In this document: positions 1 to 64,000 of the stretch, one piece after another
How the letters are laid out: each line of letters begins with the position of its first letter
Position numbering within the stretch: position 1 is the first letter of the stretch
From: Chlorobiota bacterium
GTDB lineage: Bacteria; Bacteroidota; Bacteroidia; Bacteroidales; JAADGE01
Direction: 5' to 3'
DNA length: 64,000 nucleotides
Assembly: GCA_013152535.1 (NCBI GenBank)
Contig: JAADGE010000038.1
Coordinates: 1 to 64,000, forward strand
The notes under the pieces: model-generated
Databases searched by the model: none
What the model was told of the DNA's origin: nothing
Seen by the model: the letters and a program-made list of their open reading frames with translations, nothing else
Position numbers and translations under genes: made by a program

Positions 1-215
1 GAATATAAAGAAAAGTTAAAAAAACAATTTTCCGAAAGGAAAAAATTTCTGCTTAAAAATAACAGTAAAGAAGAACTTGATAAAGAATACATACGCTATT
101 TCGGAAATTATGATGATTATTTGCATATGATAATCCGGTAAAAGCGAGTTTGTGCGAAAACAGAAATGATTGGAAATTCTCTTATGTGAAAGATGATTAT
201 AATGAATTTATGTAA
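1..215 (+). pseudogene. Relic of a REP-associated tyrosine transposase (RAYT/Y1-like); 5' end cut by window, internally deleted and frameshifted
   Basis: Frame 1 reads ...EELDKEYIRYFGNYDDYLHMIIR* (stop 139-141). Frame 3 then continues DNPVKASLCENRNDWKFSYVKDDYNEFM* (stop 213-215). NPVKAxL...DWKxS is reminiscent of RAYT C-termini and RYFGNYDDYL of their N-terminal region; the catalytic middle (HxH...Y) is absent. Confidence 0.45.
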
Positions 216-262
216 AGTGTAGGTTGTCTTTTAAAGACGACTTACAACTTAATAAAAAAAAT

Positions 263-1108
263 ATGATAAAAATAAATGAATCACCGAGAGATGCTGTGCA
301 AGCATTAAAAAAGATAATTCCGACCAAAGACAAAATTGAATATATTAATTTACTGTTAAAAGTCGGTTTTGATATTGTTGATGTCGGAAGTTTTGTCTCG
401 CCTGCTGCTGTTCCGCAAATGAAAGACACGGCTGAAGTTCTTGAAAAATTAAAACTTGATGATACCGATTCTGCAATATCCGTATTAGTCGGAAATTCAT
501 ATTTTGCAAAAAGACTTGCCGAATATGAACAAGTCGATTATATTAATTATCCGTTTGCAATTTCTGAAATTTTTCAAAAGAAAAATCTAAAAGCAAATTT
601 TCAAAAATCATTAAAAGACATTGATAAAATAATTGATATTTGTATTCAAAAAAATAAAAAACCGATAATCAGTATTTCGGAAGCTTTCGGAAATCCGTAT
701 GATGAAGATTGGGGTATTGATATTTTAATGGACTGGATTGAAGTTCTTTATGAAAAAGGATTACGCTATTTTCCGCTCGCCGATACAACGGCTTCGGGAA
801 GTGCACATCTGATTGGTTTGGTTTTTACAAATGTCATCAAAGAATTTTCGGATGTTGAATTTAATTTCCATTTACATTCCTCTCTCGAAGACACAATTCA
901 TAAGATTGAGGCAGCATACGATGCCGGATGTCGAAATTTTGATACCGTTTTTAACGGAATGGGCGGTTGCCCGATGACAGGTAAAAAATTAGTTGCCAAT
1001 ACAGATACCCTTGTTTTTTATGAATGGATGATAAAAAATGAAGTTGAAAATAAATTAAACCAAGATATGATTAATATTATTATCGAAAAGGCAAAAATAT
1101 TTTTTTAA
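263..1108 (+). CDS. Hydroxymethylglutaryl-CoA lyase
   Basis: HMGL-like TIM barrel: SPRDAVQ, VDVGSFVSPAAVPQMKDTAEV, DTTASGSA, FHLHSS, FNGMGGCPMTG. ATG at 263 is preferred over the TTG at 224. Confidence 0.88.
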   Translation: MIKINESPRDAVQALKKIIPTKDKIEYINLLLKVGFDIVDVGSFVSPAAVPQMKDTAEVLEKLKLDDTDSAISVLVGNSYFAKRLAEYEQVDYINYPFAISEIFQKKNLKANFQKSLKDIDKIIDICIQKNKKPIISISEAFGNPYDEDWGIDILMDWIEVLYEKGLRYFPLADTTASGSAHLIGLVFTNVIKEFSDVEFNFHLHSSLEDTIHKIEAAYDAGCRNFDTVFNGMGGCPMTGKKLVANTDTLVFYEWMIKNEVENKLNQDMINIIIEKAKIFF

Positions 1109-1875
1109 GATTTTTTGCACAAATAAATAAATTCATGTTTGTCAAATCGATATTTTTTTTGTTCTTCTTCAGAAAAAGAATTAACAAAGTTATCTTCAAT
1201 TACTTCAAATCCTGCTTGTTTTAAACGTTGCGGATAATCGTTTCCGTATAATCTTACGTGGTCGTATTGTCCGTAATATTTTTCACGGTCTTCACGGGAA
1301 GTCAGATTCGGATCTTCAAAAGTTTCATTAAGTGAATAATCAATCGGAACCTGCAATATTGCCCAAGCACCCGGTTTCATAACTCGTATAATTTCCGACA
1401 TTGCTTTTTTCTCATCGTCAATATGTTCCAATACATGATTGCAAATAACAACATCAAATTTATTATCATCAAAAATCATATTTCTGATATCTGTTTTTAC
1501 GTCAACAATAGGAGAATATAAATCGGCAGTTGTATAATTCAAATTTTTTAAATTTTTAAAACTTTTAAGAAACGGTTGTTCGGGTGCAATGTGTAATACT
1601 GTATGTTGTGAGGTAAAAAAATCAGTTTTTTCTTTTAAATATAACCATAATAAACGGTGTCTTTCCAGTGATAAACAATTAGGACACAGTCTGTTGTCTC
1701 TATTTGACTTGCCGTATCCGTAAGGTAAAAATTTTCTGAAATGTTTGTTGCAAATCGGGCATTCGGTATTGGTTCCTTTATAAATTAAAGCCAAAGGTTT
1801 TCTTACAATAAAACTAAACCGAATTAACAGTGGGCGAGGGACTGTTTTTAAAAGGAATTTGATGATTTTTTTCAT
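1105..1875 (-). CDS. Class I SAM-dependent methyltransferase with N-terminal Cys4 zinc-binding motif
   Basis: CPICNKHF...RLCPNCLSLERHR, then FDVVICNHVLEHIDDEKKAMSEIIRVMKPGAWAILQVP (Methyltransf_11-like). Convergent with and overlapping the stop of the HMG-CoA lyase. Confidence 0.8.
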   Translation of the reverse strand: MKKIIKFLLKTVPRPLLIRFSFIVRKPLALIYKGTNTECPICNKHFRKFLPYGYGKSNRDNRLCPNCLSLERHRLLWLYLKEKTDFFTSQHTVLHIAPEQPFLKSFKNLKNLNYTTADLYSPIVDVKTDIRNMIFDDNKFDVVICNHVLEHIDDEKKAMSEIIRVMKPGAWAILQVPIDYSLNETFEDPNLTSREDREKYYGQYDHVRLYGNDYPQRLKQAGFEVIEDNFVNSFSEEEQKKYRFDKHEFIYLCKKS

Positions 1876-1959
1876 ACTGAAAATTTCCGTAAAGAAATAA
1901 AAAATATAACTATTTCAGGTTTTCAAAAGTATTAATTTGTATTTGACCATTAAAATTAA

Positions 1960-1967
1960 TACATTTG
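1960..1967 (+). promoter_or_regulatory. Bacteroidota-type -7 element (TAcaTTTG) with TTTG at 1936-1939
   Basis: TACATTTG about 30 nt upstream of the ATG at 1997; TTTG 20 nt further upstream. Confidence 0.45.
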
Positions 1968-1996
1968 TTACGCTAAATTTTTAAAATCTATTTGAT

Positions 1997-2407
1997 ATGA
2001 AACAAATTAAATTATTATCCGTTCTTGTAATTTTTTTAACTTTAACGGTTTCTTGTAATAAAACACCGCATGACAAATTAATCGGAAAATGGGATGTTAC
2101 TAAAATTGTGAATTCTACTATGACGGAACAAGACGATATTGATTTCTTTAATGAAATGAATAAGGATGTTTTAGACAAAGAAGTTTTTACTTTTACGAAT
2201 GATAAAGTAACAAAAAGTTTTCCTGAAAAAACTGAAGGGACTTGGGAAATTGATGAAAAAGGTAAGATTCTTACAATTGATTGGGGAGAAAATGATAATT
2301 ATTCTCCGCATACTTTTGTTGTTGAAAAATTAACTTCAGACAGTCTTATAATTCAAGAAGATTTTGAAGAATTTTTAATGACAACATATTTTTCAAAAAT
2401 AAAATAA
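1997..2407 (+). CDS. Lipocalin-like domain lipoprotein
   Basis: Lipobox LTVSC; LIGKWDVTKI...VFTFTNDKV...EGTWEIDEKGKILTI is the GxW plus beta-strand pattern of small lipocalin-like proteins. Confidence 0.6.
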   Translation: MKQIKLLSVLVIFLTLTVSCNKTPHDKLIGKWDVTKIVNSTMTEQDDIDFFNEMNKDVLDKEVFTFTNDKVTKSFPEKTEGTWEIDEKGKILTIDWGENDNYSPHTFVVEKLTSDSLIIQEDFEEFLMTTYFSKIK

Positions 2408-2437
2408 TTTTTGTATAAAGCATCAGTACATAAATTA

Positions 2438-2508
2438 TAAATACCGACGAAAAGATTGTGGTACGATTTGAATTTTCGATAATATCGTAAATTTGTATGT
2501 CGGTATTT
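2438..2508 (+). other. Long intergenic hairpin (terminator/attenuator candidate)
   Basis: aaataccgac (2438-2447) pairs with gtcggtattt (2499-2508); internal tacgat (2462-2467) pairs with atcgta (2484-2489). Confidence 0.5.
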
Positions 2509-2562
2509 TCTGTCTGACTACAGACGGATTGTGTGATTGTTGAAAAATATTAAAACAGACTT

Positions 2563-3546
2563 ATGAAAGATATTTTTGTCAGTTTTTCTAAAGACGATAA
2601 AAACTTGTCAAAAAAGTTGGTATCTAAATTAGAATCTGAAGGTTATTCTTGCCGAGTGTTACCGAGAGATAATTCATACGGAAAAGCGGAGGAATTAATC
2701 GCCGAATGCAAAATTTTTATTTTGGTTTTATCTTCGGCTGCAGAACAATCGAAGCAAGTTTCGGAACAATTGAAAAATGCTGTTGAGAAGCACTGTTTCA
2801 TAATTCCTTTTAAAGTCGGGAAAATTGATAATAATTTGGGTATGCAATATATGCTGAACGAATTGGAATGGGTGGATGCGTTCGGCGACGGTTTTGACGA
2901 AGCTTATGATATTTTATTAGAAATTATTGAAGAAATAACCGAAGGGAAGAAAACAAAAAGTATTAATAAAACGAAACAGCTTTCGGAAGCGAGAGGTTTT
3001 GAATTAAAAAAACCGCATTTATACGGAATAATCGGTGTGTTGGCGGTTTCACTCTTATATTTTGCATTTTTCAATAATTCCGGTATAAAAAATAATGCTT
3101 CACTCACAAATAAAAATAATTTATCTCAATCTGCTGACCGTATTATTCCTGATATTGTAAGTGAGAAACTAAAACCCGAAGAGCAAAAGATAGTAGGTTC
3201 GTGGAAAATGACCGGTTACGAAGACAGCAGGCAAATGACACCGGAAGAGCGCCGAGTTACCAATCAGAATATTGAACAAATGAAGCAAAGGGTTTTATTA
3301 ACTTTTAATGCCGACAGAAGTTTTGCACGTGCCGGATTTACGCAATATGTTCAAAAAGGATATTGGGAATACGATGCAGCTAAAAAAAAGATTTATTTAA
3401 TTCCTGAAAATACCAATAAGAAAGAAGAAATTAATATTATTGATTTAACGGATAAAAAAATGACTTTTGTGGTTACCGAATCGGTAGAGACAAGTCCCGG
3501 AAATAAGGAAATAGTAACAACAAAATTGAGTTTTGAGAAACAATAA
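2563..3546 (+). CDS. TIR-domain protein with single TM helix and C-terminal lipocalin-like domain
   Basis: MKDIFVSFSKDDKNLSKKLVSKLESEGYSCRVLPRD...ILVLSSAAEQSKQVSEQLKNAVEK..FIIPFKV (TIR_2-like); TM LYGIIGVLAVSLLYFAFF; C-terminal IVGSWKMTG...LLTFNADRSFAR...KGYWEYDAAKKKIYLI. Confidence 0.72.
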   Translation: MKDIFVSFSKDDKNLSKKLVSKLESEGYSCRVLPRDNSYGKAEELIAECKIFILVLSSAAEQSKQVSEQLKNAVEKHCFIIPFKVGKIDNNLGMQYMLNELEWVDAFGDGFDEAYDILLEIIEEITEGKKTKSINKTKQLSEARGFELKKPHLYGIIGVLAVSLLYFAFFNNSGIKNNASLTNKNNLSQSADRIIPDIVSEKLKPEEQKIVGSWKMTGYEDSRQMTPEERRVTNQNIEQMKQRVLLTFNADRSFARAGFTQYVQKGYWEYDAAKKKIYLIPENTNKKEEINIIDLTDKKMTFVVTESVETSPGNKEIVTTKLSFEKQ

Positions 3547-3551
3547 GAATA

Positions 3552-3580
3552 AAAAAGGAGTTCAAAACGAACTCCTTTTT
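3552..3580 (+). terminator. Intrinsic terminator after the TIR gene
   Basis: aaaaaggagtt..aactccttttt stem followed by T-rich tract. Confidence 0.75.
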
Positions 3581-3597
3581 ATATTTTTAATATCCGG

Positions 3598-3957
3598 TTA
3601 AGCAGCAGTTTGTGCTTCTTTAGCAGCAGGTCCTTTATATTCAGCTTTTCCAAAACCTAAAATAGGCCAGAAGATAGGAGCTAAGAAAATTAATCCTAAA
3701 GTAAAACCGACCTCTTTTCCGAAACTTTTTGAAACAAGATTTATCACCCATACGATGAAAATATAGTTTACAAAAGGAATTAAGAAAAGAATAAACCACC
3801 ATAAAGGTTTACCTGTTATTTCTATCAGCACGATAAGATTGTAGATAGGTACAATAGCTGCCCAACCCGGTTTACCGGCTTTAACAAAAACTTTCCATAA
3901 AGCTGCAATTTCAAAAACGAGAAAAGCAAGATAAATAATAATGACTACATATTTCAT
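3598..3957 (-). CDS. DUF5684-like small integral membrane protein
   Basis: AALWKVFVKAGKPGWAAIVPIYNLIVLIEITGKPLWWFILFLIP, a conserved membrane family. Start at internal Met (3957) preferred. Confidence 0.7.
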   Translation of the reverse strand: MKYVVIIIYLAFLVFEIAALWKVFVKAGKPGWAAIVPIYNLIVLIEITGKPLWWFILFLIPFVNYIFIVWVINLVSKSFGKEVGFTLGLIFLAPIFWPILGFGKAEYKGPAAKEAQTAA

Positions 3958-4222
3958 AATAAATAATTTAAAAAAATGCCTACTCTTTTCAGTTTTCGGC
4001 TTCCCTGATTTATCCAACCAAATATAGAATTTATATTTTAAATGATGAAATTTTTTAGATAAAAAATTGAAGTCTCTGCTTTTTACTATTTAGTCCTAAT
4101 AGACAAAAAGGAGGCTGAAAAGTTTGTTAGCCCTTATATTTATTAGCTTTCTGATGTTCTGTTTTTTAATCTAGTTTTTAATCTTTATATTTGTATAATT
4201 GTTTCACTTAAATTTTTATATT

Positions 4223-4489
4223 ATGGATGACAAAATGAAAGATTTTTTAACGTTTAAAAAAATGATTACACCAATGATTATTCAAATCCTGTTTTGGATT
4301 GGTGTTGCTGCAGTTGTAATAGGCGGTATTATTTCAATGTTCAGTTACGGTGGTTTCTGGAGAGGTCTGTTAATGGTAATTTTGGGACCTATATTTGTCA
4401 GGTTATTTACAGAATTACTAATTGTAACTTTCTCAATTAATGATTCATTAAGAATAATAAAAAATAACACCAAGAAAGATACAGAATAA
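4223..4489 (+). CDS. DUF4282-like membrane protein
   Basis: MKDFLTFKKMITPMIIQILFWIGV...GGFWRGLLMVILGPIFVRLFTELLIVTFSINDSLRII. Confidence 0.7.
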   Translation: MDDKMKDFLTFKKMITPMIIQILFWIGVAAVVIGGIISMFSYGGFWRGLLMVILGPIFVRLFTELLIVTFSINDSLRIIKNNTKKDTE

Positions 4490-4510
4490 AAATTATTCGA
4501 TAAAATAATA

Positions 4511-4536
4511 AAAAAAGAGGTATTTACCTCTTTTTT
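4511..4536 (+). terminator. Intrinsic terminator
   Basis: aaaaaagaggta-tt-tacctctttttt perfect stem with T-tract. Confidence 0.75.
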
Positions 4537-4542
4537 TATTAA

Positions 4543-4808
4543 TAACCTGAACTCAATATAAGCTTTGCTCACAGTTTCAGATAATTAGCTCATATACGAG
4601 TCATATTTATGAAGTACTGTCGAGATAATACGAATAAATATGAGGAAGTATATGAGTTAATTAATGAAATTCCTAAATAAAAATCCGACAGTGCATCATC
4701 TTTGCACTGAGAATCCTTCGATATAACCCGTTATAACTTTATGATTTTCAGCACAAATCTAATACACTATCGAATTTCTGTGAGAGAAATCTTATATCGA
4801 GTTCAGGC
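4543..4808. repeat. Nested inverted-repeat element (possible MITE or structured intergenic element)
   Basis: Outer arms about 31 nt: aacctgaactcaatataagctttgctcacag (about 4544-4574) vs reverse complement of ctgtgagagaaatcttatatcgagttcaggct (about 4778-4808). Inner arms about 25 nt: ttagctcatatacgagtcatattta (about 4585-4609) vs reverse complement of taaatatgaggaagtatatgagttaa (about 4635-4660). Third hairpin cagtgca/tgcactg (about 4689-4709). Confidence 0.6.
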
Positions 4809-6157
4809 TAATAGGCTTCTAAAATTTTCCCGGTTATTTTTAATATATCGTTGTATCTCGTAAGCATATAATATTTTGATTGAGACAGAGCAAAAGCCGT
4901 ATTCATGTATATTATTTGGATATCTCTGATATTAAAAGAATTTATTATGCCTACTCTGAATTTCTCTTTTGAGATTTCCATATTTAAAGAAGCCGCTTTA
5001 AAATTCTCTTCGGCAACTTTATACATTTGTTTTCTGATTTCATACATTTCATATAAGTTGTGAAGATTATTTCGCAGAATCATTTTTAATTCTTCCGTTT
5101 TTAATTCAGATTTTTCGGTATCAATTTTTGCATTTTCTACAGCACGTTTGCGATTATTACCGTTAAAGATTATATAGGATAGTGTTAAATCGGCATAAGC
5201 ATTCTGAGAATAGTATGTTGGTGCAACGGAATTAAGCATCGGAAATGAATTTGTTTGAGCGATTCCTGCATTAAGCGAGAGGGAAGGATATAACGTACTT
5301 CTTGCTGATTTAATATTATTTTCATAAATTCTGTTGCTTATAATTTGTGTTTTTAAATTTGCATTATTTCGAAACATTTGAGTTTCTAAATCGGCTAAAT
5401 TGAACTTCTTATTTTTTATTCCGAGTCTGTCGGTAAGTTTGTAATTTATAATTTCGGTATCGCCTAAAACTTTACCGAGTTCCCTCATGGCATTTTGTTT
5501 GTTCATTAATTGAGAAAGAAAATTCAGAGAATCAGTCAGGAACGAATTCTTTTCCTGCAAAACTTGATACCTTACCGAGAGTCCCAGATCTTTTTTTATT
5601 AATATGTATTTGTATCGATCTTTTGATAACTTCATTAAATTCTCCGTTACTTTCAGTTTCTCTTCTTCCAGTAAAACCAAATTGTAAGCATTTACAATTT
5701 CTGCAACCGTATTCTCAAGCGTTAATTTAAGATTCCCTTCTGAGAGTAATTTTAAATATTCTGAATTTTGTTTTGATAATATTGCCGAAAAACCGTTAAA
5801 TAGATTCAGTTTGATATTTAAATTCGGAGAAAGCGAATTAATATAGGCGTTTTCTCCGCTGCCGGCAGTATTATTAATATGGTTTATTTGATTAGCGTTG
5901 AGAGAAATTATCGGGAATATCCCGGCTTTTCCCCAAGTATCATTATTATTCGCTTTTTCTGTATCTTTTTTTGAAATTCGGATTCCGAAATTATTTTTTA
6001 ACCCTTTTTGAACAGCTTCTTTCAAGCTGATAGTCAAAGAATCGTTTTCTTGTGCATAACTTTTAACGGAATTTAAAATAAAAAACAGCATAATCAGGAT
6101 AAACAGCTTTTCTATTTTTCGAATTCTGATGCGGAATATTTGCAAATTAGTTTTCAC
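4808..6157 (-). CDS. TolC-family outer membrane efflux protein (orphan OMF)
   Basis: SLKEAVQKGLKNNFGIRISKKDTEKANN...SLNANQ...LVLLEEEKLKVTENLMKLSKDRY...YPSLSLNAGI; no adjacent MFP/RND genes. Confidence 0.8.
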   Translation of the reverse strand: MKTNLQIFRIRIRKIEKLFILIMLFFILNSVKSYAQENDSLTISLKEAVQKGLKNNFGIRISKKDTEKANNNDTWGKAGIFPIISLNANQINHINNTAGSGENAYINSLSPNLNIKLNLFNGFSAILSKQNSEYLKLLSEGNLKLTLENTVAEIVNAYNLVLLEEEKLKVTENLMKLSKDRYKYILIKKDLGLSVRYQVLQEKNSFLTDSLNFLSQLMNKQNAMRELGKVLGDTEIINYKLTDRLGIKNKKFNLADLETQMFRNNANLKTQIISNRIYENNIKSARSTLYPSLSLNAGIAQTNSFPMLNSVAPTYYSQNAYADLTLSYIIFNGNNRKRAVENAKIDTEKSELKTEELKMILRNNLHNLYEMYEIRKQMYKVAEENFKAASLNMEISKEKFRVGIINSFNIRDIQIIYMNTAFALSQSKYYMLTRYNDILKITGKILEAY

Positions 6158-6335
6158 CGGTTTATATTTAATATTTTAAGAGCTGAAAGTATGTTATTTT
6201 TAAGAAAAACACAAAAATTTTTATCTGTCGAAATAAAAAAAGATTCCGGAATACCTTTGCTTTTCAATTTCAGGGTTCAGAACGAATTGTTAAATATATT
6301 TTCCGATAATTTTTTGGCTGACACCGGCTGTGAAA

Positions 6336-7784
6336 CTATAAATTTTCTAAAACATCAACAAGTAAATCCCAAAACTTTTGAACAGTCGGGATATTCATTC
6401 GTTCGTCCGGCGAATGGGCACCTTTTATCGTAGGTCCGAAAGATATCATATCTAAATAAGGGTATTTCTCAAGGAATAATCCGCATTCTAAACCTGCGTG
6501 AATAGCTTTTACTTCAGGTGTTCGATTAAACAGTTTTTTATAAGATGCTTCGGTAATTTTCATAATTTCCGAATTTGTATTCGGTTTCCAACCGGGATAT
6601 CCGTCGCCGTGTTTTACTTTTGCTCCGGCAAGTTTAAAAACAGAAGCAACTGTTTGTGCCATATCGTATTTTGCACTTTCAACAGAACTTCGTTGGCTGG
6701 TTTCAATTGTTATTTTATTGCCTTCAATAAATTTTACCGATGCCAAATTTGTAGAAGTTTCCACCAAACCGGGCATATCTTTACTCATTGCATAAACGCC
6801 GTGCCAACAACTATAAATCGAGTGCATTAATTTTTTTTGCACTTTTTTTGAAATCACAAATTCGGGAAGTTCAACTTGTTCGAATTCTATTGATAAATTC
6901 TTTTCTGTTGCGGCAAATTCGTTTTTAATTTTTTCACTAAGTTCTTTTACGAGTTTTTCAAAATCTCCGGAATGCTCTTTTTTAACGGTAATAATTCCGA
7001 ACGCTTCACGCGGAATAGCATTTCTTAAATTGCCTCCTTTAAATTCGTTTAAGCGAACTTTAAATTTTTTATAAGCATTAAGAATAATTCTGTTTAATAT
7101 TTTATTTGAATTTCCTAATCCTTTGTCTATCTCATCACCTGAATGTCCGCCGTTAAGTCCGGTAACCGAAATTTTATAAGCAACCGAATCTTCAGGTACA
7201 TTTTTTTTCTTGTATGAAAAAGTTGCAACAGTATCCATGCCGCCGGCACAACCTATGAAAAGCTCTCCTTCGTCTTCCGAATCCAGATTTAACAGAATTT
7301 CTCCTTTTAAAAAACCTTCCTTTAAACCGAAAGCACCGGTTAGTCCGGTTTCTTCATCAGAGGTAAATAGAGCTTCGATTGGAGGATGTTCCGTTTCTTG
7401 TGAAGCCAAAACAGCCAGTGCAGCTGCAATACCTATTCCGTCATCACCTCCGAGTGTCGTACCTTTTGCTTTTATCCAATCGCCGTCAATGTAAGTTTGA
7501 ATTGGGTCGGTATCAAAATTATGCACAGTATCGGCATTTTTTTCGCAAACCATATCCGAATGACTCTGTAATATTACGGTTTTGTTATTCTCTTTTCCTA
7601 ATGTCCCGGGTTTTCGGATAATTACATTCCCTATTTCGTCTTTTTCTGCATCAAGATGATGTTCTTTTGCAAAACTTAAAAGGTATGCAATAATTTTTTC
7701 TTCTTTTTTTGAAGGTCTGGGAATTTGGGTAACTTCATAAAAATATTTCCAAATTTCTGCGGGTTTTAAATCTGATATTGTCAT
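6336..7784 (-). CDS. pepD: Aminoacyl-histidine dipeptidase (M20 family, PepD)
   Basis: QIPRPSKKEEKIIAYL, ILQSHSDMVCEKN, TLGGDDGIGIAAALAVL, ALFTSDEETGLTGAFGL, GLNGGHSGDEIDKG. Confidence 0.92.
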   Translation of the reverse strand: MTISDLKPAEIWKYFYEVTQIPRPSKKEEKIIAYLLSFAKEHHLDAEKDEIGNVIIRKPGTLGKENNKTVILQSHSDMVCEKNADTVHNFDTDPIQTYIDGDWIKAKGTTLGGDDGIGIAAALAVLASQETEHPPIEALFTSDEETGLTGAFGLKEGFLKGEILLNLDSEDEGELFIGCAGGMDTVATFSYKKKNVPEDSVAYKISVTGLNGGHSGDEIDKGLGNSNKILNRIILNAYKKFKVRLNEFKGGNLRNAIPREAFGIITVKKEHSGDFEKLVKELSEKIKNEFAATEKNLSIEFEQVELPEFVISKKVQKKLMHSIYSCWHGVYAMSKDMPGLVETSTNLASVKFIEGNKITIETSQRSSVESAKYDMAQTVASVFKLAGAKVKHGDGYPGWKPNTNSEIMKITEASYKKLFNRTPEVKAIHAGLECGLFLEKYPYLDMISFGPTIKGAHSPDERMNIPTVQKFWDLLVDVLENL

Positions 7785-7860
7785 TTTTGTTTTATTTTAT
7801 AATTTTGTTATTTATTATGTCAAAGGTAGAAATTTTTATTGTTTTTGTGAAAAATGAAAA

Positions 7861-7900
7861 CAGATTGAAGCAGATTGAATAAGATTGTAACAGATTTAAT
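7861..7900. repeat. Imperfect 10-bp tandem repeat (about 4 units)
   Basis: cagattgaag/cagattgaat/aagattgtaa/cagatttaat. Confidence 0.5.
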
Positions 7901-7972
7901 TATCTTTTTGGCAAAATAAATGTTATAACTGATTGGGTTAAATATAAATAATACGAATTAAGAAAAACCAAA

Positions 7973-8578
7973 ATGAATACAGACCGGTATAAAACAATAA
8001 AATCAAAATCAGAAGGTTTTTTTAAAGACAGAAGCAGTAAATTTTATGCATTTGCTTTTCCGGTTAAAAACGAAGATGAAATTACGACTTTTCGTGAGCA
8101 AATAAGAAAAGAATATTATGATGCTCGTCATCACATTTATGCCTACAGGCTGGGTGCGGAAATGAAAATATTCAGAGCAAGCGATGACGGAGAGCCGAGT
8201 AATTCTTCGGGTCCGCCTGTTTTGGGTAAAATAAAATCTTATAAACTTACAGATATATTAATTATTGTCGTACGTTATTTCGGAGGAACAAAACTGGGTA
8301 TTCCGGGCTTGATAAATGCTTACGGCACGGCAGCCGAAGATGCAATAAAAAATGCAGAAATAATTGTAAAAACAATTTTTGAAAAAATTGAAATTCAATT
8401 TGAATATCCGCATATGAATGATGTAATGCGAATTATTAAAGAAAATAAGTTGAAAATTATTGAACAGGAAATGCAATTGTCGTGTAAAATAATTGTCGGA
8501 GTTCCGAAAAACAGTTTTGAAAAAATAAGAAAACAATTAGAGCAACATCATAAATTAAAATTGGAATTTGACGAATAA
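7973..8578 (+). CDS. YigZ/IMPACT family protein
   Basis: FKDRSSKFYAFAFPV...DARHHIYAYRLG...RASDDGEPSNSSGPPVLGKIKSYKLTDILIIVVRYFGGTKLGIPGLINAYG. Confidence 0.9.
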   Translation: MNTDRYKTIKSKSEGFFKDRSSKFYAFAFPVKNEDEITTFREQIRKEYYDARHHIYAYRLGAEMKIFRASDDGEPSNSSGPPVLGKIKSYKLTDILIIVVRYFGGTKLGIPGLINAYGTAAEDAIKNAEIIVKTIFEKIEIQFEYPHMNDVMRIIKENKLKIIEQEMQLSCKIIVGVPKNSFEKIRKQLEQHHKLKLEFDE

Positions 8579-8581
8579 AAA

Positions 8582-8616
8582 AAGACCTGTCAGGTTTTTT
8601 AAACCTGACAGGTCTT
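8582..8616. terminator. Perfect 16-bp-stem palindrome, bidirectional terminator/REP-like
   Basis: aagacctgtcaggttt-ttt-aaacctgacaggtctt between convergent genes. Confidence 0.75.
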
Positions 8617-8633
8617 AACAACATAATAATAAG

Positions 8634-9113
8634 CTATTTTCCTAAATTTTCGTATTTTTTATTTATTTCATCCATTCTTTGTTCAAATGCTTTGCCGACT
8701 TCATCAATTGCTTTGGTTTCTTCTTTTGAAATATCACCTTTTTTAAAATTTTCTATTTTTGACTGTAAACTGATGAATTTAGGAGCAAATTGAGCCATAC
8801 TTGCAGCTATTTGAACAGCAATTTTTCCGACTTGAATTTGTTCCATAAAAGATAAATCATCTTGTTTTTTACCAAAAAGATTTTTATTGTCTTTTAGTAT
8901 ATCTTCCAAAGTATTTGAAAATTTGTTAATCATTTCTTCGCCGGTTGTAATAATTTCTTCGGCACTTTTGTTACCTTGCAATTCTGCCGGGACTTCTATT
9001 TTTAACGGCGGTAATTTATCACTGCCGGAAGAATCTGATGTCGCTTCTTCATTATTTGATGAACAAGAGAACAGAAAAACTGAGATAATACTGATAAATA
9101 ATAATTTTTTCAT
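8634..9113 (-). CDS. Hypothetical lipoprotein
   Basis: Signal peptide with lipobox (MKKLLFISIISVFLFSCSS), helical body. Confidence 0.6.
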   Translation of the reverse strand: MKKLLFISIISVFLFSCSSNNEEATSDSSGSDKLPPLKIEVPAELQGNKSAEEIITTGEEMINKFSNTLEDILKDNKNLFGKKQDDLSFMEQIQVGKIAVQIAASMAQFAPKFISLQSKIENFKKGDISKEETKAIDEVGKAFEQRMDEINKKYENLGK

Positions 9114-9198
9114 TTTTTAAATTTTATAGATTAATAAAGTACAAATATAATTTTTTAAATTTTAAATAAAAAAATTGGAATATAATGTTATTTATTTC

Positions 9199-9206
9199 TA
9201 TCTTTG
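9199..9206 (+). promoter_or_regulatory. Bacteroidota-type -7 element TAtcTTTG
   Basis: TATCTTTGCG about 35 nt upstream of the ATG at 9241. Confidence 0.5.
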
Positions 9207-9240
9207 CGTTAGAATTATATAACATTTAAAATAAGATAAT

Positions 9241-9645
9241 ATGAATACAAAAAGAAAAACTTTAATGATAACTTCCATTTTAATAACATTTGTTATTTTG
9301 GGATTTATTGTATCGGAAAGAGGAACTAAACTATTTCAAGGTTTAAACTTATTTATTTTTACAGCAATAATTGTAATTGGTGCAATCGTATCTATCGTTA
9401 CAATTAAAAAGAATAGAGAAAAAAAAGCGGGGTTGACAATTGAAGATGAATTAAGCATAAAGATAAAATACAAGGCCGGTTATTTTGCTTATTTGTATTC
9501 TATGTATATGTGGTTGTTTATTTTTTTATTTAAGGATAAATTTCCAAATATTGAAAGCATGTTAGGTGGCGGAGTTTTATTGTCGGCAATAATTTTTGGG
9601 ATTACAAAATTTATTATCAAAAAAGAAATTAATGACAAGGAATAA
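9241..9645 (+). CDS. Small multi-TM membrane protein
   Basis: Several hydrophobic helices; ends 21 nt before an XRE regulator. Confidence 0.55.
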   Translation: MNTKRKTLMITSILITFVILGFIVSERGTKLFQGLNLFIFTAIIVIGAIVSIVTIKKNREKKAGLTIEDELSIKIKYKAGYFAYLYSMYMWLFIFLFKDKFPNIESMLGGGVLLSAIIFGITKFIIKKEINDKE

Positions 9646-9666
9646 ATATGATAATAAATTAGTAAA

Positions 9667-9864
9667 ATGAAAACTCGAATTAAAGAACTTCGTGCAAGAG
9701 ATAATATTACTCAATTAGATTTGGCAAAAAAAGTTGGTGTCAGAAGAGAAACTATTGTCTTTCTTGAAAAGGGGAAATATAATCCCTCTTTGAGATTAGC
9801 ATACGATATATCAGTAGTTTTTAAATCTAAGATTGAAGAAATATTTATCTTTGACAGTGAATAA
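9667..9864 (+). CDS. XRE-family HTH transcriptional regulator
   Basis: [60 protein letters not shown]. Confidence 0.9.
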
Positions 9865-10056
9865 TAATGGCTGCACACAACAAAGTTATACGATAATTAC
9901 GGTTTTGTTGCTTAACCAAAAGTTTGTATTTTTGAACAAAGTGTAGTGAAAGGCTGAAAGTTTATGCTTTTAAAGTCCGCAACTACGTAGCTGTGATTGG
10001 TTATTATAAATATTTTAAATGGGATAAATATATCCTTCCGTATTCTAATTTCATAA

Positions 10057-10260
10057 TATAATAACTCTCATTGGAAAAATACTTTGACACTTCAAGGAGA
10101 AATTACAAGGATACAATATGTTACCGAGAAAGACAATAATGCCGCTTTTGTATATATGAATTACCTTGATGCTTTTAAAAAATCTAATTGGGAAATTCTG
10201 TTTAGCGGTTCCGGTGACGGAAAAGCAAAAAACAAAAGAGTTGAAATTGTAGAACAATAA
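10057..10260 (+). pseudogene. Internally deleted relic of a DUF4892/OmpA-like gene
   Basis: LQGEITRIQYVTEKDNNAAFVYMNYLDAFKKSNWEILFSGSG then GKAKNKRVEIVEQ*. The first part resembles the DUF4892 region, the second an OmpA C-terminal tail (NRRVEIV); no start codon, middle missing. Confidence 0.45.
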
Positions 10261-10298
10261 CCGAATTGTTGTGCAGGGGGTTTCTGAAAAGTTTATAT

Positions 10299-10415
10299 TG
10301 GAGTCATTCTGAATTCATTTCAGAATCTTATAAAGTTGATGTTTAAAAGTATAGAAAGATACTGAACTACAAAGTGCCTCAGCGAAGCTAAATATGTTCA
10401 GTATGATACAACTAC
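10299..10415. repeat. REP/BIME-like palindromic repeat
   Basis: gtcattctgaattcatttcagaatctt followed by gtatagaaagatac and gatactgaac...gttcagtatgatac. Inverted stems atactgaac/gttcagtat and gtat/atac. Confidence 0.5.
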
Positions 10416-10465
10416 TTGTTAGACAGCCCCTTTTTTATTTAAAATACATATTTATAATTAAATAT

Positions 10466-11434
10466 TCAAATCGGAATATAAATTTTATCGCACAATTCAT
10501 CATATTCAGATTGTGCATTACTTAGATTGGTTATGCCGCCTCCGCTTTTAAAAAAGAATTTATTCCCGTTTTTTTCAACAAACCTTATCATAACAAAACT
10601 GTCAAGATTTTTACCGTCAAAAAATCCGGCAATTCCCGTATAATAATTTCGTTTATGAGTTTCTGCCGCCTTAATTATTTCAAGTGTTTTCTTCTTAGGA
10701 GAACCGCTTATTGAACCTGCCGGAAGAAGTTTGCTCAATATTGTCCCGATTTGCTCATTATAATTAACAGGCAATTTACCGCTAATTTCAGAACTTACCT
10801 GTAATAAATTTTTATAATTTGTACGAATTTTATCAATATATCTGAAACGTTCAACTTTTACTTTCTTTGCAACTTGATTTAAATCATTACGAATTAAATC
10901 AACTATTGTATAATGTTCTGCTGTTTCTTTTTTATCATTCAAAATACGGTTCTCTGCATTCGTAATGTCAGCATCAATCGTTCCTTTCATCGGATAAGAA
11001 AAAATTTTCTTGTCTGTAATTTTAATAAATGTTTCCGGTGAGAAAACGGTAAATTTATCTTTTAAATATAATTTATACGGGGCATTTGCATATTTGTAAA
11101 TATCATATAAATCAAAATTGCCGATTATTTTGCTTGAAAAAGTCAAATTAAGCAAATAAGTATTTCCGGCTTTTATTTCATTTTGAACAATATCGAATGC
11201 CTTTTTAAATTCATCAAAACTCGGAGGAACAACATTAAATCCGATAGTATTATTTAGTTTTTTATCTTTGCCGGGAATCTCGGAACGGAAGGAATATTTA
11301 ATTTTACTTTCGTCAATTTCGTTTGCAGGAAGAACAATCGACTTCTTAAAGTCAAAATTGATGATAAATAAAAACGGCAGTTTTTGTTTCCCGAATTCAT
11401 TCATTATTTTAACGGCATTCTCTTTATCAAACAT
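10466..11434 (-). CDS. pabB: Aminodeoxychorismate synthase component I
   Basis: IKAGNTYLLNLTFSS, FSPETFIKI, SYPMKGTIDAD, VDLIRNDLNQVAKKVKVE, LLPAGSISGSPKKKTLEIIKAAE, RNYYTGIAGFF. Confidence 0.88.
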   Translation of the reverse strand: MFDKENAVKIMNEFGKQKLPFLFIINFDFKKSIVLPANEIDESKIKYSFRSEIPGKDKKLNNTIGFNVVPPSFDEFKKAFDIVQNEIKAGNTYLLNLTFSSKIIGNFDLYDIYKYANAPYKLYLKDKFTVFSPETFIKITDKKIFSYPMKGTIDADITNAENRILNDKKETAEHYTIVDLIRNDLNQVAKKVKVERFRYIDKIRTNYKNLLQVSSEISGKLPVNYNEQIGTILSKLLPAGSISGSPKKKTLEIIKAAETHKRNYYTGIAGFFDGKNLDSFVMIRFVEKNGNKFFFKSGGGITNLSNAQSEYDELCDKIYIPI

Positions 11435-11440
11435 TCTTTT

Positions 11441-12016
11441 ATGAAAAAAGTTTTACTAATTGATAATTACGATTCGTTTACTTATAATTTGGCTCAACTT
11501 CTTGATGAAAGCAATTTGTGCAATTTTGATATTATAAAAAATAACCGTGTAAAAATAAATGAAATTTCAGAATATGATAATATTTTAATTTCTCCCGGAC
11601 CGGGATTGCCGAAAAATGCCGGAAATTTAATGCAAATAATTGAGAATTGGCACAAATATAAGTCTATTCTGGGAATTTGCCTCGGAATGCAGGCAATTGC
11701 AGAATATGTCGGTGCAAGATTATATAATTTAGAAAAAGTTTATCACGGTATTAAAACCGTAACAAAAATTACCGACAATAACGAAATACTGTTTCGCAAT
11801 TTACCTGAACAATTTGAAACCGGGCTGTATCATTCTTGGGCAATTTATAAAGATATCGGTAAAGACTTAAAAATAACAGCTGTTTCGGAAGATGGTATCA
11901 TTATGGGTATCAGTCATAAAAAATACGATTTGAAAGGTATTCAGTTCCATCCCGAATCATATATGACCGAAAACGGAAAAATGATTATTGAAAATTGGCT
12001 TAAAACAGGATTATGA
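11441..12016 (+). CDS. pabA: Aminodeoxychorismate/anthranilate synthase component II (glutamine amidotransferase)
   Basis: LLIDNYDSFTYNLAQ, ILISPGPGLPKNAG, ILGICLGMQAIAEYVGA, GIQFHPES; start at ATG 11441. Confidence 0.88.
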   Translation: MKKVLLIDNYDSFTYNLAQLLDESNLCNFDIIKNNRVKINEISEYDNILISPGPGLPKNAGNLMQIIENWHKYKSILGICLGMQAIAEYVGARLYNLEKVYHGIKTVTKITDNNEILFRNLPEQFETGLYHSWAIYKDIGKDLKITAVSEDGIIMGISHKKYDLKGIQFHPESYMTENGKMIIENWLKTGL

Positions 12017-12085
12017 ATTATAATTTTGATTTTTCGGAAAATATTTACGAAATTTCAACTTTATAAACTTCATACTTTAAACTAA

Positions 12086-12868
12086 ATGTATCCTCTTATC
12101 TGCAAAATGAAAATTATAAGTTCGGATACGGATTTTTATGACATCTTAATCTCACATGAAGAGATGCAAACATTCATCCGATTTAATCCGCAGGAAAAAT
12201 TTCTTATGTTAAATTCTGACGATAAACTCGGAATAATTTTACGGGAAAACGAATACCAATTAAGAAAAATCCTTCATAACAAACGAAAAGAAACATTTTA
12301 CATCGGATTTACATTAAACTTTGTACTGAATAAAAATAAAGATGCTGTTGCTTTTAACGATTTAACAAAATTGATTGTTTATGATAACAGAAACGGAAAT
12401 TTAAAAACTTTTGTAAAAAATAAATACACACCTGATTTTACAATTTTATACACAGACGGAAGTTATTCCGCAAAAAAGAAGATTTGCTCTTATGTTGCCT
12501 TAATACAAAATAAAAGTTTAAAATATAACATACGATTCGGTATAAAAAACATTCAAAACAGTAGTTTGACTGAGATGATTGCCGTTATTGAAGGGCTTAA
12601 AAATATTGCCGAAGAAGAAAAAGTAAGAATTGTTACCGACAGTCGTTATGTAATTAAAGGACTAACCGAATGGATGTATAATTGGAAACTGAATGATTGG
12701 CATACCGCACAAGGAGAAAAAGTTAAAAATATTAACTATTGGCAAGAGTATGAGGCACTTACGCAAAGTAAATATCTTGAATTTGAATGGGTTAAAGCAC
12801 ACAATTTTCATTTTGAGAACAGTATTTGCGATCGATATGCAAAGGAATTAATTGACAAATATGTATAA
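12086..12868 (+). CDS. RNase HI-type ribonuclease with N-terminal extension
   Basis: DFTILYTDGSYSA..SLTEMIAVIEGLKNI..VRIVTDSRYVIKGLTEWMYNWKLNDW..WVKAHNFHFENSICDRYAKE; catalytic D/E/D/D pattern. Start may be 12107. Confidence 0.85.
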   Translation: MYPLICKMKIISSDTDFYDILISHEEMQTFIRFNPQEKFLMLNSDDKLGIILRENEYQLRKILHNKRKETFYIGFTLNFVLNKNKDAVAFNDLTKLIVYDNRNGNLKTFVKNKYTPDFTILYTDGSYSAKKKICSYVALIQNKSLKYNIRFGIKNIQNSSLTEMIAVIEGLKNIAEEEKVRIVTDSRYVIKGLTEWMYNWKLNDWHTAQGEKVKNINYWQEYEALTQSKYLEFEWVKAHNFHFENSICDRYAKELIDKYV

Positions 12869-13015
12869 GTTGATAATAACTTGTTTATTACTTGTTCATA
12901 AATTGTCAATAACAAAAAATCAAAAAAGTAAGAGCGGCATATTGTTTTGAATTTAAAAATATCTATTTTAGCATTTTATTAGAATATGCTATAAATTTTA
13001 TAAATATAAATTCCT

Positions 13016-14146
13016 ATGAAATTCATTGTTTCCAGCACAGAATTACTATCACATCTGCAAAGAGTAAGCAAAGCAATCAGCGGAAAATCAACCATTCCGA
13101 TATTAGACAGTTTTTTATTTGATTTGTCGAATAATGAATTAACAATTACGGCTTCGGATTTAGAATCCACATTGGTAACTAAAACAGCACTTGAAAATGC
13201 CGATGGTGAAGGCAAAATTGCGTTAGAAGCTAAACGACTGTTAGATATTTTAAAAGAATTTCCGGAGCAGCCTCTTACTTTTGAAATTGATTCGGAAAAT
13301 TTAGCAACAACAATTCTGTCCGAAAACGGTAAATTCAGTGTTGTAGGCTCTCCTGCTGATGAATATCCTAAATATCCGGAATTATCAGACGAATCAAAAA
13401 TGAGTATTACTGTTACTTCCGAATTGTTAGACAGCGGTATTACAAAAACTGTTTTTGCAACTGCCAATGATGAATTAAGACCCGTTATGAACGGAATTTT
13501 CTTCGAACTTACAAAAGACAATATGACTTTTGTTGCCTCAGATTCGCATAAATTAGTCAGATATAAAAGGACAGAAGGAAAAGGGGAGAATGAAGCGTCT
13601 TTCATTTTGCCTAAAAAACCGGCGAATTTACTGAAAGGTTTATTAGCTTCTTCGGAAGATGAAGTTTCAATTTCTTTTGATGATAAAAACGCAGTATTTA
13701 CATTTAGTGAATTCAAATTAATTTGCAGATTAACGGAAGGGAAATATCCGAATTACGAATCTGTAATACCTACTGAAAATCCGAATAAACTGATTATAAA
13801 CAGAACTGATTTATATAATACGGTTAAACGGGTTTCGGTATTCTCAAATCAAGCCAGTAATTTGATAAAATTACATTTAACTGCCAATGAATTAACGGTT
13901 TCTGCACAAGATATTGATTTTTCCATTTCGGCTCACGAGCGTTTGGCTTGTCAATATGAAGGGGATAATATGGAAATTGGTTTTAAATCGGTTTTCCTGC
14001 TTGAAATACTTGCAAATATTGACTCGGATGAAGTAATTTTTGAGATGTCCGATCCTTCAAAAGCCGGTATTATGTTCCCGTTCGAATCAAATTCAGAAAA
14101 TGAAGATGTTTTAATGCTTTTAATGCCGATGATGATAAATTCATAA
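13016..14146 (+). CDS. dnaN: DNA polymerase III subunit beta (sliding clamp)
   Basis: MKFIVSSTELLSHLQRVSKAISGKSTIPILDSFLFDL...LLMPMMI C-terminus. Confidence 0.95.
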   Translation: MKFIVSSTELLSHLQRVSKAISGKSTIPILDSFLFDLSNNELTITASDLESTLVTKTALENADGEGKIALEAKRLLDILKEFPEQPLTFEIDSENLATTILSENGKFSVVGSPADEYPKYPELSDESKMSITVTSELLDSGITKTVFATANDELRPVMNGIFFELTKDNMTFVASDSHKLVRYKRTEGKGENEASFILPKKPANLLKGLLASSEDEVSISFDDKNAVFTFSEFKLICRLTEGKYPNYESVIPTENPNKLIINRTDLYNTVKRVSVFSNQASNLIKLHLTANELTVSAQDIDFSISAHERLACQYEGDNMEIGFKSVFLLEILANIDSDEVIFEMSDPSKAGIMFPFESNSENEDVLMLLMPMMINS

Positions 14147-14170
14147 ATTTTTTTCGGCTCAAAAATAAAA

Positions 14171-14195
14171 AACCGATTGTGTTACACAATCGGTT
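14171..14195. terminator. Intrinsic terminator between convergent dnaN and RND gene
   Basis: aaccgattgtg-tta-cacaatcggtt then T6. Confidence 0.8.
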
Positions 14196-14213
14196 TTTTC
14201 TGAAATACAATTA

Positions 14214-17200
14214 TTATTTCAGATACATTTCTTTATCAATAATTCTTAATTTAATTTTGTTTCCGATTAAATACATAACAGGAACCATAATAAGAGTTAA
14301 GAAAGTGGCAAAAGTTAAACCGAAAATTACGGTCCAGGCCATCGGTCCCCAGAAAATGGCATTATCTCCGCCGAAATAAATATTCGGTGCAAAATGTGTT
14401 AACAGATTTGTAAAATCAATATTAAATCCGGTTGCCATAGGTAATAAACCGAGAATTGTTGTAATTGCCGTTAACAATACCGGACGCAAACGCGTTTTTC
14501 CGGCTCTTTTTAATATTTCAATAATTTCACTGTAAGGTAAATTATTTTTTTCTTTTATACCAAGTTCTTCTTTTTTTAATTTCTTCAGATAATCAATATA
14601 ATCAATCAAAACAATTGCATTATTAACAACAACACCGGCTAATGAAATAATTCCGATACCTGTCATTATCACTACAAAGTCCATTTTAAAAGTCGCTATC
14701 CCGCCAAAAACACCTATTGTACTGAATAATACACTCGTAAGAATAATAAACGGTTTGATTATTGAATTAAACTGCGTAACCATAATAATTAAAATTAAAG
14801 AAATCGCAATAAGCAGAGCTCTTACTAAAAAATCCATTGCTTCTTTTTGGTCTTGCTGTTCACCGGTTAAGTTAATTGCATAACCTTCGGGCAAGCTGTA
14901 TGATTTCAATACGGCTCGGATTTGTTTATTTACCGAATTTGAATTAAAACCTTCAAGAACATTTGATGAAATTGTTATAACTCTTTTTGTGTCAATACGT
15001 TTTATTGAACCGTAAGAGGTTGAATACGAATAATCGGCAACAGCCGAAATCGGAATATGTACAAATTTTCCTCTTTTGTTTCTGAAAGTAATAATTTGGT
15101 TCATAAGAACTGAAATATCATTTCGGTATTTCTTTGAAAGTTGAATTTGAATGGGGTATTTATCTTCACCTACTTTAAAATCCGAAACTTCTTTTCCGAA
15201 TAATGCCGTTCTTATTGTTCCGGCAATTTGTCCGGTTGATAAGCCAAATCGTCTTGCTTTTTCACGATTAATATTAATAAGAAGCTCAGGTTTTCCTGCA
15301 TCCAAATCGGTTTTTAAGCCTTCAATACCTTCTATTCCGGAAGAATTTAATAAATATACAATACTGTCGCTCAAATTAATGAGTGTATTGAAATCTTCTC
15401 CGGATATTTCAATATTAACAGCTTTTCCGGTAGGCGGTCCCATCTGGTTTTTATCAATAGAAATACTCACTCCGGGATATTTTCCGATAAGTTTTTCAGC
15501 TAATTTTTTCTGCAAAATTGTTGTATTTTTGCCTCTTCTCAGTTCATATTCAATAAAGTTAATCGTTGTTATTGATTTATTAGGTGTTGTTCCGAAAGCG
15601 GTTTCATGTTCTCCTACGGCTCCTTTTCCTATTGTTGATAAAACAGATTCAATAATATCGGAAAATCCGGTTTTATCAATAACTTTATTAACATCTTTTT
15701 CTATCAGATAAGTAATTGAATCCGTTTTAGTAATATCAGAGCCTAAAGGAAGTTCTGTTTTTATCACCAAATATTTTGGTTCGTTTACGGGAAATAAATC
15801 TACCTTCGGTTGTCGAATTTGCAGAAAACCCATTGTTAAAATCAGAATCAAAAATGTACCCAATAAAAACAATGTCGGTTTTTTCCCCGATAATGCAAAA
15901 CTTAAAAAACGTGAATAAGATTTCTCCAGGCGTGTTAATAATTCTCGTTGAAACCAAACGGATAAATCATAAAAAATAATATAATTCAGGAATGTTATTA
16001 AAGCAATAATAATCAGAAAGCTTGCAACACCGTTAATTCCGAAAATATATAAGGGAATTGCTAAACCGACAGCAACAGCCAAAATCCAAAAAGTTCTTTT
16101 TTTAGGCGGTTTACTTTCTTTTTTCTTAGAAAAACTTGCCGTAACAACCGGAATAATTATAAGTGCTACAAATAAAGATGCTGTCATTACCACAACTAAG
16201 GTAATGGGTAAATATTTCATAAAATTACCAATCAAACCCGGCCAATATATTAAAGGAATAAATGCAGCCAAAGTGGTTGCCGTAGAAGCTATAATTGCCC
16301 AAGCAATTTCTCCTACAGCCAATTTTGCTGCCTGATACATTGAATAACCCTGTGAAACAAAACGAAAAATATTTTCTACCGCTACAATGGCATTATCCAC
16401 CAGCATTCCGAGTGCGAGAATTAACCCGAAGAGTATCATCATATTAATGGAAATTCCCATTGCATTAAGAACCACAAACGATATTAACATTGAAGTAGGA
16501 ATTGCTAAGCCGACATAAACAGCATTTCGGGTTCCGAGGAAGAAAAATAAAATTGACATTACAAAAATCATCCCCATTATGATGCTGTTTTCCAAATTTT
16601 TTATCATTTTTCTGACCATATCCGATTGGTCATTGGTAATTTTAATATCCAAATTTTGAGGTAATTCGGTTTTTTTTGCCTGTGCCAAAATTTGCATAAT
16701 TTGATCGGTTGCATTTAAAAGATTTTCACCGCTTTTTTTAATAATTTGCAATGATACAACCGAATAACCGTTTAATCGTGCAATACTCTGAACATCTTTA
16801 AACCCGTCAATTACTTTTCCGTCTTCTAAAATATCTCTTAAATAAACCGCTTTGCCCTTTTCACTTTTAATAATAATATTATCAATTTGTTGAATATTGT
16901 TAAATTCGCCGACTGTTCTTACCGATCGACGTGTTCCGTTTAAAATAATATCACCGCCCGAAACAGACATGTTTTCATATTTTACGGCATCTTCAATATC
17001 TTTAAAACTCAACTTATAAGCATCCATTTTTTCTTTATCGATATTCAGTCTGATAAGTCTGTCTTCAACTCCCTTAATATTAACTTTTGAAATTTCCGGA
17101 ATATCTTCAATTTCATCTTGTAACTTTTCGGCATAATTTTTTAATTCTTCGGAAGAAAAATCACCGGAGAGGTTGACATTAATAATAGGAAATTCAGACA

Positions 17201-17627
17201 TGTCAATATCCATAACCATCGGTTCAACAGGCAAATCATCCGGTAAATCACCTTTTGCTCTGTCAACGGCATCTTTTACATCCTGTAACGCGGCTTTTAA
17301 ATCAACTCCGGAATTAAAATCAACAATAATATCCGAATTATCTTGTGAAGAAGTAGAACTTAATTTTTTAATATTTTTAATGGTATGAATTTCCTTTTCG
17401 AGCGGTTTGGTAACTAAATTTTCCATATCTGCCGGCGGATTTCCGGGATATACGGTTTTTACGATAATTTTTGGCAAAACAACATCCGGAAACATTTCTT
17501 TCGGCATTGTTTGATAAGCAAAAAAACCGGCAAAAACCAAAATAATTAAAGTTAAGTAAACTGTATTGGCGTTATCAAGAGCCCAAGTTGTGAGTTTAAA
17601 TTCTCTTGTGATTTTCTTTTTCGACAT
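14214..17627 (-). CDS. RND-family efflux permease (AcrB/HAE1-like)
   Basis: 1137 aa, 12-TM RND topology; PKEMFPDVVLPKIIVKTVYPGNPPADMENLVTKPLE; GLILALGMLVDNAIVAVENI. Confidence 0.93.
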   Translation of the reverse strand: MSKKKITREFKLTTWALDNANTVYLTLIILVFAGFFAYQTMPKEMFPDVVLPKIIVKTVYPGNPPADMENLVTKPLEKEIHTIKNIKKLSSTSSQDNSDIIVDFNSGVDLKAALQDVKDAVDRAKGDLPDDLPVEPMVMDIDMSEFPIINVNLSGDFSSEELKNYAEKLQDEIEDIPEISKVNIKGVEDRLIRLNIDKEKMDAYKLSFKDIEDAVKYENMSVSGGDIILNGTRRSVRTVGEFNNIQQIDNIIIKSEKGKAVYLRDILEDGKVIDGFKDVQSIARLNGYSVVSLQIIKKSGENLLNATDQIMQILAQAKKTELPQNLDIKITNDQSDMVRKMIKNLENSIIMGMIFVMSILFFFLGTRNAVYVGLAIPTSMLISFVVLNAMGISINMMILFGLILALGMLVDNAIVAVENIFRFVSQGYSMYQAAKLAVGEIAWAIIASTATTLAAFIPLIYWPGLIGNFMKYLPITLVVVMTASLFVALIIIPVVTASFSKKKESKPPKKRTFWILAVAVGLAIPLYIFGINGVASFLIIIALITFLNYIIFYDLSVWFQRELLTRLEKSYSRFLSFALSGKKPTLFLLGTFLILILTMGFLQIRQPKVDLFPVNEPKYLVIKTELPLGSDITKTDSITYLIEKDVNKVIDKTGFSDIIESVLSTIGKGAVGEHETAFGTTPNKSITTINFIEYELRRGKNTTILQKKLAEKLIGKYPGVSISIDKNQMGPPTGKAVNIEISGEDFNTLINLSDSIVYLLNSSGIEGIEGLKTDLDAGKPELLININREKARRFGLSTGQIAGTIRTALFGKEVSDFKVGEDKYPIQIQLSKKYRNDISVLMNQIITFRNKRGKFVHIPISAVADYSYSTSYGSIKRIDTKRVITISSNVLEGFNSNSVNKQIRAVLKSYSLPEGYAINLTGEQQDQKEAMDFLVRALLIAISLILIIMVTQFNSIIKPFIILTSVLFSTIGVFGGIATFKMDFVVIMTGIGIISLAGVVVNNAIVLIDYIDYLKKLKKEELGIKEKNNLPYSEIIEILKRAGKTRLRPVLLTAITTILGLLPMATGFNIDFTNLLTHFAPNIYFGGDNAIFWGPMAWTVIFGLTFATFLTLIMVPVMYLIGNKIKLRIIDKEMYLK

Positions 17628-17652
17628 AATATTCTGACTGAAAGTGAAAAAA

Positions 17653-18759
17653 TTATTTAATTGTAACTTCCTGATTATTACTCACTAAATTATAGCCCTC
17701 AACAATCACTGAATCTCCTTCTTCAAGTCCTTTTTTAATAATAAGTTTATCTCCGATAATAAATGATGTTTTCACATACACTTTTTCCGCTACATAATTA
17801 TTATTTTTTTTTCGTGCAATAAAAACATAATCGCCCTTTGTATCTTTTTTAACAATTATTGAAGGTACGGAAATATCATTTCCTTTATAATCAGCCAAAC
17901 GTATTTGTGCGATCATATTTGGTTTTATTTCATTTTTTGTATTATTAAAATCAACCTGAACTTTGAACGTTCTGTTAATTGAATTAATGACATTACCGGT
18001 TCGTGCAACTTTTGTCAGAATATCTGCTCCGGGATACGCCGGAAAACTCAACAATACAGAATCTCCGGAATGAATATCAGGCAAATATTTTTCAGAAACA
18101 TCTGCATCAGCTTCCATTCTGTGTAAATTGACCAAATTAATTACCGGTCTTCCCGGTGCGGCAAGTTCACCTTCTTTCAGATAAATCTCATCTATAATTC
18201 CCGAAAAGGGTGCTTTAATAATTGTTAAGCCTAATTGTGTGTTTAAAGTTTTTAATTTGTCGTTTAAACTCTCCTTTCTGTTTTTTGCTTCTAAATAATC
18301 TAATTCTTTTCCTATTTTTTTATCCCAAAGTTTCTTTTGTTTATTATAAATCGTTGTTGCCAAATCCAACCCTGTTTTAACTTCTTCGATACTGCTTTGT
18401 AATACGGCTGCATTTAACCGGATTAAAATTTGCCCTTGTTTAACAACTTGCCCTTCTTTAACATAAATATGTTTTATTTCCCCGTTCATTTCGGGCGAAA
18501 TATTTGCTTGTTCTTTTGCTTGAACATAAGCAGTTGCATTAAAATAATGCGTTAAAGGTTTTTTCTTTAATTCGATGACTCTTACATTAACCGAATTATT
18601 TTTAGAAATACCGGTTTGCATTGTATCCAATTGTTTTTGTAATTCGACTATCTTTTCTTTATAGTCAGCTATTTTGCTTTGTATTGTTTCCGGTGTTTCA
18701 TTTTTAGCACATGCACCGAAAAACAAGGTAATTATTATCAGAATACTTATTTTCTTCAT
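17653..18759 (-). CDS. Efflux RND transporter periplasmic adaptor (MFP/HlyD), lipoprotein
   Basis: Lipobox FGACA; ANISPEMNGEIKHIYVKEGQVVKQGQILIRL; GIIDEIYLKEGELAAPGRPVI. Confidence 0.92.
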   Translation of the reverse strand: MKKISILIIITLFFGACAKNETPETIQSKIADYKEKIVELQKQLDTMQTGISKNNSVNVRVIELKKKPLTHYFNATAYVQAKEQANISPEMNGEIKHIYVKEGQVVKQGQILIRLNAAVLQSSIEEVKTGLDLATTIYNKQKKLWDKKIGKELDYLEAKNRKESLNDKLKTLNTQLGLTIIKAPFSGIIDEIYLKEGELAAPGRPVINLVNLHRMEADADVSEKYLPDIHSGDSVLLSFPAYPGADILTKVARTGNVINSINRTFKVQVDFNNTKNEIKPNMIAQIRLADYKGNDISVPSIIVKKDTKGDYVFIARKKNNNYVAEKVYVKTSFIIGDKLIIKKGLEEGDSVIVEGYNLVSNNQEVTIK

Positions 18760-18804
18760 TTTCTTTATATTGTATTAATTAAAATATTTCTGCTTATGTT
18801 GAAT

Positions 18805-20220
18805 TTATAATAAGTTCATTAATTTTTTTAATTTTATATTTTCGTCTATTAAGTTATTCAGAGATTGATAATACTTTGATAAGGCTTGAAAATATTGAGT
18901 TTGAGTTTGTGTTAATGTCATACTTGAAACTGTTCCGACTTTAAACTTAATTAAACTGTTTTTGAATATTTTTTCAGCCAGGTAACGATTTTCCGAATTA
19001 TTTTTTACTGTATTTAATGCCGTTTGATAATCGGAACGTATTTGAGCATTGTTTAACAATAATGCTTGTTCAGTTTGTTGCTTTAAGTTACGCTTTTCTT
19101 CTAAATCAAACTGTGCTTGTTTTATTTTGGCATATCTTTTACCGCTGCTGAAAATAGGAATACTAACTTGTATCCCCCATAATGAAGTCGGATACCAATT
19201 AGCTTTTTCGGTAAGCAAATTCAAAGAATCACTCATTGCTTTGTTACTGTATGAATAGAATGCCGCAATACTCGGCAAATATTTGGTTTTCTCTCTTTGC
19301 AGACTTAAATCCGATAAGTTTTCCTGAACTTGTATAAGTCGATAATCAATGTTTTGATTAACATTAAACGCATCATTTAAAATAGTGCTTTCTTCAATTT
19401 CATTTACGGCATCCTGCAGTGTTCCGGAAATATTAACAGATTTATTATAATCTATTCCTGCCTGAAATTTTAAGAGTCTGTATAAAATATCTTTTTGTTT
19501 TTTAAAAGTTATTATTGAATTTTCGGTATTTTGAAGATTTAATTTCAATTGTTGAATATCTGTTTCTTCAACAAAACCGGATTTGTATAACGCTTGTGTT
19601 TCTTCATATAATTTATTAATATTTTTATAAACAGAATCCAAAACAGTAAGACTTTCTTCCGTTACTAAAATCAAATACCATGTTTTTTCGATATTTTCTT
19701 TAACCGTTAAAATGCTTTTTTCTTTGGCTCGCTGCGACAAACTCAAATATATTTTTGACGCTTTTAAACCCACAATATATTCGCCGCTGAAAACAAGTTG
19801 AGTTGCCGATAATTTCCAATCGACATTATGCTTGCTGCCGAATTGAACGGGAATTTTACCGCCCGATTGAAACGGTGCTAAAGGAGTAAGTCCGAATGCA
19901 TTGGTATTTACATCATACACTGCCGGAGCAATAAAATTTGGCATCAATTGTGTGGGAATATCAGGAAAATTTTGATATTCTGCCGAACCCGAAATTTGAG
20001 GTAATCCGATAGCCGTTGTTTCCCATTTTTGAGCCTTGGCTTTTCGAATATCTAAATCGGCATTTTTTACTTCGTAACTGTGCTCAACAGCATAGTTTTT
20101 TAAATCAGCCAAAGTAAAAACAGTCGTTGTATCCGTAATTTTATTTTGAGCTTTTACGGGATAAAAACTCAGTTCAAAAAAAACAATGATAATTATTAAT
20201 ATAAAATTCCTTTTTTTCAT
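18805..20220 (-). CDS. TolC-family outer membrane protein
   Basis: TLADLKNYAVEHSYEVKNADLDIRKAKAQKWE...GIQVSIPIFSSGKRYAKIKQAQFDLEE. Confidence 0.9.
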   Translation of the reverse strand: MKKRNFILIIIIVFFELSFYPVKAQNKITDTTTVFTLADLKNYAVEHSYEVKNADLDIRKAKAQKWETTAIGLPQISGSAEYQNFPDIPTQLMPNFIAPAVYDVNTNAFGLTPLAPFQSGGKIPVQFGSKHNVDWKLSATQLVFSGEYIVGLKASKIYLSLSQRAKEKSILTVKENIEKTWYLILVTEESLTVLDSVYKNINKLYEETQALYKSGFVEETDIQQLKLNLQNTENSIITFKKQKDILYRLLKFQAGIDYNKSVNISGTLQDAVNEIEESTILNDAFNVNQNIDYRLIQVQENLSDLSLQREKTKYLPSIAAFYSYSNKAMSDSLNLLTEKANWYPTSLWGIQVSIPIFSSGKRYAKIKQAQFDLEEKRNLKQQTEQALLLNNAQIRSDYQTALNTVKNNSENRYLAEKIFKNSLIKFKVGTVSSMTLTQTQTQYFQALSKYYQSLNNLIDENIKLKKLMNLL

Positions 20221-20831
20221 CAGTCTAATTCTTTAATTTTTTCATTTAATAATTTGATTCCTCTCGGGCTGCAAATAGCCCTGAGATGATAAATAAACAT
20301 TTGCTTTACGGCTTTAGGTTTAATAAATTCTTTATATGAAACTACCGAATTTTCAATTTTTTGAACCTGAAGAATCACACGTTGTTTCGCAATTAGGTCA
20401 ATATCAATATCATCAGAATACAAACCTTCATTAATTCCTTTTTTCATATTCTGAATCATCATTTTATAAACATGTTCAGATTTTTGTTCTGAAAGTTCAC
20501 GATGAATAATCGGATAATATTTTAACAAATCATGCTCAACAGCAGGATTATGATTTTTAATCATTTTTATTAAGTTTTTTTGAATTTCAAAAATTTCTTC
20601 AACAGCATTTAATCCTTCATCAAGAATTCCTAAAAATTTTTTCCCGTGCTTTGAATATTCATATTCCAAAACATGTTTTAACAAATCAAGTTTATCATTA
20701 ACAAAGTTGTACAGAGTTTTTTTGGAAATCATACATTCATGTGCAACATCGTCCATAGTTACACTTTTAATGCCGAATTTATGATACAAATTCGCAGCTG
20801 TTTCAATTATTTTTCTTAAAGTTTCTTCCAT
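20220..20831 (-). CDS. TetR/AcrR-family regulator
   Basis: IIETAANLYHKFGIKSVTMDDVAHECMISKKTLYNFVNDKLDLLKHVLEYE; TGATG overlap with downstream TolC start. Confidence 0.9.
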   Translation of the reverse strand: MEETLRKIIETAANLYHKFGIKSVTMDDVAHECMISKKTLYNFVNDKLDLLKHVLEYEYSKHGKKFLGILDEGLNAVEEIFEIQKNLIKMIKNHNPAVEHDLLKYYPIIHRELSEQKSEHVYKMMIQNMKKGINEGLYSDDIDIDLIAKQRVILQVQKIENSVVSYKEFIKPKAVKQMFIYHLRAICSPRGIKLLNEKIKELD

Positions 20832-20852
20832 TCTTTATTAAATTCTAGGGTG

Positions 20853-20906
20853 CAAATATATGAAACATTTTTTATTAGGAAACATTTTATGTGTAAATTG
20901 TTTCCT
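20853..20906 (-). promoter_or_regulatory. Efflux operon promoter (-7 TATATTTG) with upstream palindromic operator candidate
   Basis: Minus-strand TATATTTG (20853-20860); AGGAAACA-N14-TGTTTCCT (20877-20906) and extra half-site GAAACAT (20862-20868). Confidence 0.55.
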
Positions 20907-21191
20907 GAAAGTTTTTTTTCAAATTAAACCTCTTTGTTTATTTAATAGTTTCAGTCTCATATCCGAAAAATTTTATATTTTCATCATTTAACAGTATTTG
21001 TATTGAAACAGAAAACCTTACATATGTAAACATATTATTAATGATAAAAAGACATTTGCCGTTTATCATAAGTTCGCATGCAAGATGTTATACAACATAT
21101 ATTTATGCAGCAACTCATATTTTTTATTTATATAAAATATATTCACATCTCAAAAATCACATTATAATTAAGATTTATTAACATTTTTTCG

Positions 21192-21199
21192 TAAATTTG
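21192..21199 (+). promoter_or_regulatory. Bacteroidota-type -7 element TAaaTTTG
   Basis: TAAATTTGCAC upstream of the lipoprotein gene. Confidence 0.45.
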
Positions 21200-21260
21200 C
21201 ACAATCAATTCATTTGCTTTGCGTTTATGACATTGAAAATTTTAATTTATTAACTAAATT

Positions 21261-22190
21261 GTGAATATTATGAAAAAAATTAATGTTTTAATTATTGCAG
21301 TGATTACCGTTGTTGCTGCTTTTATGACAAGTTGTAAAAATGATTCTATAGATTTTGCCAGTCCGATTGTAACTTTTGTGAACGGTAATCAAACCGTTAT
21401 GGCTAACTCAGATGTTGCAATCAGCGGCAGTATTCTTGCCCCTGCAGGAATTAAACAAATTGTCTATTTTAAAGACGACACTTCGTTCGGAGATGTTATT
21501 ACAAAAGGTTTTGACAGTGATACTGCTACAAATTTCAGTGTCAGTATTCCTGCCGATCAAGTTACTTCAACATTTACATTTGAAGTTCAAGTTACGGATA
21601 AAAATGATAAAATCGGAAAAGGTTCTGTAACCGTAACCGTTCAACTCGGAGATCCCGTTGTAAAATTCTCAGGTTTAAAAATGTATTCTGCCCAAGCAGG
21701 GATATACGGCGACGGCGACTATGCCTCTTTAACTATTTTCCATACATGGAATCACAGTGATGCATCAGCAAGTGCTGATACAATTGCTGTTATAGATGTA
21801 TGGTATTACAACGGAAATTACACAAAAGATTTAGGCGGAACCCCGCATTTAGTTTCTCCTGATACCAAAACTACAACTTATCCAACTCATGACGGTTTAG
21901 TTCTTACTAATGCCAAATCTACCAAATTAAGAATTTTGACTTCAACAGAAGCTGCAGATTTTTCAGATTGGGCAAATATCAATGATGATTATTTAATTGC
22001 AAATATTGATATGTCGAATGCGGTCAAAAATGTAGGTGGTTTTGCTCAAGGTGATATTATTGCGTTTCAATTAGCAGACGGCAAAAAAGGTGTTATGAAA
22101 GCCGTTGGCGGAACAGCAGGTTCCGGAAGTACTGATTATATTCTTGTTGATGTTATTGTTCAGGAACAAGCAGCACCCGTAACAAAATAA
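21261..22190 (+). CDS. Secreted lipoprotein, hypothetical, with Ig-like/PKD-like repeat character
   Basis: Lipobox FMTSC; FEVQVTDKNDKIGKGSVTVTV beta-sandwich segment. Confidence 0.55.
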   Translation: MNIMKKINVLIIAVITVVAAFMTSCKNDSIDFASPIVTFVNGNQTVMANSDVAISGSILAPAGIKQIVYFKDDTSFGDVITKGFDSDTATNFSVSIPADQVTSTFTFEVQVTDKNDKIGKGSVTVTVQLGDPVVKFSGLKMYSAQAGIYGDGDYASLTIFHTWNHSDASASADTIAVIDVWYYNGNYTKDLGGTPHLVSPDTKTTTYPTHDGLVLTNAKSTKLRILTSTEAADFSDWANINDDYLIANIDMSNAVKNVGGFAQGDIIAFQLADGKKGVMKAVGGTAGSGSTDYILVDVIVQEQAAPVTK

Positions 22191-22213
22191 TTTTAATAAA
22201 AACATTTTACAGA

Positions 22214-22233
22214 AGAGAGGTTTACGCCTCTCT
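22214..22233 (+). terminator. Intrinsic terminator
   Basis: agagagg-tttacg-cctctct followed by T-tract. Confidence 0.75.
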
Positions 22234-22287
22234 TTTTTTATATATTTATGAATGTTTTTATACTTTTGAGATTTAAAATTCAAAAAA

Positions 22288-23721
22288 ATGCACAGGAATA
22301 TTGTTCCGAAATTAAAAAAAATATTTAAACAAAAATTTAGCGAAGATGTTTTATATATTGAAGAATTGCCGGTATCGGGTTCTTCAAGGATTTATTTTCG
22401 GCTAAAAAGTAAAAATCTGTCCGCGATTGCAACATATAACACGGATTTAAAGGAAAATAAAGCATTTCTTCATATCTCGGACATATTTAAAAAACACGGA
22501 ATTAATGTTCCTGAAATATATGCGGAAGACAACATTATTTATTTGCAGGAAGATTTGGGTGATGAAACTTTGTTTCAACGAATCCGTAAAATAAGAAATA
22601 CCGACAATTTCCCGGAAGAATTAGTTGATTTGTATAAAAAAACCATTGAACAACTTGCCGAACTGCAAATCAATGCAGGCAAAGAAATTGATTATTCCTT
22701 GTGTTATCCGCGTGCTGCATTTGACAGACAATCAATTTTTTGGGATTTGAATTATTTCAAATATAATTTCTTAAAATTTACTGATGTTACTTTTAACGAA
22801 CAACTTTTAGAAACTGATTTCAATACTTTTTCGGATTATCTGTTAAAACCCGATACCGATTTTTTCCTTTATCGAGATTTTCAGTCAAGAAATATAATGT
22901 TGCACAATAACAAAATTTATTTTATTGATTATCAGGGCGGCAGAAAAGGTGCATTGCAATACGATTTAGCTTCTTTGCTTTATGATGCAAAAGCAGATAT
23001 TCCCGAAAAGATTAGAACTGAACTTACAGAATATTACATAAATTATGTCAGTCAAATAATTCCTATTGATAAAAACGAATTTTATGACTATTACTATGCT
23101 TATGCACTTATAAGAATTATGCAAGCTATGGGTGCATACGGTTTCAGAGGATTGTATGAAAGAAAACAACATTTTATCGACAGTATTCCGTTCGGATTAA
23201 AAAACTTAAAAGAAGTATTGCCGAAAGTTAAGATTTTAAACAAAATGTCGGAATTAAAACGCATTTTATCCGAACTTCCGAATTCAGAAAAGTTAAAAAC
23301 CATTATGAAAGAAAATAAATTAACCGTAACAATTAAAAGTTTTTCCTATAAAAGAGGCATTCCTTATGACCAAACAGGAAACGGCGGCGGACATATTTTT
23401 GATTGTCGTATTATTAATAATCCGGGAAGAATCGAAAAATACAAAAAACTATGGGGAAAAGATAAAGAAGTTATTGAATTTCTGGAAAATGAAAATGATA
23501 CTCATTTGTTTTTCAATACGATAAAGGAAATTTTGAATATTTCAGTAACAAATTATCAATCAAGAGGGTTTCAAAATTTATCGGTCAATTTCGGATGCAC
23601 AGGCGGACAACATCGCTCGGTATTTTTTGCCGAAAAAACAGCTGAATTTTTAAAAAATAATTTTGATTTGAATGTTGAACTTTTACACACAGAGATTTCA
23701 TACCCGGAACTTGCAATCTGA
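22288..23721 (+). CDS. Phosphotransferase (APH/AmgK-like kinase) fused to RapZ C-terminal-like domain
   Basis: N-terminal kinase: LYRDFQSRNIMLHNNKIYFIDYQGGRKGALQYDLASLLYD; C-terminal: GNGGGHIFDCRIINNPGR...LSVNFGCTGGQHRSVFFAEK. Confidence 0.8.
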   Translation: MHRNIVPKLKKIFKQKFSEDVLYIEELPVSGSSRIYFRLKSKNLSAIATYNTDLKENKAFLHISDIFKKHGINVPEIYAEDNIIYLQEDLGDETLFQRIRKIRNTDNFPEELVDLYKKTIEQLAELQINAGKEIDYSLCYPRAAFDRQSIFWDLNYFKYNFLKFTDVTFNEQLLETDFNTFSDYLLKPDTDFFLYRDFQSRNIMLHNNKIYFIDYQGGRKGALQYDLASLLYDAKADIPEKIRTELTEYYINYVSQIIPIDKNEFYDYYYAYALIRIMQAMGAYGFRGLYERKQHFIDSIPFGLKNLKEVLPKVKILNKMSELKRILSELPNSEKLKTIMKENKLTVTIKSFSYKRGIPYDQTGNGGGHIFDCRIINNPGRIEKYKKLWGKDKEVIEFLENENDTHLFFNTIKEILNISVTNYQSRGFQNLSVNFGCTGGQHRSVFFAEKTAEFLKNNFDLNVELLHTEISYPELAI

Positions 23722-23772
23722 GACCTGTAATCTTATATAAAAACCAACTAAACGGCTAAATATCTGTCAAAA

Positions 23773-26700
23773 ATGTTCAAATCACTATATATTTTTTTTA
23801 AAAACAAACGATTTCTGCTCGCCGGCATTATAATTCTTGTATTCAGTATTGCAATTTTTACGGCTCTTAAAGTTCGCACAACCGAAGATATTTCAAAAAT
23901 GATACCTGCCGATAAGGAATTAAAGCGTTTTAATTTTGCAAGTAAGCATATAAAAATTAACGATAAAATAATCATAAATCTTTCTTTGAAAAATGATACT
24001 GCCGATGCAAATCCTGAAATATTACAATCATTTTCCGATAGTCTTGAATTTAATCTTACGCAAAATTTTTCCGAATACATTGCCGAAATTCAAAATTCTT
24101 TCGGAAATCAAATGATGAATGAACTTTATGATATTTTTTATGAAAATTTACCGATTTTTCTTACTGAAAAAGATTATTTAAAAATTGACACTCTGCTTTC
24201 CGACAATGAGCTCGACAAAACACTTGCAGCTGATTTCAGAACTTTAATTTCGCCGGCAAGTATGGTAACCAAAAAATTTATAAAAAAAGATCCGCTGAAT
24301 ATAACACCGCTTGCTCTTAAAAAACTTCAAGGTTTGCAACTTGATAATAGCTATGAAATATTTGATAATCACATATTTACAAAAGATAAAAAACATCTTT
24401 TACTGTTTGTTGTATCAAAATATTCAAATGACAAGACCGGTAAAAATAAAATTTTGATTGACGGCATCAACCAAACATTAGAAAATTTAAAAATAAATAT
24501 ACCCGAGGTAAAAGCCGAAATTTTCGGTGCACCGGTTATTTCGGTCGGAAATGCCGAACGCATAAAAAAAGATATAATTCTTACGGTTAGTATTGCTGTT
24601 ATTGCTTTATTTTTCTTTTTGTCATTTTTTTACAAACGCTTTGATATCTTTTTTATCATTTTTTTGCCTGCAGCATTCGGAGCAGCTGTTTCAATTGCCT
24701 TTTTATACCTTATTCAGGGAGAAGTTTCGGCAATTTCTTTGGGTGTAGGGTCTGTATTAGTCGGAATATCAATTGATTATTCGCTGCATATTTTTACGCA
24801 TTTCAGAAGTAAAAAACACCCTTCCGAAATTTTCGGAGACATAACAGTGCCTATTTTGATGAGTAGTATTACCACTGCGGCAGCTTTTTTTTGTTTGTTA
24901 TTTGTAAGTTCCGAAGCACTGCAGGATTTAGGTTTATATGCCGGAATAAGCGTCATTGCGGCGGCACTCTTTGCACTAATTGTTCTGCCGCATTTTCTGA
25001 AAAATAAAAAATCCGAAACTCACGAAAAATATAACCTGCTTGAACGTTTTACCGCACATTCCTTCCATAAAAATAAATATGCACTGTCAATTGTTTTACT
25101 AATTACTCTTGCAAGTTTTTTTACTTTTCACAGAGCACGATTTGAAAGCGATATGGATAAAATGAATTATATGTCGCCCCAATTAAAAACAGCCGAACAG
25201 AATTTGAATAAAATTTCTGATGATGCTCTTCGAAAAATGTATTTTGTAGTTACCGGAAAAACATTGAATGACGCATTAAAAACAAACGATTTTTTAAATA
25301 AGAAAATTTTAAAACTTCAAAAACAAGGTATTGTAAAAAATTATAGTTCAATAAGTTATTTTCTGGTTTCCGACAGTTTGCAAAAAGTGAGAATTAAGCG
25401 TTGGAATAATTATTTCAGAAAAAAAAATATTGATTCCGTTAAGCAGAAACTCATAAAATACGGAAAGAAATACGGATTCAAAGAAACTGCCTTTTCAGAA
25501 TTTTATGCTTTACTGCAAAAAGATTTTAATACTCTAAATTCCGTCACCAAGCAAAAACTCATAAAAATCCTCGGTAAAGATTTGATTACCGAAGATAAAG
25601 ATATAACAAGTATCGTTACGCTCTTGAAATTAAAACAAGAGGATAAAGAAACGGTTTATAAAAATATAAAAGCCGGTAATAACATCTACATAGTTGATAA
25701 AAAATACATTACAGACAAAATTGTAAAAATTTTGAAAAAGGATTTTAATAAACTTGTAAAGATTTCTTTACTTGCCGTATTTGTTATTCTGCTGCTTTAT
25801 TTCGGACGTATCGAACTGACACTCATCACATTTATCCCAATGTTAATCAGCTGGTTATGGACATTAAGTTTTATGTGGTTATTTAATTTTAAGTTTACTA
25901 TTTTCAACATCATTATTTCAACTTTTATTTTCGGATTGGGAATTGATTACAGTATTTTTATAACTCGCGGATTACTGCAAAAATACCGTTACGGTATTGA
26001 CAATTTGCCTTCATATAAAACATCGGTTTTGTTGTCTGCAATAACAACGGTAACGGCAATAGGAGTTCTTATTTTTGCAAAGCATCCTGCAATGCGTTCC
26101 ATTGCATTTCTTTCGGTAATCGGAATTTTATCCGTTGTTTTTGTAACATATACTTTACAACCTGTCTTGTTTAATTTTCTTATAAAACAGCAAGGCAAAA
26201 TGCGTTCTGCACCCGTAACGGCAAAAGATTTATTTTTCGGATTACTTGTTTTTTTAATCTTTGTAATCGGTTCAATTATAACAATTTTACTTTGGGGAAT
26301 CTTATCTCTTATTCCTTTCGGAAAGAAAAATAAAAAGAAAATTTTTCATTATTGGCTGTTTCTTACATCAAAAATGATTGCTTACATTCCGCTTAATGTC
26401 AAAAAAATCATAAATAATCCTTTCCGGGAAAACTTTAAAAAGCCGGCTGTCATCATAGCAAACCATCAATCGCATATTGATATTCCGCTTATATTGATGT
26501 TGCATCCCAAGATTTTAATTCTGACCAATGATTGGGTTCAGAATAATGTTTTTTACGGCAGAATTGTAAAATATGCTGATTACTATCCTACTTCAAACGG
26601 TTTTGAAAAAAACCTGCAACTTCTGAAAGAAAAAGTAAATCAAGGATATTCCGTATTAATTTATTCCGAAGGTTCTCGCTCCCCTGATTTGAAAATAAAA

Positions 26701-27606
26701 CGTTTTCATAAAGGTGCTTTTGAATATGCCGAAAAATTGGGTATAGACATTTTACCTGTTATTATTCAAGGTGCCGGCGATTGTATTCCGAAAGGTGAGC
26801 CGTTTTTAAAAAGCGGACAAATAACAATTAACATTCTGAAAAGAATTTTGCAAAAAGATTTCGGAGAAACTTCACGCGAACAAGCAAAAAATATTCGTAA
26901 ATTAATGCAAAACGAATATTTTAAAATTAGAGAAAAATACGAAACTACGGTATATTTCAGAAAAAAACTTATTGCAAATTACATTTATAAAACTCCTGTA
27001 TTAGAGCATTATACAAGAATAAAAACAAGAATTGAAAATAATTACAATTTTTTCAACAAAATACTTCCCGAAAAAGGACAAATAACCGACATCGGAACCG
27101 GATACGGCTACTTGCCCTATATGTTGAGTTTTTGTTCAAAAGAAAGAACTATAACCGGAATTGATTACGATTGCAAAAAAATTAATACCGCCGCTCACAA
27201 TATCTCAAAAAGCGACAAATTAAACTTCATTTGTGCCGACGTTCTTGAAGCCGATTTCCCGAAAAGCGATGCTTTCGTTATTAACGACGTGCTTCACTAT
27301 ATGCCGAAAGATAAGCAAAAAGAACTCATAATAAAATGTGTCAAACATTTAAAACCGAACGGTCAAATTATAATTCGTGACGGAAATTCAGAAATGAAAA
27401 AGAAACATAAAGGCACTAAACTTTCTGAATTTTTCTCTACAAAACTTCTTAAATTTAACAAAATGCAATACGAGAAATTGCATTTTACGTCAAAACACGA
27501 AATATTGAAAATTGTCTCCGCATTTGATTTTGACGTTAATATTGTAGATGAAACAAAATTTACTTCGAATATTGTGTTTGTTTTAAAACGACTTTCCAAG
27601 TCTTAA
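23773..27606 (+). CDS. Trifunctional protein: MMPL/RND-family exporter + PlsC-type acyltransferase + class I SAM methyltransferase
   Basis: Two RND halves (SVLVGISIDYSLHIFTHFRSKKHPSE; FIFGLGIDYSIFITRG), PlsC motifs (IIANHQSHIDIPLIL, IYSEGSRSPD), SAM motif (ITDIGTGYGYLPYMLSF). Confidence 0.88.
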   Translation: MFKSLYIFFKNKRFLLAGIIILVFSIAIFTALKVRTTEDISKMIPADKELKRFNFASKHIKINDKIIINLSLKNDTADANPEILQSFSDSLEFNLTQNFSEYIAEIQNSFGNQMMNELYDIFYENLPIFLTEKDYLKIDTLLSDNELDKTLAADFRTLISPASMVTKKFIKKDPLNITPLALKKLQGLQLDNSYEIFDNHIFTKDKKHLLLFVVSKYSNDKTGKNKILIDGINQTLENLKINIPEVKAEIFGAPVISVGNAERIKKDIILTVSIAVIALFFFLSFFYKRFDIFFIIFLPAAFGAAVSIAFLYLIQGEVSAISLGVGSVLVGISIDYSLHIFTHFRSKKHPSEIFGDITVPILMSSITTAAAFFCLLFVSSEALQDLGLYAGISVIAAALFALIVLPHFLKNKKSETHEKYNLLERFTAHSFHKNKYALSIVLLITLASFFTFHRARFESDMDKMNYMSPQLKTAEQNLNKISDDALRKMYFVVTGKTLNDALKTNDFLNKKILKLQKQGIVKNYSSISYFLVSDSLQKVRIKRWNNYFRKKNIDSVKQKLIKYGKKYGFKETAFSEFYALLQKDFNTLNSVTKQKLIKILGKDLITEDKDITSIVTLLKLKQEDKETVYKNIKAGNNIYIVDKKYITDKIVKILKKDFNKLVKISLLAVFVILLLYFGRIELTLITFIPMLISWLWTLSFMWLFNFKFTIFNIIISTFIFGLGIDYSIFITRGLLQKYRYGIDNLPSYKTSVLLSAITTVTAIGVLIFAKHPAMRSIAFLSVIGILSVVFVTYTLQPVLFNFLIKQQGKMRSAPVTAKDLFFGLLVFLIFVIGSIITILLWGILSLIPFGKKNKKKIFHYWLFLTSKMIAYIPLNVKKIINNPFRENFKKPAVIIANHQSHIDIPLILMLHPKILILTNDWVQNNVFYGRIVKYADYYPTSNGFEKNLQLLKEKVNQGYSVLIYSEGSRSPDLKIKRFHKGAFEYAEKLGIDILPVIIQGAGDCIPKGEPFLKSGQITINILKRILQKDFGETSREQAKNIRKLMQNEYFKIREKYETTVYFRKKLIANYIYKTPVLEHYTRIKTRIENNYNFFNKILPEKGQITDIGTGYGYLPYMLSFCSKERTITGIDYDCKKINTAAHNISKSDKLNFICADVLEADFPKSDAFVINDVLHYMPKDKQKELIIKCVKHLKPNGQIIIRDGNSEMKKKHKGTKLSEFFSTKLLKFNKMQYEKLHFTSKHEILKIVSAFDFDVNIVDETKFTSNIVFVLKRLSKS

Positions 27607-27618
27607 AGACTTGGAAAG
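27592..27618. terminator. Palindrome overlapping stop codon; bidirectional terminator/REP-like
   Basis: ctttccaagtctt-a-aagacttggaaag, 13-bp perfect arms. Confidence 0.65.
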
Positions 27619-27627
27619 TCTGAAAAA

Positions 27628-28176
27628 TCACACCTGCAACCTTTCCTTAAAAGGCAAAAAAGTCATAAAATCGGCATGATGCACGATATATGCTTCGGTG
27701 CTGCGTTTCACCATATTGCCTTCGCCGGCATGCGTAGCTATGATATGGCAAATCTCCGCCGGTACGCCGCATTCTTCGGCAATCGAAACACCCGAAAAAG
27801 GATGTCGCAAATATTTACCGTAAGTTCCCTGAACGGCTTTACCGTTTTCGTCAAGAACATACTCTAAAAGTTTACCCACATCAGCAAGAATTGCTCCGGC
27901 AATAAGCACGTCAAGATTTACCGGCAACTCGCCGTGATAAAATTTATTAATTTGATTTCCGGCATCGCGGGCAATATGCACAACCGATGCTTTATGCTCC
28001 ATAAAAGTAACATTCGTAGGCACAAGCAATGTAAACGGTATGCGGTTAAGGTCGTCAGCCGCAAGCACGCTGCGTTCCAAAGCAAGTTCCCAAGTTTTTG
28101 CCGTTACATCGCGAAGTTTTTTGTCTTGTATCCAAGATAATTCTTCGCCCCAAAGTTTTTTTACGTCTTCTGTCAT
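27628..28176 (-). CDS. HD-domain phosphohydrolase
   Basis: SVVHIARDAG, LIAGAILADVGKLLEY, HPFSGVSIAEECGVPAEICHIIATHAGEG, AYIVHHADFM. Confidence 0.75.
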   Translation of the reverse strand: MTEDVKKLWGEELSWIQDKKLRDVTAKTWELALERSVLAADDLNRIPFTLLVPTNVTFMEHKASVVHIARDAGNQINKFYHGELPVNLDVLIAGAILADVGKLLEYVLDENGKAVQGTYGKYLRHPFSGVSIAEECGVPAEICHIIATHAGEGNMVKRSTEAYIVHHADFMTFLPFKERLQV

Positions 28177-28193
28177 TTTTAGTCATTTTTTAT

Positions 28194-28454
28194 TTATTTG
28201 TCATAATGATACCTGCAACTGTAAACCATTAACTCATTTTCTTTGAATTGATAAACAAGTCTGTGTTCTCGATTAATTCTTCTTGACCAAAATCCTGCTA
28301 AATCAAATTTTAACGGTTCCGGTTTACCTTTACCTTCAAACGGTGTTCTCATTATGTCTTTAATCAATACATTAATTTTTTTAATCATCTTTTGATCAAC
28401 TGTTTGCCACGAAACATAATCTTCCCAAGCATTTTTTGAAAAAGTAATTTTCAT
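28194..28454 (-). CDS. yoeB: Txe/YoeB-family toxin
   Basis: FSKNAWEDYVSWQTVDQKMIKKINVLIKDIMRTPFEGKGKPEPLKFDLAGFWSRRINREHRLVYQFKENELMVYSCRYHYD. Confidence 0.92.
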   Translation of the reverse strand: MKITFSKNAWEDYVSWQTVDQKMIKKINVLIKDIMRTPFEGKGKPEPLKFDLAGFWSRRINREHRLVYQFKENELMVYSCRYHYDK

Positions 28455-28708
28455 TATTCTTCAATTAAATCATTTTCAACAGTTTGTCCTGTTTTCATTT
28501 GTTGTATTGATTCATACAATCTGTCAGCATTAGCTTTTGAACTCAATAAATGAACTGTTTCTAATATTGAATTATATTCTTCTAGTGAAATCATAACAGT
28601 TCCTAGTCCTGAACCTCGTTTTATTATTAATGTTTCATGATTATTTTCAACAGTATCAAGATATTTTTTTAATTTAGTTCGAAATTCTGTATAATTTGTT
28701 GCTATCAT
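28454..28708 (-). CDS. yefM: Phd/YefM-family antitoxin
   Basis: NYTEFRTKLKKYLDTVENNHETLIIKRGSGLGTVMISLEEYNSILETVHLLSSKANADRL; TAATG overlap with toxin. Confidence 0.9.
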   Translation of the reverse strand: MIATNYTEFRTKLKKYLDTVENNHETLIIKRGSGLGTVMISLEEYNSILETVHLLSSKANADRLYESIQQMKTGQTVENDLIEE

Positions 28709-28891
28709 AATACTTATTTAAGTTACTATTTAAGTACAAATATACGAACTTATTCAGTAAAATACAAATTTTTCCGATTTTATTTCAAAATTAACTGACA
28801 ATTTAAATTTTCTGTTAAATCCACACACAAGTTGAATTTGTTGTTATTTAAACAGGTAGTTGTATAATTATTCACACCCCAAAGAGTTATA

Positions 28892-28921
28892 AACCGAGCC
28901 GTGCTGCAGCACGACTCGGTT
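28892..28921 (-). terminator. Strong GC hairpin
   Basis: aaccgag-ccgtgctgcagcacga-ctcggtt with flanking T/A tracts. Confidence 0.6.
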
Positions 28922-29017
28922 ATTTATTTTACTTGCAAGTATTTTTTAAAAAGTAAAATAGTCATAAAATACCGACAAAAATCAATGTCGGTACTTTATA
29001 TTTAGGTTAAATTATTT

Positions 29018-30211
29018 TTATAATTTCGCAATTACGGCATCAGCCATTTCTTTGGTAGATGCAGCACCTTTTTTAATAACATCTGCCGTTCCTCGCATTT
29101 TCATCATATCGTAAGTCCTGATTTTTCCTTCTTCTATAACTTCGGCAACAGCTTTTCTGATTTTTGCAGCATAGTCTTTTTCATTAATAAAATCAAGCAT
29201 CATACAAGCCGATTCTATCATTGCCAAAGGATTTACAATTGAGGTTTCGTAATCGGCATATTTCGGTGCCGAGCCGTGTGTAGGTTCAAATACTGCAACT
29301 CCGTCAAGCGACCATTGTGCAGAACAAGCAAATCCCAAACCTCCGATAAGTCCGGCAAATCCGTCTGATACAATATCTCCGAACATATTTCCGGCAACTA
29401 TAACTCCGTAATTTTCCGGATTTTTAGTCAGCCACATCATTTGGGCATCAATATTTGTATTCCAAAGTTCAATTCCGGGATAATCATTTTTTTGCATTTC
29501 CAATGCCATTTTATACATCATACCCGAAGTTTCTCTTATAACATTAGGTTTTTCGGCAAGAGTAACAGATTTATAACCGTATTTTTCAGCATAATCAAAT
29601 GCTGCTTTTAAAATATTATATGTTCTTTCTTTGGTGAAAATTCTTGTTGAAACAGAAACGTCTTCTCGCGGTGCATTACTGAAATTTTTAACAAATTTAG
29701 GATGAGTCATCAAAGCATTATAAACTTTATCGTCAGGATTGCTCCATTCCACACCGCCGTATAAACCTTCGGTATTTTGTCTGAAAATTACGACATCAAC
29801 TTGCGGTTCTTCAATTTCACCTGTTGCTCCTCTGCGAATAAAATTTAAGGGATTTCCTTTGTAAGTTTTACAAGGACGAGCACAAATTTCCAAACCGAAA
29901 TGCTGACGCAAACCGACAATAGGACTCGAATAAACAAGACCTTTCTCTTTCAGTTCAGGTGCAAGTTCTTCAAAAGCTTCGTCTTTAGGTTTTGAAGTAA
30001 TAGCACCGAATAATGCGATTTTATATTTTTCGAGTAAATCAACAGTTCTTTGAGGAAGTGGTTTACCTTCTTTTTTCCAAAATTCCCAACCGATATCTCC
30101 TTCGACATATTCAGCTTTAAATCCTGCTGCATCTAATACTCTCAATGTTTCATTAAGAACGGGTTTTCCGATTCCGTCTCCGGGTAAAGTTACTATGGTT
30201 CTTTTTGACAT
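29018..30211 (-). CDS. Isocitrate/isopropylmalate dehydrogenase family protein (NAD-type)
   Basis: TLPGDGIGKPVLNETLRVLDAAGF; FRQNTEGLYGGVEW; NMFGDIVSDGFAGLIGGLGFA; EPTHGSAPKYA. Confidence 0.88.
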   Translation of the reverse strand: MSKRTIVTLPGDGIGKPVLNETLRVLDAAGFKAEYVEGDIGWEFWKKEGKPLPQRTVDLLEKYKIALFGAITSKPKDEAFEELAPELKEKGLVYSSPIVGLRQHFGLEICARPCKTYKGNPLNFIRRGATGEIEEPQVDVVIFRQNTEGLYGGVEWSNPDDKVYNALMTHPKFVKNFSNAPREDVSVSTRIFTKERTYNILKAAFDYAEKYGYKSVTLAEKPNVIRETSGMMYKMALEMQKNDYPGIELWNTNIDAQMMWLTKNPENYGVIVAGNMFGDIVSDGFAGLIGGLGFACSAQWSLDGVAVFEPTHGSAPKYADYETSIVNPLAMIESACMMLDFINEKDYAAKIRKAVAEVIEEGKIRTYDMMKMRGTADVIKKGAASTKEMADAVIAKL

Positions 30212-30308
30212 ATCAATTTTATTTAATTTATTTGTTTTTAACTAAAATTTTGTAAATTTATAACTTTTAAAATAAATTAAAAAATCAATAATTTAAATTA
30301 AAACTAAT

Positions 30309-31760
30309 ATGTTAAAAAACACCTTTTTGTTAATCCTGACACTTTTTCTGTCTGTTACAGGCAGTTATTCTCAAAAAAAACAACATATTGATTGTTATAC
30401 TATTGCTGCCGGTAAAAATACAACAATTGACGGTTCGGTAATGACGGGACACAATGAAGACGACGGAGGAGAAATGTTGGTAAATTGGTTTAAAGTTCCG
30501 CAAAAAAAATATAAAAAATCGGATTCTTTAACACTGCTTAACGGAACAAAAATTAAACAAACTGATAAAACATTTTCATACCTTCGTTTTCAAGTTACAA
30601 AAAACAAATTTGCTGATGCATATATGAATGAACATTCTGTTGTTATTTGTTCAAATGCTTGTCAATCAAGAGAAGATACTGCAAAAGGAAATATCGGATA
30701 TTATTTACGCAAAATATTGGCAGAACGTGCACCAAATGCAAAAAGTGCAATAAAACTTGCAGGTAAACTTATTGAAAACTACGGTTATGAATCATCCGGG
30801 CGTACATATACAATTGCCGATAATAAGGAAGTGTGGATGCTTTCAATTGTAAAAGGCAGACATTGGGTTGCACAACGCATTCCTGATGACGAAATTGCAA
30901 TTATTCCGAATTATTACACAATTCAAAAAGTTAATTTACAGGATAGTGCAAACTTTCTGGCTTCACCGGACATTATTGATTATGCAATAAAACGCGGATG
31001 GTATATTCCTAAAAAAGACGGTGAATTTAATTTTCGTAAAGCATACGGCGATTCGGTTTGTAATATTGCCGATTACAATATTCCGCGACAGCTTGCCGGA
31101 ATTAATTATTTTTCGGAAAAACAATATACCGAAAGTGATGTTTTACCTTTTTCATTTAAACCGAAAAAGAAAATATCCGTAAAAGATATTGAAGCGGTTT
31201 TATCAAGTCATTTTGAAAGTACAAAATTTTGTCAACTCCCGGAAAATAAGAATCCGCATCAAAATAAAGTCAGACCTATTTGCACGGAAACTACTCAATT
31301 TAGTTTTGTTGCACAGTTGCGAAATAATATGCCTGCGGGAATAGGTGCATTAATATGGATTACTCCGTACAACGGATGTTTTTTTCCTTATATTCCGGTT
31401 TATTTCGGAATTTATAATACAAATAACAAATATCGATTAAAGAATTATAGAGATGCTGATAAACTTCAATTTGAGAACAACAAAAATAATCTTAAATTAT
31501 TCCCTCAACACGCATATTTTACATTCAATAAATATGTCAGTTATATTGAAGAAGATTATCCGGAACGAATTGAAGAAGCACGTATTTTTAAAACTCTTAC
31601 GGAAAAAGAACTTTCAAGAAATCAGAAAAATCTGGAAAAATCTGTTCTCGAAGTTTACAAATCATATCCGGATGATACAAAAAAAATATTAACCGATTAT
31701 TGCAATCAATATTTTGAAAATATACTGAAAATTACAAAACAAATAATGAAAATCAAATAA
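30309..31760 (+). CDS. C69-family dipeptidase, secreted
   Basis: Signal peptide; DCYTIAAGKNTTIDGSVMTGHNEDDGG with N-terminal nucleophile Cys; YTIADNKEVWMLSIVKGRHWVAQRIPDDEIAIIPNYY. Confidence 0.85.
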   Translation: MLKNTFLLILTLFLSVTGSYSQKKQHIDCYTIAAGKNTTIDGSVMTGHNEDDGGEMLVNWFKVPQKKYKKSDSLTLLNGTKIKQTDKTFSYLRFQVTKNKFADAYMNEHSVVICSNACQSREDTAKGNIGYYLRKILAERAPNAKSAIKLAGKLIENYGYESSGRTYTIADNKEVWMLSIVKGRHWVAQRIPDDEIAIIPNYYTIQKVNLQDSANFLASPDIIDYAIKRGWYIPKKDGEFNFRKAYGDSVCNIADYNIPRQLAGINYFSEKQYTESDVLPFSFKPKKKISVKDIEAVLSSHFESTKFCQLPENKNPHQNKVRPICTETTQFSFVAQLRNNMPAGIGALIWITPYNGCFFPYIPVYFGIYNTNNKYRLKNYRDADKLQFENNKNNLKLFPQHAYFTFNKYVSYIEEDYPERIEEARIFKTLTEKELSRNQKNLEKSVLEVYKSYPDDTKKILTDYCNQYFENILKITKQIMKIK

Positions 31761-31838
31761 TTTTAAACTTAAATTTATGTAATCTCTATATTTTTTTCAT
31801 CTTAAACAGCAAAAATCATTCATTAAAAACCAGACCTT

Positions 31839-34800
31839 ATGAAATACCTTTTTTATTTTATTATTCTATTTAGTTTTATAAAAATTTCACATTCTCAGGA
31901 ACTCGAAACGGTCATCCAAAGAGGACATCTCGGTGCCGTAAAAATTGCCGTTTTCAGTCCTGACGGAAAATATTTGGTAACCGGCGGCAGAGACCGAACG
32001 GCAAAACTTTGGGAAGTTGCAACCGGCAGAGAAATGCGTACGTTTCTCGGACACGAAGGAACCGTACAAGCAGTTTGTTTTACACCGGACGGTAAATACG
32101 TTGCTACCGGCAGTACCGATAATACCGTAAAGCTGTGGAACATTCTGAATGCAGAGCTAATCAGGACTTACAAAGTTAAAGACAGAGTAACAAGTATTGA
32201 TTTTACTTCCGACGGCAAATACATTGTAATCGGAGGGTACGATTGGTACGGGAAAATATTTGAAACTGCAACCGGTAAATTTGTTCGAGAATTCAAAGTA
32301 AATCCTGATAAAGGTCTGGGAACAGGGATAAAAATTCAGGTAAGTAAAAATAATAAGGATATTTTGGTTTCGGAAGATAACCGAACAGCGATTATTGTTG
32401 ATTTTGAAACCGGTGAGAAAAAAACGGTTTTAAAATCGGTCGAAAAAGGAAGTTGCGGCGGTTGCGGAACCTTTGCAAAATATACTCCGGATGAAAATTT
32501 TGTTATTTCCGGAACACGAAACGGACCGCTTGTAATTTGGAATTTAAAAACCGGAAAAAAATATAAAACTTATATCAAAGAACAAAAAGATGTAACAGCC
32601 GTTGATATCAGTTCGGACGGCAAAACAATTCTGATTTCAGATAAATTTAATGTCGTTTTTTACAATCGTTATACGGGTAAAAAGATAAGAACCGTAAAAG
32701 CACACAAAAAAGAAATAAATTCTGCCGAATTCAGTCCCGACGGGAAATATTTTATTACCGCAAGTGATGACGGAACGGCTGCTTTAAGAAAAACTTCAAC
32801 CGGTAAATTGGTACGTTTATTTGTAGGTTATGTTAACAAAAGCAACCAAGGAACCGATTTAGATCAGGAAAGTTATTGGCAATATTATGCAAAAACTTAT
32901 TTCGACAGAAAAACAAATGTAAAATTAAGTCCCGACGGAAAAATATTTATAATCGGTAAAAAAGATTCTGTTGCAAAAGTATTGGATTTTCATACAGGAA
33001 AAACACTTTTTAATTTAAAAGGACATTCCGGAGCCGTTATTTGTTTTGATTTTTCGCCTGACAGTAAGATGATTGCTACCGGCAGCAGCGATAAAACAAT
33101 AAAACTGTGGAATGCAGCCGACGGTAAACTGATAAAAACTTTTAAAGGTCATACTGCAATGATTTTTGACATTCATTTTAATTATGACGGAACTAAATTA
33201 CTGTCAAGCAGTTGGGACGGAAATTCATATATTTGGAACGTAAAAACAGGTAAAAAAGAAAAATATTTCAAAAATATTAAAGCGTTTACCTCTGATTTTT
33301 CTAAAATCGGAAATTATATAGTTACAGGAGGTCTTGATAAAAAATTTTCACTTTATGAAATTAATTCCGGAGACTTATTTCGTAGATTTATCGGACCTGT
33401 CGATGTTGTATCTTCCTTTGATTTCAGTCCGGACGGAAGAATGATTGTTTCCGGCTCATGGGACGGGAATGTGTGTATTTGGGATATGATTTCCGGATTT
33501 CAACTTAAAAAAATAAATCCGAATCAAGGGCAAATACATTCTGTTGCATTCTCAAATCTCGGAAAATATATTTTTTCGGGCGGTTCTGACGGAACAATTA
33601 AGATGTGGAATGCACAAACAGGCAAACTTCTGAAAACCTTTAACGGAAATAAATCAGCCGTAACATCTCTGCAGGTATCACCTGATAATCAATCACTTAT
33701 TTCGTGCAATATTCAGGGAGTTGTAACAGTTTGGGAAATCGTTAATGCAAAAGCTATTTACACCTATTATCAACTAACGCGAGATGATTGGTTTGTAAAA
33801 ACAAAAGGCGGATTTTTTGACGGTAATGCCGGTGCAAAAAAATATATTTACTACGTAAAAGGGATGCAAACTTTTAATGTTGATCAATTTTTTGAAGATT
33901 TTTACAGACCGGGACTATTGCAGCAAGCATATAAAACAAGAGGATTAATTAATGAAAATATAGATTTGGATGAATATTTGAAAAAATCACCTCCCCCGAG
34001 TATCAAATTTCAAACTTTATATAACGATTCTGTTTTCAAAAAAGGACTGATTAATATTAAATTTCAACTCACCGATAACGGCGGAGGCATTGACGAAATA
34101 AAAGTAATGCAAAACGGAAAACGTATAATCACGGATTTTTCCGGATTAAAACGAATAAAAAGAGGTAAAAAACTTAATGAAGAAATACAAATAATGCTTG
34201 TCCCGGGCAAAAATAAAATTCAAATTTCAGCATTCAGTACAGGCAGAATTGAATCGAATATCAGTGAACAAAGCGTTTTTTATGAAAGTAACGAAAATCT
34301 TTCCGACTGTTATGTTCTGACAATAGGAATTAATAAATACGAAAATGAAAGCTTAAACCTAAACTATGCAAAATCAGACGGTAAATCATTTTCGGATATG
34401 ATAAAGAAGCACAGCAAAAGTTTATTTAACAATATGTATTTTTATAATTTGTTTGATAAAAATGCAAGTAAAGAAAATATTATTAATGCTGTAAACAGTA
34501 TTGCCGAAAAAGCAAAACCCGCAGATGTTTTTATTTTTTATTACGCCGGACACGGCAGTATGATAGGAACAGACTTTTATTTTATTCCTACAAATTGTAT
34601 TCGTATTTATGATCTTGAAGATCTCACAAAAAATGCAATTGATGCCGATTTTATGCAAAAGAAATTTAGCCGAATAAAAGCATTAAAACAACTGATGATT
34701 TTAGACGCTTGTCAATCCGGCGGAGCTACTGAAGTTCTTGCACAAAGAGGCTCCGTAAAAGAAAAAGCTATAGCACAACTCTCAAGAAGTTCCGGAATTC

Positions 34801-35066
34801 ACGTATTGGCATCAGCCGGAAGTGAACAATTTGCCGTAGAATTTAAAAGTCTCGGTCACGGATTATTTACATACGTACTACTGAAAGCACTTGAAGGTAA
34901 TGCTGACGGCTCTCCGCTTGACGGCAAAGTAACCGTTTATGAATTAAAATCCTATCTCGACGATCAAGTTCCTGAATACACAAGTAAATTTAAAGGTGTG
35001 AGACAATATCCTTATTCTTACTCCGGCGGTAATGATTTTCCGATTACACTCGATTCCGATAAATAA
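31839..35066 (+). CDS. Secreted WD40-repeat protein with C-terminal caspase (C14/metacaspase-like) domain
   Basis: Signal peptide; many WD40 blades (FSPDGKYLVTGGRDRTAKLWEVATG...); caspase His motif VFIFYYAGHGS and Cys motif LMILDACQSGG. Confidence 0.9.
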   Translation: MKYLFYFIILFSFIKISHSQELETVIQRGHLGAVKIAVFSPDGKYLVTGGRDRTAKLWEVATGREMRTFLGHEGTVQAVCFTPDGKYVATGSTDNTVKLWNILNAELIRTYKVKDRVTSIDFTSDGKYIVIGGYDWYGKIFETATGKFVREFKVNPDKGLGTGIKIQVSKNNKDILVSEDNRTAIIVDFETGEKKTVLKSVEKGSCGGCGTFAKYTPDENFVISGTRNGPLVIWNLKTGKKYKTYIKEQKDVTAVDISSDGKTILISDKFNVVFYNRYTGKKIRTVKAHKKEINSAEFSPDGKYFITASDDGTAALRKTSTGKLVRLFVGYVNKSNQGTDLDQESYWQYYAKTYFDRKTNVKLSPDGKIFIIGKKDSVAKVLDFHTGKTLFNLKGHSGAVICFDFSPDSKMIATGSSDKTIKLWNAADGKLIKTFKGHTAMIFDIHFNYDGTKLLSSSWDGNSYIWNVKTGKKEKYFKNIKAFTSDFSKIGNYIVTGGLDKKFSLYEINSGDLFRRFIGPVDVVSSFDFSPDGRMIVSGSWDGNVCIWDMISGFQLKKINPNQGQIHSVAFSNLGKYIFSGGSDGTIKMWNAQTGKLLKTFNGNKSAVTSLQVSPDNQSLISCNIQGVVTVWEIVNAKAIYTYYQLTRDDWFVKTKGGFFDGNAGAKKYIYYVKGMQTFNVDQFFEDFYRPGLLQQAYKTRGLINENIDLDEYLKKSPPPSIKFQTLYNDSVFKKGLINIKFQLTDNGGGIDEIKVMQNGKRIITDFSGLKRIKRGKKLNEEIQIMLVPGKNKIQISAFSTGRIESNISEQSVFYESNENLSDCYVLTIGINKYENESLNLNYAKSDGKSFSDMIKKHSKSLFNNMYFYNLFDKNASKENIINAVNSIAEKAKPADVFIFYYAGHGSMIGTDFYFIPTNCIRIYDLEDLTKNAIDADFMQKKFSRIKALKQLMILDACQSGGATEVLAQRGSVKEKAIAQLSRSSGIHVLASAGSEQFAVEFKSLGHGLFTYVLLKALEGNADGSPLDGKVTVYELKSYLDDQVPEYTSKFKGVRQYPYSYSGGNDFPITLDSDK

Positions 35067-35188
35067 CAACATCCGTAATTGATGTTTCTTAACATCTTCT
35101 ATTTTGTATCCTGTCATTAGTTTTTAGTCCGAAAATTTTCTTTATTTTGCAAAAGTTTTAAATTATTAATCACTTAAAATTTTCAGAT

Positions 35189-36397
35189 ATGAATTCACAA
35201 GATTATATGAACAGAGAGTCTGAATACGGAGCTCACAACTATCATCCCTTACCCGTAGTTTTAGAAAAAGGTGAAGGTGTTTACGTTTGGGACGTAGAAG
35301 GCAAAAAATATTTCGACTTTCTTTCGGCATATTCAGCTGTAAATCAAGGACACTGTCATCCTAAGATTATTGCTGCAATGACCGAACAAGCTCAAAAACT
35401 CACGCTTACTTCACGTGCATTTTACAACGATGTTCTCGGCGAATTTGAAGAATACGTTACAAAATATTTCGGTTACGATAAAGTACTTCCGATGAATACC
35501 GGCGCCGAAGCCGATGAAACTGCTTTAAAACTTGCCAGAAAATGGGCTTATGAAAAAAAAGGTGTTCCGGAAAACGAAGCAAAAATAATTGTTTGCGAAA
35601 ATAACTTTCACGGAAGAACAATTACCATAATTTCAATGTCAACCGACCCCGATGCTTACAAAGGTTTCGGACCATATACTCCTGGATTTATTACCGTTCC
35701 GTATAATAACATTGATGCTCTTAAAAAAGAACTTAAAGACCCGAATATTGCCGCATTTCTTGTTGAACCCATTCAAGGTGAAGCAGGTGTTTACGTTCCT
35801 GACGACGGATATTTGAAAAAAGCTTATGATTTATGCAAAGAAAAGAATGTGCTTTTTATTGCCGATGAAGTACAAACCGGAATTGCCCGTACGGGAAAAC
35901 TGCTTGCCTGCGACCACGAAAATGTTCGCCCGGACATTCTTATTTTGGGAAAAGCTCTTTCCGGAGGTGTTATGCCGGTTTCAGCCGTTTTAGCCGATGA
36001 CGATATTATGCTTGTAATTAAACCGGGTGAGCACGGTTCTACATTCGGAGGAAATCCGGTAGCAGGAAAAGTTGCCATAGCGGCTTTGGAAGTTATCAAA
36101 GAAGAAAAATTAGCCGAAAATGCCGAACGTCTCGGGAAAATTTTCCGTGAAGAACTTCGTAAAATAGATTCTGAAATGGTGGAACTCGTAAGAGGTAAAG
36201 GTCTGCTTAACGCAATGATTATTAAACCGAGAAACGGAAAAGAAGCTTGGGATGTTTGCCTTAAATTAAGAGACAACGGTTTACTTGCAAAACCTACGCA
36301 CGGACATATCATCCGTTTTGCTCCGCCTTTGGTCATTAATGAAGACCAAATCAGAGAAGCTGCAAATATTATTAAAGAAACTATTCTGTCATTTTAA
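35189..36397 (+). CDS. rocD: Ornithine aminotransferase
   Basis: [101 protein letters not shown]. Confidence 0.93.
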
Positions 36398-36489
36398 ATA
36401 TTTGTCAATAACTCATATTAAAAAACTGTTTTTAAATAAAAAAGGTAAGTTTTACAGCTTATCTTTTTTATTTTTCGTTTCGATATTAC

Positions 36490-36497
36490 TAACTTTG
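36490..36497 (+). promoter_or_regulatory. Bacteroidota-type -7 element TAacTTTG
   Basis: TAACTTTGCAG about 17 nt upstream of the ATG at 36514. Confidence 0.45.
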
Positions 36498-36513
36498 CAG
36501 AAATTTATTCAAT

Positions 36514-37449
36514 ATGAAGAAATCACTATTTTTTATTACGCTTATTATTATTTTGTTACCTTCTTGTATCGTTACAAAAAAGAAATACGATAGTTTGAAT
36601 GAAAGAAATCAAAAAACAATTGATTCATTGGGATATGCTCTGGATAAAACCGTTTACGATTACAAAAACGAAAAATTAAGAAATGAGATGCTTCTGAAAC
36701 GCAACAAATCTTTGATTGATTCATTAACCGCAGAAACGAACAAACTTTCAAACGATACAAGTTATTTAAACAATTCATTATCTGATGCTTTAAAAGAGTA
36801 TAATAAAAAACAGCGTATTTTAAAAGAAACAGAGGAACGTTTGAATAAAAAAGGCGAACTTATTGATAAATTAACAAAAGAACAAAAACTCAAATCCGAA
36901 CAAATTGATTCTTTAAGACTTTCTCTTGAAAAAAAACAAAAAAGGCTTCTTCAACTTGAAAGTATGATAAATAAGAATAAAGCAGAAGTAAACAAACTGA
37001 AAAATATTATAAATGATGCCTTAAAAAGTTTCGATAATTCGGAACTCAATGTTTACCTTAAAGACGGAAAAGTTTATGTTGCAATGGAAGAAAAACTGCT
37101 ATTTAAAACAGGAAGTTCTTCTATTGATAAACGCGGAAAAGAAGCCATTATAAAACTCGGTAAAATTCTTGAAAAAAATACAAATACCGAAATTTTGATA
37201 GAAGGGCACACTGACAATGTCGGTCCTGATAAATACAACTGGAAATTAAGCACCGAAAGAGCTTTGTCGGTTGTGGATATTTTAACGCAAAATACCGGAA
37301 TTTCTCCGAGCCGCATAACAGCCTCCGGCAGAGGGATGCACAAACCCGTAGCAAGCAACAAAACCGATGCCGGCAAGCAAAAAAATCGTCGCATCGAAAT
37401 TATTCTTGTTCCGAAATTGGATTCTTTATATAAAATTATGAACGAATAA
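36514..37449 (+). CDS. OmpA-family lipoprotein with coiled-coil region
   Basis: Lipobox LLPSC; long coiled coil; ILIEGHTDNVGPDKYNWKLSTERALSVVDILTQ...SKTDAGKQKNRRIEIIL. Confidence 0.9.
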   Translation: MKKSLFFITLIIILLPSCIVTKKKYDSLNERNQKTIDSLGYALDKTVYDYKNEKLRNEMLLKRNKSLIDSLTAETNKLSNDTSYLNNSLSDALKEYNKKQRILKETEERLNKKGELIDKLTKEQKLKSEQIDSLRLSLEKKQKRLLQLESMINKNKAEVNKLKNIINDALKSFDNSELNVYLKDGKVYVAMEEKLLFKTGSSSIDKRGKEAIIKLGKILEKNTNTEILIEGHTDNVGPDKYNWKLSTERALSVVDILTQNTGISPSRITASGRGMHKPVASNKTDAGKQKNRRIEIILVPKLDSLYKIMNE

Positions 37450-37472
37450 AGTGGGGATATTTGAAAAAGATT

Positions 37473-37505
37473 AGTTGCAAAACACCTTTGAAGTACTTTG
37501 CAACT
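37473..37505. terminator. Hairpin between convergent genes
   Basis: agttgcaaa ... tttgcaact, 9-bp perfect stem. Confidence 0.6.
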
Positions 37506-38439
37506 ATGATTTTTTTCCGGATATTTTTCTTGTAAGAATTGTTTCCGCTTCAATAAAAATTCTGTTTACGGCAGGAATTTCTTTCTTAATTTTGTTTTCC
37601 AGTCTGTCAACAATTTTTTCTATTTCATCGGAAACCAAATCATCTTTAAAATTAACATTCAGGTTTACTAAGACTTCGTCCGGACCGAAAAATAAGGTTA
37701 AAGGTTTTTTATATGCCGTAACATCTTCGTCATTATAAAGAATATCGGTTATTTTCTGAATTTCTTTTTTTGACAAACCTTCACCAATCAAAAGACTTTT
37801 ACATTCTATTGCAAAAAAGGTTGAAACTCCGAGTAATAAAAGTCCGATTAAAACCGAGCCGATACCGTCAAAATAAACAATACCGGTAATTTGTCCGATA
37901 ATAAGAGTCAAAAGTGCAATTGCAATGGTTAAACCCGAAACCGCTGCCGAATCTTCAATAACCACGGCAGCCGTAGTAGTATCTTTGGTATCACTTAATG
38001 CTTTAAAAAAAGAAGCATCACCTCTTGTTTTATTAAATTCTTTTAAAGCAATATACAAAGAAGAGCCTTCAAATACAATTGCGGAAATCAAAACAACATA
38101 GTTCCAAATAGCATCCGTAATTTCCTTCGGATGTATTATATGTTGTATTCCTTCGTATAAAGCCACGCCTCCTCCGAGAGCAAAAATAAGAACTGCAACA
38201 ATAAAACTCCAAAAATAAACTTCGTTTCCGTAACCAAAAGGATGTTCGTCATCGGCAGGTCTTTTGCTTTTTTTAATGCCGAATAAAAGTAAAATTCCGT
38301 TTCCTGTATCTACCAAAGAATGAATTCCTTCCGAGAGCATTGTTGATGATCCCGTAAAAATTGCCGCCGTAAATTTACTTATCGCAATTGCAATATTTGC
38401 CGTAACAGCACCGTATATAGCTTTTTTATTTCCCGCCAT
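37504..38439 (-). CDS. Cation diffusion facilitator family transporter
   Basis: SKFTAAIFTGSSTMLSEGIHSLVDTGNGILLLFGI...DDEHPFGYGNEVYFWSF. Confidence 0.9.
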   Translation of the reverse strand: MAGNKKAIYGAVTANIAIAISKFTAAIFTGSSTMLSEGIHSLVDTGNGILLLFGIKKSKRPADDEHPFGYGNEVYFWSFIVAVLIFALGGGVALYEGIQHIIHPKEITDAIWNYVVLISAIVFEGSSLYIALKEFNKTRGDASFFKALSDTKDTTTAAVVIEDSAAVSGLTIAIALLTLIIGQITGIVYFDGIGSVLIGLLLLGVSTFFAIECKSLLIGEGLSKKEIQKITDILYNDEDVTAYKKPLTLFFGPDEVLVNLNVNFKDDLVSDEIEKIVDRLENKIKKEIPAVNRIFIEAETILTRKISGKKS

Positions 38440-39248
38440 TTTTAAATTTATGTTGTTTTACTTTATTAAAAAATTTCCGCCCGATCTGTCCGGATAAAGG
38501 ATTTCTTACGTTCATTGCTTCCGGATGCCATTGCACACCAAGAATAAAAGGATGTTGTAAGGTGTCTGCAGGTTCTATTGCCTCAATAACCTTATCTTTC
38601 GCATAAGCCGAAACCTTAAAACCTTTTGCAAGTTTCTCAACCGCCTGATGATGATTACTGTATCCGTTTCCGCTGTCAACTTTTACGATATTATGCAAAA
38701 AAGTTCCTTTTTCGATATAAATTGAATGGTACACCGCCGTGCTTTTATGTTCTTCCGCTTTTCGCGAATCTCTGTGCAAATATTTGCTTCCGATATCCGT
38801 CGGAATATCGATAATCAAACTGCCGCCTTCGGTTACGTTTAAAATCTGATGTCCGCGACAAATTCCCAACAACGGTATTTTGTTTTTTACGGCATAAAGT
38901 ATCATTTTTTGCTCTAAACTGTCTCTGTGCGGATTTATTTTGCCGCAACGTTTAATTTCACTTTGTTTTCCGTAAAGTTCCGGATTAACGTCTTCGCCGC
39001 CGGCAATAATTATTCCGTCGGCTTTTTTCAAAAGTAAATTAATTGAATCTTTACTTTTCACGGCATACATCGGCATACATATTTACACATCTGAAATTTG
39101 AATCTTTAATCGAATTTTTAAGCCATTTTTTATGTGTATTTTTAAAATCTTTTGAAACTAAAATAAGCGGAATTTTTTCTTGCGTATCTTTATTTTCACA
39201 AGAAACCAAAACACTTATTATCAATAAGAAGAATACTGTTTTTCTCAT
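38426..39248 (-). pseudogene. Peptidase C26 / gamma-glutamyl-GABA hydrolase-like lipoprotein, frameshifted
   Basis: N-terminal ORF (39051-39248) ...DSNFRCVNMYADVCREK*; C-terminal ORF (38426-39076) MPMYAVKSKDSINLLLKKADGIIIAGGEDVNPELYG..LLGICRGHQILNV..GVQWHPE. Frames are joined if one copy of the 10-bp duplication at 39061-39080 is removed. Confidence 0.8.
39061..39080. repeat. Exact 10-bp tandem duplication causing frameshift
   Basis: cggcatacat cggcatacat (minus: ATGTATGCCG x2). Confidence 0.9.
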
Positions 39249-39326
39249 ATGTGAATTTTTAAGATTATGGAATTTTCAATAAAAAACATCTCAAATATAC
39301 ATTTATTAATCTTAAAACACTAAACT

Positions 39327-40970
39327 ATGAAATTCAAGGTACGGAAAATTTTTATTATTATATTATTTTTTAATCTTTTTGCCTGTGATACCACAAAGAA
39401 TACCGGAAAAAGTTCAGAAAACACACTATCTGTCGAAGAAATCTCAGAACCTGTATCTGCATACGGGAATGTTCGTTCAACTAAAAAACATTTTTCAAAG
39501 GAAAAACTTTCGTATGATATTTCTCAACCGGACATAATTAATCCGGATTTTAATACCGAAGAATATGATAAAATTCGTGAAAATGAATTCCTCTCGGTAA
39601 ATCAAAATCCGCTTTCTACTTTTTCGATTGATGTTGACAATGCTTCGTATTCAAATGTAAGAAGGTTTTTAAATTACGGACAAATGCCGGATAAAGGTGC
39701 CGTAAGAATTGAAGAAATGATTAATTATTTTGATTATGATTATTTGAATCCCGAAGGAAAATATCCGTTTTCAATAAATACCGAAATCGGAACTTGCCCG
39801 TGGAACACAAAACACAAACTTGTTCATATCGGCATTCAGGGAAAAAAATTAGATTACGAAAATTTAAAACCTTCAAATCTTGTATTTTTGCTTGATGTAT
39901 CGGGTTCTATGAGCGACCAAAATAAACTTCCGCTTTTAAAGAAATCCTTAAAACTTTTATTAAATCAATTGTCGCAAAACGATAAAATTTCCGTTGTCGT
40001 GTATGCAGGTGCCGCAGGTATGGTATTACCTCCGACTAATGCTTCCGAAAAGGAGAAAATATTTATTGCACTTGACAAATTACAAGCCGGAGGTTCAACA
40101 GCCGGCGGAGCAGGAATTAAATTAGCATATAAAACAGCAAAAGAGGCATTTATAAAAGGCGGAAATAACCGAGTAATTTTAGCTACCGACGGTGATTTTA
40201 ATGTCGGAACTTCTTCAACAAGTTCGTTAGTTGATTTAATAGAAGAAAAACGAAAAGATGATATTTATTTGACCATACTCGGTTTCGGAATGGGTAATTA
40301 TAAAGACGGCAGAATGGAGCAAATCAGCAATGCCGGTAACGGGAATTATTTCTATATAGATAATATTAAAGAAGCTGATAAAGTATTTGTAAAAGAAATG
40401 CGTGCTAATATGTTTACTATTGCAAAAGACGTAAAAATTCAAATTGAATTTAATCCCGCACAAGTAAAAGCATATCGATTAATAGGTTATGAAAACAGAA
40501 TGCTGAAAAAAGAAGATTTTAACGATGATAAAAAAGATGCCGGAGAACTCGGTGCAGGGCATACGGTTACGGCTCTTTATGAAATTGTTCCGGCAAATTC
40601 AAAAGAAAAAATCGGCAGGAAAGCTGATAATTTAAAATATCAAAATACAAAAGTTACCGATTATGCCGGTTCAACAAATGAAATAATGACCGTAAAATTC
40701 AGATATAAACCCATAGATTCTGACAAAAGTATTTTAATCGAATATCCTTTAAATAATTCTGATACAGAACTTGCAAATACTTCTGATAATTTTAGATTTT
40801 CGGCAGCTGTTGCAGAATTCGGAATGTTATTAAGAGACTCAAAATTTAAAGAAAATGCAACATACAAAAAAGTTATAAAATTAGCAGAAAGTTCAAAAGG
40901 AAAAGACGAAAACGGATACCGTTCGGAATTTATTGAAATGGTAAAAACGGCGGAGTTGTTAAGCAAATAA
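39327..40970 (+). CDS. VWA-domain lipoprotein (YfbK-like, DUF3520-type C-terminus)
   Basis: STFSIDVDNASYSNVRRFLNYGQMPDKGAVRIEEMINYFDYDY; VFLLDVSGSMSDQNKLPLLKKSLKLLL; VILATDGDFNVG. Confidence 0.88.
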   Translation: MKFKVRKIFIIILFFNLFACDTTKNTGKSSENTLSVEEISEPVSAYGNVRSTKKHFSKEKLSYDISQPDIINPDFNTEEYDKIRENEFLSVNQNPLSTFSIDVDNASYSNVRRFLNYGQMPDKGAVRIEEMINYFDYDYLNPEGKYPFSINTEIGTCPWNTKHKLVHIGIQGKKLDYENLKPSNLVFLLDVSGSMSDQNKLPLLKKSLKLLLNQLSQNDKISVVVYAGAAGMVLPPTNASEKEKIFIALDKLQAGGSTAGGAGIKLAYKTAKEAFIKGGNNRVILATDGDFNVGTSSTSSLVDLIEEKRKDDIYLTILGFGMGNYKDGRMEQISNAGNGNYFYIDNIKEADKVFVKEMRANMFTIAKDVKIQIEFNPAQVKAYRLIGYENRMLKKEDFNDDKKDAGELGAGHTVTALYEIVPANSKEKIGRKADNLKYQNTKVTDYAGSTNEIMTVKFRYKPIDSDKSILIEYPLNNSDTELANTSDNFRFSAAVAEFGMLLRDSKFKENATYKKVIKLAESSKGKDENGYRSEFIEMVKTAELLSK

Positions 40971-40989
40971 ACTAAAATTCTGTAATTTC

Positions 40990-41036
40990 CCCCGCATTTT
41001 ATTTTTCGTTAAACAGGTTGAAAAATTTATGCGGGG
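40990..41036. terminator. Bidirectional terminator
   Basis: ccccgcat...atgcggggtttt between convergent genes. Confidence 0.6.
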
Positions 41037-41046
41037 TTTTGTATTA

Positions 41047-42621
41047 TTACGGAATAATAATCTTTTTTACTTCATATCCTGCTGAACTTACAATTTCAAT
41101 AAAATAAATACCGCTTTTTAATTCGGAAACATTAATTTTATCATTCCCGATTATCTGTTTACTTAAAATATATTTTCCTGAAATATCAACTATTTTACAA
41201 AAAACTTTTTCGGAAGAATTAATGTATAAAACATTTTTAACCGGATTCGGAAAAATATTAATTTCCTGTTTTTTTTCATTAACACCTAAATTTTCGTTAT
41301 AATTTGCCAAAACTTTCAGACAAAAATTGCCTGTTCCTTTAAAGCCTGACGGGTCGTTATAATTATAAAAATCAGACCATTGTCCGGAAACAGAATAAAA
41401 ACTTTCTCCTGACAGTGCTGACGATTCTATTAAATTTTTTGAACCTTTTCCCCCGTAAGTAATTGAAATATTTGAAGTTCTGTCGTAAGTAAATTTATTA
41501 TCCGACAAGGAAAGCATTACATAAAAATTTTCACCGTTATTTACGGGAACAAGTCCGGGTATATTTACTGTATGAAATCCTTTATGCAAAATTGTTCCTG
41601 ATGTTGTAGTTTTTATATGAGTTAAATCTGTTCCGTCAAAACCTCCGAAAACTTTAATTGTATAATTTACATTTTCACTTTCAGTAAAAAAACTAACAGA
41701 CTTTAATCTTACATTTTCTTTTGCATGAAACATATTAAAAATCGAATCTGCGGAAGTCATAACATCTTGCCTGCCGTGATAATCGTGATAATAAATTATA
41801 CCGTAAGGAAACGTATCGACACCGGCAAAAAAATGTGCTCCGGTATCGTAAGTTTTGCAAGCATATTTATCGTAATATGAAATCCAAAAAAAACCGCTTT
41901 CGCCCCAGGCTGTTCCCCAACAATTTTTTACAAGCCAAGCACCGTTTTCAGGTGCAGCAGGAACAGAATGATTATCATCCCAGCCGATAATTGCAACGGC
42001 ATGATTAGCAGCAATATTACTCGTTGCAGGTTGAAAATGATTAAAACTTGTATCAATAAAAGATGCATCATAACAAATTGCGGCGGCAGCAGCTCCTTTT
42101 TGCATTATTTTAGCTTTTAAAGTGTCAATTCCCGCAAGAGTATTGCTTATTGTATAGTTCTCAATTTCAGAAACATACCAATATCTGTAATTCGGATTGT
42201 ATCTGTCCGGCGGCGTATCGTATGATTGTCCGTCAATATCTCTCTCAAATCCTTCGCCTCTTGATAAATAAGCGGTTGCCATAGAAAAAGTTCCTCCCGA
42301 ATGAACATCAAAACCGGATGTGTTAGCTCCTCCGGCATCATCATTATTGTTTTTATTAAAACCGTTCCACCAATCAATATGGTATTCTGCTAAATCAGGT
42401 TCTCCCGTTTCTCCTGCAGCCGTCCAATTTCCGTTAATCAACAAATTACTTTCTGCCGAAGCACAAACCGCAAAAGTCCAGCTGTTGCCGCCTTGTTGAT
42501 TTTTTACGGAAGTTACATAATTACTGCCTGTTACGTTTCTCAAATCAAATGATGCCGGAATTTGTGCATACAGCTGAATATTTATCAGCAATATTATTGA
42601 AATTGAAATCAGTTTATTCAT
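41047..42621 (-). CDS. C1 (papain)-family protein with T9SS type A sorting domain; catalytic Cys replaced by Ser
   Basis: SFDLRN..VTSVKNQQGGNSWTFAVCASAESNLLI; NHAVAIIGWDDNH; LVKNCWGTAWGESGFFWISYYD; C-terminal INIFPNPVKNVLYINSSE..SGIYFIEIVSSAGYEVKKIIIP. Confidence 0.85.
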   Translation of the reverse strand: MNKLISISIILLINIQLYAQIPASFDLRNVTGSNYVTSVKNQQGGNSWTFAVCASAESNLLINGNWTAAGETGEPDLAEYHIDWWNGFNKNNNDDAGGANTSGFDVHSGGTFSMATAYLSRGEGFERDIDGQSYDTPPDRYNPNYRYWYVSEIENYTISNTLAGIDTLKAKIMQKGAAAAAICYDASFIDTSFNHFQPATSNIAANHAVAIIGWDDNHSVPAAPENGAWLVKNCWGTAWGESGFFWISYYDKYACKTYDTGAHFFAGVDTFPYGIIYYHDYHGRQDVMTSADSIFNMFHAKENVRLKSVSFFTESENVNYTIKVFGGFDGTDLTHIKTTTSGTILHKGFHTVNIPGLVPVNNGENFYVMLSLSDNKFTYDRTSNISITYGGKGSKNLIESSALSGESFYSVSGQWSDFYNYNDPSGFKGTGNFCLKVLANYNENLGVNEKKQEINIFPNPVKNVLYINSSEKVFCKIVDISGKYILSKQIIGNDKINVSELKSGIYFIEIVSSAGYEVKKIIIP

Positions 42622-42622
42622 T

Positions 42623-43336
42623 TTATTTTTTACTTAAATTAATAATATTCAGGATCTCTGCCGGATTTTTAATTTTGTAATAATTGTCATATTTAACAAA
42701 CTCATTTTCGTCAGCTTCTTCGTGTATCCAAGTTGTATGAAACGGAACAAAAACAGCGTTACTCCCTATTTTTAAAACAGGTAAAATGTCCGACATCAAG
42801 GAATTTCCTATCATTAAAAAATTTTCAGGTTTTACGTCGCAGCGTTTCAATAATTTCAGATAGTCATCTTCTTTTTTGTTGCTCATTACTTCAATATGGT
42901 GAAAAAATGGTGCTAAACCTGATTTTTTAAGTTTGCGTTCCTGGTCAAGCAAGTCGCCTTTTGTTGCCGTAATAATCTTGTAATCAGTATTCTTAAGTTT
43001 TGAAAGAAGGTCTTTAACTCCGGGTAAAATATCTATAATTTTATTATTTAGTTCTTTCCCGAAATTAATAATTTGCTCAATTGATTTGCCTGAAATTTTA
43101 TAATCGGAAATTTGAAAAGCCGTTTCAATCATTGACAAAACAAAACCTTTTGCCCCGTATCCGTATAATTTGAGATTTTGCATTTCAACCTTAAATAATT
43201 TGTCAATACATTCTTTTTCCGAAATATATTCTGAAAGCAATTCAGCAAATTTATATTCGGTTTCGCGGTAATACGGTTCATTTACCCAAAGTGTATCATC
43301 GGCATCAAAAGCAATAACTTTTATATTTGCAAGCAT
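42623..43336 (-). CDS. HAD-family hydrolase
   Basis: IKVIAFDADDTLWVNEPYY; YKIITATKGD; FLMIGNSLMSDILPVLKIGSNAVFVP. Confidence 0.88.
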   Translation of the reverse strand: MLANIKVIAFDADDTLWVNEPYYRETEYKFAELLSEYISEKECIDKLFKVEMQNLKLYGYGAKGFVLSMIETAFQISDYKISGKSIEQIINFGKELNNKIIDILPGVKDLLSKLKNTDYKIITATKGDLLDQERKLKKSGLAPFFHHIEVMSNKKEDDYLKLLKRCDVKPENFLMIGNSLMSDILPVLKIGSNAVFVPFHTTWIHEEADENEFVKYDNYYKIKNPAEILNIINLSKK

Positions 43337-43404
43337 AAAAATGAGGAAATTATCTAATTAAAACATCAAAAATAATTAAAAATATTTATTTGCACATTTG
43401 AAAT

Positions 43405-46400
43405 TCAGCTTTTAACTTTCATTGCATCATAAACAATTTGATGAATTTTTTGTCGGATTTTCAGACTGTTGATTCGCCAATTTTTTGCCGAAGGATTTAC
43501 TCTGTTTGATAAAAAAACTAATACAATTTTATTTACGGGGTCAACCCAAATGCAAGTTCCGGTAAAACCTGTATGTCCGAAAGATTCGGGTGGTGCATCT
43601 TTTGCAATAATTGCATTTTTGTGCGGTTTGTCAAATCCCAAACCTCTGTAACTGTCCTCCTGAAAACCTGTAAATTTCTTTATTGTATTTTCGGAAATAT
43701 ATCTTATTCCTCCGTATGTTCCTCCGTTCAGCCACATTTGCCCTAACACGGATAAATCATACGCATCGGAAAACAAACCGGCATTTCCCGATATACCGCC
43801 GAGCATTGCTGCCGAAGGGTCGTGAACAGAACCTCTTAAAAGTTGCTCACGCCAATATTTATCATTTTCGGTGGGCACAATTCTGTTGAGCGGGAAATAT
43901 TTTCGAGGTTTATAACACATTGTTCGCAAACCCATAGGTAAATAAAAAGTGTTTCGCATATAACTGTTCATACTTCTGTGATTTAACGTATCTATTGCCG
44001 ATTGCAACAAAATCATATTAATATCGCTGTATTGATAAATTTTTCGGGAATAAACTTTCAGTCTTTTTGTATCTCGCCAAAGTGTATCAAACCAATTATT
44101 CTTAAAATAAAATCCGTCTGCAATTTTAATTTCCGCAGTATCTTTTATATAATACTTCGTAAAATATTTATCATAAATTTTTTGTATTTCATATCGAGGA
44201 TTAAACTCAATATTTTTATTCTTAACAGTTGTATCGTTTTTCAAATTTTCATAAAACCGTTGTTTTTTAATTTCAAGAGAATCATAGAAATTCTTTTTAA
44301 AAATAACATAAGGTAAAATAGGTAATGTGGGGGTAATTCCGGATTTGTGCAAAAGCAAATCTCTGATTTTTACGTTAAAAATGTTGTTTTTCGGAGTTAA
44401 AGTTACAATTAGCGTATCAAAAGCAATAAGTATCGAATCGTTTATATGCAAAGTATCCTGAAACTTTAATATTTTTTTGAAATTCTTAATTTCCGAATAT
44501 TTAAGAGTATCAATATTGATAATTGTATCCGGTTTGATATTTGAATAATCAATTTCTGTATCTCTGAAAAAACGTTTTAATTTATCATTTAAACGTATTC
44601 GCCCCTGACTGTAAAGTTTCATTGCGGCAGTAGTTGTTGCAGCAATTTTTGTTACGGAAGCCAAGTCGTATAAATCCGTTTTTTTGACTCTTTGCCGTTT
44701 TGTATACGTATGATAACCAAAAGATTTATCGTAAATATTGTATCCGTTTTTCAACACAACAACTTGACAACCAGGAAATGCGCCTTTCAGAACAGCGTTT
44801 TTCGCAACAGAATCAATTTTATTTAAAATTTCGGAATTCAAACCGACTTCTTCGGGCAAACAATTTGAAACTCGAACTTTTGCAGTTTCCGAAATACTGT
44901 CCGCCTGAGCAAAATTTCTGTATTCGCAAGCTAATTTACCTTTAAGAGCTATTCCTCCGAATAAAGCGTCTGCAGCAAAATGTTGTTCCGGTTTTGAATT
45001 TCCGTAAACTTGCAAAACAGAGGAGAAACTGTCGGCATAAATCAAATTTTCAGGTTTTCCTAAATTCACTAATATTGAAGACTTTGCATTATTATTTTCA
45101 AAAACGGCTTTAATAAATACAGAATCAATTATTATATTATTAACAGCAACGATAAAATTAGTATTTTTCTTACAATTTCGGATTTTATTAATGAAGTTAT
45201 CTTTGGAAACATCTATGAATGAGTATTTTACAGGATTATACACATTAAAGGTTCGTTTTAACTCCGGTAAATTATTTTTTCCTGCAACAAGTAATGTAAA
45301 TTTAGAATATTTAAGATTTTTATACGGAATAACACTGTTTTTATTCTTTATTAACGAAAGTGAATTTTTATACACAGAAAGTTTTGAAATAATAATTTGA
45401 GGAGATTTTATTAAACTGTCAACAACGGTTTTATAAATGTGCTTAGTTTTGTTTAATCCGGTCATAGTTTTTGCCAGTAAAATTTTTCTGACGGATGCTC
45501 TTAAATAATTTTCCGTCAGATCTTTGTTATCAATGAGTTTTAATAAATTTGATTTAAGTATCTTCGGACTATCTGTAATAAATATATTTGCACCGGAATT
45601 TAAATATGCAAGTAATGTATCTCGATTTATGTCCTCTTTTTTAATTTTTTTCAGAAACAAGCCTTTAAATCCATATTGGTCTTGTATTTTTTTCAGAGTA
45701 TTTGAATTACCGGTTTCATCACAAAAAATTCCGGTTAATCCGTCTGATATAATCTTTTTATTTATTGTCTGCTTAATACTGTCAGAATTCAAAAAAAGTT
45801 CAGCATTCTCAAATAACAGAATTTTTTCTGAGTTAAAAATCTGATTTCTTAATTCTCTGTTTAATTCACAATCACTATCTTTATTTTCCGGATTATTCTT
45901 TATAATAACAGATGTTATATTTAATTCTCTGAAAAGTTTCAAAACCGTTTTTATATAATTTCTTTTTACCGTATCACTTTTGATTGTTGTTAATATATTG
46001 AAAGTCGGAAATTTATCAACATCTGAAAAATCAAACCCGACAGATTTAGTATTTAAAAAGACAAAAGGATTTACTTTTGAGTATTTTTGAATAACGTTCT
46101 GATATTTAATAAATTGCGAAACAGAATCACTGTTATAAATAATACCTCCGGGCATTGTTTGATACAAAATTTTCGTCATTGGATTAACAGAGGAACTGTC
46201 AATTATGCCGAAATCCGAGATAATCATTTGTCCGATTTTTTCATCAACGGAAAGATATTTTAAAGTTGTATCGGCATAAGCAGGATTTACATTTTCAAAA
46301 ATAGCTGTTTTAATATCTTTATTTAATATTTTTTTTGCATTTATAACATAAACAGCTGATAAAGTAATGATTAAAACCACTAATATTACGATTGTATATA

Positions 46401-46434
46401 TTTTTTTATTAACTGTTTGTTTGATATGAAGCAT
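43405..46434 (-). CDS. GH3-like (degenerate) + serine hydrolase (beta-lactamase-fold) fusion
   Basis: N-terminal LSVDEKIGQMIISDFG; C-terminal LASVTKIAATTTAAMKLYSQGRI (SxxK), YSDINMILLQ, SFGHTGFTGTCIWVDP (HTG). Confidence 0.8.
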   Translation of the reverse strand: MLHIKQTVNKKIYTIVILVVLIITLSAVYVINAKKILNKDIKTAIFENVNPAYADTTLKYLSVDEKIGQMIISDFGIIDSSSVNPMTKILYQTMPGGIIYNSDSVSQFIKYQNVIQKYSKVNPFVFLNTKSVGFDFSDVDKFPTFNILTTIKSDTVKRNYIKTVLKLFRELNITSVIIKNNPENKDSDCELNRELRNQIFNSEKILLFENAELFLNSDSIKQTINKKIISDGLTGIFCDETGNSNTLKKIQDQYGFKGLFLKKIKKEDINRDTLLAYLNSGANIFITDSPKILKSNLLKLIDNKDLTENYLRASVRKILLAKTMTGLNKTKHIYKTVVDSLIKSPQIIISKLSVYKNSLSLIKNKNSVIPYKNLKYSKFTLLVAGKNNLPELKRTFNVYNPVKYSFIDVSKDNFINKIRNCKKNTNFIVAVNNIIIDSVFIKAVFENNNAKSSILVNLGKPENLIYADSFSSVLQVYGNSKPEQHFAADALFGGIALKGKLACEYRNFAQADSISETAKVRVSNCLPEEVGLNSEILNKIDSVAKNAVLKGAFPGCQVVVLKNGYNIYDKSFGYHTYTKRQRVKKTDLYDLASVTKIAATTTAAMKLYSQGRIRLNDKLKRFFRDTEIDYSNIKPDTIINIDTLKYSEIKNFKKILKFQDTLHINDSILIAFDTLIVTLTPKNNIFNVKIRDLLLHKSGITPTLPILPYVIFKKNFYDSLEIKKQRFYENLKNDTTVKNKNIEFNPRYEIQKIYDKYFTKYYIKDTAEIKIADGFYFKNNWFDTLWRDTKRLKVYSRKIYQYSDINMILLQSAIDTLNHRSMNSYMRNTFYLPMGLRTMCYKPRKYFPLNRIVPTENDKYWREQLLRGSVHDPSAAMLGGISGNAGLFSDAYDLSVLGQMWLNGGTYGGIRYISENTIKKFTGFQEDSYRGLGFDKPHKNAIIAKDAPPESFGHTGFTGTCIWVDPVNKIVLVFLSNRVNPSAKNWRINSLKIRQKIHQIVYDAMKVKS

Positions 46435-46534
46435 ATTGATTTTTTATGAGGAATAATATTTCAATAACAAAAATAAGATTATAGACAGAATAAACAATAA
46501 TAAAAGGACAAACCGGCAAATTAGATTGATAAGA

Positions 46535-47443
46535 TTATTTATTTCGAGGATGATAATCTTTAATAATTTGTTTTAAGTATGATCTGTCTATATGTGTATA
46601 AATTTCCGTAGTTGTAATGGATTCGTGTCCTAACATTTCCTGCACAGCACGAAGGTCTGCTCCTCCTTCCACCAAATGTGTGGCAAACGAATGCCGAAAT
46701 GTATGCGGACTGATATTTTTTTTCAATTCTGCAGCCGCTGCTAATTGTTTAATAATTGTAAATATCATTACTCTGCTTAATTGTTTTCCTCTTCTGTTAA
46801 GAAATAAGATATCAATAAAATCCGGATGAATATTAAGATGACTGCGATAGTGTTCTTTATAATAATTAATTTCCTGAACAGCCTTTTCTCCGATAGGAAT
46901 CAATCGTTGTTTACTGCCTTTTCCGGTAACAATAATAAATCCTTCATTAAAATGTAAATCGGAAATTTTTAAATTTACTAATTCTGAAACCCTTAAACCA
47001 CAGGCATATAACGTTTCAACAATGGCTTTGTTTCGATGACCTTCAGGCTTACTTAAATCAATTTCGGATTCCAGTAAATCTATCTCATCCACAGATAAAA
47101 CTTCGGGTAATTTTTGCCCTGTTTTAGGAGTTTCTAACAGATAAGCCGGATTAGTTTGTATTTCTTCTTCTAAAACTAAAAAATTATAAAATGCCTTAAT
47201 GCCGGAAATAATGCGTGCTTGAGAACGCGGACTTAGAAATACAGAGTTTAAATCATAAATAAAATTTTCAAGCTCTTCTAAATCAACTGATTCAGGTTTT
47301 TTTTTTGTATATTCAGCTAATTTTCCGATATCATTTACATAGGCATCTACAGAATTTTGCGATAATGATTTTTCTAATTTTAAATAAAATTTAAACTCTT
47401 TAATTCTTTTTTTCCATATTTTTACTGAATAATTTTCAGACAT
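46535..47443 (-). CDS. xerD: XerD-like tyrosine recombinase
   Basis: YACGLRVSELVNLKISDL; SPHTFRHSFATHLVEGGADLRAVQEMLGHESITTTEIYTHI. Confidence 0.92.
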   Translation of the reverse strand: MSENYSVKIWKKRIKEFKFYLKLEKSLSQNSVDAYVNDIGKLAEYTKKKPESVDLEELENFIYDLNSVFLSPRSQARIISGIKAFYNFLVLEEEIQTNPAYLLETPKTGQKLPEVLSVDEIDLLESEIDLSKPEGHRNKAIVETLYACGLRVSELVNLKISDLHFNEGFIIVTGKGSKQRLIPIGEKAVQEINYYKEHYRSHLNIHPDFIDILFLNRRGKQLSRVMIFTIIKQLAAAAELKKNISPHTFRHSFATHLVEGGADLRAVQEMLGHESITTTEIYTHIDRSYLKQIIKDYHPRNK

Positions 47444-47677
47444 CTGACTTTTTTTTCTTAAAGATATAAAAAACTAAAAACATTAATATATCGTATTAAT
47501 ATGCCAAAGATACTATAAATACTGAAAAATCTAATCACTGTAATACTATTATTCAACCTCTAAATTGTATTGTATATAAAAAAACAGAAAAATAATTTGG
47601 TAACTTAAGTAATTTTCAATAATTTTATGACTCAATTTGAAGTTATAACTTTATAGAAACATAAAATTTGGTATATC

Positions 47678-48529
47678 ATGAAAAACACAAAAAATGATGT
47701 AATCTTAATACCTACTGATTTTTCAGAAGTTTGTCAAAACGCAATAGACCATGGCGGATCTGTGGCACACATTATGAAATATCGGGTAGTTCTTTTACAT
47801 GTAATTAATAAAGATACTGACAAATTTTTAGATGATGAAAATTTAAGTGATGATGCAATTTCGGAGAAACTTGAAAAAATAGCAGCCGAAGCATCGAAAA
47901 AATATGATGTACAAGTAGAATTTTTAGTAAAAAAAGGTGATTTATTTGATAATATTAAAGAAGCATCCCTTACTGTGGGAGCTAAATTAATTATTCTGGG
48001 AACACACGGAAAAGTCGGTTTCCAAAAAATAACAGGAAGTTATGTTTTAAAAGTTATAGGTATAACAAATATTCCTACTGTTATTGTTCAAAAAAGAAAA
48101 TATACAGAAGGTTATGAAAATATTGTATTTCCGATTACGGCTTCAACACAAGATCGTCAAAAAGTTACTTGGGCAATCAATATTGCAAAATTATTTGATG
48201 CGACAATTCATATGATTCCAAAGTTTGAATCAGGAAAATTCTATAAAAACAGAATTATGAGTATCACAAAACAAATCAAAAACTTATTTGATGAATATAA
48301 TGTGAAATATGTAGATAAAGTTTCTTCCCCGACAGAAGGAAATTACTCAAAACAAGTTCTTGATTATGCTATTGCTAATGATGCTGAATTAATTATGACA
48401 ATGGTAAACAAAGATAAGGGTCTGTTTTTCTCATCTTGGGATGAAAAATTAATTTATAACACAGCTCAAATTCCCGTAATTTGCATTAATCCGGTTGATA
48501 CTAAAAAAACGACTTGGGTCGGATATTAA
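47678..48529 (+). CDS. Universal stress protein (tandem Usp domains)
   Basis: VILIPTDFSEVCQNAIDHG; KLIILGTHGKVGFQKITGSYVLKVI; second Usp-like half. Confidence 0.85.
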   Translation: MKNTKNDVILIPTDFSEVCQNAIDHGGSVAHIMKYRVVLLHVINKDTDKFLDDENLSDDAISEKLEKIAAEASKKYDVQVEFLVKKGDLFDNIKEASLTVGAKLIILGTHGKVGFQKITGSYVLKVIGITNIPTVIVQKRKYTEGYENIVFPITASTQDRQKVTWAINIAKLFDATIHMIPKFESGKFYKNRIMSITKQIKNLFDEYNVKYVDKVSSPTEGNYSKQVLDYAIANDAELIMTMVNKDKGLFFSSWDEKLIYNTAQIPVICINPVDTKKTTWVGY

Positions 48530-48550
48530 AAATAATTCAAAAAACTTCAG

Positions 48551-48580
48551 AACGTTCGTATATTAATTTATACGAGCGTT
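48551..48580 (+). terminator. Intrinsic terminator
   Basis: aacgttcgtat-taattt-atacgagcgtt + T7. Confidence 0.75.
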
Positions 48581-48583
48581 TTT

Positions 48584-49858
48584 TTATGCACCTGAAACTA
48601 CTTCTGTCATATCATTTTCCTGTAAATATTTGTCTGCTGTTTCAAGTATTGTTTCCGATGAAATATTTTGTACTGCAGAAAAATAATTCAGAAAAAAATC
48701 AGACGTTGAGTTATAAGAAATAAGTGATTTATAGGCTTCAGATAATGCTAACGGTCCGTCAAAAATTCTTAAAATATTACCGAAAAACCAATTTTTTACT
48801 CTTACTAATTCATCCTGACTTACAGGAACTGTTCTTAATAATTTGAGCTCTTTATAAATTTCTTTTAAAGCATTTTTATAAACATTTTTACCGGATTCGG
48901 CAGATATTAAAAAATAGCCGGCATTCAAATATGAGACATTTCCGGAATAAATTCCGTAGGTATATCCTTTTTCTTCTCGAATATTTGTCATTAATCTGGA
49001 GCCGAAATATCCGCCTAAAATAACACAGGCAAAATTCAAATTATAGAAATCAGGATGGAGCCTGTTTATTGTTAATTTGCCGATTCTGACAGATGATTGT
49101 ACCGAATTTTTAATCGGTTGAAATATATGTTCTTTCGTATATTTTTCTGTTTCAAATGATAACAGATTATTTACCATAAACTCGCTGAATGTCAGAGATG
49201 AAATAAAATTTTCTATACTTAAAATATGGTTATCCTGAATTTTTCCCGATAACAATATTGTCATATTTTCAGGTTTGTAATATGAGTTAAAAAAAGAAAT
49301 AATATTTTCTTTAGAAATACTGTTAAAATCTTCTTTTTTAACTATTCTTCCGTAAGAATGTGCATTAAATATTGTTTCAGTAAATAATTCAGAAGAAATA
49401 ATATCTGTTTTTTGTCTGTTAATTAACCAAATTTGATATTCATTTTTTAAGAAAATATCAATTTCATTCTGCGGAAAATTTGCATTAAATAAAATTTCGG
49501 TTAATAAATTAAATGATTCTTTAAAATATTTATTTAAACAATACAAGGTTATTGAAGCTTCGTCTTTTCCTATATCGGTTTCAATGTATGAACCGTAATA
49601 ATCAAATGTATTTGAAATTTTTTCAGAAGAAAGCCTTTCTGTTCCTTTTATTGAAAGGGAATTTGTTATTTCAGCTAATAAAGGGTTTTTATCGTATATT
49701 TTTCCGGCTTTAAAAATAAAATCAATTTTAATTATATCTTGATCTCCGGAATCAAGTATATAAAAAGGAAGATTCCCTTTTAAATTAATTTTTTTAATTT
49801 TCTTTATTTCTATGTCTTCTTTTGTCTTAAAAACAGGCTGACTTTTTCTGTCAAACAT
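48584..49858 (-). CDS. M16-family peptidase-like protein lacking the HxxEH zinc motif
   Basis: IDFIFKAGKIYDKNPLLAEITNSLSIKGTERLSSEKISNTFDYYGS; GGYFGSRLMTNIREEKGYTYGIYSG. Confidence 0.85.
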   Translation of the reverse strand: MFDRKSQPVFKTKEDIEIKKIKKINLKGNLPFYILDSGDQDIIKIDFIFKAGKIYDKNPLLAEITNSLSIKGTERLSSEKISNTFDYYGSYIETDIGKDEASITLYCLNKYFKESFNLLTEILFNANFPQNEIDIFLKNEYQIWLINRQKTDIISSELFTETIFNAHSYGRIVKKEDFNSISKENIISFFNSYYKPENMTILLSGKIQDNHILSIENFISSLTFSEFMVNNLLSFETEKYTKEHIFQPIKNSVQSSVRIGKLTINRLHPDFYNLNFACVILGGYFGSRLMTNIREEKGYTYGIYSGNVSYLNAGYFLISAESGKNVYKNALKEIYKELKLLRTVPVSQDELVRVKNWFFGNILRIFDGPLALSEAYKSLISYNSTSDFFLNYFSAVQNISSETILETADKYLQENDMTEVVSGA

Positions 49859-49879
49859 ATATTTTTGTTAAATTTATAT

Positions 49880-52078
49880 CTATTCTTCTTTAGTATCGGG
49901 TCCTACGCGATATGCTTTTTTAATATACTTAATTTTACGAATTTTCTTTAAAATTGAATTTAGTTTTTCAATATTAGAAACCGTTAATTCAATATTTCCC
50001 GAAACTGCATTTTCTTCAACAATAATTTGCAAAGCTGTCATATTGGTGTGATGATTTTTTGAAATAATATCAATTATTTCTGCCAGTATTCCGGGATTGT
50101 CAACTCCGTTAAATTTTATATTTGTCGGAAATTCTATTATTTCCGATAAATCCCAATAAACTTTTGCAGTATTTTTACCATCGGTAGAATTTAACATTTT
50201 GGCTTGCAAACATTCATTTCGGTGAATTACAATTTGATTTTTATTTTTACGAAATGCAATTGCAATATCTCCTGCAACCGGATAGCAACATGATGCTAAC
50301 TCAATATTTTCCAAGTTTTTAATAACAAACTTTTGTTTAGAATTAAAGTCTGAATATTTTTCAGGAATATCTTTTTCATTACTCAAAAAATGAGTAACTA
50401 AACTGAAAACTTTTCTTTTGCTTTTAGCAACTCCTGCAATATTGTCTTCTGTAACAGTATTATTTGAAAGTCGCCAATAGAGTTCATCATCATTTTCACA
50501 ATGATATTTTGCTTTAATTTTTGATAAATCAATATCGCCGAGTTTATATTTTTCGGAAAACTTTTTATAAATAGCTTCACCCTTTTTTATTTTATTCCTT
50601 TTTTGTTTTCGTACATATTGTCTTAAAAGATTTTTATTCCTATTGCTGCTCAATGCCTCTATCCAAGTATTGTCGGCAATAATATCTTCAGAAGTAATAA
50701 TTTTTACCTGATCGGCATTTTTTAATTTAAAATTGTAGTTTACCAATTTTCCGTTTACTTCAGCGGCTTGAAAATGCAAACCTAACTCGGAATGAATTTG
50801 AAAAGCAAAATCTAAAACTGTAGCATCTTTAGGTAATTTAATTACTTCACCTTTTGGTGTAAGTGCATAAATCTCTCTGTGTTGAGGTCTTATTAATTCT
50901 AAGATTTCTTTTTTTGATAAATTTTTATTACTGATAATTTCTTTAACTGAACGAACCCAATTGCTTACATTATCTAAATGCTTATTTTTACTGTCGGAAG
51001 CAAATCCTTTTGTAGAAATCAAGTGCATCTTTTCTGTCATAATTTGCACTTCAGCCCATTTCCCTTTATACATAACATCCGCAATAAGAGCCTGAAAACC
51101 ATTAGATTTCGGGGTTGAAATCCAATCTTTAAATGTGTGTTGACGTGCAGGAAAAATATCGGTAAGAGAAGAATAAGCAATGTAACATTGTTGTTTTTCG
51201 GAATAACTTTTCATCGGTGTAATTATAATTCTTACCGAATTAAAATTATGAATATCTTTAAAAGAAATCTTCTTAGTTTGAGTTATTCGCCAAGCTCTAT
51301 AAAGCGATCTTTGTGTAATTATTATTCTGTATTTAAACTTATTTCTCGGAAAATTTTGGTTAATTTTATCAGCAATTTCTCTTAAGAATCCTGTTCTTTC
51401 TTCGTAATATTTATCTGCTTTTTCTTTTGTTCTTTGATATTCAAAAGGCATTCGATACATAAAACTTAAATCTTCCAATTCTTTTTTAATATCAAATAAT
51501 CCGAGTAAATGGGCCAGAGGAGCATAAATATCATAAGCTTCTGCAGTTTTAATCATTTGGGAATTTTCACTGATTCCTTCAAAAGTTCTTAAGTTATGTA
51601 ACCTGTCGGCAATTTTGACATAAGCTGTTCGTAAATCAGAAGACATATTATTTACAAACTTTTTAAAAGTTTCAACCTGAACAGTACTGCTCGGATCAAA
51701 GCCCTCTAATATTTTTGTAACACCGTCAACTATTCCGGCAACTTCCTTACCGAATTCTTTTTCAATATATTCAACTGTATAAGCTCCGTTACTGTCTTCT
51801 ACTACATCATGCAACAATGCTGCAACGGCAGTGGTTTTACCTAATCCCATTTCGGTTGTAATAATTTTTGCAACAGCAATCGGATGTGTTATATACGGAA
51901 GTTTTTTGCCTGTTTTTCTGAACTGTTTTATATGAACAATGTCTGCTAATTCAAATGCTTTTGTAATTATTTTCAGAGATTCAGGATTTTGTAATTGAGG
52001 CGAAGAGGAAATAAAATCATTGAATTGTTCTGTTACAATTCTTCGTTTTTCTTTATATGTCAACTCTTTTTCACCCAT
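49880..52078 (-). CDS. RelA/SpoT-family (RSH) protein; hydrolase intact, synthetase motifs degenerate
   Basis: HPIAVAKII..LLHDVVEDSNG; FKDWISTPKSNGFQALIADV..EVQIMTEKM; TGS (EIYALTPKGEVIKLPKDATVLDFAFQIHSELG), C-terminal ACT. Confidence 0.9.
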   Translation of the reverse strand: MGEKELTYKEKRRIVTEQFNDFISSSPQLQNPESLKIITKAFELADIVHIKQFRKTGKKLPYITHPIAVAKIITTEMGLGKTTAVAALLHDVVEDSNGAYTVEYIEKEFGKEVAGIVDGVTKILEGFDPSSTVQVETFKKFVNNMSSDLRTAYVKIADRLHNLRTFEGISENSQMIKTAEAYDIYAPLAHLLGLFDIKKELEDLSFMYRMPFEYQRTKEKADKYYEERTGFLREIADKINQNFPRNKFKYRIIITQRSLYRAWRITQTKKISFKDIHNFNSVRIIITPMKSYSEKQQCYIAYSSLTDIFPARQHTFKDWISTPKSNGFQALIADVMYKGKWAEVQIMTEKMHLISTKGFASDSKNKHLDNVSNWVRSVKEIISNKNLSKKEILELIRPQHREIYALTPKGEVIKLPKDATVLDFAFQIHSELGLHFQAAEVNGKLVNYNFKLKNADQVKIITSEDIIADNTWIEALSSNRNKNLLRQYVRKQKRNKIKKGEAIYKKFSEKYKLGDIDLSKIKAKYHCENDDELYWRLSNNTVTEDNIAGVAKSKRKVFSLVTHFLSNEKDIPEKYSDFNSKQKFVIKNLENIELASCCYPVAGDIAIAFRKNKNQIVIHRNECLQAKMLNSTDGKNTAKVYWDLSEIIEFPTNIKFNGVDNPGILAEIIDIISKNHHTNMTALQIIVEENAVSGNIELTVSNIEKLNSILKKIRKIKYIKKAYRVGPDTKEE

Positions 52079-52213
52079 ATTACAAAAAAAATAAACAGAT
52101 TTTAAATAAACCTGTTTTTAAAATTTTCCCAAAAATAAAACAGATTTTTTATTTTAGGAAAAAAGTATCAGAATATTTAAATTTTTGTTAAAAGCATATA
52201 TTTTTTATTGCAA

Positions 52214-53752
52214 TTAATACACCAAAGTTATGTAATTTTTATATTTAATAAGGTTTCCGGAAGCATTTTTATACCTTACAAAATATAAATAGGATGAAAC
52301 AGGTGCAAGTTTACCGTTTTTCAATGTTCCGTTCCAACCGTAATCAGGATTTTTACTTTCAAAAATAATATCACCGAAAGAACCGTAAATTGTTAATTGA
52401 TAATCTGATATAAAAGCTGATTTTGGTTTAAAAATTCGGTTCTCCTCAATATTGCTTTTCGGATTAAAAGCATTCGGAAAAATAACAGTTTCTTTTTGTT
52501 CCGCACAAACAATATTTGAGTGATTATAAAAATCATCGCTGTTAATTAATACATAATAATAAAATTTACCCGAAGTCGTATTTGTTGAAAATTGATTTTC
52601 AAAAATATCTTGAATATTATCGTTATAAAAATTATTTTCAGATTCTTCAATTAATTCAAAATCGTTACCGCTGACAGAACGGTATATCTTATAAACAGAA
52701 TCCTGATACATATCTTTCCATTGCAGCTTATTACTTCTTTCATTTATTAAATTTGTTTCAGCCGATAAAACAATATTACTTACAGTATCTGAATTTATTA
52801 CAGATTTACCGCAATAATCTGTTGCTGCAATATAATAATAAACAAGGTTATTTTTATCAAAATTTGTATCAGTAAATTCAAAATTAACATTACCGGAATC
52901 TTTTATTGTCTCTGATAAAATATAATCTTTATTTTTTGAATGACTTTTATATAAAATGAAATTTTCTGTATCGGCACTTTTATCATAATCAAAAGAAATA
53001 TGTATTTCGGAATTATCAGCAGTTACGGAATCAATTCTTAAAAAAGTCGGTAAATTAATAGTTGTTACCGTTATGGGTTTCAGATTTGAAACAGATTCAA
53101 TACCGTCATTTCGAATTGCTTTGATATAATATGTGTAGGTTGAATGATAATTTAAGTTTGAATGAATAAAACTTGTGTCATTATAATTCGTTTCAGCAAT
53201 TTTAGTAAAACTGCTGTTATTTTCTTTACAATAAATTTCATATTGTTTAAAATCACTGTTCCAACCAATGTAATTATTCCAAATAAGTGCCATCGAATTC
53301 GAACAATATTCGTACGAACCGTCTAAAAATATTGTTTTATGTTTCTCACTCGGTAAACTGTAAGTTGTATCGCTGCCGTTAATCTTATAAGCCGTAACTT
53401 CATAAATCTCAGAATACAAATTCGGTTTTGCAGCTCCGTAAGTTATTGAATTATCTTGAAAGTTAAAGACATTCGGATTATCAATTCGCTTAATTGTATG
53501 CCAAGTATTATCGGGAACTGTAGGATAGGAGCGAATCAATCGCTTTATCGAATAACCATTTACAGCAGAGGGCGTTGAAACAGACCAATGAATTACAGGT
53601 AAAGATGCTGCTTGATTTACTGTAACATAATCTATAACAGGAATTTCTACAGGTTGAGAAAAAAGATTGTTATTTAAAAGGATTAAAAATGATAAAAGCA
53701 GATTATAAAGGTGTATCTTCAAAACAGAAAATAAGTTATAACAGAGAATCAA
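52214..53752 (-). CDS. Fibronectin type III-like repeat protein with T9SS type B (gliding motility-associated) C-terminal domain
   Basis: Fn3-like repeats; VIFPNAFNPKSNIEENRIFKPKSAFISDYQLTIYGSFGDIIFESKNPDYGWNGTLKNGKLAPVSSYLYFVRYKNASG. Confidence 0.85.
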   Translation of the reverse strand: MILCYNLFSVLKIHLYNLLLSFLILLNNNLFSQPVEIPVIDYVTVNQAASLPVIHWSVSTPSAVNGYSIKRLIRSYPTVPDNTWHTIKRIDNPNVFNFQDNSITYGAAKPNLYSEIYEVTAYKINGSDTTYSLPSEKHKTIFLDGSYEYCSNSMALIWNNYIGWNSDFKQYEIYCKENNSSFTKIAETNYNDTSFIHSNLNYHSTYTYYIKAIRNDGIESVSNLKPITVTTINLPTFLRIDSVTADNSEIHISFDYDKSADTENFILYKSHSKNKDYILSETIKDSGNVNFEFTDTNFDKNNLVYYYIAATDYCGKSVINSDTVSNIVLSAETNLINERSNKLQWKDMYQDSVYKIYRSVSGNDFELIEESENNFYNDNIQDIFENQFSTNTTSGKFYYYVLINSDDFYNHSNIVCAEQKETVIFPNAFNPKSNIEENRIFKPKSAFISDYQLTIYGSFGDIIFESKNPDYGWNGTLKNGKLAPVSSYLYFVRYKNASGNLIKYKNYITLVY

Positions 53753-54167
53753 TCAAATTTTGAGAAAAGCTGTCTTCACCTTCGTCATCTTCGTCATAAG
53801 GAATCATTTCAAAATCTATTTCCAACATACTTTCATAATCATCACCGGCTTCTTCAAGATCTTCATCATCTTCGGGATAAAACCATCTTATTTTAACAGA
53901 ATGACCATCCTCCGCAATTTCCTCAATACGAAGCATTATCATCATAATAATTTTAGAAGATACTGTATTAAAATAGGTTAATCTAAAATCAAAAATTGTT
54001 TCTTCTAACGGTGATTTGCTGTATTCATCAAGCCAATTGAAAACCGGCTCGAAAAATTCAATTGCATCTTCAGGACAGGTTTTGCCTGAGATTTCAAATT
54101 TTCCGGATTCTTTATCTAATATAATTCCGGGTAAATAGCCTTCCGGTTTGTAACTTAAAATTTCCAT
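53736..54167 (-). CDS. SiaC-family (DUF1987) regulatory phosphoprotein
   Basis: FEISGKTCPEDAIEFFEPVFNWLDEYSKSPLEETIFDFRLTYFNTVSSKIIMMIMLRIEEI. Confidence 0.8.
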   Translation of the reverse strand: MEILSYKPEGYLPGIILDKESGKFEISGKTCPEDAIEFFEPVFNWLDEYSKSPLEETIFDFRLTYFNTVSSKIIMMIMLRIEEIAEDGHSVKIRWFYPEDDEDLEEAGDDYESMLEIDFEMIPYDEDDEGEDSFSQNLIDSLL

Positions 54168-54359
54168 ATTAAAAATTGTTCAGGACAAATATCTTGATTT
54201 TATGCAAAATTACAAAACTTTTTATAGAAAAACACAAAAAATCGGTAAATTCAATTTAAGTAGTCGAAGTTTTTTTAATAATGAGATTTCGGTATTTATT
54301 TGCCTTCAATTTTTATTTATTATTTTTTGAACTGATAAAAAAGACGTAATTATTTAAAA

Positions 54360-57206
54360 TTAAAACGGAATACTCAGAGCAATAAATTCCGGAACAATTT
54401 TATGCGAACCGTCTGCTAAATATGAAATACGTCCGCCGATTTCAATTGGTTCCTGCAATCGTAAAACATACATTTGTAAAAATAATTCAATTCCGGTTGA
54501 GCTGTAATTGTTGATATTCTCTGTCGAAATTTCATTTACATCAGCATAATCGTAGAAAATATTAGCTCTGAGACGTTTAAAATATATAAACGGTCCGATA
54601 TTAAAATCCGGATACCAAACCGGAAAAGCATAATTTGCCTGAAATGATGTTAATTTATCAAAACTCATATATGAATATCCTCTCGGGAATGCTTGCGGAC
54701 TGTTAAACCAATAATAATTATAAATATTATAGTCCGTTCGTTGTTGCTCGTAACCGATTTTTAAATTTATTGAATGATGTTTGAAAATTCCAGGCAAATA
54801 TCCTGAGGCAATTGTTGAAAATTGATGTCCGTAAATATTTGTATTAAAAGGTGTGTGTTTATAATTAATATATATAAAATATCCGAATTTAGGATTAATG
54901 TCTTGTGTTGCCTGATGTCTGAACGCATAAATTTGTCCGGAATATGCCAAAGTTGAAAAATTACCGTTGCTGCTCTCGTTAATATAACGAAAATCTTTAT
55001 TTTTTCTCTGAATATATGAATACGATGCTTGAATATTTGCACCTTTATAATAAACTCCGGAGCTGAAATTTAAAGGAATTGAAGTTTTAAATGCAGAAGT
55101 TAATTCTTCCCATTTGTCAGTTCCTAAACTTCCGTAATTTACACTCCGTTGTGCCCAACCTCCCGAAACAGAAAATTCCGGGTAGTACCGTTTAAAAATT
55201 GCAGAAAGATTTGTGCTTATTGTTTTTTCGTTAATATTGTAACTTCCTCCGAGTGAGCCGTAAACGGTATTCAGTATATTTGCCGAATATATTTCAAAAC
55301 CGACTTCGGGTTTGTAGTTTAAAATGTCGTTGCTTGTAACAGATGAAGGTGCATCGGTATAAAATCCCCAACTGTGAATATTAACAGCATGTTTTAACCG
55401 ATTGTATTTTTTTACTTTAAAGGTTTTTTTCGGAATTAAATCGGGATTCATTACATTTTTGCCTTGTTCTTGTTTTTGTATAATTTCCGCTGTATTTAAT
55501 CCGAGATATATAATTTTCTCAATCGGTATCCATACTTTATTATTAAGAATAATTTCTGCAATGTTATAACCTTCAGGAGAATAATCAATAAACAGCATTT
55601 TGTTGTCTTTTATTTTAGGATTGTAAGCACCGTATTTTCTCGATGTAATCTGAAAACGTTTTTTAGTATTAATATCTATGGCATAGATGTTTCCTATGCC
55701 GTTATATGGTGAATTGTAAATAATGTAATTTTTATAAAATACAGGACGCCCGATATTTTCAAAAGAGCATTTTGTAATCTCTTTTATTGCTCCTGTTTCC
55801 GTATCATAAATTGACAATTGAGTTCCGTATTCATTACTTTTAGTAAATACTATTTGACTATTTTCTGTATTCCATGAAGGTGTTCTGAAGAAATTATTGT
55901 TTTTTGCATTTAAGCGTTGTATTTCTTTTCCTGTTTCGGCATCTATAATAACCAAAGCACATTGCATATTTTCAGGGTATTCGACAACGGCAATTTTTTT
56001 CCCGTCAGGTGAGAAAGCAGGAGCAAAGAATTTTTGTTTTTTTGTCAGTCGTTTTTCTTTTTTAGTGCTGTAATCAAAAACTATAATGTCGGAATAACTC
56101 TTTAGTTGCCAACGTAAATCAGGATAAGTTCTTGCCCATACAATTTTTCCCTTTGCCGTAGAAATAATACCTGCATCAGTCGCTTTAACTTTATATTCGT
56201 TTCCGTTTTTATCAAGGATATAAAAACTTGTTATGTCACTTTTCATACTGCTTTTCTTCACTAAATAATGATTATTTTCAATGAAATTCGGTTCTGTATA
56301 TTTTGTCCAAGATTTCTTTTTGGTATTATTGATAATTTTTACATCTGTAATATTTAATGTGTCAATTTTTTTTGTCCATGCAGAATCCAAATAGTGCATA
56401 GCATTTTTATATAATTTTTTTTCGTTTAATCCGGTATGATGCTTTAATGCTAATGAAAAAGCATAAGGCCAAAATGAATATTTTGAAGAAGTTTCTAATG
56501 TTTTATCCCAAATGTCTGCTCCGTATTTTTCTCTTGCATAGGATGTTAAAAGCCAACCGAGATTATAATGTCCGGGATAAAAGGTTTTGTAAGAACGAAA
56601 CTTTGCTTTATCGTAAGATATTTTTTGTTTATTTAATAAAATGGTTCTTATTCCCATTTCAAATTGCGGAATTCTTCCTCTTCCGCTTTCCGATAATCCG
56701 GTTTCCATACACACGGCATCACCTTCAAAATACCAATAAGGGTAGGAGTATTGCCCCATTAAAATCCCTGTTTGTCCTAAAAGGATACTCATTATTTTGG
56801 TAAAGTGTTTATTGCTTTTTGCATATTGAACGGCATGTCTGAATTCGTGAGAACCGAGTGTATAAAACCAATCTTCCGAACCCAAGTCCGAAACATATTG
56901 AGATGGTGTTGAATACCAAGCCGAACGCCAAGGTCTTAATCCTACAAAACCGTTGGAAACAGTTGATTGATTATAAATTAATAAAGGCAATTTTTTGGGT
57001 TTTCCCTTTAAGGTTTTTGTTTCGTACTGAAATAAATAATCAATTAAGTTTGCTGTTTTTTGTGCTTGATTTTCAAGTCCTGCCGGAAAAACAATTTTTG
57101 CATGTTCCGAATTAATTTCTTCCCATTTTAAAGAACTCGGATTTTGCTGTGAAAAACAGGTTAAAAATATAAACAGTGTTGCAAAAATTAAGATAGTCTT
57201 TTTCAT
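54360..57206 (-). CDS. Gluzincin (peptidase MA-like) + TolB-like beta-propeller + outer membrane barrel protein
   Basis: GSHEFRHAVQYAKS (HExxH), YWYFEGDAVCMETGL (EG..); FAPAFSPDGKKIAVVEYPE PD40 repeats; C-terminal beta-rich segment ending ...ALSIPF. Confidence 0.78.
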   Translation of the reverse strand: MKKTILIFATLFIFLTCFSQQNPSSLKWEEINSEHAKIVFPAGLENQAQKTANLIDYLFQYETKTLKGKPKKLPLLIYNQSTVSNGFVGLRPWRSAWYSTPSQYVSDLGSEDWFYTLGSHEFRHAVQYAKSNKHFTKIMSILLGQTGILMGQYSYPYWYFEGDAVCMETGLSESGRGRIPQFEMGIRTILLNKQKISYDKAKFRSYKTFYPGHYNLGWLLTSYAREKYGADIWDKTLETSSKYSFWPYAFSLALKHHTGLNEKKLYKNAMHYLDSAWTKKIDTLNITDVKIINNTKKKSWTKYTEPNFIENNHYLVKKSSMKSDITSFYILDKNGNEYKVKATDAGIISTAKGKIVWARTYPDLRWQLKSYSDIIVFDYSTKKEKRLTKKQKFFAPAFSPDGKKIAVVEYPENMQCALVIIDAETGKEIQRLNAKNNNFFRTPSWNTENSQIVFTKSNEYGTQLSIYDTETGAIKEITKCSFENIGRPVFYKNYIIYNSPYNGIGNIYAIDINTKKRFQITSRKYGAYNPKIKDNKMLFIDYSPEGYNIAEIILNNKVWIPIEKIIYLGLNTAEIIQKQEQGKNVMNPDLIPKKTFKVKKYNRLKHAVNIHSWGFYTDAPSSVTSNDILNYKPEVGFEIYSANILNTVYGSLGGSYNINEKTISTNLSAIFKRYYPEFSVSGGWAQRSVNYGSLGTDKWEELTSAFKTSIPLNFSSGVYYKGANIQASYSYIQRKNKDFRYINESSNGNFSTLAYSGQIYAFRHQATQDINPKFGYFIYINYKHTPFNTNIYGHQFSTIASGYLPGIFKHHSINLKIGYEQQRTDYNIYNYYWFNSPQAFPRGYSYMSFDKLTSFQANYAFPVWYPDFNIGPFIYFKRLRANIFYDYADVNEISTENINNYSSTGIELFLQMYVLRLQEPIEIGGRISYLADGSHKIVPEFIALSIPF

Positions 57207-57261
57207 ATGATGTATTAAAAATTATAATATTCAAACATAAATGATTTTTTTGAAAATAAAA

Positions 57262-57292
57262 AATGCTTTTCGTAAATGATACAAAAAGCATT
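57262..57292 (-). terminator. Intrinsic terminator (minus strand)
   Basis: aatgctttt...aaaagcatt with T-tract on the minus strand. Confidence 0.6.
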
Positions 57293-57316
57293 GTAAATAT
57301 TAAAATTAGAAACAGT

Positions 57317-57841
57317 TTATTCCATTTGAACGGCTTTAAAGTCCCATCCTTTAGTTCGTTTATATTTTTTTCCTATAAAAAAGATACTCGTGCCTATTGC
57401 GGCGACCGGAACTCCTATTATATCAATAACTATCCCGAAAACAACAGCAAATGCACCTCCTAATGTATTCGACTGTAAACCGCTTATAATTGCGTAAGTG
57501 CCTAAGCCGGTGAATAAGACACCTGCAGTTCCTACTATGCTGCCGGTAATTTGCGTTCCTTTAAACTTAATAGAAATTGTATTAATATTTGAAATTTTAA
57601 AACTGTCTGCTTTTGTGAAAATCTTGTCAGGACTGATGCTGTCAATCCAAATCTTATATTTTTGACCTTCATACCGAATTACGGCTTTTTTCCCGGGTTT
57701 TACATATCTAATTTTATTTCCTTTAGATAATTCCAATGCGGTTTGTAATGTATTTTGAGCAGAAATAAGATTTAAAAATCCTGATAACAGTAAAAATATT
57801 CCTGAAATAATAAGTAGTAGTAGTTTTTTCATTTTCTTCAT
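57317..57841 (-). CDS. Conserved hypothetical secreted/membrane protein
   Basis: Signal peptide; two C-terminal TM segments. Confidence 0.55.
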   Translation of the reverse strand: MKKMKKLLLLIISGIFLLLSGFLNLISAQNTLQTALELSKGNKIRYVKPGKKAVIRYEGQKYKIWIDSISPDKIFTKADSFKISNINTISIKFKGTQITGSIVGTAGVLFTGLGTYAIISGLQSNTLGGAFAVVFGIVIDIIGVPVAAIGTSIFFIGKKYKRTKGWDFKAVQME

Positions 57842-58001
57842 TTTAAGTTTGATGCAATTTACAACTTTTTTCTTTTATGAAATCAATATTTTTTGTTGTT
57901 TCTGAAAAAAAACTTTCTAATTTTATCTTTTGCAAGATTATTGTAACAAAACATAATAAATTTCGTATTAAATTAATATAAAGCATTTTATTTTATAAAA
58001 T

Positions 58002-58772
58002 ATGAGCAGAGTAATTTCTATCAGTAATCACAAAGGCGGTGTAGGAAAAACAACAAGCGTTGTAAATATCGGAGCCGGATTGGCATATAAAGGCAGGAAA
58101 GTTTTATTAATTGATTTAGATCCTCAAGCCAATTTAACTATAAGTTTTGGTGTGTCAGAATCGGAACATTCTGTTTATGATGCTTTTACTAACGGGCAAA
58201 ATTTGAAACCCGTAAATATCAGAAAAAATCTTGATATGATTCCGGCTTCTGCCGAACTTGCAGCCGCTGAAATAGAATTAAATACGGAAACTAATCAGGA
58301 AAGTAATATTGCAAATTTAATTAAACCAATCAGGAACGATTACGATTATATTATTATTGATTGTCCGCCGTCCTTGGGCTTGTTGACATTAAATGCTTTT
58401 GCGGCATCGGATGAAGTAATTATTCCTATTCAACCGCATTTTCTTGCCGTTAAAGGTTTGGCAAAAATTATTGAAGTAGTTAACGGAATTAAAACATCAA
58501 TTAACAGAAAAGTTGAAATCAGTGGTGTTTTTGTCGTTATGTATGACAGAAGAAAGATTCTTCATCAGGATGTCCTCGATACAGTTATTATGTATTTTGA
58601 CGACAGAGTGTTTAAAACAAAAATACGTGAAAATATTGCTTTGGCTGAAGCTCCTGCTGCAGGGCAAGATATTTTTGAATATGCACCGGAAAGTAACGGA
58701 GCATTCGATTACGGAAGAATTGTACTTGAAATTATTGCTATGGAGGAAAAAATCGGTAATAAATCCGAATAA
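58002..58772 (+). CDS. ParA-family ATPase
   Basis: ISNHKGGVGKTTSVVNIGAGLAYKGRKVLLIDLDPQANLT; YIIIDCPPSLGLLTLNAFAASDEVIIPIQPHFLAVKGL. Confidence 0.93.
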   Translation: MSRVISISNHKGGVGKTTSVVNIGAGLAYKGRKVLLIDLDPQANLTISFGVSESEHSVYDAFTNGQNLKPVNIRKNLDMIPASAELAAAEIELNTETNQESNIANLIKPIRNDYDYIIIDCPPSLGLLTLNAFAASDEVIIPIQPHFLAVKGLAKIIEVVNGIKTSINRKVEISGVFVVMYDRRKILHQDVLDTVIMYFDDRVFKTKIRENIALAEAPAAGQDIFEYAPESNGAFDYGRIVLEIIAMEEKIGNKSE

Positions 58773-58810
58773 TTTTCTTATTTTTGAAGATATTTTTGAG
58801 AATATAAAAA

Positions 58811-59098
58811 ATGGCTAAAAAGAGCTTTAAAAGCGGACTTGATAATTTGTTGGCATCTGCAGGGATAAAAAAGAAAGTTATTTCTCCGGTAATTTCTTCC
58901 GAAAAAAAAGAGAAATCCGGAATAAATACTGATTTGTCGAAAGATAACAAATATTGGCTGCAGATAAAAAATGAAAGACTCTCCGAAGAACTTTTATTGT
59001 GGCGAACAGGAAAACTTTCTGTTGATAAATTTAACTCAAGTTTAAAAGACCACGGCTTAAAATATAAATCCGGGACTAACGAAATAGTTGAAACTTAA
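58811..59098 (+). CDS. Small protein with ParB-N-terminus-like motif, putative ParA partner
   Basis: MAKKSFKSGLDNLLASAGIKKKV... ; no ParB CTPase/HTH domain; 38 nt downstream of parA. Confidence 0.6.
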   Translation: MAKKSFKSGLDNLLASAGIKKKVISPVISSEKKEKSGINTDLSKDNKYWLQIKNERLSEELLLWRTGKLSVDKFNSSLKDHGLKYKSGTNEIVET

Positions 59099-59161
59099 AT
59101 AAACATATATTATTGAATATTGTGCCGCGCTAAAACGCGGCACTATTGTAATACAAATAAA

Positions 59162-60184
59162 ATGCATAAATACAGTTTTAAAGACGATTATTCAGAAGGG
59201 GCACATCCTGAAATTCTTAAAGTGTTAACTGATACAAATTACACACAAACAATTGGCTACGGAGAAGATGAATTCTCGGAAAAAGCCCGAAAACTTATTA
59301 AAGAAAAGATTAATAACCGGAATGTTGACATTCATTTTGCAACCGGCGGAACACAAGCAAATTTAATTGTAATATCTTCGATATTAAAACCGCATCATTC
59401 CGTAATTGCTGCAACTACAGCACATATTGAAGTGCACGAAGCCGGAGCAATTGAGGCAACCGGGCATAAAATTAATACTGTTGAAACAAAAGACGGTAAA
59501 TTATCACCGGATTTAGTTCGGGGCGTTATTGATTATCATACAGATGAGCATATGGTGAAACCGAAAATGGTTTTTATATCAAATTCTACCGAAACAGGAA
59601 CAATATATTCGAAAAAAGAACTGACAGAATTATATGAATTCTGCAAAAAAAATAAGCTGTATTTATATATTGACGGTGCACGTTTGGCATCTGCTTTAAC
59701 TTCCGAAAAAAATGATTTAACTTTAAACGACATATCTGAATTAACAGATATTTTTTATATCGGCGGAACAAAAAACGGTGCATTACTCGGAGAAGCAATT
59801 GTAATAAATAATGATGAATTAAAAGAAGATTTTAGATTTTATCTCAAACAAAAAGGTGCTTTGCTTGCAAAAGGAAGAGTGCTCGGTGTTCAGTTTCTGA
59901 CTTTATTTAAAGATAATCTATATTTCCGACTTGCAGAATATGCCAATAAAAATGCAAAGAGAATTGCCGATGCTTTTAAAAGTAAAGGATATAGATTTCT
60001 GTCAGAACCTGCTACAAATCAGCTGTTTCCCATATTGCCGAATGAGTTGATTAACAAGTTGCATAAAAAGTATGATTTTTATGTATGGTCAAAAATTGAT
60101 AAAAAGTATTCAGCCGTAAGGATAATTTGTTCTTGGGCAACAAAAGAGGACGATGTTGCTGCGTTTATTGATGAAATAATTTGA
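59162..60184 (+). CDS. Threonine aldolase / beta-eliminating lyase family
   Basis: SEGAHPEILKVL; FATGGTQANLIVISSILKPHHSVIAA; LYIDGARLASAL; FYIGGTKNGALLGEAIV. Confidence 0.9.
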   Translation: MHKYSFKDDYSEGAHPEILKVLTDTNYTQTIGYGEDEFSEKARKLIKEKINNRNVDIHFATGGTQANLIVISSILKPHHSVIAATTAHIEVHEAGAIEATGHKINTVETKDGKLSPDLVRGVIDYHTDEHMVKPKMVFISNSTETGTIYSKKELTELYEFCKKNKLYLYIDGARLASALTSEKNDLTLNDISELTDIFYIGGTKNGALLGEAIVINNDELKEDFRFYLKQKGALLAKGRVLGVQFLTLFKDNLYFRLAEYANKNAKRIADAFKSKGYRFLSEPATNQLFPILPNELINKLHKKYDFYVWSKIDKKYSAVRIICSWATKEDDVAAFIDEII

Positions 60185-60188
60185 AGCT

Positions 60189-62570
60189 GTGCTTATTTAT
60201 CATTATAAAATAAGTATCAAAACGCTTATCCTTGTATTAATCGTAATGATATTAATTTCAGGATATATTTTTATACTTCCTTCTTCACTTTTTGATGAAC
60301 CCGTTAGTACTGTTATCAGAGATAAAAACGGTGAGTTGCTCGGGGCACATATTGCTGACGACGGTCAATATCGTTTTCCTGAAACAGACAGTATTACGTA
60401 CAAATTTCAAAAAGCAATTACAACTTTTGAAGATAAACGGTTTTATTATCATCCCGGAGTTGATTTGTTGAGTTTGATACGAGCTGTATATCAGAATTTT
60501 AAAGCCCGAAAGATTGTGAGCGGAGGAAGTACGATAACAATGCAGGTAATTCGGCTTTCGCGAAAGGGCAAAGCAAGAACTGTTCGGGAAAAGATTAAAG
60601 AAATAATATTGGCAACGCGTTTGGAATTTTCGTATTCCAAAAATGAAATATTAAAAATGTATGCTTCAAATGCACCTTTCGGCGGAAATGTTGTAGGTAT
60701 TGATGCGGCGGCTTGGCGATGGTTCGGGACAAGTGCCGATAAATTGTCTTGGGCACAAACAGCAACATTGGCGGTTTTGCCTAATTCTCCGGCACTTATT
60801 CACCCCGGCAGAAACCGTAATGCATTGAGAAAAAAAAGAAATCGATTACTTAAAAAACTTTTCGATAAAGAGATAATTAATCAAGAAACTTATGAATTAG
60901 CAACAGACGAGGATGTTCCGGAAATTACGAAACGATTTCCTAATACAGCACAACATCTTTTGATGCGAATTTATACAGAAAAAAAACATATAAGCAGAAC
61001 AACTGTTGATGCCGATATTCAAAAAAAAGTAAATCAAATTGCCAAAAAACATTTTGCCCGCCTTTCCGGAAACCGTATATATAATTCTGCAATTCTGGTA
61101 CTTGATGTTCAGACAGGTGCCGTTATTGCCTATATGGGAAATTATTCGGGTAATTCGGGTAACAATTCCGAAAAAGTTGATATTATAACTTCCGTCAGAA
61201 GTACAGGCAGCATTTTAAAACCTTTTTTATATGCTTCAATGCTCAGCGAGGGTGTTATACTGCCAAATACTTTGGTATTTGATATTCCTACACGCATAGG
61301 CGGATACACACCTAAAAATTACGGAAGATCCTATGACGGTGCTGTTCCTGCAAAAGAAGCATTGGCACGTTCGCTGAATATTCCGGCTGTAAGAATGTTG
61401 CGAAAATACGGACAGGAAAAATTTTATCACAAGTTGAAAGAAATCGGACTTACAAGTTTGAATTATCCTCCGGATCATTACGGATTATCATTGATTCTCG
61501 GAGGCTGTGAAGGCAGCTTATGGGATATTTGCGGTGCTTATGCTTCAATGGCAAGAAGTTTAAATAATTATGAAAAATATGCTTATCAGTATAAAAAATC
61601 TGATTATCACCCGCCCGCTTTTGATTTAAATAAAATTGAAAAGAAAGATAAAAATGGTGAATATGAACAACGTTCGTATTTTTCGGCATCGGCAATATGG
61701 TTTACATTTAAAGCAATGTTGGATGTGGAACGACCCGACGATGAATCTAATTGGCGAATGTTTCAATCATCAGAACCTATAGCTTGGAAAACAGGGACAA
61801 GTTTCGGCTTCAGAGATGCTTGGGCAATAGGTATTACACCGAAATATGTTGTAGGTGTGTGGGCAGGAAATGCCGACGGAGAAGGACGACCCGGCATTGT
61901 AGGCGTAAAAGCTGCCGCTCCTGTTTTGTTTGATGTTTTTGATATTTTGTCCGATGCCGATGCTTGGTTTACGATGCCCGAAACTGATATGGTACATGCG
62001 GACATTTGTAAAGAAAGCGGATATTCGGCATCCGTAAATTGTAATAATATTATTGATGAACTTATTCCTGCAAGCGGAACCGGAACAGATGCTTGTCCTT
62101 TTCATAAAATTATTCATCTTGATAAAAGTGAAAAGTTTCGCGTAAATGCAAGTTGTGAAGATTTGGATAATATTATAACAAAATCGTGGTTTATTTTACC
62201 GCCTGCCGTTGAAAATTATTACAAAAGAAAAAATGCCTTTTACAAATATTTGCCGCCTTACCGCTCTGATTGTAAGGGTAATACCGATGATGAAAAAAAT
62301 ATGGAACTGATTTATCCCTTTAAAGATACGAAAATATATGTTCCTGTTGATTTGGACGGGAAACTCGGTAAAACAGTTTTTGAAGCAGCTCACAGAAATA
62401 AAAATGCCGTTATTTTTTGGTATGTTGATGACAAATTAGTCGGACAAACAAAAGGTATTCATCAAATTGAATTAAGTCCGAAACGAGGAGAACATATTTT
62501 AACTTTAATTGACCAAAACGGCGAAAAAATTGTTAAAAAGTTTGAAATATTAAATAAAAGAAGAAAATAA
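60189..62570 (+). CDS. pbpC: Penicillin-binding protein 1C
   Basis: Transglycosylase FEDKRFYYHPGVDLLSLIRAVYQNFKARKIVSGGSTITMQVIRL; transpeptidase STGSILKPFLYA, WKTGTSFGFRDAWAIG; C-terminal domain. GTG start. Confidence 0.92.
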   Translation: MLIYHYKISIKTLILVLIVMILISGYIFILPSSLFDEPVSTVIRDKNGELLGAHIADDGQYRFPETDSITYKFQKAITTFEDKRFYYHPGVDLLSLIRAVYQNFKARKIVSGGSTITMQVIRLSRKGKARTVREKIKEIILATRLEFSYSKNEILKMYASNAPFGGNVVGIDAAAWRWFGTSADKLSWAQTATLAVLPNSPALIHPGRNRNALRKKRNRLLKKLFDKEIINQETYELATDEDVPEITKRFPNTAQHLLMRIYTEKKHISRTTVDADIQKKVNQIAKKHFARLSGNRIYNSAILVLDVQTGAVIAYMGNYSGNSGNNSEKVDIITSVRSTGSILKPFLYASMLSEGVILPNTLVFDIPTRIGGYTPKNYGRSYDGAVPAKEALARSLNIPAVRMLRKYGQEKFYHKLKEIGLTSLNYPPDHYGLSLILGGCEGSLWDICGAYASMARSLNNYEKYAYQYKKSDYHPPAFDLNKIEKKDKNGEYEQRSYFSASAIWFTFKAMLDVERPDDESNWRMFQSSEPIAWKTGTSFGFRDAWAIGITPKYVVGVWAGNADGEGRPGIVGVKAAAPVLFDVFDILSDADAWFTMPETDMVHADICKESGYSASVNCNNIIDELIPASGTGTDACPFHKIIHLDKSEKFRVNASCEDLDNIITKSWFILPPAVENYYKRKNAFYKYLPPYRSDCKGNTDDEKNMELIYPFKDTKIYVPVDLDGKLGKTVFEAAHRNKNAVIFWYVDDKLVGQTKGIHQIELSPKRGEHILTLIDQNGEKIVKKFEILNKRRK

Positions 62571-62754
62571 ACAGCAAAAGTAGTTTTTCCGACTAATGCA
62601 CTACAATTATATAAAAGCGAAAAATTGATTCTGTATTAAAACTGAATTTACAAGAATTAATTTTTACGGATAATCGGTTTTTTTTACAATTTTGCGAATA
62701 AATGTGATGTTATATAAATGTAAAATAAAACTATGTTTGCTGCTTAATAAAATT

Positions 62755-62762
62755 TATATTTG
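62755..62762 (+). promoter_or_regulatory. Bacteroidota-type -7 element TATATTTG
   Basis: TATATTTGC about 29 nt upstream of the ATG at 62792; TTTG at 62736-62739. Confidence 0.5.
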
Positions 62763-62791
62763 CAAAAAATATAATTAATAAAATAGTTATT

Positions 62792-64000
62792 ATGAAAATA
62801 GCAATGGTTGGAACAGGTTATGTAGGATTAGTTTCAGGAACTTGTTTTGCAGAAGCGGGTATTAATGTTACTTGTGTTGATATTGACGAACATAAGATTC
62901 AAAAATTAAATGCCGGTTTTGTACCTATTTATGAACCCGGACTGGAAAAATTAATTAAGGAAAATACAGAAGCAGGAAGATTAATCTTTACAAGTAATTT
63001 AGCGGAAAACTTAAAAGATGTTCAAGTAGTTTTCAGTGCGGTAGGGACACCTCCGGATGAAGACGGCAGTGCTGATTTATCTTATGTACTTCAAGTTGCG
63101 GAAGATGTCGGGAAAAATATGTCGGATTATTTAGTTTTTGTTACAAAAAGTACAGTGCCGATAGGAACAGCCGAAAAAGTAAAAAAAGTTATTAAAAAAG
63201 AACTGGATAAACGAAATGTAAATATTGAATTTGATATTGCCTCAAACCCCGAATTTTTAAAAGAAGGAAGTGCAGTACAGGATTTTATGAGACCGGACAG
63301 AATTGTAATCGGAATAGAGTCGGAAAAAGCCGAAAAAATTATGAGACGACTTTATAATCCTTTTGTTCTTAACGGGCATCCGATTCTTTTTATGGATATT
63401 CCTTCTGCAGAAATGACAAAATACACCGCAAATGCTATGTTGGCTACTAAAATAAGCTTTATGAATGATATTGCTAATTTATGTGAAATTGTGGGTGCCG
63501 ATGTTACAAATGTCAGAAAAGGAATTGGTTCAGATACCAGAATCGGTAATAAATTTATATATGCCGGAGCAGGATACGGAGGTTCATGTTTTCCTAAAGA
63601 TGTTAAAGCTCTTATAAAAACTGCCGAAGAAAATAACTATTCTTTAGAAATTCTTAAAGCAGTTGAGAATGTAAATGAAAGGCAAAAATCCGTATTATAT
63701 AATAAATTATATACTTATTTTAAAGGAAACTTAAAAGGGAAAAAAATTGCAATTTGGGGCTTAGCATTTAAACCGAATACTGATGATATGAGGGAAGCTC
63801 CGGCTATTGTATTAATTAAGAAATTATTGAATGCGGGAGCCGAAATAAATGCTTACGATCCGGCTGCTGTACACGAAGCAAAAAGAATTTTAGGAGAAAT
63901 AATCAATTATTCCGAGAACAAATCAGATGCGTTGAAAGATGCAGATGCACTTTTATTAGTAACCGAATGGACTGAATTCAGAGTTCTGGATTACAAAAAA
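62792..64000 (+). CDS. UDP-glucose 6-dehydrogenase (UDP-glucose/GDP-mannose DH family), 3' truncated by window end
   Basis: MKIAMVGTGYVGLVSGTCFAEAGINVTCVDIDEHKIQKLNAG; VFVTKSTVPIGTAEKV; YAGAGYGGSCFPKDVKAL; IAIWGLAFKPNTDDMREAPAIVLI. Open to 64000, not in the supplied ORF list. Confidence 0.93.
   Translation, partial: MKIAMVGTGYVGLVSGTCFAEAGINVTCVDIDEHKIQKLNAGFVPIYEPGLEKLIKENTEAGRLIFTSNLAENLKDVQVVFSAVGTPPDEDGSADLSYVLQVAEDVGKNMSDYLVFVTKSTVPIGTAEKVKKVIKKELDKRNVNIEFDIASNPEFLKEGSAVQDFMRPDRIVIGIESEKAEKIMRRLYNPFVLNGHPILFMDIPSAEMTKYTANAMLATKISFMNDIANLCEIVGADVTNVRKGIGSDTRIGNKFIYAGAGYGGSCFPKDVKALIKTAEENNYSLEILKAVENVNERQKSVLYNKLYTYFKGNLKGKKIAIWGLAFKPNTDDMREAPAIVLIKKLLNAGAEINAYDPAAVHEAKRILGEIINYSENKSDALKDADALLLVTEWTEFRVLDYKK

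Follow-up and report, generated by a model that had tools for sequence, protein, structure and literature searches.

A TIR protein with a predicted periplasmic lipocalin-like domain and its lipoprotein neighbour: a possible envelope-sensing pair in Bacteroidales

What does a TIR domain do when it is joined through a single transmembrane helix to a lipocalin-like domain, and encoded next to a second lipocalin-like protein? This arrangement occurs in a 64,000-nucleotide stretch of a Chlorobiota bacterium genome (GTDB order Bacteroidales; contig JAADGE010000038.1, positions 1 to 64,000), hereafter the window. In the literature cited here, bacterial TIRs of known role are treated as NAD-cleaving enzymes of immunity or virulence, and a first-pass annotation of the window had pointed to an NAD-consuming immune effector, while marking the defence role as conjecture. 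Our analysis bears out the layout and common fold that the annotation described, together with conservation of the pair and of the architecture, but not the NAD-consuming effector. The reading that we favour, with somewhat less than even confidence, is that the pair forms an envelope-sensing module: an inner-membrane sensor or adaptor whose TIR acts by assembly rather than by NAD cleavage, and whose periplasmic domain works together with the lipoprotein. Because the amino acid typical of toxic TIRs has been lost, the protein looks less like a weapon against phages than like a sensor built into the envelope.

The upstream gene of the pair (1997..2407, forward strand) encodes a lipoprotein of 136 amino acids. 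A hydrophobic leader is followed by the predicted lipidation site, Cys20 (codon 2054..2056, forward strand), which is invariant in 16 aligned lipoproteins. The mature part matches the Pfam family Lipocalin_4 (E=2.9e-4) at 22.1 bits, 0.3 bits under the gathering score, and its AlphaFold model (mean pLDDT 84) has as its best PDB match in Foldseek 4qrl, a Bacteroides lipocalin-like protein.

The downstream gene (2563..3546, same strand) encodes 327 amino acids, in which Pfam and AlphaFold/Foldseek agree on a TIR domain followed, after a single transmembrane helix, by a lipocalin-like domain at the C-terminus, just as the first-pass annotation had read this frame. TIR_2 (PF13676) matches residues 4-119 (2572..2919) above its cut-off (E=1.7e-13), and Lipocalin_4 (PF13648) matches residues 210-302 (E=9.4e-5, 23.7 bits against a gathering score of 22.4) within a domain that spans residues 204-327 (3172..3543). 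In the AlphaFold model the C-terminal barrel scores about 80 and the linker with the transmembrane segment is poorly predicted; the score of the TIR, taken per ten-residue block, is roughly 45-78 and falls toward the end of the domain, a moderate confidence that reflects modelling without the deeper family alignment (A1). Foldseek matched the model to the TIR structures of RPS4, RUN1, AbTir, SPARTA and SARM1, so that profile and fold both place the protein in the TIR superfamily, and to the lipocalin-like structures 4nw4, 4kh8 and 4gzv. A small antiparallel barrel resembling solved lipocalin-like proteins is thus predicted for both the lipoprotein and the C-terminus of the TIR protein. The two models have the same order of elements (a long strand, a helical insert and seven strands), and hhalign aligns the two domains over 92 columns with a probability of 97.9% (E=4e-13); judged by this profile comparison, they are homologous. 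A flagellin hook IN match (6xi1) from PDB sequence searches was discarded as a set of weak repeats, none individually significant, as were matches to Peptidase_S49 and RNase HII that fell under their cut-offs.

The orientation of these domains can be predicted from charge. Residues 152-170 (3016..3072) form the only hydrophobic segment of the TIR protein, with eight K/R before it and three after, and of the 32 family members 31 share this excess before the segment (the remaining one is a tie). This places the N-terminus and the TIR, by prediction, in the cytoplasm and the barrel in the periplasm, giving the layout of a receptor (outer sensor domain, one transmembrane helix, cytoplasmic TIR) that had been proposed for this protein. 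Independent placement of the C-terminal type of domain outside the cytoplasm comes from proteins in which it is carried without the TIR and transmembrane parts: in genomes G182, G076 and G077 it sits on a protein with a lipoprotein signal at its start, and in genome G016 a secreted protein (L053:3531-4310) carries two copies of it and no TIR.

The same architecture was found in other genomes, as the first-pass annotation had suggested should be looked for. The search among relatives recovered it within the genus and family of the window, and an order-wide search added further families, giving 32 proteins, all of which were aligned, from eight families of one Bacteroidota order; the named relatives are labelled Bacteroidales and are mostly metagenome bins. 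TIR_2 matches 26 of the 32. Outside the order, a 396-genome sample across the phylum gave TIR-only matches and no full architecture.

The gene is not a decaying one. In close pairs dN/dS is low in both the TIR (0.09-0.15) and the lipocalin domain (0.04-0.15), indicating purifying selection, and reaches 0.16-0.41 in the linker and transmembrane segment. Ten alignment columns are invariant in all 32 proteins, eight of them in the lipocalin domain (G212, W214, Y219, D221, F254, G258, F259 and W268). That clustering is also what one would expect of a quite different arrangement, in which the lipocalin-like domains bind or hand on a hydrophobic envelope ligand, and a degenerate TIR is a mere cytoplasmic anchor or oligomerisation domain without signalling. 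The TIR is indeed degenerate in several families: f56 and f67 have also lost the PRD motif from the BB loop, and the domain in these two and f45 is so divergent that the surfaces through which it would interact may have gone too. In some relatives, as noted above, the lipocalin-like domain is part of a lipoprotein that has no TIR. Against this stand the purifying selection on the TIR within the genus and its retention in every family that has the fused protein. A carrier or structural role is a serious rival, albeit one that we hold to be on the unlikely side.

Is the lipoprotein part of the system? Of 32 testable loci (a set that leaves f71 aside), 26 have its gene immediately upstream of the TIR gene and in the same orientation: this is so in 17 of 18 f1 loci, one of these genes being interrupted by Ns, and in all testable loci of f17, f37, f63 and f56. 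The six loci without an adjoining lipoprotein, found in f45, f67 and genome G015, comprise five from f45/f67 and one from f1. Two genomes of the genus seemed to lack the TIR gene, but in both the lipoprotein gene stands at a contig end: in G007 the opening codons of the TIR gene are still present there, and in G002 the contig stops 97 bases from the lipoprotein, so that the absence from G002 may be only apparent.

The two genes might nonetheless be independent neighbours, lipocalin-like lipoproteins being common in these genomes and adjacency being an inherited order without joint function. Further Lipocalin_4-type lipoproteins do occur elsewhere in the same genomes, the six loci just described do without a neighbouring one, and in the window the genes are separated by a 155-bp spacer with stem-loops. 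However, adjacency persists across families whose other neighbours vary, the spacer measures just 7-24 bp in several genomes, the two domains are homologous, and f37 and f56 have another such lipoprotein downstream. We regard independence as improbable.

Several features of the neighbourhood deserve mention in their own right. Within the window spacer, two neighbouring stem-loops can form at positions 2439-2528 (z-score of -3.5 relative to shuffled sequence); they could serve as an attenuator or terminator between the two genes. The closest relative also has the spacer, with some stem changes, whereas in several other members of the genus it measures just 7-24 bp. The extra lipocalin-like lipoprotein whose gene comes right after the TIR gene in some genomes of f56 and f37 (L082:5034-5630, L090:3452-4018, L051:8023-8670) has a long helical, coiled-coil-like insert between its first strands. 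Downstream of the window TIR gene, a convergent gene (3598-4060) encodes a DUF5684 membrane protein, and its counterpart in the closest relative (L034) a DUF4389 membrane protein; about 60 bases upstream of the start of this gene are nearly identical in the two and single-copy in the genome, and the difference is a gene swap with the 5' region retained. On the other side, a gene (1105-1875) for a methyltransferase whose N-terminal stretch is rich in cysteine is divergent from the pair; it recurs in 11 f1 neighbourhoods and is not beside the pair in other families.

We also looked across families for a conserved third gene that might encode a cytoplasmic partner, and found none; the idea was rejected. 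The flanking genes differ: f63 has an unknown ORF after the TIR gene, f56 has other conserved genes around it, and f45/f67 have a TPR gene. The gene after the TIR gene in f67 and f45 encodes a TPR-repeat protein, on the same strand and within about 65 bp, in five of five loci (L081, L083, L091, L085, L087), and this protein is a candidate cytoplasmic partner in those families.

The active site of the TIR bears on what its output might be. The glutamate in the motif SEQLKNAV, which had been put forward as catalytic, is E68; it lies one residue off the catalytic column and is not conserved, and we rejected it. In an alignment to solved TIRs the column is held by its neighbour, Gln69 (codon 2767..2769, forward strand), whose counterpart is Glu in the TIR-STING protein of a metazoan and Gln in MyD88. 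The window protein thus lacks the catalytic glutamate of NAD-cleaving TIR enzymes. Among its 31 relatives the column reads Q in 16, E in four, L in three, I in two, and A, S, D, N, V and T in one each. As controls we used 40 bacterial TIRs of other architectures, drawn with the same profile and picked regardless of this residue, and all 40 have Glu, as against four of the 31 relatives (Fisher p=1e-15, which overstates independence as the sequences are related). At least 14 changes at this column are needed on the protein tree, so the site has drifted repeatedly. Mutation of the catalytic Glu of SARM1 abolishes NAD cleavage (PMC8635717). Taken with Gln69, this suggests that the window protein most likely does not use the known TIR mechanism to cleave NAD.

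Each family represented by two or more sequences comes out as a single clade in the protein tree, which fits vertical descent. Searches of phage, plasmid and viral-contig collections returned no match, and PADLOC, followed up to E=1, gave no defence model for either protein of the pair; we rejected assignment to a defence system on these grounds. Although many bacterial TIRs act in phage defence (PMC8635717), the fold matches the NADase TIRs AbTir and SPARTA, and three relatives (L045, L046, L050) retain both the Glu and the PRD motif, a phage-defence effector whose periplasmic domain senses infection and whose TIR breaks NAD down or produces cyclic ADP-ribose as a signal is very improbable overall, given a catalytic Glu that the window protein lacks and that varies across the family, no defence model or mobile copies, vertical descent, and linkage to an envelope lipoprotein instead of defence genes; a defence NADase is unlikely for the window member, though it may still fit those three relatives.

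We return to the envelope-sensing module, for which a rough proposal can be made. The upstream gene would supply a lipocalin-like lipoprotein in the envelope, and the downstream gene a single-pass inner-membrane protein with the homologous domain in the periplasm and the TIR in the cytoplasm. By analogy with E. coli CpxA and the lipocalin-like lipoprotein NlpE, the periplasmic domain may respond to the lipoprotein, be it to its amount, its location or a bound ligand, presumably through contact between the two. Clustering would then bring the cytoplasmic TIRs together as the putative output, without NAD cleavage, and the assembled TIRs would recruit a downstream partner, with the signal presumably running from the periplasm inward. 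The basis for this proposal lies in sequence and fold: both domain types, a single transmembrane segment and the charge bias around it, conservation of the pair, loss of the catalytic Glu and purifying selection. More specifically, it draws on an architecture that recurs in 32 proteins of eight families, with the pair in 26 of 32 loci amid varying neighbours; on homologous lipocalin-like domains, an altered catalytic column, selection, and invariant lipocalin columns; and on the occurrence of the domain on lipoproteins without a TIR, along with the precedents of NlpE (PMC6538781) and scaffold TIRs (PMC8635717). Speaking against it are the six loci without the lipoprotein, the diverged TIRs of f56, f67 and f45, and the lack of a conserved cytoplasmic partner gene.

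A bolder version would have the protein as a bacterial single-pass receptor whose TIR, free of NAD-cleaving chemistry, signals by assembly alone and is driven by paired envelope lipocalin-like domains, so that a logic like that of Toll receptors would have evolved in bacteria to sense the envelope. We consider this rather doubtful at present.

How does the pair compare with known systems? Bacterial TIR proteins with many partner domains have been described (PMC7075850), and lipocalin-like proteins are known from Bacteroides (4qrl). A combination of bacterial TIR and lipocalin was not found in the literature searched, which is weak evidence as subscription papers were not covered. The point of note here is a TIR that is widespread, altered at its catalytic site and linked to an envelope module. 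The Lipocalin_4 / DUF5004 proteins of Bacteroidota (4qrl, BACUNI_01346) share fold and family with the lipoprotein and the C-terminal domain; here, however, one copy is fused to a TIR and transmembrane segment and both copies are in adjoining genes. The NADase TIR defence proteins (Thoeris ThsB, TIR-STING, SPARTA and AbTir) have the TIR fold in common with the window protein, which differs in having Gln for the catalytic Glu, in lacking defence partner genes, and in being membrane-anchored with a periplasmic lipocalin-like domain. This argues for caution, in that not every bacterial TIR protein should be annotated as a defence effector.

The closest functional analogy may be NlpE-CpxA of E. 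coli, which likewise consists of a lipocalin-like lipoprotein and an inner-membrane protein with periplasmic and cytoplasmic signalling domains. The lipocalin-like domain of NlpE alone activates the inner-membrane sensor CpxA, as NlpE passes through the inner membrane (PMC6538781). CpxA, in contrast, is a histidine kinase with neither a TIR nor a lipocalin-like domain, and the Pfam search found no match of the window lipoprotein to the NlpE family, its best match being Lipocalin_4. The Toll-like receptors and MyD88 offer a second comparison. A Toll-like receptor is also a single-pass protein with an outer sensor domain and a cytoplasmic TIR, yet its domain order is reversed, its outer domain is a different one, and no adaptor or kinase is known for the window protein; common ancestry is limited to the TIR fold. 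MyD88, like the window protein, has Gln at the catalytic column, and the scaffold class of TIRs works through assemblies (PMC8635717). With a family whose TIR has lost the Glu yet stays under purifying selection, joined to a transmembrane helix and a domain in the periplasm, one could test directly whether TIRs serve in bacteria, as they do in animals, as non-enzymatic signalling scaffolds.
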